DNA from: a virus
IMG/VR virus record: IMGVR_UViG_3300036985_003099
Location: 1 to 20,533 of that record
Length of the DNA: 20,533 nucleotides
Strand: one strand, 5' to 3'
The first letter of the stretch is position 1. Each line of letters opens with the position of its first letter. Positions 1 through 20,533 of this stretch are shown here, in pieces. The notes beneath the pieces were generated by a model that made no database searches, had not been told where the DNA came from, and saw nothing but the letters and a program-made list of their open reading frames with translations. Both the position numbers and the translations under genes were made by a program.

Positions 1-107
1 TACTGCAACACGTCTATGACCAGATTACTTACAATATTCAGAGCTAATAAAAGCACATATTGTTTGAATACAATGGGATGAGGAACTTCTGCTGACAATG
101 TTTGTAG
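1..107. other. 3' flank of the tmRNA, no gene seen
   Basis: No convincing ORF or tRNA was found on either strand. The minus strand just past the tmRNA 3' end holds a weak hairpin (ATTGT, 6-nt loop, ACAAT) followed by a short T-rich stretch, which could help terminate or process the tmRNA transcript. This is only a weak suggestion. Confidence 0.4.
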
Positions 108-521
108 TGGACCCGCTGGGAGTTGAACCCAGGTCTTAAATACTTCAATATTAGAAATTTATACAGCTTTTGCTCTAATGTTTCTGCCCAGTGTTTCCCG
201 AGCCAGGAAAACCATGCCTATGTATCTTTTACTTCTGCTAGGTGCAAGAAGAGGGCCAACTGATTCTGGTAAACCAGCAGTAAGCCTCCACCATCCAGTT
301 TTCTATCCTGGCAAACTGAGTATTAATCTGCTTAATCTTTGGCTTAAGCTGCCACAGCCATTTCTTCTACAGAAGAAATAAGTGAGTAAACTTTACTCAT
401 ATTAGCTTGTACTTGGGTATTCTCTTTTGTGTTTCCGTTTAATTGGTTCACCTTAGTTTACAGTTATCTCTCTGGCTGATTTCTAACACATAACATATCT
501 AATCAAAGCCAAGTCGGGCCC
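108..521 (-). ncRNA. ssrA: transfer-messenger RNA (tmRNA, ssrA)
   Basis: tmRNA rescues ribosomes stalled on broken messages: it enters charged with alanine, then its internal frame adds a degradation tag. The 5' end (521 downward) reads GGGCCCG and pairs over 7 bp with CGGGTCC at the 3' end (115-109), including the G3-U70 pair that AlaRS recognises. The T arm is CTGGG, TTCAACT, CCCAG, very close to E. coli tmRNA, and the 5' D-analogue GGCTTTGAT matches the usual GGATTCGAC. Helix P2 is visible as TTAGAAAT+CAGC pairing with GCTG+ATTTCTAA. The tag frame ends GCT GTG GCA GCT TAA (358-344), giving AVAA. If the resume codon is GGA at 436 (tmRNA nt 86, near the usual nt 90) the tag has 30 residues, starting GNTKENTQ; a GCT at 406 would give 20. 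CCA is not encoded: the discriminator A is followed by CTA. The total of 414 nt is normal. SmpB is not in this window. Confidence 0.95.
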
Positions 522-529
522 AATTAAAT

Positions 530-585
530 AATTCTTTAGTATGCTTGGAAACTTAATCCACTACACCATATACCTCTAAAGAATT
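530..585 (-). other. long hairpin just upstream of the tmRNA 5' end
   Basis: The perfect 10-bp arms AATTCTTTAG (530-539) and CTAAAGAATT (576-585) enclose 36 nt that can pair further (GTAT with ATAC, TGG with CCA). The structure ends 8 nt before the mature tmRNA 5' end on the minus strand. It could be a processing site for the tmRNA precursor; that role is inference. Confidence 0.55.
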
Positions 586-960
586 CAAGCTTCTCTGCTG
601 CGAAATGGCAGCGGTCCACTTATAAGATAAAATCTTAATCTTGTTTATACTCTACTTAGGACATCGGCTAATCACAAGCTGAGCCAATTCAGAGACCAGG
701 AATAGTTATTAACTGGATAAAATTTATAACAAATGGATAGCTTCCTGAAGCTTCTCTATCCTGATTAAGACTTTAAGAGATATTCTTGACCTGCCTATTT
801 ATTACAGGTAGTCCTCATTTAAGAGCTCACTAATTCTGAATGTAAGGAGCAAGAATAAAGGTAAACAATTCATATCCGGCTTTCTTAAGAGCTTGAGCCC
901 TGCACATAGTCGGTTTTATTACTATTGGCTTCAATGAATTGTTATGGGAATAGTTTGGAT

Positions 961-1008
961 AAAACAAGAGGGAAAGAGATGCTACCATTAGTAGACTTAA
1001 TCTCTTTC
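961..1008 (-). terminator. possible terminator hairpin after the 1041-1301 gene
   Basis: The arms GAAAGAGAT (972-980) and ATCTCTTTC (1000-1008) form 9 bp and enclose a second hairpin, CTAC/GTAG. On the minus strand it is followed by CCTCTTGTTTT, a loose U-rich tail. It could stop or slow transcripts before the tmRNA region. Confidence 0.4.
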
Positions 1009-1031
1009 AATCTCGTTGTCAAATTTAATCC

Positions 1032-1047
1032 AACCTAAATTTAGGTT
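1032..1047 (-). other. 16-bp perfect palindrome over a stop codon
   Basis: AACCTAAATTTAGGTT is a perfect palindrome that contains the TAA stop of the 1041-1301 gene. There is no T-run after it on the minus strand, so it is either a transcript-end hairpin or a protein-binding site. Confidence 0.5.
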
Positions 1048-1301
1048 AATGCTAACTTTCCTTTAAGGATACTAGTATCCTGTTGTAAAGTTGCATAATC
1101 TCTCTCCATTTGTCGCATATCTTGATCTCTCAATGCTGACAATTTAGTACCAATTGATACTAGAATTTCATTCTGTTCTTTAGAGCTAAAATCTCTTCTT
1201 AACAAATACACCACTTTATCTACATAATCATTTTGAACTTCAGGTTCAGGTGATAAAAATGCAGATAACTGTGTTCTACAGTAATTTAAAAACTTCTTCA
1301 T
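1041..1301 (-). CDS. hypothetical 86-residue protein
   Basis: No family was recognised. The protein is charged and mostly helical in appearance, with a C-terminal half (KLSALRDQDMRQMERDYATL) that looks like a short coiled coil and a central double-arginine stretch (YLLRRDF). It has no signal peptide or membrane segment. The ATG at 1301 follows the leader motif ATTAATCCAAC, which is shared with several neighbours, and a copy of the 26-bp promoter-like motif lies 51 nt upstream of the start. The stop lies inside a 16-bp palindrome. It is the last protein gene before the tmRNA region and may share its transcript. Position and promoter suggest early expression. Confidence 0.75.
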   Translation of the reverse strand: MKKFLNYCRTQLSAFLSPEPEVQNDYVDKVVYLLRRDFSSKEQNEILVSIGTKLSALRDQDMRQMERDYATLQQDTSILKGKLALT

Positions 1302-1352
1302 ATTATTTAGTTGGATTAATTAAACTTCCAAAATGTAATTTAACAATTAATA

Positions 1353-1378
1353 TTAATGCTAAAACTTAGTGAGGGTGT
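1353..1378 (-). promoter_or_regulatory. promoter-like motif, copy 1
   Basis: On the minus strand this reads ACACCCTCACTAA, 5 nt, then AGCATTAA, one mismatch from the consensus of the seven-copy family. It follows the terminator at 1396-1424 and precedes the 1041-1301 gene, as expected for a promoter. Confidence 0.65.
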
Positions 1379-1395
1379 CGCGAGGAGGCTTAACA

Positions 1396-1424
1396 CAAAA
1401 AGGAAAAGGGACTAAAGTCCCTCC
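1396..1424 (-). terminator. rho-independent terminator containing a stop codon
   Basis: The stem AGGGACT/AGTCCCT (1407-1413 with 1416-1422) is followed on the minus strand by TTTTCCTTTTT. The TAG of the 1412-1717 gene lies in the hairpin. Confidence 0.8.
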
Positions 1425-1717
1425 TCATTTCCTAACTCTTCTAATAGAGCCTTTAATTTCATTGCAGCTAATACTTCAGGATTTTGTCCTATTATATTAG
1501 CAGTCTTTTCTGTTACAAATAGAGTGGCTATAAATAACAACTCATTATAACTAAACTCTTTAGCTATATGCTCACAAAGCTGACTTTGTTTAGGCATTTC
1601 CATAATTATGTACTTACTTGAATGAGCAAGTTTATTATTTATGCTGTTTAAATCATTTTGATTAAATCCTAATGACTCAACAAAAGAATTCTTTTCATGG
1701 TTAAATACTGTTGCCAT
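1412..1717 (-). CDS. hypothetical 101-residue protein
   Basis: No family was recognised. The sequence begins MATVFNHEKNSF and is probably all-helical, with a hydrophobic central helix (ELLFIATLFVTEKTANIIG) and an acidic C-terminus (LLEELGNEEGL). The ATG at 1717 is preferred over an in-frame TTG two codons earlier. The start overlaps the end of the 1701-1892 gene by 17 nt, so the pair is probably translationally coupled. The hydrophobic segment is too broken by polar residues to be a clear membrane span. A terminator hairpin overlaps the stop. A small early phage protein is the most that can be said. Confidence 0.7.
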   Translation of the reverse strand: MATVFNHEKNSFVESLGFNQNDLNSINNKLAHSSKYIIMEMPKQSQLCEHIAKEFSYNELLFIATLFVTEKTANIIGQNPEVLAAMKLKALLEELGNEEGL

Positions 1718-1892
1718 AATCAAATCTTGGTATAAAGTTAGGTATTACACTTATGCTAGTAATATTTCTATCACTATGAGTTCTTAAGAATTCATTGAGA
1801 GCTTCTTTTATAGTGTTTGCTTCTACAATGTCTTCAAGGTCTGTTGACACATCATTTCTTTCTGCCCAATAACATATTAAATATTTCTTCAT
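1701..1892 (-). CDS. hypothetical 63-residue protein
   Basis: The protein begins MKKYLICYWAERND and contains the pattern VEANTIKEALNEFLRTHSDRNITSISVIP. This resembles small beta-alpha-beta proteins common in phages (a YxxxW strand, an A-T-x-x-E-A helix, a final strand). No named family can be given. The ATG at 1892 was chosen; a longer frame would need a TTG inside the T-run at 1909-1917. It lies just downstream of four stacked hairpins (1934-2015) and overlaps the next gene by 17 nt. Confidence 0.7.
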   Translation of the reverse strand: MKKYLICYWAERNDVSTDLEDIVEANTIKEALNEFLRTHSDRNITSISVIPNFIPRFDYGNSI

Positions 1893-1902
1893 AATAATTG
1901 AC

Positions 1903-2015
1903 TTTGTCAAAAAAAAAGACTAACTTTGCCTAACATAGTTTTTCTATGTGCACTACAGTGCAATAGGAAGACTAATGAGACAAACTTCTTGTCCCACTAG
2001 CCTAACTGTATAGTT
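1903..2015 (-). other. four consecutive hairpins and a T9 run
   Basis: Reading on the minus strand, four stem-loops follow one another: AACT/AGTT (2015-2004), a 12-bp stem with G-U pairs (2000-1972), TGCACT/AGTGCA (1962-1949) and CATAG/CTATG (1948-1934). A run of nine T follows at 1917-1909. They fill the gap between the 2082-2291 and 1701-1892 genes. This could be the 3' end of one transcript, a small RNA, or a regulated leader for the downstream pair. Confidence 0.5.
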
Positions 2016-2081
2016 TTCTTTTTTTGGTTCTTTTTTTCTTTAAGGTATAAATGATTTAAGTAAGATAGGTTAACTACCTGA

Positions 2082-2291
2082 TTATGACTTAGTTGTCTTG
2101 CCTTTATAAATGCAATAAGCTAGATTAATAATTGATACACCAAATAGGTATGGCAATTCAGCTACTTCTCTGCTACCTTCTAGTGTGCAGATAAAAAATA
2201 TCCCACCAAAGAATACTATGGAAAGGATAAACCAGTGTTCCCAAGCTGTTTGCTTGGCATCTTGTTTTTGAAATTCAGTTTGTTTTTTCAT
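2082..2291 (-). CDS. small membrane protein with two predicted membrane spans
   Basis: This 69-residue protein has hydrophobic segments at about residues 20-37 (WFILSIVFFGGIFFICTL) and 46-62 (LPYLFGVSIINLAYCIY). A charged N-terminus and a lysine-rich tail (KGKTTKS) suggest that both ends face the cytoplasm. No family was recognised. The ATG at 2291 follows directly on the leader motif TTTAATCCAAC. The gene begins 6 nt after the lipoprotein gene 2298-2633, so the two are probably made together. A role at the host membrane, such as altering uptake or excluding other phages, is inferred from location alone. Confidence 0.75.
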   Translation of the reverse strand: MKKQTEFQKQDAKQTAWEHWFILSIVFFGGIFFICTLEGSREVAELPYLFGVSIINLAYCIYKGKTTKS

Positions 2292-2297
2292 GTTGGA

Positions 2298-2633
2298 TTA
2301 AAGTATTTGATACCAAAAGAAACCACTAGTTATTTGTCTTATTTGGACTAGTTTATTGTCTTGGTAAAGTTTAATGTTAGGAATAATAGGTGTGTTATCA
2401 ACCACTGTAACTACAGCTGTAATAGTAATTTGAGTATCCTGAGGTACATAAATAGAGACAGGAGTAGTAGTGCTATAATGAGCACTATTTAACCAGTATT
2501 CAAATGGTTTGTTGTCATTTGAAATGGTAATTAAATGCTTACTTGGTTCAGCATTAGGTGTAGGACTATCTTCAGGTGTACAACTTTGACAAGTAATAAG
2601 AAGAATAAGGGTAAGGAATAAAATGTTTTTCAT
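2298..2633 (-). CDS. putative phage-encoded lipoprotein
   Basis: The 111-residue protein opens with a signal sequence (MKNILFLTLILLITC) and two candidate lipidation cysteines, C15 and C18, followed by TPEDSPTPNAEPS. That acidic, proline-rich stretch after the cysteine is typical of Bacteroidetes surface lipoproteins. The rest is rich in beta-forming and threonine residues and may be a small Ig-like or beta-sandwich domain. The start follows the motif TTTAATCCAAC. Small lipoproteins in phages of other hosts (for example T5 Llp) block receptors against superinfection; a similar job here is inference. The lipobox is not a perfect consensus, so the exact lipidated residue is uncertain. Confidence 0.75.
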   Translation of the reverse strand: MKNILFLTLILLITCQSCTPEDSPTPNAEPSKHLITISNDNKPFEYWLNSAHYSTTTPVSIYVPQDTQITITAVVTVVDNTPIIPNIKLYQDNKLVQIRQITSGFFWYQIL

Positions 2634-2654
2634 TGTGTTGGATTAAATGATTGG

Positions 2655-2700
2655 TTATTAAAAAAAGCTATTAAAACAGGCCCTAATTAAAGGGCCTAAT
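2655..2700 (-). terminator. terminator between the 2709-3044 and 2298-2633 genes
   Basis: The stem AGGCCCT/AGGGCCT (2678-2684 with 2691-2697, 6-nt loop) is followed on the minus strand by GTTTTAATAGCTTTTTTT. It lies only about 45 nt upstream of the lipoprotein start, so that gene relies on read-through or on a promoter in the short gap. Confidence 0.7.
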
Positions 2701-2708
2701 TTTAGGTA

Positions 2709-3044
2709 TTATTCATTGTCTTGGTCAATTAGGTTTTTTAATTGGCCTTCAATTTTAACTGTTCCTACTTTTCTACCATAATCTGATACTGATATTGAAT
2801 CATCAGTTATTGTGAATTGGTACTCAGGAGATTCATAACCATCTATTGAACCAATGTAAATGGTATCATTAGACATGAATTCTAATAGAACAGGACTTCC
2901 ATCAACAGGAATGCCTTCTAAATCATCATTCCAAATAATAGTTGGAAATGTATTATTTACTGGTTCTGGAATAGATTGGTAAATATTGACACAAATAGAT
3001 AAGCATAATAATGCTGCAAGTAAAAATAAATAGTTTGTTTTCAA
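2709..3044 (-). CDS. small membrane-anchored protein, TTG start
   Basis: The 111-residue protein starts with a single hydrophobic helix (residues about 5-21, LFLLAALLCLSICVNIY) and continues as an acidic, beta-rich domain (motifs VLLEFMSNDTIYIGSIDGY and VGTVKIEGQL). It looks like a secreted or membrane-tethered periplasmic protein. A longer frame to 3161 would run through the 3067-3288 gene. The TTG at 3044 sits just after the leader motif TTTAATCCAAC used by its neighbours and places the hydrophobic segment at the N-terminus, so it is preferred. A strong terminator follows the gene. Function is unknown; the context is a cluster of envelope proteins. Confidence 0.7.
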   Translation of the reverse strand: MKTNYLFLLAALLCLSICVNIYQSIPEPVNNTFPTIIWNDDLEGIPVDGSPVLLEFMSNDTIYIGSIDGYESPEYQFTITDDSISVSDYGRKVGTVKIEGQLKNLIDQDNE

Positions 3045-3066
3045 GGTGTGTTGGATTAAATGGTTA

Positions 3067-3288
3067 TTATAAGTATTTCTTGTATGTTTTGCCTGATTTA
3101 GACACCACATAAATGAAGAGTTTACCTCTTGTTGATTTATACACTGGTAATTTAGTACCATGATAAATAGCTATATCAGCAGTTTTAGTAGCTGATGCTG
3201 TGTCTTTCTTCTTGTCAAGGTTATAAATAGTTTGACTTGACATTGATAAAGAAAGAAATAGGAATGCGATAATGAATAGATTTTTCAT
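3067..3288 (-). CDS. small secreted protein
   Basis: The 73-residue protein has a classical signal peptide (MKNLFIIAFLFLSLSMSSQ) with a plausible cleavage site after SMSSQ. The mature part is small, basic and beta-rich, with ADIAIYHGTKLPVYKSTRGK and a C-terminal KSGKTYKKYL. The ATG at 3288 follows a variant of the leader motif (AAATCCAATAATAAG). It is the first gene of the envelope cluster and comes after a long structured leader. No family was recognised. Export to the periplasm is well supported by the sequence; the role there is not. Confidence 0.75.
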   Translation of the reverse strand: MKNLFIIAFLFLSLSMSSQTIYNLDKKKDTASATKTADIAIYHGTKLPVYKSTRGKLFIYVVSKSGKTYKKYL

Positions 3289-3299
3289 CTTATTATTGG

Positions 3300-3590
3300 A
3301 TTTAATTGGTTAAGTAAATAAAAACTATCTGCTCCCTGTTATTGACAGCTTGCTTCTATACCCAGATCTTTAGGTGCATTCTTCATCTCAGATAGTTTAC
3401 TAATTTGTGATAGGTATTAGTTAGACCAGTATAATTCTGCAATATGATAGCTGATCAAGGTATATCTTAGACTACATTATGTCTCCTTACCTTAGGTATT
3501 TTATACAGGTTCAAATGTATCTACCTTTCCTGTGTATTTAAAATAAAGCTATTAACATTATATGATGTTAAAAGTAAAAAAGTAAAAAAA
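3300..3590 (-). promoter_or_regulatory. structured leader of the envelope-protein cluster
   Basis: This gap of about 290 nt has no gene of normal size. On the minus strand it contains a TACATTTG box (3519-3512), a TAACAT/ATGTTA hairpin near its start, and a 10-bp stem AAACTATCTG/CAGATAGTTT (3398-3389 with 3331-3322) followed at once by TTTTATTT, which looks like a terminator. The stem closes a 57-nt loop that holds a 15-codon ORF. The geometry suggests an attenuator or a separate small RNA; neither is proven. Confidence 0.45.
3339..3386 (-). CDS. possible 15-residue leader peptide
   Basis: The frame MKNAPKDLGIEASCQ ends in TAA and lies wholly inside the loop of the terminator-like stem at 3322-3398. 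A translated leader peptide there could control formation of the stem. There is no bias toward a single amino acid, and chance ORFs of this size are common. Confidence 0.25.
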   Translation of the reverse strand: MKNAPKDLGIEASCQ

Positions 3591-3631
3591 GTGAGAATAA
3601 AGGTGTGAAGTTGTTACACCCACACCTTTAT
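3575..3631 (-). terminator. second terminator after the 3651-3926 gene
   Basis: The 11-bp stem ATAAAGGTGTG/CACACCTTTAT (3597-3607 with 3621-3631) is followed on the minus strand by CACTTTTTTTACTTTTTTAC. Confidence 0.8.
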
Positions 3632-3632
3632 C

Positions 3633-3664
3633 AACAAAAAACTAAAGAAACTATAAAGTTTCTT
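3633..3664 (-). terminator. first terminator, overlapping a stop codon
   Basis: The 8-bp stem AAGAAACT/AGTTTCTT (3645-3652 with 3657-3664) contains the TAG of the 3651-3926 gene and is followed on the minus strand by TAGTTTTTTG. Confidence 0.75.
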
Positions 3665-3926
3665 CAGCTTCTCTGTATACTACAATAGTTTTTGCAGTAT
3701 ATTCACCTTTAGCACCTTGTTTAACTTGGGTATTTAGACCCAATGATGCAAGACTACCATTTGCCTTAACTTTGGCTAATGTATCTTTGTGAATAAGTAC
3801 AGCAACTCTGTTGCTATTATCCCAATGCTTAAACCATTCAGTTACTTCTCCACTCTCTGTGGTAACTGCATTTAGATTGATAGTTTCAATCCCTAATTCT
3901 CTCTTAATCTCAGCTAAATTTGCCAT
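3651..3926 (-). CDS. conserved early protein, paralogue A
   Basis: This 91-residue protein shares about 58 percent identity (52 of 90 aligned positions by eye) with the product of 4891-5163. Conserved blocks are TxW-x-KHWDN, RxAVLxHxDT, KQGAKGEY and TIVxYxEAExTL. The invariant tryptophans, the HWDN motif and the glycine-rich loop suggest a compact folded domain, perhaps binding a nucleic acid or a host protein, but no named family was recognised. The start lies 16 nt from promoter-like motif copy 2, so it heads its own transcript. Two successive terminators close the unit. Confidence 0.85.
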   Translation of the reverse strand: MANLAEIKRELGIETINLNAVTTESGEVTEWFKHWDNSNRVAVLIHKDTLAKVKANGSLASLGLNTQVKQGAKGEYTAKTIVVYREAEETL

Positions 3927-3942
3927 ATATAAATAAATAAAG

Positions 3943-3968
3943 TTAATACTCTCAATTAGTGAGGGTGT
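3943..3968 (-). promoter_or_regulatory. promoter-like motif, copy 2
   Basis: On the minus strand ACACCCTCACTAA, 5 nt, AGTATTAA: a full match to the family consensus, followed by CTTTA and an ATG 16 nt from the motif end. Confidence 0.75.
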
Positions 3969-4031
3969 CGAGACAAGGAATTACTAAAATAAATAAGGTA
4001 ACTACACCAACTCCGGTTAATATGGTTAACT

Positions 4032-4071
4032 GAAAGAAAAAAGAGAGAGAAGCTAATTGCTCCTCCCTCTC
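4032..4071 (-). terminator. strong terminator of the 4037-4310 transcript
   Basis: A stem of about 13 bp with three G-U pairs (GAGAGGGAGGAGC with GCTTCTCTCTC) and a 5-nt loop is followed on the minus strand by TTTTTTCTTT. Confidence 0.85.
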
Positions 4072-4310
4072 TTAATGCAGTTTACCCTTGGTATTATCTC
4101 AACCTGATTAAATACATCCCGTATTTAACCACACTGTTTGAAGCTTAGTCACCATACAGTGCCAAAGTGTGGGTTAATTACTCCCATTCTAGCAATAAAC
4201 TGTCTCACAATCCCTTACTATAAATAGCTTAGATGATTATATTGCAAGAATTGGAGCTGACCTTCCACAATTTAGCCTGACATATCTCTATGTTCTCTAA
4301 TTGTAGGTCA
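4037..4310 (-). ncRNA. candidate phage noncoding RNA
   Basis: The segment runs from a promoter-like motif (copy 3) to a strong terminator, like the neighbouring protein units, yet no minus-strand frame exceeds about 15 codons. It can fold: an 11-bp stem with one bulge (AGTGTGGGTTAA at 4166-4177 with TTAACCACACT at 4125-4135), a competing AAATAC/GTATTT hairpin (4110-4126), and the terminator stem. No tRNA features or known RNA family were recognised. The boundaries are estimates from the motif and the T-run. Motif copy 3 is the most degenerate of the set, which lowers confidence. Confidence 0.55.
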
Positions 4311-4313
4311 CTT

Positions 4314-4342
4314 TATAGCACTCCAAACCTTAGTGTGGGTGT
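4314..4342 (-). promoter_or_regulatory. promoter-like motif, copy 3 (degenerate)
   Basis: The minus strand shows CGACACCCACACTAA, then an AGTGCTATA block with spacing about 2 nt longer than in the other copies. It stands before the ORF-less unit at 4037-4310. Confidence 0.5.
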
Positions 4343-4383
4343 CGAGATAAACTCAACTGCAAAAAGAACCAGTTATAGAGGTA

Positions 4384-4430
4384 AAAAAATAAAAGATAAT
4401 AGCTCCTATATTACTAAGGAGCCATTATCT
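4384..4430 (-). terminator. terminator overlapping a stop codon
   Basis: A stem of about 14 positions with one G-U pair (AGATAATGGCTCCT with AGGAGCTATTATCT) contains the TAG of the 4406-4579 gene and is followed on the minus strand by TTTATTTTTTTAC. Confidence 0.85.
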
Positions 4431-4579
4431 ATTGCTATCTGTCTTTGTTCTCTTTCCCACTCATATCTCATAGCATCATCTACTTCTCTTAGAGTTATGA
4501 TAAGTTCTACGAATCCCATTTCTGTGATAGGTTTGCCATAGTTATTAAGGATATGAGCCTGTAATTCTTTTGCATCCAT
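4406..4579 (-). CDS. 57-residue early microprotein
   Basis: This short frame begins MDAKELQAHILNNYGKP and ends DNGSLVI. It is acidic and helical, with a charged central helix (REVDDAMRYEWEREQRQIA). No family was recognised. Support for a real gene is contextual: the ATG lies 16 nt from promoter-like motif copy 4, the same distance as in the larger genes, and the stop lies inside a strong terminator hairpin. A longer plus-strand frame over the same DNA (4290-4541) lacks such signals. A small early inhibitor of a host protein is one possible role. Confidence 0.75.
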   Translation of the reverse strand: MDAKELQAHILNNYGKPITEMGFVELIITLREVDDAMRYEWEREQRQIAIDNGSLVI

Positions 4580-4595
4580 GATTTAAGGATTAAGA

Positions 4596-4621
4596 TTAAT
4601 ACTAGTGATTAGTGAAGGTGT
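4596..4621 (-). promoter_or_regulatory. promoter-like motif, copy 4
   Basis: On the minus strand ACACCTTCACTAA, 5 nt, AGTATTAA. One mismatch in the first block; ATG follows 16 nt from the motif end. Confidence 0.7.
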
Positions 4622-4637
4622 TGACCAAGGCTGTTTT

Positions 4638-4665
4638 AAAAAGAAAGATGAGCTTATTGCTCATC
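4638..4665 (-). terminator. terminator overlapping a stop codon
   Basis: The stem GATGAGC/GCTCATC (4647-4653 with 4659-4665) has the TAA of the 25-residue gene in its loop and is followed on the minus strand by TTTCTTTTT. Confidence 0.8.
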
Positions 4666-4731
4666 TTCTTCTGCTGAAGCTAAGATATCTATGAAGATAT
4701 CAGTATAGCTATCGTTAATCATGTCTTGCAT
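4654..4731 (-). CDS. 25-residue early microprotein
   Basis: The frame begins MQDMINDSYTDIF and ends SAEEDEQ; it is strongly acidic and probably one helix. It is too short to be called on composition, but it has the full unit architecture of its neighbours: promoter-like motif copy 5 ends 18 nt upstream, the leader TTTAATCCAAC sits between motif and ATG, and a terminator hairpin surrounds the stop. A second in-frame ATG three codons in could also serve. Small acidic phage proteins often mimic DNA or bind host enzymes, which is only a guess here. Confidence 0.6.
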   Translation of the reverse strand: MQDMINDSYTDIFIDILASAEEDEQ

Positions 4732-4749
4732 ATCAAGTTGGATTAAAGG

Positions 4750-4775
4750 TTAATACTATCACTAAGTGAGGGTGT
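4750..4775 (-). promoter_or_regulatory. promoter-like motif, copy 5
   Basis: On the minus strand ACACCCTCACTTA, 5 nt, AGTATTAA, running directly into CCTTTAATCCAAC, the shared leader motif. Confidence 0.75.
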
Positions 4776-4790
4776 TGCCTGAGGTTGTTT

Positions 4791-4820
4791 GTTAAAAGAA
4801 AGAGAGTGTTTCCACTCTCT
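4791..4820 (-). terminator. terminator with GAAA tetraloop
   Basis: The 8-bp stem AGAGAGTG/CACTCTCT (4820-4813 with 4808-4801 on the minus strand) is closed by a GAAA loop and followed by TTCTTTT. It ends the transcript of the 4891-5163 gene. Confidence 0.85.
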
Positions 4821-4885
4821 ATCTTATTCTAATCTTTAAGGAGTTACGCCTTACGCATTAGATACGCATCTGTATAGTTAGCAAA

Positions 4886-4903
4886 ACACACTATAGAGTG
4901 TGT
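4886..4903 (-). other. hairpin over the stop of the 4891-5163 gene
   Basis: ACACACT/AGTGTGT (7 bp, 4-nt loop) includes the TAG. The following T-run is only four long, so it may protect the message end more than terminate. Confidence 0.6.
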
Positions 4904-5163
4904 TCTGCTTCTTTGTAGGCAACAATGGTATGAGCTATGTACTCGCCTTTGGCTCCCTGCTTAGTGGAAGTCTTGATGCCCAATGCTCCCATACTTGGTG
5001 TAGCCTTTATCTTGTTGAATGTATCCACATGGACAAGAACAGCTATTCGGCTATTGTTATCCCAATGTTTCATCCAAGATGTCTTCTCTCCAGTCACAGT
5101 TTTAACAGTGTCTAGGTTTAAAGTTTGATACCCAAGTTGTGATTTGATTTCATTGATGTTCAT
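4891..5163 (-). CDS. conserved early protein, paralogue B
   Basis: This 90-residue protein is the paralogue of the 3651-3926 product. It shares MKHWDN, RIAVLVHVDT, KQGAKGEY and TIVAYKEAEHTL and differs mainly in the N-terminal third and around residue 57 (TPSMGALG against GSLASLG). The strict conservation of KQGAKGEY (eight residues) points to a functional loop. The ATG at 5163 lies 20 nt from promoter-like motif copy 6. It is the first gene read leftward from the divergence region, so probably among the earliest expressed. No family was recognised. The pair may be a recent duplication kept for separate targets. Confidence 0.85.
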   Translation of the reverse strand: MNINEIKSQLGYQTLNLDTVKTVTGEKTSWMKHWDNNSRIAVLVHVDTFNKIKATPSMGALGIKTSTKQGAKGEYIAHTIVAYKEAEHTL

Positions 5164-5183
5164 GATAGTTTTATTTATAAAGA

Positions 5184-5209
5184 TTAATACTCTGAATCAG
5201 TGAGGGTGT
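5184..5209 (-). promoter_or_regulatory. promoter-like motif, copy 6
   Basis: On the minus strand ACACCCTCACTGA, 5 nt, AGTATTAA, then TCTTTA; ATG follows 20 nt from the motif end. Confidence 0.75.
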
Positions 5210-5225
5210 TGAGATATTATTTTAC

Positions 5226-5263
5226 GCCCCAGGATTTCCCCTTTGAGTTTCAACCCAGGGGGG
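5226..5263. other. GC-rich hairpin island at the divergence point
   Basis: This short island is far richer in G+C than its surroundings. It contains CCCCT/AGGGG (5238-5242 with 5257-5261) around an inner TTGA/TCAA pair, and the word CCCAGG occurs twice as a direct repeat. It lies between the leftward and rightward gene sets. It may be a terminator, protein-binding site or DNA-processing site. Confidence 0.4.
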
Positions 5264-5267
5264 ACTT

Positions 5268-5293
5268 GTAATCCTAAAACTTTGTGGGGGTGC
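5268..5293 (-). promoter_or_regulatory. promoter-like motif, copy 7 (degenerate)
   Basis: The minus strand reads GCACCCCCACAAA, 5 nt, AGGATTAC at the same spacing as the good copies. A transcript from here would run through the GC-rich island toward motif copy 6. Confidence 0.45.
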
Positions 5294-5340
5294 TGAGCTA
5301 GGGAGGATCACATATCTATAAATTTTAAAAAAATTTTTAC

Positions 5341-5380
5341 TACCATAATAGGGTAGTATTAAATATTATTATTAACTTTG
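5341..5380 (+). promoter_or_regulatory. candidate promoter of the rightward gene set
   Basis: TAACTTTG at 5373-5380 matches the Bacteroidetes TAnnTTTG box and lies 20 nt before the first rightward ATG at 5401. A hairpin, ACTACC/GGTAGT, lies just upstream (5339-5356). No clear TTG element is seen at the expected distance. Confidence 0.45.
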
Positions 5381-5400
5381 CTAAATATTAATCTGAACTT

Positions 5401-5721
5401 ATGACCAAAGCAATCTCTCAAAGAAAGGAAGAATTAAGACTTCAAACACCTGAAGGGTTAAAGGATACTTTTCCTTTGTATCCCACAGTTAGAAGAGAAG
5501 AAAAGGAAGAAAAGATTTTCTTTAGTACTTTAATAAGAAAGAGATATGATGGGAAATATTATCTTATTCCTATGAGGTATTCAGCAGAAACTGAAGCTAA
5601 AAGTATCCATGGCATTCACGCAATGGCCCATAGATATCTTATGCTAGGAGTCCTGACTAAACAGGATATTATTGACAATGATCAGATTAATGAAGTAGTA
5701 AGACTTAACAAACTTAAATAA
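5401..5721 (+). CDS. hypothetical 106-residue protein
   Basis: First gene of the rightward set. The N-terminus is highly charged (MTKAISQRKEELRL and VRREEKEEKIFF), followed by a basic strand region (LIRKRYDGKYYLIPMRYSAE) and a helical part with HGIHAMAHRYLMLG. No membrane segment or signal is present and no family was recognised. The ATG at 5401 is the first available start after the TAACTTTG box; the next gene begins 7 nt after the stop. The mix of basic and histidine-rich segments would suit nucleic-acid or virion binding, but this is not evidence of function. Confidence 0.75.
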   Translation: MTKAISQRKEELRLQTPEGLKDTFPLYPTVRREEKEEKIFFSTLIRKRYDGKYYLIPMRYSAETEAKSIHGIHAMAHRYLMLGVLTKQDIIDNDQINEVVRLNKLK

Positions 5722-5728
5722 TAAGACA

Positions 5729-6604
5729 ATGGCACAAGATTATGATATTACCTTTATTACAGAGGATGTTCCACCTTCTCCCAATTTTATACAGTCTTCA
5801 AAAGGACTAAGAGTTTCTTATGTAGCTAGGCAAGAAGTTAAGCTTATTACACAGATGCAGATTGAAGATATAGAAGCTGTTAAACAAGGGAAGATAAAAG
5901 AACCTAGGGATTTGACTCAAATTAAACCTTCATTTTGGGACTTAATGAAGACTACTTGGAAAAGAGAAGCTGAGATAAAGTATCCTGATGATGGAGATTA
6001 TTTAGTGTGGATAGTTGACCCAGTGACTGGAGTACCAGTTCCTCTTGGAGAAGTTGTAGAGTTTATTGGAGGAGATATTAGGAATAACCCGGGAGCTGTA
6101 CCTTGTGTAGAATACCATTGGGACATTAGTAAGATAAGACCTGATAAACCTGAAGTTCCAATAGATCCAAATACTTACATTGTTTCTATGACTTACACTG
6201 ATTGTTTTAGGAATGTACAAAAAGTGTCAGGTACAATAGCAAAGTTGGGCCCTATTATTTCAGTTTGTACTAATGGAACTACTCCATTTGTTAGTAATGG
6301 AGAGTTAACTGTAGGTGATTTGTGTGATTATAACTATGGTAATCCAGTAGATTGTTCTGAATATGTGTGGACCTTAGATGAAAGAGAAGTATATGAAAGA
6401 GTAGAAGAAAAAGCAGTAGAAGGAGAACTAATTGTGTCTTTATCTTACCTAGATTGCGAAGGGAAAGAGCATAAGATAGAAGGGACTATTAAAGAAATTG
6501 GGCCTGAGACTTATTTTTGTGCACTAATTGATGGCATAGTCTTCTCTTATGGAGAAGTGCAAGCTACAGGTAAAGATTGTGTAAAAACACCTATAAAAAA
6601 GTAA
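5729..6604 (+). CDS. repeat-containing Cys protein, possibly virion-associated
   Basis: The 291-residue protein contains at least two related units, residues about 149-214 and 233-284. They share IVS-x2-Y-x-DC, then GTI-x2-GP, a cysteine, F-x-G-E, and a final DC. A partial earlier copy may end at residue 131 (PCVEYHW, compared with DCSEYVW at 208-214). Such beta-rich Cys repeats resemble Ig-like or BACON-like decoration domains of phage virions, but no named family can be assigned. The N-terminal 90 residues are different and include FWDLMKTTWKREAEIKYP. It lies in the rightward operon, with 15 nt to the next gene. A head fibre or surface-decoration role is inference. Confidence 0.75.
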   Translation: MAQDYDITFITEDVPPSPNFIQSSKGLRVSYVARQEVKLITQMQIEDIEAVKQGKIKEPRDLTQIKPSFWDLMKTTWKREAEIKYPDDGDYLVWIVDPVTGVPVPLGEVVEFIGGDIRNNPGAVPCVEYHWDISKIRPDKPEVPIDPNTYIVSMTYTDCFRNVQKVSGTIAKLGPIISVCTNGTTPFVSNGELTVGDLCDYNYGNPVDCSEYVWTLDEREVYERVEEKAVEGELIVSLSYLDCEGKEHKIEGTIKEIGPETYFCALIDGIVFSYGEVQATGKDCVKTPIKK

Positions 6605-6619
6605 TTTAAAAACCATTAT

Positions 6620-6976
6620 ATGAAGATAATTCAAAAGGGAATTGTTGGGTTAAAAGATGCCCAATATTATGTCTATCATTTGAGTATTATCAATCCTTTT
6701 TTACCGATAGAATTAACACCAAAAGAAAGAGAAGTTCTTGGTACATTCATGTCATTTAAAGGTGATCTTGCAGAGAAAGATAGATTTGGTACAACATTCA
6801 GAAAAGAAGTCAAAAAAATGTTGACCATGTCAGATGGAGGCCTATCCAATCATCTTACTTCTCTTAGGAGTAAAGGTGCAATCAAGGAAGACCTGTCAGG
6901 AATTATACAGATAGCTGCTATCTTATTGCCTGAAGAAAAACAACAAAACTATCAGTTTAAAATAGTACAAGAGTAA
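6620..6976 (+). CDS. winged-helix-like DNA-binding protein
   Basis: The 118-residue protein has the layout of a small winged helix-turn-helix: LTPKEREVLGTFMSF (about 33-47) as first helix, FRKEVKKMLTMSDGGLSNHL as turn and recognition helix, and LRSKGAIKEDL running into a beta wing. S-x-G-x-LSNHLTSLRSKGAI closely follows the recognition-helix pattern of MarR- and phage replication-type wHTH proteins. It directly precedes the IHF-like gene with a 1-nt TAATG overlap. A DNA-binding or transcription-control role is likely from the fold; the target is unknown. Confidence 0.7.
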   Translation: MKIIQKGIVGLKDAQYYVYHLSIINPFLPIELTPKEREVLGTFMSFKGDLAEKDRFGTTFRKEVKKMLTMSDGGLSNHLTSLRSKGAIKEDLSGIIQIAAILLPEEKQQNYQFKIVQE

Positions 6977-7305
6977 TGAAATTAACCCATCCTGAATTAA
7001 TTCAAGAGTACTTTGAATCTATACAAGAGCAGTACCCAGGTCTCACACTACAGCAATGTGATGCGATTTGTTCTGCTCCTTTTATGGAGGTTAGAAAAGG
7101 AATTGAATCAGGAGAATTACCTACTATTAGATTAAAATTTTTTGGTACTTTTATAGCTTATCCAAAGAGAGTAAAAGGCATACTAAAGAATCTTGAAAAT
7201 TTATTTAAAAATCACAAAGTTTCTCCGGGTGTTTATTTCAAGAAGAAAGAGCAGTTAGAGAAATTCCTAAACAAAGTTAAAAATGAAAGCAAAGATAACT
7301 TTTAA
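6976..7305 (+). CDS. IHF/HU-like DNA-binding protein
   Basis: This 109-residue protein has the HU/IHF layout: a helical N-terminal dimerisation part (LIQEYFESIQEQYPG, then CDAICSAPFMEVRKGIESGEL) followed by IRLKFFGTFIAYPKRV, which matches the family's first strand with its conserved FGTF. The C-terminal half is lysine-rich and diverges from bacterial HU; the usual DNA-binding arm is not obvious. IHF-like genes near the structural module are a known trait of crAss-like phages. Such proteins bend DNA and could assist packaging, replication or gene control. It overlaps the gene before by 1 nt and the one after by 23 nt. Confidence 0.65.
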   Translation: MKLTHPELIQEYFESIQEQYPGLTLQQCDAICSAPFMEVRKGIESGELPTIRLKFFGTFIAYPKRVKGILKNLENLFKNHKVSPGVYFKKKEQLEKFLNKVKNESKDNF

Positions 7306-7645
7306 GAATGTTTGTGCCTTTATTCAAGGGCACTTAAGAGAAAAACTATTCTTCAGTAAATGGTTTAATTGGCTATTGCCTTTACACATTTTTGAACAAA
7401 TTAACTACAGGTTATTTGTAATGAACAAAGTTTGTTACTCTAATGGAGAATGTGTTGTATGTGGCTGTGCTACTCCTGCACTACAAATGGCTAACAAATC
7501 TTGTGATGCTAAATGTTATCCAGCTATGTTGACAGAAACAGATTGGTTCATTTACAAAAGAGAATATAACATTGAGTTTAGATACTTGAATTCTTCTAAA
7601 CCAAGAGAGTTTGAATTAAGAATAACCCACAAAACAGTAAAATAA
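7283..7645 (+). CDS. Cys-rich, possibly zinc-binding protein
   Basis: The 120-residue protein carries a cysteine cluster C51, C57, C60, C62, C74 and C78 (GECVVCGC, then KSCDAKC), which could hold a metal ion. The N-terminal 45 residues are aromatic and hydrophobic (FFSKWFNWLLPLHIFEQINYRLF) and may form an amphipathic or membrane-associated helix. No family was recognised, although Cys clusters of this kind are often seen in small conserved phage proteins. The start overlaps the IHF-like gene by 23 nt, suggesting coupled translation, and the stop overlaps the next start (TAATG). Confidence 0.7.
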   Translation: MKAKITFKNVCAFIQGHLREKLFFSKWFNWLLPLHIFEQINYRLFVMNKVCYSNGECVVCGCATPALQMANKSCDAKCYPAMLTETDWFIYKREYNIEFRYLNSSKPREFELRITHKTVK

Positions 7646-7938
7646 TGAGTCATTGGAAAAACCCTACCATTAACTTAGGAATTATCAAGGCAGGTACTCC
7701 TAAAAAAGTAACTTTTATAGCTTTGCCTGGTATGCCTACGATAGAAACTATTAGACCTTATTGTGGGTGTACTACAACTAATCATAATAAGGAAACAGGA
7801 GAATTGGCTATTACATATAGTAATAGTGCAATCCCTGTACAAGTGCAAGGTCCTCAATCTATTACTAAAAGAATTGATGTTACCTATCAAGATGGACTAA
7901 CTGATGTATTAACTATTAAAGCAATAAGAGTAAGATAA
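7645..7938 (+). CDS. DUF1573-like Ig-fold protein
   Basis: The 97-residue protein resembles the DUF1573 domain common in Bacteroidetes: an opening strand with INLGIIKAGTPKKVTFIA, then PYCGCTT (C40 and C42), then strands ending ITKRIDVTYQDG. The CGCT core after a short strand is the hallmark of that family. No signal peptide is present, unlike the host proteins, so it probably works in the virion or cytoplasm. It sits between the Cys-rich protein and the endolysin with 1-nt overlaps on both sides. Capture of a host domain for capsid decoration or glycan binding is a reasonable inference. Confidence 0.6.
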   Translation: MSHWKNPTINLGIIKAGTPKKVTFIALPGMPTIETIRPYCGCTTTNHNKETGELAITYSNSAIPVQVQGPQSITKRIDVTYQDGLTDVLTIKAIRVR

Positions 7939-8516
7939 TGGCAAATAAACTAACCATAGGAGATTATTTAAGACTGGCTAAGGCTACTCCAACAGTAGAA
8001 AAAGAATTTGAATACTTTAAGGAGTATATTTTTAATAGGACTTTAGTTTGGGAAGGAGTTAAAAATCCTAAAGCTGGGGGCAGTCTTCACAATGTTGCTG
8101 GAGATTCTGGAGGTTGGACTTTATGGGGTATTGCCTATAATCATAACACTGAGTCTTTTAAAAATTTTGATGATTTCAAAGACACTACTTATGAAGAAGC
8201 TGCAGCTATGGCCTATACTAAATACTATAGAGCAATTAATGCATTCATACTTCCACTTGAAGCTAGGCTTATGTATTTTGATACTGCTTATAATATGGGG
8301 AATCTTAGAGCCATAAAAATTATGCAAGGATGTGCAGGAGTACCTGCTGATGGAATCATTGGGCCTGCAACCAGGGAGAAAATGCTTAATGTAACTGAAG
8401 AGTGTTTGTACAATGCTAGAAATACAACTTACAATAATCTTGTGAGAGCAAACATTAAATTAGGTAAGTTTTTAAAAGGGTGGTTAAACAGATCAACAGC
8501 AATCTTTAAAGTTTAA
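7938..8516 (+). CDS. endolysin, glycoside hydrolase 108 type with peptidoglycan-binding part
   Basis: The 192-residue enzyme should cleave the glycan backbone of host peptidoglycan at lysis. The catalytic region shows E39 in TLVWEG, followed by D56-SGGWTLWGI, the pattern of the GH108 N-acetylmuramidases (usually EGG ... D-x-GG-x-T-x-xGI). The C-terminal half has FDTAYNMGN (114-122) and GVPADGIIGPAT (134-145), typical of the peptidoglycan-binding domain that accompanies this family. No signal peptide is seen, so it needs a holin or another release route; no holin is evident nearby. The length agrees with the family. The start overlaps the previous stop by 1 nt. Confidence 0.88.
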   Translation: MANKLTIGDYLRLAKATPTVEKEFEYFKEYIFNRTLVWEGVKNPKAGGSLHNVAGDSGGWTLWGIAYNHNTESFKNFDDFKDTTYEEAAAMAYTKYYRAINAFILPLEARLMYFDTAYNMGNLRAIKIMQGCAGVPADGIIGPATREKMLNVTEECLYNARNTTYNNLVRANIKLGKFLKGWLNRSTAIFKV

Positions 8517-8923
8517 TGATTACTCAAAGTTTAGATGTGCCTCTTTATGGCAGAAGATTGCACATTATTATTACAGGAGATTTTACTAAAGATTATCCTG
8601 TAATTAATAAAAAGTATCATCAGAATTTAGATGAGAGTGATAATGTGTTAGGCATGTCTCAAATGAGAAAAGCACATCACATGATTGTTATTAATGTAGG
8701 CAGACACAGAAGGATATTTAAAGGGATAAATATTGAATGTGAACTTGCTGATACTATTGCTCATGAGTCAGATCATTTATGCAACCAGCTCTTTAAAGGA
8801 ATAGGAGCTGAAGTAGATGTAAACAATGATGAGCCACATGCCTACCTTTTAGGGTGGACAGTAAAACAGATTACCAGGAATTACTTAAAATTTAAAGCAC
8901 AAGAGGATGTCAAAAAAATTTAG
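8516..8923 (+). CDS. putative zinc metallopeptidase-like protein (HExxH)
   Basis: The 135-residue protein contains the motif HESDH at residues 83-87 in the helix ELADTIAHESDHLCN, the classical HExxH zinc-binding signature. It is followed 19 residues after the glutamate region by E106 in DEPHAYLLGW, a good third ligand for a gluzincin-like enzyme. The N-terminal part is a small beta region (LYGRRLHIIITGDF) and MIVINVG. It follows the endolysin with a 1-nt overlap, so it could act in lysis as a peptide-cleaving partner, or in capsid maturation upstream of the head genes. Catalysis is inferred from the motif only. Confidence 0.65.
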   Translation: MITQSLDVPLYGRRLHIIITGDFTKDYPVINKKYHQNLDESDNVLGMSQMRKAHHMIVINVGRHRRIFKGINIECELADTIAHESDHLCNQLFKGIGAEVDVNNDEPHAYLLGWTVKQITRNYLKFKAQEDVKKI

Positions 8924-9059
8924 AATGTACATAACAACTCTTTATATTGATTTTCAAATAGGAGTTAATGTGATAGGATTACCAGAGTTCCATAGTCATG
9001 GGGTAATCATTTCAAAAAAGATTAATGAAGTAGATGCTAAAAAAATGAATTTATTATGA
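8907..9059 (+). CDS. hypothetical 50-residue overlapping protein
   Basis: This short gene begins inside the end of the HExxH gene (17-nt overlap) and ends in an ATGA overlap with the next gene. It encodes MSKKFRMYITTLYIDF and a C-terminus KINEVDAKKMNLL. The protein is basic with a beta-rich centre (IGVNVIGLPEFHSHG). No family was recognised. The two-sided overlaps, and the otherwise unexplained gap of about 130 nt in a tightly packed operon, support it as a real gene. Confidence 0.65.
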   Translation: MSKKFRMYITTLYIDFQIGVNVIGLPEFHSHGVIISKKINEVDAKKMNLL

Positions 9060-9631
9060 GTTTACTATTCACAGTAGAGAGCAAAGTAGTCTCTCCCACA
9101 ACACAGGTACTACTTATTCCACCTTTTAAAGAGATATGGGAAAGAGATAAATCTGAAGATAAAAGATATGCTATTGAAGACTTTTCTTATATAGAGTTTA
9201 TGGCTTCAATACAAAAGTCTAATCCTTATTCAGGTTATGCTGAACATCAAAGGCCTGAAAAGATTATCAAAGATATAATCACAAGAGAAGATTGGGACCA
9301 AGAAGATCCTCTACTTGTTTATGGTATTGCTAAGTTAAAAGAGTTTCAAGCAGAAGCTTCAGTGACTTACAATTACTATATGGCTGCTAAATCAGCAGCT
9401 GAAAAGATGCAACAGTTCTTTATTGGCTTCAGTATGTCTGATGTAAATCTTAGGACAGGAGCACCAATTTTTAAACCTAAAGATATAACCTCAGCTTTGA
9501 ATGATACCTCTAGAGTACTTGAAAACCTTAACACTCTTAGAGAAAAAGTTGATAATGAGGTATTTGAAGAGGTTAAAAAGAAAGGACAAAAAGTAGTAAG
9601 TCCATTTGCAGACCCTACTAGTTTAAAATAA
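9056..9631 (+). CDS. conserved hypothetical protein upstream of the packaging genes
   Basis: The 191-residue protein has an N-terminal segment with VLLIPPFKEIWERDKS and YIEFMASIQKSNPYSGY, followed by long helices (LLVYGIAKLKEFQAEASVTYNYYMAAKSAAEKMQ split into two visible helices) and a charged C-terminal coiled-coil-like part (LENLNTLREKVDNEVFEEV). No named family was recognised. Its size, helical nature and position before terL would allow a small-terminase or head-assembly role, but no DNA-binding motif is clear. It overlaps the 50-residue gene by 4 nt (ATGA) and is followed by a 47-nt A/T-rich gap. Confidence 0.75.
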   Translation: MSLLFTVESKVVSPTTQVLLIPPFKEIWERDKSEDKRYAIEDFSYIEFMASIQKSNPYSGYAEHQRPEKIIKDIITREDWDQEDPLLVYGIAKLKEFQAEASVTYNYYMAAKSAAEKMQQFFIGFSMSDVNLRTGAPIFKPKDITSALNDTSRVLENLNTLREKVDNEVFEEVKKKGQKVVSPFADPTSLK

Positions 9632-9678
9632 ATCATTATCTTTACACTTTATTATTTAATAACTTAAATCAAAACATT

Positions 9679-9900
9679 ATGGCAAAAGTAGTAAAAGGCA
9701 GATTAATTGAGGTTGATAATACAGACAGAAAGTTTGGTTCAGCTTTATCTTATGTTGCAGTGCAAGTAGAAGATGCAGATGGGTCTAATGAAAGATGTAT
9801 TCTTTTCACCCAAGATGAAATCAACAAAGCTCATGAAAGAGCAAAGAAAAATCCTGAAGACCTTACTGAGAAAGGGTTTTTCACAAACTTATTAGACTAA
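9679..9900 (+). CDS. hypothetical 73-residue protein
   Basis: A small beta-rich N-terminus (MAKVVKGRLIEVDNTDRKFG, then LSYVAVQVEDADG) is followed by a helical C-terminus (FTQDEINKAHERAKKNPEDL). No family was recognised. The leader contains TATCTTTAC (9650-9658) and the A-rich stretch AAATCAAAACATT, similar to the leader of the major capsid gene. It is 17 nt from the next gene. Probably a minor virion or assembly protein, by position only. Confidence 0.7.
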   Translation: MAKVVKGRLIEVDNTDRKFGSALSYVAVQVEDADGSNERCILFTQDEINKAHERAKKNPEDLTEKGFFTNLLD

Positions 9901-9917
9901 TTTAAAACCTAGAAAAC

Positions 9918-10352
9918 ATGGCAAAGAACTTAGCATCTATGTTAGATGATGAAGAAATGGGAGAAGGTAAATCTTCTGCTGCAGCAAAAGGTACAAGAGG
10001 GACTATTCCTGCTTTATTACTTAAAGCAAGAACTGATGCTCATCTTACACACTTAAGACAGAAGGATAAAACCTTTGCTACTCATAATGCTATGAGTATA
10101 TTTTATGAAGGAGTTCTTGATTTAGTTGATACTTACATTGAGACTTCAATGGGTATTGATGATTCATTTACCCTTGAAGAAGTAGAAGAATCAGAAGTAA
10201 TCACTAATCCTTTAGTTTACTTTAAAACTTTGTACAATACTATTTCAGTAGAAAGAGCAGTCATTAAAGAGTCTTTTCTTCAGAATCAAATTGATACTAT
10301 GCAAGAACTTATTGCTCATACATTATACAGAATCAAAAACATTGTAACATAA
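9918..10352 (+). CDS. helical protein with ferritin-like pattern
   Basis: After a low-complexity start (MLDDEEMGEGKSSAAAKGT) the 144-residue protein has AHLTHLRQKDKTFATHNAMS and FYEGVLDLVDTYIE. The spacing of H, H and D/E along these helices recalls the helical bundles of Dps/ferritin-like proteins. Two more helices follow (FKTLYNTISVERAVIKE and QIDTMQELIAHTLYRI). A full set of metal ligands cannot be confirmed by eye. It overlaps the next gene by 1 nt. Structural or DNA-protecting roles are both possible. Confidence 0.65.
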   Translation: MAKNLASMLDDEEMGEGKSSAAAKGTRGTIPALLLKARTDAHLTHLRQKDKTFATHNAMSIFYEGVLDLVDTYIETSMGIDDSFTLEEVEESEVITNPLVYFKTLYNTISVERAVIKESFLQNQIDTMQELIAHTLYRIKNIVT

Positions 10353-10606
10353 TGGCAGGTTGGTATGGTTGGAAAAATGGTACTACTAATTGTAAAGAAG
10401 AACAAGAATGTGAAATAACCTCTTCTTTATTTACAGAACCTGTAGAACCTTTGTTTAAAGTTAAAACTCATTATACCATAGATATTTGGAAAACTGGAGA
10501 CTGTTACAGTTTTATGTTTATAAAAAGAAAAGGGGTATTTACTCAAATAGGAGAAGCTAAAAGATTATTTTCTTTACCTAAAACAATTAAGTTATTTAGT
10601 ATATGA
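10352..10606 (+). CDS. hypothetical 84-residue protein
   Basis: A small protein with an aromatic, cysteine-containing N-terminus (MAGWYGWKNGTTNCKEEQEC) and a beta-rich rest (KVKTHYTIDIWKTGDCYSF, FIKRKGVFTQIG). No family was recognised. It starts with a 1-nt overlap on the gene before and ends in an ATGA overlap with terL, so it is translated together with the packaging motor. Three cysteines could bind metal or form disulphides. Confidence 0.7.
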   Translation: MAGWYGWKNGTTNCKEEQECEITSSLFTEPVEPLFKVKTHYTIDIWKTGDCYSFMFIKRKGVFTQIGEAKRLFSLPKTIKLFSI

Positions 10607-12801
10607 GTAAATTAGGAGCAATTAGAAACCCGGATGGGATTTGGATTAATACAGAAGTGTTCAGAGAAGAAGCTAGAAAGTTTCAGAGGTATGGTACTTA
10701 CTGTCTAGATCCTTGGGGTTCTCCTGATTGGTTTACATATTGGCAAGAACAAAGAAACAGAATTATTAATGGTTACTCTTCAGGTGGTGTAAAGATTACC
10801 GGGGACCATTATTTTTATTTAAACTTCTGCCCTATCTTAAAGGTAGAAGATATGAATGCTAAAAAGTCTGCTAAGATTACTGACTTCCCAGATTTCTGGG
10901 ATGGAGATTACAATTACTTTTGGGCAAGGGAAATCGCTTTCAATGGTATAGTAGATGGACTAGGAGTTCAAACAGAATTTGAAGAAACTTGCAGGTTTAA
11001 AGCTAAGACTTTACCTGAAGCTGAAGTACACAAAGCAGCACTAGAAGAACTATTTAAAGGACTTCAACTTGAAGTTAAAATTGAAGTAGACTACCTAAAT
11101 GGAGGATATAACCTTATTGTAGGTAAGTCTAGAAGAAAGGGTTACTCCTATAAGAATGCAGCTATTGCTGTTAAGAATTATCTATGCTATCCTAAAGCAC
11201 TTACTATCTTTGCTGCTTATGAAAAGAAATTCCTTTATCCTAAAGGTATCTTTACAATGGCATCTAACTACCTCAACTTTATTAATGCCAACACTGCTTG
11301 GGTTTATCCTAAAGATGTTGTAGATAAAATGGACCACGTTAAAGCCTCTACTATTGAGTATAGAAATGGTGTAAAAGTTGAGACTGGATTTATGTCTGAG
11401 ATTATGGCACTTACTTTTAAAGATAATGCAGATGCCGCAAGGGGTAAAGATGCTAGAGATGTAATCTTTGAAGAGTCAGGAGCCTTTGGTACACCTGGAC
11501 TTCTTAAAGGTTCTTATGCTGCTACTCAAGACTGTGTAATGGGAGGAGCAATTAAAACAGGTATGATTACTGTCTTTGGAACATCAGGAGATATGGAAGG
11601 TGGTACTGCAGATTATTCTGAGATGCACTCTAATCCATTAAGATTTGGCATGTTACCTTTCCAGAATATTTGGGATGAAGAATCTGAAGATATGAAGTGT
11701 GGATTCTTCCATCCTATTACTTGGAACATGGAGGGTTACTATGATGAACAAGGTAACTCTGATACTGTAGGAGCTAAAGCTTTAGAACTTGCTCAAAGAA
11801 AAGTATTACTTGATAATGGTGCTACATCTGCTGATATTCAGAAGAGAATGCAAGAGAAACCATTAGGTCCTTTTGAAGCTTTTGGTATGGTAAGTGTAAA
11901 CAACTTTCCTGTACTTGAACTAAAGAGGCAACTTGAAATAGTTAAAGCAAAGAATTTACACATGATAATGGGTACTCCTGTTAAACTATTTTATGATTAT
12001 GAGTCTAAGAAAGTAAAAGCAGAACCTATCTTAGATGGCACTGCTAATGTAATCTATAGACAAAAGCCTGATAATACCTCTCTAGAAGGATGCCCTGTTA
12101 TTTATGAGTACCCTGCTGAGGTTCCAATGCGAGGTGCTTATAAGATAGGGTATGATCCTTATAGACAAGATAAAGGTTCCTCTTTAGCTGCTGTTTATGT
12201 GTATAAGTCAGTTATTATTGGAGATAGAACTAAGAGAATAATTGTAGCAGAATATGTTGGTAGACCTGGAGAAGCAGATGATGTAAACTACATTTGTAGA
12301 TTATTTGCTGAACTGTATAACACAACTATAATGCATGAAAATGAGGTAACCCATGTAAAGGATTACTTCAGAAGAAGAAAACAATTACACTATCTAGCTT
12401 ATCAACCTGATGAAGTTATAAAGAAGAATGTGAAGAACTCTAAAGTTAGTAGACTTTATGGTTGTCACATGATAGACCAACTTAAAGATGCAGGTGAAAA
12501 GTATATCAAATCTTGGTTGTTAGAAGTACTTGATTTTGATGATGAAGGAATGCCTATCAGAGCTTTAGACCAAATATATTCAATAGGACTCTTAGAAGAA
12601 CTAATTGGGTATAACAGAAAAGGAAACTTTGATAGGGTTATGGCACTTATGCAAGTGATGTTTCAAGACCAAGAAGATCTACATGGAAAAGAGTATGAAC
12701 CTAAGTCAAGAGGGAATGCCAAGGCAAAACAGCTATTAGCCATGATGGACACTATGTATGTAAAAAATAATGCCAGAAACTTGACACAAAGATTAAATTA
12801 A
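10603..12801 (+). CDS. terL: terminase large subunit
   Basis: The 732-residue protein is the packaging ATPase-nuclease that drives phage DNA into the prohead. The ATPase part shows a Walker A-like loop LIVGKSRRKGYS at 171-182 (a crAss-type variant with RRKG instead of the standard GxGKT) and a Walker B with catalytic acidic residues, DVIFEE at 286-291. The C-terminal nuclease begins near YKIGYDPYRQD, with D518 as a likely metal ligand, continuing to EYVGRPGEADD. The start ATG overlaps the previous stop (ATGA). It is followed by the portal gene after 33 nt. Length and order fit crAss-like phages. No small terminase was identified. Confidence 0.93.
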   Translation: MSKLGAIRNPDGIWINTEVFREEARKFQRYGTYCLDPWGSPDWFTYWQEQRNRIINGYSSGGVKITGDHYFYLNFCPILKVEDMNAKKSAKITDFPDFWDGDYNYFWAREIAFNGIVDGLGVQTEFEETCRFKAKTLPEAEVHKAALEELFKGLQLEVKIEVDYLNGGYNLIVGKSRRKGYSYKNAAIAVKNYLCYPKALTIFAAYEKKFLYPKGIFTMASNYLNFINANTAWVYPKDVVDKMDHVKASTIEYRNGVKVETGFMSEIMALTFKDNADAARGKDARDVIFEESGAFGTPGLLKGSYAATQDCVMGGAIKTGMITVFGTSGDMEGGTADYSEMHSNPLRFGMLPFQNIWDEESEDMKCGFFHPITWNMEGYYDEQGNSDTVGAKALELAQRKVLLDNGATSADIQKRMQEKPLGPFEAFGMVSVNNFPVLELKRQLEIVKAKNLHMIMGTPVKLFYDYESKKVKAEPILDGTANVIYRQKPDNTSLEGCPVIYEYPAEVPMRGAYKIGYDPYRQDKGSSLAAVYVYKSVIIGDRTKRIIVAEYVGRPGEADDVNYICRLFAELYNTTIMHENEVTHVKDYFRRRKQLHYLAYQPDEVIKKNVKNSKVSRLYGCHMIDQLKDAGEKYIKSWLLEVLDFDDEGMPIRALDQIYSIGLLEELIGYNRKGNFDRVMALMQVMFQDQEDLHGKEYEPKSRGNAKAKQLLAMMDTMYVKNNARNLTQRLN

Positions 12802-12813
12802 TTACTACTTTTG
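12781..12813 (+). promoter_or_regulatory. possible promoter before the portal gene
   Basis: TACTTTTG (12806-12813) matches TAnnTTTG, and TTGACA at 12781 lies 22 nt upstream of it. The spacing is a little longer than usual for Bacteroidetes promoters, and the upstream part lies within the end of terL. Confidence 0.35.
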
Positions 12814-12834
12814 TAAATACTTATCTTAAGAAAA

Positions 12835-15252
12835 ATGAATCAACCTGTTACCCAACCCAAATCCTATTCTACTGAGAGACTTAGTAGAAGAGAGAAGGAA
12901 GACAATAATTTCCTATGGTATAGAGAAAAGATTGACATGTATGATACCAAGGCCAACTTCTTATCTATTGGATATGGAGGGGTTAATGAGTATAAGAGAA
13001 TGAGAGTTAACTATGATTTATTTAATAACATTGTTGACTTATCTGACTTTGCTTATGTAGCTACACCTTATGGTTCAGAGATGGGAGAACTTCCAGCTCA
13101 AATGGTAAACAGAGATATTTGTTCTTATAGAATAAAGGCTCTACTTGGTATGGAAATGAAAAGACCTTTTGGTTATAGAGTAATTGCTACCAACAAAGAA
13201 GCTTCAAATAGAAAAGTAGAAGTAGAAACTGATAAGATAAGACAATATGTAGTAGAGACTGTAATGGCCCCTATTAAACAACAAAAAGAAGCAGAATACC
13301 AAGCTCAGATAAAAGGAAGAAAACTTACTGAGCAAGAGATGCAAGAAATGCAATCTAAAATGGAATCTGAAATAGAGCAAATGACTCCTGATAAAGTCAG
13401 AGCTTACATGAAAAGAGACCACAGAGACCCTTCTGAAGTACAAGGTCAACAACTTCTTAACTACTTGATAAAAAAATTAGATGTTAAAAAGAAGTTTAAC
13501 AATGGTTGGAAACATGGATTAATTGCAGCTTATGAAATTTATTGGCTAGGTATAGTCAATGGAGAACCTGCAATGAAAGTTGTAAACCCTGTTAGATTTT
13601 CTTGTGATAAAGCTTCAGACCTTGACTACATTGAACAAGGAGAGTGGGCAGCTGCAGAATACAGAATGCACCCTTCTCAAATTGTACAAACCTTTGACTT
13701 AGATGATAAAGAAATAGATACTCTTTGGAGAAACTATAATCACCATATTACTCAAAGAGTTCATGATAACTTATTTAACTTTGATGAGTATCTTACTTAT
13801 GAAGATAAAAACTCTATCAGAGTTATCCATTGTGTATTTAAAGGCCTTAGAAAAATAGGTTGGTTAGATTACATGGATGAAGATGGAGTTCTTCAAACTA
13901 AGTTTATGGTTGATGAAGCATACAAGCTTAATAAAGCTATGGGTGATATTAAAGTTACCTGGGAATGGATTCCTGAAGTATATGAAGGATACAAAATTGG
14001 TATGCATATCTACAAAGAGATGAGACCTATTCCAGGACAGTTTAAAGATCCTGATAATATTTACAAATGCCACTTACCTTATTATGGTGCTATATATGAT
14101 AATGTAAACTCTCAACCTACATCTGTAATGGATAGAATGAAAGTTTACCAGTATTACTATAACATAGTAATGTACAGATTAGAATTACTCTTGGCTTCAG
14201 ATAAAGGTAAAAAGATATTAATGAATATCAATGCTATTCCTACTGATTCCGGAATAGATCTTAAGAAATGGCAATATTTCTTTGAGAGTACTCCTTTTAT
14301 GTGGTACAACCCTGATGAAGAAGGAATGAATCAAAGTGATGTAAACACTATTGCTAAAACACTAGACCTTTCATTAGCTTCTGATATTCAGAAGTATATT
14401 GGACTTGCTGATTACCTAGAACAAAAATGTGGTAAAGCAGTTGGTATTACAGACCCTGTATTAGGTCAGACTTCTGTATCTGAAAGAGTTACTAATAACC
14501 AACAGAACTTAGTTCAGACTTCACACATGCTTGAACCTTACTTTGACTTACATAACTGCATTAAAAGAAATGTACTTCAAGGACTTCTTGATATTGCTAA
14601 AGTGGCTTATGCTACTTCAGACAAAAGACAGATTTCTTATATCTTAGATGATATGTCTGCAGAAATGTTGCAGATGGATATTAACCTATTAGATGAAAGT
14701 ACTTTAGGTTTATTCATGGAAGACTCTTCTATGTCAGAAGAAATTAAACAGACTATCCAACAACTTGCTCATGCTGCAATGCAGAATCAAAAAATTGAAT
14801 TGTCTGATGTACTTAAAGTTATCAAACAAGACTCTATACAAGAAGCTGAAGAAGCATTACTTGTATCTGAAGAAATAAGAGCAGAAAGAGAACAAGCTAA
14901 TGCACAAGCTCAAGAAAAAGCTAAAGCTGAGGCAGCTCAGAAAGAGAGAGACCATGAAAAAGAATCTTGGCAACATGAAGCTGATATGATTACTTTAAAA
15001 GCTAAAGAAGACAGAGAAACTAAAGTACAAGTACAAGCTATGTTGTCTATGGGATTTGATCCTAACAAAGATGAAGATAATGATGGTATACCTGATGTTC
15101 TTGAAGTAGCTAAACATGGAGTAGATGCTCAAATACAAATGGCTAGAGAAGCCAGAGAGAATAGAAAACTAGACTTTCAGATAGTAGATGCTAAAGAAAA
15201 GAATAAACTTAAAGCAAAAGAATTAGCTCAAAAGGGAGCAACTTCTAAATAA
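12835..15252 (+). CDS. portal protein
   Basis: The 805-residue protein should form the dodecameric ring through which DNA enters and leaves the capsid, and dock TerL. It is recognised by its place right after terL, its length, and features such as an N-terminal clip-like part (YKRMRVNYDLFNNIVDLSDF), NRDICSYRIKALLGMEMKRP, and a helical core containing ITDPVLGQTSVSERV. The C-terminal 150 residues are a long, charged coiled coil (ERDHEKESWQHEADM), interrupted near 741-756 by DPNKDEDNDGIPD, a calcium-binding-like acidic loop. Such a helical tail would form the barrel inside the capsid. A 33-nt gap separates it from terL. Confidence 0.9.
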   Translation: MNQPVTQPKSYSTERLSRREKEDNNFLWYREKIDMYDTKANFLSIGYGGVNEYKRMRVNYDLFNNIVDLSDFAYVATPYGSEMGELPAQMVNRDICSYRIKALLGMEMKRPFGYRVIATNKEASNRKVEVETDKIRQYVVETVMAPIKQQKEAEYQAQIKGRKLTEQEMQEMQSKMESEIEQMTPDKVRAYMKRDHRDPSEVQGQQLLNYLIKKLDVKKKFNNGWKHGLIAAYEIYWLGIVNGEPAMKVVNPVRFSCDKASDLDYIEQGEWAAAEYRMHPSQIVQTFDLDDKEIDTLWRNYNHHITQRVHDNLFNFDEYLTYEDKNSIRVIHCVFKGLRKIGWLDYMDEDGVLQTKFMVDEAYKLNKAMGDIKVTWEWIPEVYEGYKIGMHIYKEMRPIPGQFKDPDNIYKCHLPYYGAIYDNVNSQPTSVMDRMKVYQYYYNIVMYRLELLLASDKGKKILMNINAIPTDSGIDLKKWQYFFESTPFMWYNPDEEGMNQSDVNTIAKTLDLSLASDIQKYIGLADYLEQKCGKAVGITDPVLGQTSVSERVTNNQQNLVQTSHMLEPYFDLHNCIKRNVLQGLLDIAKVAYATSDKRQISYILDDMSAEMLQMDINLLDESTLGLFMEDSSMSEEIKQTIQQLAHAAMQNQKIELSDVLKVIKQDSIQEAEEALLVSEEIRAEREQANAQAQEKAKAEAAQKERDHEKESWQHEADMITLKAKEDRETKVQVQAMLSMGFDPNKDEDNDGIPDVLEVAKHGVDAQIQMAREARENRKLDFQIVDAKEKNKLKAKELAQKGATSK

Positions 15253-15257
15253 AAGCT

Positions 15258-15298
15258 ATTACATTTTAAATGATAAGACTTCATTTTGAATATGTAAT
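15258..15298 (+). other. nested stem-loop between portal and scaffold-like genes
   Basis: ATTACAT/ATGTAAT (15258-15264 with 15292-15298) encloses an inner pairing, AAATGA with TCATTT. There is no T-run, so it is more likely a processing or stability element than a terminator. Confidence 0.4.
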
Positions 15299-15316
15299 AT
15301 ATTAAATAATTAAACT

Positions 15317-15324
15317 TAAATTTG
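15317..15324 (+). promoter_or_regulatory. TAnnTTTG box before the scaffold-like gene
   Basis: TAAATTTG lies 9 nt before the ATG at 15333. No matching TTG element is found at normal spacing, so this is a weak call. Confidence 0.25.
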
Positions 15325-15332
15325 TCACAATT

Positions 15333-16496
15333 ATGAGTGGAACAGAGAAAACCATTGACCAATTTGCAGGCTGGGAAGATACTTCACAGCAACATGATTT
15401 CTTCGGAGAAACTAATTTAGTAGAAGATGTTGTTACTACAGTAGAAAAAGATGATGTAGTAGATCCTATTAAAAAAGCTGAAGAAGAAACTAAAGCAAAA
15501 GAAGAACAGGAACTTATTGATGATCAGTTCAAAGATTTCAGTCCTGTATCTAAAGTATCATCTGAAGAGGATGATGATAATGAAGATGATGATTCTTCAA
15601 AACAAGGAGAACCTGCATCAGTAGTAAGTCCTAAAACTACTTTAGCTTTCTTGAAAGAGAGAGGCCTTGTAGATTATGAACTAGAAGAAGGCCAAGAACT
15701 TTCTGATGAAGATGCTGACAATCTGTTAGAAGACAGTTGGGAAAAATCAGTAGAAGCTGAAGTTGAAGCTACTATTAAAGAGTTACCTGATGAATTAAAG
15801 CAATTAATTAAGTTTGCTTCTAATGGAGGTAATGTTGGAGAACTGTTAGGTAAAATGGTTCAACATGCTACTTCAGGTATCAATAAGAACAGTGACATTT
15901 CAGATGAAAATGTTCAAATTCTTGCAGTAACAATGGACTTAAGAAGTCAAGGTTATGACCAAGAGTATATAGACTCTCAAGTTGAGTTCTTAAAAACTAG
16001 TGGAAAATTAGAAACTATTTCTGAAAAAGCTTTTAATAAGATTTTGACAGAACAAGAAACTGAAACTGCTGGACAAGTTCAAAGACAGAAAGATGCTCTT
16101 GACTATAGAAAGAAACAAGCTAGAGATTACAAGACTAATATTACTAGTCATATTAATAGCTTAGAAGAAATGGGTGGGTTGCCAATCTCTAAACAAGATA
16201 AAACAATTCTTCCAACTTACATTTCAGAACCAACTGTAGAATTACAAGATGGTAGAGTAGTAAGTGAAATGCAAGCAGACCTGTTTAAAGTTATGGCAGA
16301 TAAAGACAAGATTGTCTTACTTGCTAAACTTTTGAAATCAGACTTTGATTTTAGTGCTATTGAGAGAAAGAAACAAACTCAAGCAGCAAGAGGTATCAGA
16401 GATGAGGTTCAAAGAGCAGACAAAACACAGAGAATTTCAAATTCAGGGGGAGGTCAAAAACCCAATAAGAAGGCTATCTGGGATATGATAGACTAG
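15333..16496 (+). CDS. putative capsid scaffolding protein
   Basis: The 387-residue protein lies between portal and major capsid genes, the usual place of a scaffold. The N-terminal 100 residues are highly acidic and disordered in appearance (for example SSEEDDDNEDDDSS); the middle is helical (ELPDELKQLIKFASNGGNVG) and the C-terminus is basic (GGGQKPNKKAIWDMID), as expected for a capsid-binding tail. It has no catalytic motif of a prohead protease. Scaffolds are poorly conserved, so the call rests on position and composition. The stop is TAG, showing that TAG is not recoded. MCP follows after 40 nt. Confidence 0.65.
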   Translation: MSGTEKTIDQFAGWEDTSQQHDFFGETNLVEDVVTTVEKDDVVDPIKKAEEETKAKEEQELIDDQFKDFSPVSKVSSEEDDDNEDDDSSKQGEPASVVSPKTTLAFLKERGLVDYELEEGQELSDEDADNLLEDSWEKSVEAEVEATIKELPDELKQLIKFASNGGNVGELLGKMVQHATSGINKNSDISDENVQILAVTMDLRSQGYDQEYIDSQVEFLKTSGKLETISEKAFNKILTEQETETAGQVQRQKDALDYRKKQARDYKTNITSHINSLEEMGGLPISKQDKTILPTYISEPTVELQDGRVVSEMQADLFKVMADKDKIVLLAKLLKSDFDFSAIERKKQTQAARGIRDEVQRADKTQRISNSGGGQKPNKKAIWDMID

Positions 16497-16536
16497 TTTT
16501 TTAATCAATTAATTATTAACTTTAAATTAAATCAAA

Positions 16537-17994
16537 ATGGCTACATTAGGAAGCAAGCTTCTCGTAAAAGAGATGGAGTGGAATGCCAACATGACTGAGC
16601 AATCTCACTTAGGTGCTGCTCTGATTGCTAAACCACACCGTATTTTAGGAGAAATGGACAAGCTGTTCTCAGCTCAAAATTACTATTCTGATAATCCAAT
16701 GTCTTCTTTGTTGATGGGTAATTCCAAAACAGAAGAAACTATTGGTAACACAGAATGGGAATGGGAATTAAAAGGTGCAAACACTAGACCTCTAGTTGTT
16801 GTAGAGAATGTTGAAGCTCAAGGTAACTTGACTCCAGGAAAATTCAAAAAGACTTTCAAGATTAAACTTGATGAGAACTGGTACTTACCAGGAGATGTTA
16901 TTATGCCAGGTACTTCTAACAAGAAATACCAAGTGCGTATTCAAAATCAAGGTGTTAAACATGGTGATGGAACAGTTTACACTGTAAGAATGAATTCAGA
17001 TGATCCACAAGCATTTATGCCTGTTAAGTATTTGAAGCCAGGACAACAATGGGGTAAATTATTCTCTCAATATGAGGAAGCTGCTGAGCAATCAGGTTCA
17101 ACTGTATTCAGTTTGCCAATTGCTTTCAGAAACAGAATGTCAAAATACCGTAAAGAATACAGAATTACTGACTATGCTTCTACTGAAGTATTAGCTGTAG
17201 CTATTCCTGATTCTAAAGGTGCTTATCATAATTCATGGATGCGTTATGCTGAAGTTGAATATTGGCAACAATGGTACAGAGAAGTAGAACGTGGATATTG
17301 GTATTCAAGATCTGCAGATACTGTATTAGGAGCTAATGGAAGACCAGTAAGAATGGGTCCTGGAATCCAAGAACAATTAGAAGATTCACATCAGCACAGA
17401 TATTCTCACTTAACTGCTAAGTTAATTGAAGAGTACTTGCAAGATATTTTCTATTCAAGAGTTAAACCAGGTGCTGGAAGACAAGTTAAAGGTTTCACAG
17501 GAGAGTATGGTATGTTACAATTCCACAGAGCTATCCAAGATTGGCAAAACAAATCAGGTTTCATTAAGAATATTGAGGTGTACACTAACAAAGTTACAAG
17601 CACTTTAAATACTAATGCACTTGAAGCAGGTTACCAATTTGTGAAATACAACATGGCAAATGGTGCATCTCTTGAGTTAATCCACAATCCTCTTTATGAT
17701 GATAGAGAGATTAACTTTGAAATTGATGAAGTTACAGGTTTCCCAATTGAGTCTCAAAGAATTACATTCTTAGACTTCTCAGGAGAAGCTAAAAACTCTA
17801 ACATCAAAATCATGAACAAGAAAGATGGTTTTGCCTTTACTTATGTTGAAGGTATGTATGGCCCTTATGGTCCTAAAAATGGTGGTTCTTCTGCACACTC
17901 TGGTTCTTACTATGAAATGCATGTTGAAAAATCATGTGGTATCCATATCCATGACATCACTAAATGTGGAGAATTAATCTTGTCTCGTAACTAA
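16537..17994 (+). CDS. major capsid protein
   Basis: The 485-residue protein forms the capsid shell, presumably with an HK97-like fold as in crAss-like phages. The N-terminal arm (MATLGSKLLVKEMEWNANM) is followed by a beta-rich domain (EWEWELKGANTRPLVVVENV) and a large domain with YWQQWYREVERGYWYSRS and GPGIQEQLEDSHQHRYSHL. Position after the scaffold and before connector genes supports the call. Codon use differs from the neighbours: CGT arginine codons occur repeatedly, whereas adjacent genes use almost only AGA, which fits very high expression. The A-rich leader contains TATTAACTTTA at 16514-16524. A strong terminator follows the stop. Confidence 0.9.
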   Translation: MATLGSKLLVKEMEWNANMTEQSHLGAALIAKPHRILGEMDKLFSAQNYYSDNPMSSLLMGNSKTEETIGNTEWEWELKGANTRPLVVVENVEAQGNLTPGKFKKTFKIKLDENWYLPGDVIMPGTSNKKYQVRIQNQGVKHGDGTVYTVRMNSDDPQAFMPVKYLKPGQQWGKLFSQYEEAAEQSGSTVFSLPIAFRNRMSKYRKEYRITDYASTEVLAVAIPDSKGAYHNSWMRYAEVEYWQQWYREVERGYWYSRSADTVLGANGRPVRMGPGIQEQLEDSHQHRYSHLTAKLIEEYLQDIFYSRVKPGAGRQVKGFTGEYGMLQFHRAIQDWQNKSGFIKNIEVYTNKVTSTLNTNALEAGYQFVKYNMANGASLELIHNPLYDDREINFEIDEVTGFPIESQRITFLDFSGEAKNSNIKIMNKKDGFAFTYVEGMYGPYGPKNGGSSAHSGSYYEMHVEKSCGIHIHDITKCGELILSRN

Positions 17995-18012
17995 GATTCT
18001 ATATAACTACTA

Positions 18013-18039
18013 AAAAGCTCCTCTAACACAGGAGCTTTT
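18013..18039 (+). terminator. terminator after the major capsid gene
   Basis: The 10-bp stem AAAAGCTCCT/AGGAGCTTTT with a 7-nt loop ends in TTTT. It separates the highly expressed capsid gene from the connector genes and should lower their transcription. Confidence 0.85.
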
Positions 18040-18098
18040 GGTGGTAAAGGGAAAAAAGATTCCCTAAAATAAGTTCATTAATTTAAAGAGAAAAAATT

Positions 18099-18905
18099 AT
18101 GAGTTCAGTAAAAGTTGAAGTCAGACCTATTGAGGCTAAGAGATGGCACAATAAAACAGGTCAAGAGTCTTTCACAAGACCAAAGAAAATTCAAGCATTA
18201 GTTGATGCAACTACTATGAAGTATGCTACAGGGTTAACCCCAGCAGAAGTCAAAGAGTTAATCACTAAGAAAAATGTAAGTTATGATTTAACAGACAATT
18301 ATAACTCAGACAGTCCTCACCCATTTTGGGATTCTAACATGACAGTTATTAAACTAGAGAACAATACAATGTTCTTTGACGTAGATAACCCTTTAGATTT
18401 CATTAAAGTGAGAATAATGAAAGCTAGTAAGTATGTTGCTAATTCAATGGCAGAGTATGATCTAGGAGCATGGCCAGAAGCAACCCATGTTATTTTTGAT
18501 GAAGCAGAACAAGCATCTGTTTTAGCAAGTAAAGTAGAACAAAGAAACACTGCTGTTATTGAATCTTCTAAATTAAGTTTAGACAGAAAGATACAATTGA
18601 TACTTGTGTTAGGTGGTAAAAATATGAAGAATCAATCTGCAGATTTTGTAGCTGTAGAACTAGATAAGATTATTCAAAAAGATCCAGCAGAGTTCTTAAG
18701 GTTCTTGAATATGGATAAGAAACAAACAGCAGCACATGCTCTTGTTTTAGAAGCATTACAAAAATCAGTATTAAGAAGAGATGGTCAAAGAATCTTCCAC
18801 ATGGATTCTCCATTAGGGATTGATGAAATAGAGGTTGCTGAATACCTTTCAAAAGAAGAAAATCAGGATATTAAGTTAATGATATTGTCTAAAATTAATA
18901 ACTAA
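18099..18905 (+). CDS. putative virion structural protein
   Basis: The 268-residue protein follows the capsid gene. It opens with a strand-rich part (VKVEVRPIEAKRW), has GLTPAEVKELITKKNVSYDL, a central domain with LDFIKVRIMKASKYVANS, and helical C-terminal half (DRKIQLILVLGGKNM, DPAEFLRFLNMDKKQTAAHA). No named family was recognised. In crAss-like phages the genes right after MCP encode head and connector components, and its size fits such a part. It starts after a short leader with a GGGAA/TTCCC hairpin (18050-18064) and is 5 nt from the next gene, so the two are co-translated. Confidence 0.7.
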   Translation: MSSVKVEVRPIEAKRWHNKTGQESFTRPKKIQALVDATTMKYATGLTPAEVKELITKKNVSYDLTDNYNSDSPHPFWDSNMTVIKLENNTMFFDVDNPLDFIKVRIMKASKYVANSMAEYDLGAWPEATHVIFDEAEQASVLASKVEQRNTAVIESSKLSLDRKIQLILVLGGKNMKNQSADFVAVELDKIIQKDPAEFLRFLNMDKKQTAAHALVLEALQKSVLRRDGQRIFHMDSPLGIDEIEVAEYLSKEENQDIKLMILSKINN

Positions 18906-18910
18906 GAGTC

Positions 18911-19612
18911 ATGCTTACAAGGGAGATGCATTATGACTTCAAACAGAAGTTTAACAAAATTGATAGCCAAAAGAACAGGAATTTTCTTGTTCCGGAAATT
19001 GATTGGCTTTTAAATGAAGCTGCTGAACTGTTTGTAAAGAAAGTTGCAGAACCTAAGACTGACAATGGACTTGGTTTTGAATCTAGTCAAAGAATCATTG
19101 ATGATATTAAGAGTATTGTTAAACCTGGGACTTGGGTTCCAGTAGTTAATAACATAATCTCTTTACCTTCAGACTACTTATACTTTATAAGATGTAGAGT
19201 TAAGTTGTCTAAAAAAAATTGCAAAGACCAAGAAGCTGTGCTCTACATTAGAGAGCACAGAGACTTGTTTGAAGAAAGTACATTTTATAATGGGAATTTT
19301 GAATGGAGAGAAGTTAATGGTGTTTATATAGACCAGGGTATTCAATCCTTTACAGATGGAACATTTACAATAGACCAAGCAAAGTTGACATATATTCGCA
19401 AGTGGCCTTACTTCCACAATGCCCAGGATTTTGGTGCAGGAAGTTATAACCACCCCTCAGGTGTAACCTTAACAGGTACTGTTCAGTGTGACCTCCCTGC
19501 ACAAACCCATAGGGAAATTGTGGATATAGCAGTGATGCTTGCAGCAAGTGAAGTGCAAACTTCAGACTTACAAGTGAAAGCTAGTAAGTTAGGTTTTAAT
19601 CAGATTGTTTAA
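18911..19612 (+). CDS. putative head-tail connector (ring) protein
   Basis: The 233-residue protein has an N-terminal helical region containing LVPEIDWLLNEAAELFVKK, then NNIISLPSDYLYFIRCRV, a beta-rich middle, and a final helix (HREIVDIAVMLAASEVQ). This layout (helix pair, SLPSDY strand, beta domain, closing helix) resembles connector or tail-tube-type proteins of podoviruses such as P22 gp4 and T7 gp11. It should sit below the portal as one of the neck rings. Assignment rests on layout and position; a database profile was not available. It is 5 nt from the gene before and 18 nt from the next. Confidence 0.55.
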   Translation: MLTREMHYDFKQKFNKIDSQKNRNFLVPEIDWLLNEAAELFVKKVAEPKTDNGLGFESSQRIIDDIKSIVKPGTWVPVVNNIISLPSDYLYFIRCRVKLSKKNCKDQEAVLYIREHRDLFEESTFYNGNFEWREVNGVYIDQGIQSFTDGTFTIDQAKLTYIRKWPYFHNAQDFGAGSYNHPSGVTLTGTVQCDLPAQTHREIVDIAVMLAASEVQTSDLQVKASKLGFNQIV

Positions 19613-19630
19613 CAAAAAAAATTAGAAATT

Positions 19631-20533
19631 ATGAGTAATCGTAACAATGACGTTTTTAGAGTGTTGCCAGTTACTAACTGTACACTTTTACCAGATGGTG
19701 GTCAAGTTGAAAATCTAGCAATAGGTCAATTAGGTGCATTTGATGCAGCTACTAACTTATCTATAGATCCTACAACTAATCCAATGCCAAAAGAAATTTA
19801 TTTTGCTTTGGCTTACCAAACTGATGCAGGAACTACTGACTACAGAACTTCTGCAGGTCAAGTGATTCAAAGACAAGGTGTAACAGGTTTTACTGAACAA
19901 CTTTGTACTACAGGAGCACCTATGAAAGTGACTGTTGGAAATTTCAAAGCTGAGTGTGATACTGAGTATGGAATTAGAGTTGAATTCCGTAATGCAAAAA
20001 TTAGCAGAATCCAAGGTTTTAACCAATTTAGCAAAGCTTACATGGTTACAACTCCTTGCTGTGATGATTGTACTGAAGGATGTGGAACTTTAGATGCTAA
20101 TGTATTGTCACAATTATTTGTGGCTAACATTAACGCTGACATTTCAGGTTTACTAGTAGCTCAGTTTGTTGCAAGACAACCTTTAACTACTGTAACTCAT
20201 GGGACTTCTCAAAACTATACTACAGGACAAGTAATGTTGCCAGCTGATGTTGCACAATTAATTGTGTTTAACTCTACTGCTTTACCTGCTGCTTTAGTTT
20301 TTGCTGATTTCCAATTAGTAAGTCAACCACTTTCTATTGGTTCATTCTGCCAAGTAAACTTACACTACTACAAATTGTTAGAAACAGTTTTAATTGTTTC
20401 TTTAATTGAAGGTTTTGGATGTTCAGGAGCTACTACTGTTAATCAGTATCCTACTTATGCACAAGGTACAGGTATCAACATTCAACAAAAGGAGTATCAT
20501 GCTTCAGGTTGGGCTGGTTCAGGACCTTACAAA
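19631..20533 (+). CDS. virion structural protein, cut by the window end
   Basis: The first 301 codons are present with no stop. The sequence begins MSNRNNDVFRVLPVTNCTLL and is rich in T, G, A, Q and hydrophobic residues in the manner of virion proteins. A cysteine cluster TPCCDDCTEGCG is notable around residue 140-151. CGT codons occur near the start and once more inside, as in the capsid gene. It follows the connector-type protein after a short A-rich leader. No family was recognised; a neck, fibre or muzzle component is possible from position. Confidence 0.65.
   Translation, partial: MSNRNNDVFRVLPVTNCTLLPDGGQVENLAIGQLGAFDAATNLSIDPTTNPMPKEIYFALAYQTDAGTTDYRTSAGQVIQRQGVTGFTEQLCTTGAPMKVTVGNFKAECDTEYGIRVEFRNAKISRIQGFNQFSKAYMVTTPCCDDCTEGCGTLDANVLSQLFVANINADISGLLVAQFVARQPLTTVTHGTSQNYTTGQVMLPADVAQLIVFNSTALPAALVFADFQLVSQPLSIGSFCQVNLHYYKLLETVLIVSLIEGFGCSGATTVNQYPTYAQGTGINIQQKEYHASGWAGSGPYK

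Follow-up and report, generated by a model that had tools for sequence, protein, structure and literature searches.

A predicted phage-borne tmRNA with a long, conserved tag and a distinct 5' domain in phages of Bacteroidota

Genes for tmRNA are known from several phage groups, among them the Bxz1-group mycobacteriophages, Bacillus phage G and DS6A (PMC4131195), and an ARAGORN count in 2021 placed tmRNA in 402 phages (PMC9004378). A tmRNA has also been reported in phage Calle (PMC8776804) and in a Maribacter phage (PMC11590407). In the 2025 tmRNA database, the commonest tag length is 10 amino acids (PMC11915505). Extended tags that go together with a changed protease are described for Mycoplasma (Gur and Sauer, 2008; Ge and Karzai, 2009, cited after PMC3985003 and PMC11986505).

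Here we describe a tmRNA in a 20,533-nucleotide stretch of viral DNA, analysed as a whole and called the window below (IMG/VR record IMGVR_UViG_3300036985_003099). Like the Bxz1-group phages, Bacillus phage G and the marine Melnitz-like phages, in which ssrA is one- or two-piece, the window phage carries a complete ssrA (PMC4131195, PMC9004378). Those phages differ from it in host group, and the Melnitz type also in being two-piece. The Mycoplasma tags resemble the window tag in being longer than usual and, as proposed for the window tag, in holding extra protease-recognition content. According to the same accounts, however, they stem from chromosomal genes, end in AFA and are recognised by Lon in cells that lack ClpXP, whereas the window tag has a VAA end and belongs with hosts that have normal ALAA tags. 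The AFA end of a Lon-directed, Mycoplasma-type tag is absent from the window tag, which ends in AVAA. The DS6A RNA is likewise phage-borne and tmRNA-derived, but it comprises little beyond the tRNA-like domain and is tagless, whereas the tag frame is conserved in the window family.

Positions 108–521 of the window (minus strand) were identified as a complete, one-piece, phage-borne tmRNA (ssrA), the mature RNA ending with the discriminator base. The covariance model RF00023 matched over its full length, from 521 to 105 on the minus strand, with 90.8 bits (gathering score 47) and E = 1.7e-34, and a search of the whole source record returned the same match. The model of two-piece or permuted tmRNAs (RF04321) scored 16.2 bits against a threshold of 47. 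A preliminary description of this DNA, made from its letters, had proposed a complete tmRNA at 108–521 and a search of the minus strand with RF00023. Its coordinates turned out to be exact for the RNA through discriminator A108, the score lies above the cut-off, and the full-length match, acceptor stem, T arm, P2 and open frame are all present. ARAGORN, the other program it had named, called no tmRNA in the window, but did call one in the near-identical relative L120, in the same frame and with the tag GNTKENTQVQANMSKVYSLISSVEEVAVAA. Acceptor and T-arm pairing and an xAA-stop frame, the loss of which in related phages would have counted against the proposal, are kept in the relatives.

The 5' strand of the acceptor stem, GGGCCCG (515–521, minus strand, as are all features below), pairs with the 3' strand CGGGUCC (109–115), and the RF00023 alignment sets G519 against U111, that is, G3-U70, the alanine identity element. 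The T arm, with the loop UUCAACU, lies at 116–133. The 5' strand of P2, consisting of UUAGAAAU and CAGC (475–486), is complementary to 167–151, where the 3' strand is made up of GCUG (167–164) and AUUUCUAA (158–151). The three features that mark a one-piece tmRNA, namely G3-U70, the T arm and P2, were each found in the window RNA, and each had been anticipated in the earlier account. Discriminator A108 is followed by CUA (107–105) in the place where CCA would be encoded, so CCA must be added; nor is CCA encoded in most of the Flavobacterium host tmRNA genes that were read. The host RNA thus shares with the phage RNA a one-piece architecture, G3-U70, the T arm, P2 and a mostly unencoded CCA, and in addition a glycine resume codon (GGC in the host) and a tag that ends in AA before UAA. 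By contrast, it has a 9-residue tag and a classical PK1, and lacks the AGAGAUAA loop, the AACUAAGRUGAA block and the QxxANM core that are described below.

The tag frame of the window runs from GGA to UAA at 344–436 and encodes GNTKENTQVQANMSKVYSLISSVEEMAVAA. At 30 residues, with an open frame after the resume codon and a hydrophobic/Ala end, AVAA, directly before the UAA stop, it bears out the long tag that had been read from the letters. Such a frame is not a chance occurrence, given that over 100 related phages have it in open and conserved form. Its conserved core, QVQANMSKVYSLI (377–415), was delimited in an alignment of 84 distinct sequences, and folding predicted a P5-like RNA hairpin, AUUUCUUC-UGUA-GAAGAAAU (360–379), within the frame. 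AlphaFold2 modelled the window tag as a single helix with a mean pLDDT of 83 (93 for the block of residues 11–20), which is a hint at most, the peptide being 30 residues long.

The 5' domain also departs from the host RNA, in that the host PK1 pseudoknot appears to be replaced in the phage RNA by a covarying hairpin and the AACUAAGRUGAA block. PK1 is replaceable in other tmRNAs. The hairpin, CAG-AGAGAUAA-CUG (461–474), occupies the position of host PK1; its loop is invariant and its stem covaries. All 34 distinct variants can form the first two variable pairs of the stem, which occur as four and three pair types respectively, against a maximum of 30 in shuffled controls. By inspection, no second PK1 stem was seen in the phage RNA, while stem 1 is present and covarying. 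The conserved block, AACUAAGGUGAA (447–458), ends 10–12 nt 5' of the resume codon across the family. It is nearly invariant, with a single G/A-variable position, and has a Shine-Dalgarno-like look. A Shine-Dalgarno role for AAGGUGA was nevertheless set aside: the spacing is attractive, but 9 of ~160 copies read AGAUGA, and Shine-Dalgarno pairing is little used in Bacteroidota, which also counts against such a role.

Relatives of this RNA were collected by two routes. In the first, 50 records were gathered through capsid similarity or first BLAST hits, many of them short fragments, and 16 of the 50 passed the RF00023 cut-off. Of the records that exceeded it, 14 are viral contigs, and ten of these have both the 5' element (the loop AGAGAUAA, then AACUAAGGUGAA) and the QxxANM core. 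The other four have neither, yet their tags are ~33–34 aa long: ANTINKAEVSNAIANNLLTATYVSPRTQVLEAA in L091 and L092 (with a putative start), GKSINTAEVKNAYEHNMLTAIYVSPKVNSLVAA in L096 and GTNNNSISTLEISNPRVIALNAQVETEVQERVAA in L102. Long tags would therefore have appeared more than once in these phages. We noted that these four are close capsid relatives of the window, with a core AEVxNA...LTAxYVSP or another sequence; the AEVxNA-type tag was encountered in three contigs only.

In the second route, IMG/VR was scanned with the 5' element alone. The tag was left out of the pattern, hence conservation of the core in the resulting set is not circular. The 5' element is present in at least 119 viral stretches of IMG/VR, and 115 complete tags, 84 of them distinct, were read from the matches listed together with the window and FpV4. 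Among the matches listed, the distinct tags measure 24–49 aa (median 35, n = 84); 81 of the 84 hold ANM, and ~3 of 84 are without the core. The family core can be written as QxxANMxxVxx[LI][LI], with the V and the L/I positions nearly invariant: when 84 distinct nucleotide sequences were anchored on it, Q, A, N and M were invariant, V was found in 83 of 84, and the last two positions were L or I apart from one M. Tags appear to be modular: the core, a linker that varies, a VAA-like end and, in some, a VVSLGDNA-type lead are combined differently from tag to tag, and most distinct tags close with a VAA-like end. When 50 pattern-found records were searched with RF00023, 45 matched at E ≤ 1e-6 and 37 exceeded the cut-off; some were low-scoring or uncalled. 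When 50,697 phage records were searched by tblastn with the window tag, all hits lay in Flavobacterium and Cellulophaga phages, at weak E-values of 4 to 9, and a plasmid similarity search found nothing.

The tmRNA also sits in cultured phages, namely phi38:1, phi40:1, Calle, phi14:2 and the Fipvunavirus group (29 F. psychrophilum phage records). In the records read, Calle alone has it annotated as a tmRNA; elsewhere it is mostly unannotated or, as in phi38:1 and phi40:1, lies under hypothetical proteins. The hypothetical genes gp012–gp014 of KC821624.1 (phi14:2) and gp041–gp042 of KC821614.1 (phi38:1) run over or against the tmRNA and are probably spurious. The Cellulophaga phages Calle, phi38:1 and phi40:1 (Pervagoviridae) and phi14:2 (Steigviridae) have the same 5' element and tag core as the window (the phi38:1 tag reads GNNTNAVNAQIEANMEAVNAILNLEVAVGV), whereas apart from the tmRNA their genomes are nearly unrelated at the BLASTP level. 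We rejected the notion that phi38:1 has no relationship to the crAss-like phages, since its terminase and portal fall into the same PHROGs; both are distant relatives of the window proteins, the terminase similarity being visible by profile only. ARAGORN, run on ten relatives, made no call in two and shortened several tags, that of Calle included, which suggests that tool annotation of long-tag phage tmRNAs is unreliable. A further copy, at ~5745–6170 of L375 (genome G012), a close relative, has an intact tag frame and an altered T arm and AACUAAGAUGAA; it was uncalled by RF00023 at E ≤ 0.001 and may be degenerate. For this reason G012 was rejected as an example of a relative without tmRNA.

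Selection on the tag frame is purifying and acts on the peptide. Over the core, pN/pS was 0.445 in the tag frame (bootstrap over columns, 0.25–0.66), with no stops, and 1.40 and 0.94 in the two shifted frames, with many stops. Conserved residues are encoded by varied codons, including all four for Ala, three for Val and several for Leu. Compared with synonymous resamplings, native tag RNAs also show better folding (mean z of -1.2 for 87 tags). RNA structure limits synonymous change, hence the pN/pS ratio is, if anything, conservative.

By its proteins, the window phage is a crAss-like phage of Bacteroidota. Its terminase, portal and major head protein were assigned to PHROGs 6681, 6547 and 11589, and it has homologs of nine protein families in common with phi14:2 (Crassvirales) and the further crAss-like genomes of the comparison. 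Among the relatives of its major head protein is that of L060 (81% identity), and the tmRNA DNA has relatives in F. psychrophilum phages (Fipvunavirus) and in Cellulophaga phage phi14:2 (Crassvirales, Steigviridae). Because the nearest cultured relatives infect Flavobacterium and Cellulophaga, the host is probably a Flavobacterium-like bacterium of the order Flavobacteriales, and not a member of the Bacteroidales as the preliminary description had supposed. The short host tag that it cited, GETNYALAA, is the Bacteroides form; the matching tag is GENNYALAA (9 residues), which we read in Flavobacterium hosts together with a classical PK1. A tmRNA (E ≤ 1e-15) was found in 96 of 101 sampled Flavobacterium genomes. 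In hosts with a tmRNA of their own, the phage RNA would compete with it or add to it. One Flavobacterium assembly contig, L465 (G148:C87), carries a second tmRNA beside rubisco-like and other plastid-like ORFs. It was rejected as a host gene; judged by the neighbouring ORFs, it is probable algal plastid contamination.

We lean towards the view that the phage RNA is a working tmRNA that rescues stalled ribosomes and adds an AVAA degron behind a conserved helix recognised by a factor probably of the host. The host alanyl-tRNA synthetase would charge the RNA through G3-U70, and SmpB would bring it to stalled ribosomes; an SmpB profile had no match in 40 phage records, hence host SmpB is presumably used. 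The ribosome would then resume at GGA, append Ala and the 30-residue tag, and stop at UAA. The AVAA end would act as a degron in the way host ALAA does, and the resemblance of VAA-like ends to ALAA makes degradation the simplest fate. The predicted helix QxxANMxxVxx[LI][LI], which lies 5' of AVAA, may provide an additional site of recognition by a protease, an adaptor or another partner, most likely host-encoded. BLASTP of ORFs of at least 50 aa found no protein family common to all tag-carrying genomes compared, and phi38:1 shares merely a handful of BLASTP-level families with them. A host factor is thus the more likely partner of the core, with the caveat that this comparison would miss small, fast-evolving or diverged phage proteins. 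No phage protein carrying the tag core was found in ten genomes. Mimicry of a host protein by the core was rejected, with no convincing profile match in PDB, Pfam or 199 Flavobacterium genomes; a recurrent weak match in ORFs of ~450 aa proved in the two copies read to be a DEAD-box helicase segment, QxSANMETV, and was judged to be chance. During infection, the phage would in this way supplement ribosome rescue and rewrite the label on rescued proteins. The preliminary description had suggested that a separate tag could mark proteins differently or exploit stalled ribosomes in the course of takeover; such a role is plausible, and the conserved core and the purifying selection lend it indirect support. 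More tentatively, and at a little short of an even chance, we propose that the tmRNA tag shared by these Bacteroidota phages has in its ANM helix a dedicated second signal for a host factor to read, such that infection switches stalled-ribosome proteins from the short-degron route of the host to one specified by the phage.

Alternatively, a functional tmRNA might merely add rescue capacity where host defence or takeover leaves many broken mRNAs, with the tag a C-terminal degron only and its length and core incidental or serving RNA folding. The retention of VAA-like ends, the structure in the tag RNA and the long tags kept by the core-less phages L091, L096 and L102 would all fit. However, the peptide sequence of the core persists under differing codons in phage groups with very little protein similarity to one another, and RNA folding alone leaves a pN/pS of 0.45 in one frame only unexplained; we regard this account as unlikely, albeit worth serious consideration. 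The length, predicted helix and conserved core would also suit a working peptide that is not a degradation signal, one that would block a host factor, recruit it or send it elsewhere, or that would guard phage proteins bearing the tag against the tagging route of the host, and phage and host tags are indeed alike only in the first residue and the end. Yet nearly all tags have the VAA-like end that is the expected form of a degron, which renders such a role improbable in our estimation. We give very little credence to a decoy or remnant with an untranslated tag, whether its tRNA-like part titrates SmpB or it was left by integration at a host tmRNA gene. The DS6A RNA, with little beyond its tRNA-like domain, does inhibit tmRNA in E. 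coli (PMC4131195, PMC11915505), and a few copies such as that of G012 look degenerate, but the window RNA is full-length and its tag frame is open, conserved, selected and furnished with a stop codon.

By the features tested, the RNA is classified as a tmRNA that is new in its tag and 5' domain, and no earlier report of the family, the tag core or the PK1 replacement was found in the open-access literature searched. With a tag clearly unlike that of the host and a peptide conserved across many phages, it bears on the question of why phages carry tmRNA. More than 100 related phage sequences share the tag core, which points to a conserved and largely unreported viral relabelling of stalled-ribosome proteins, as predicted from sequence. 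The tag peptides are directly searchable in infected-cell proteomes, and the tag gives a point of entry to protease adaptors of Bacteroidota yet to be discovered.

Two other features of the window were noted. Paralogous ORFs of ~90 aa lie at 3651–3926 and 4891–5163 (both minus strand) and share HWDN..R.AVL.H.DT ... KQGAKGEY; neither a PHROG nor a Pfam match was obtained for them. Upstream of the tmRNA, the non-coding stretch 522–1047 (minus strand) gave no Rfam match, and its whole-region fold is no better than that of shuffles. It contains perfect inverted repeats at 530–539/576–585, 864–873/934–943 and 781–788/850–857, and parts of it are 72–82% conserved in relatives.
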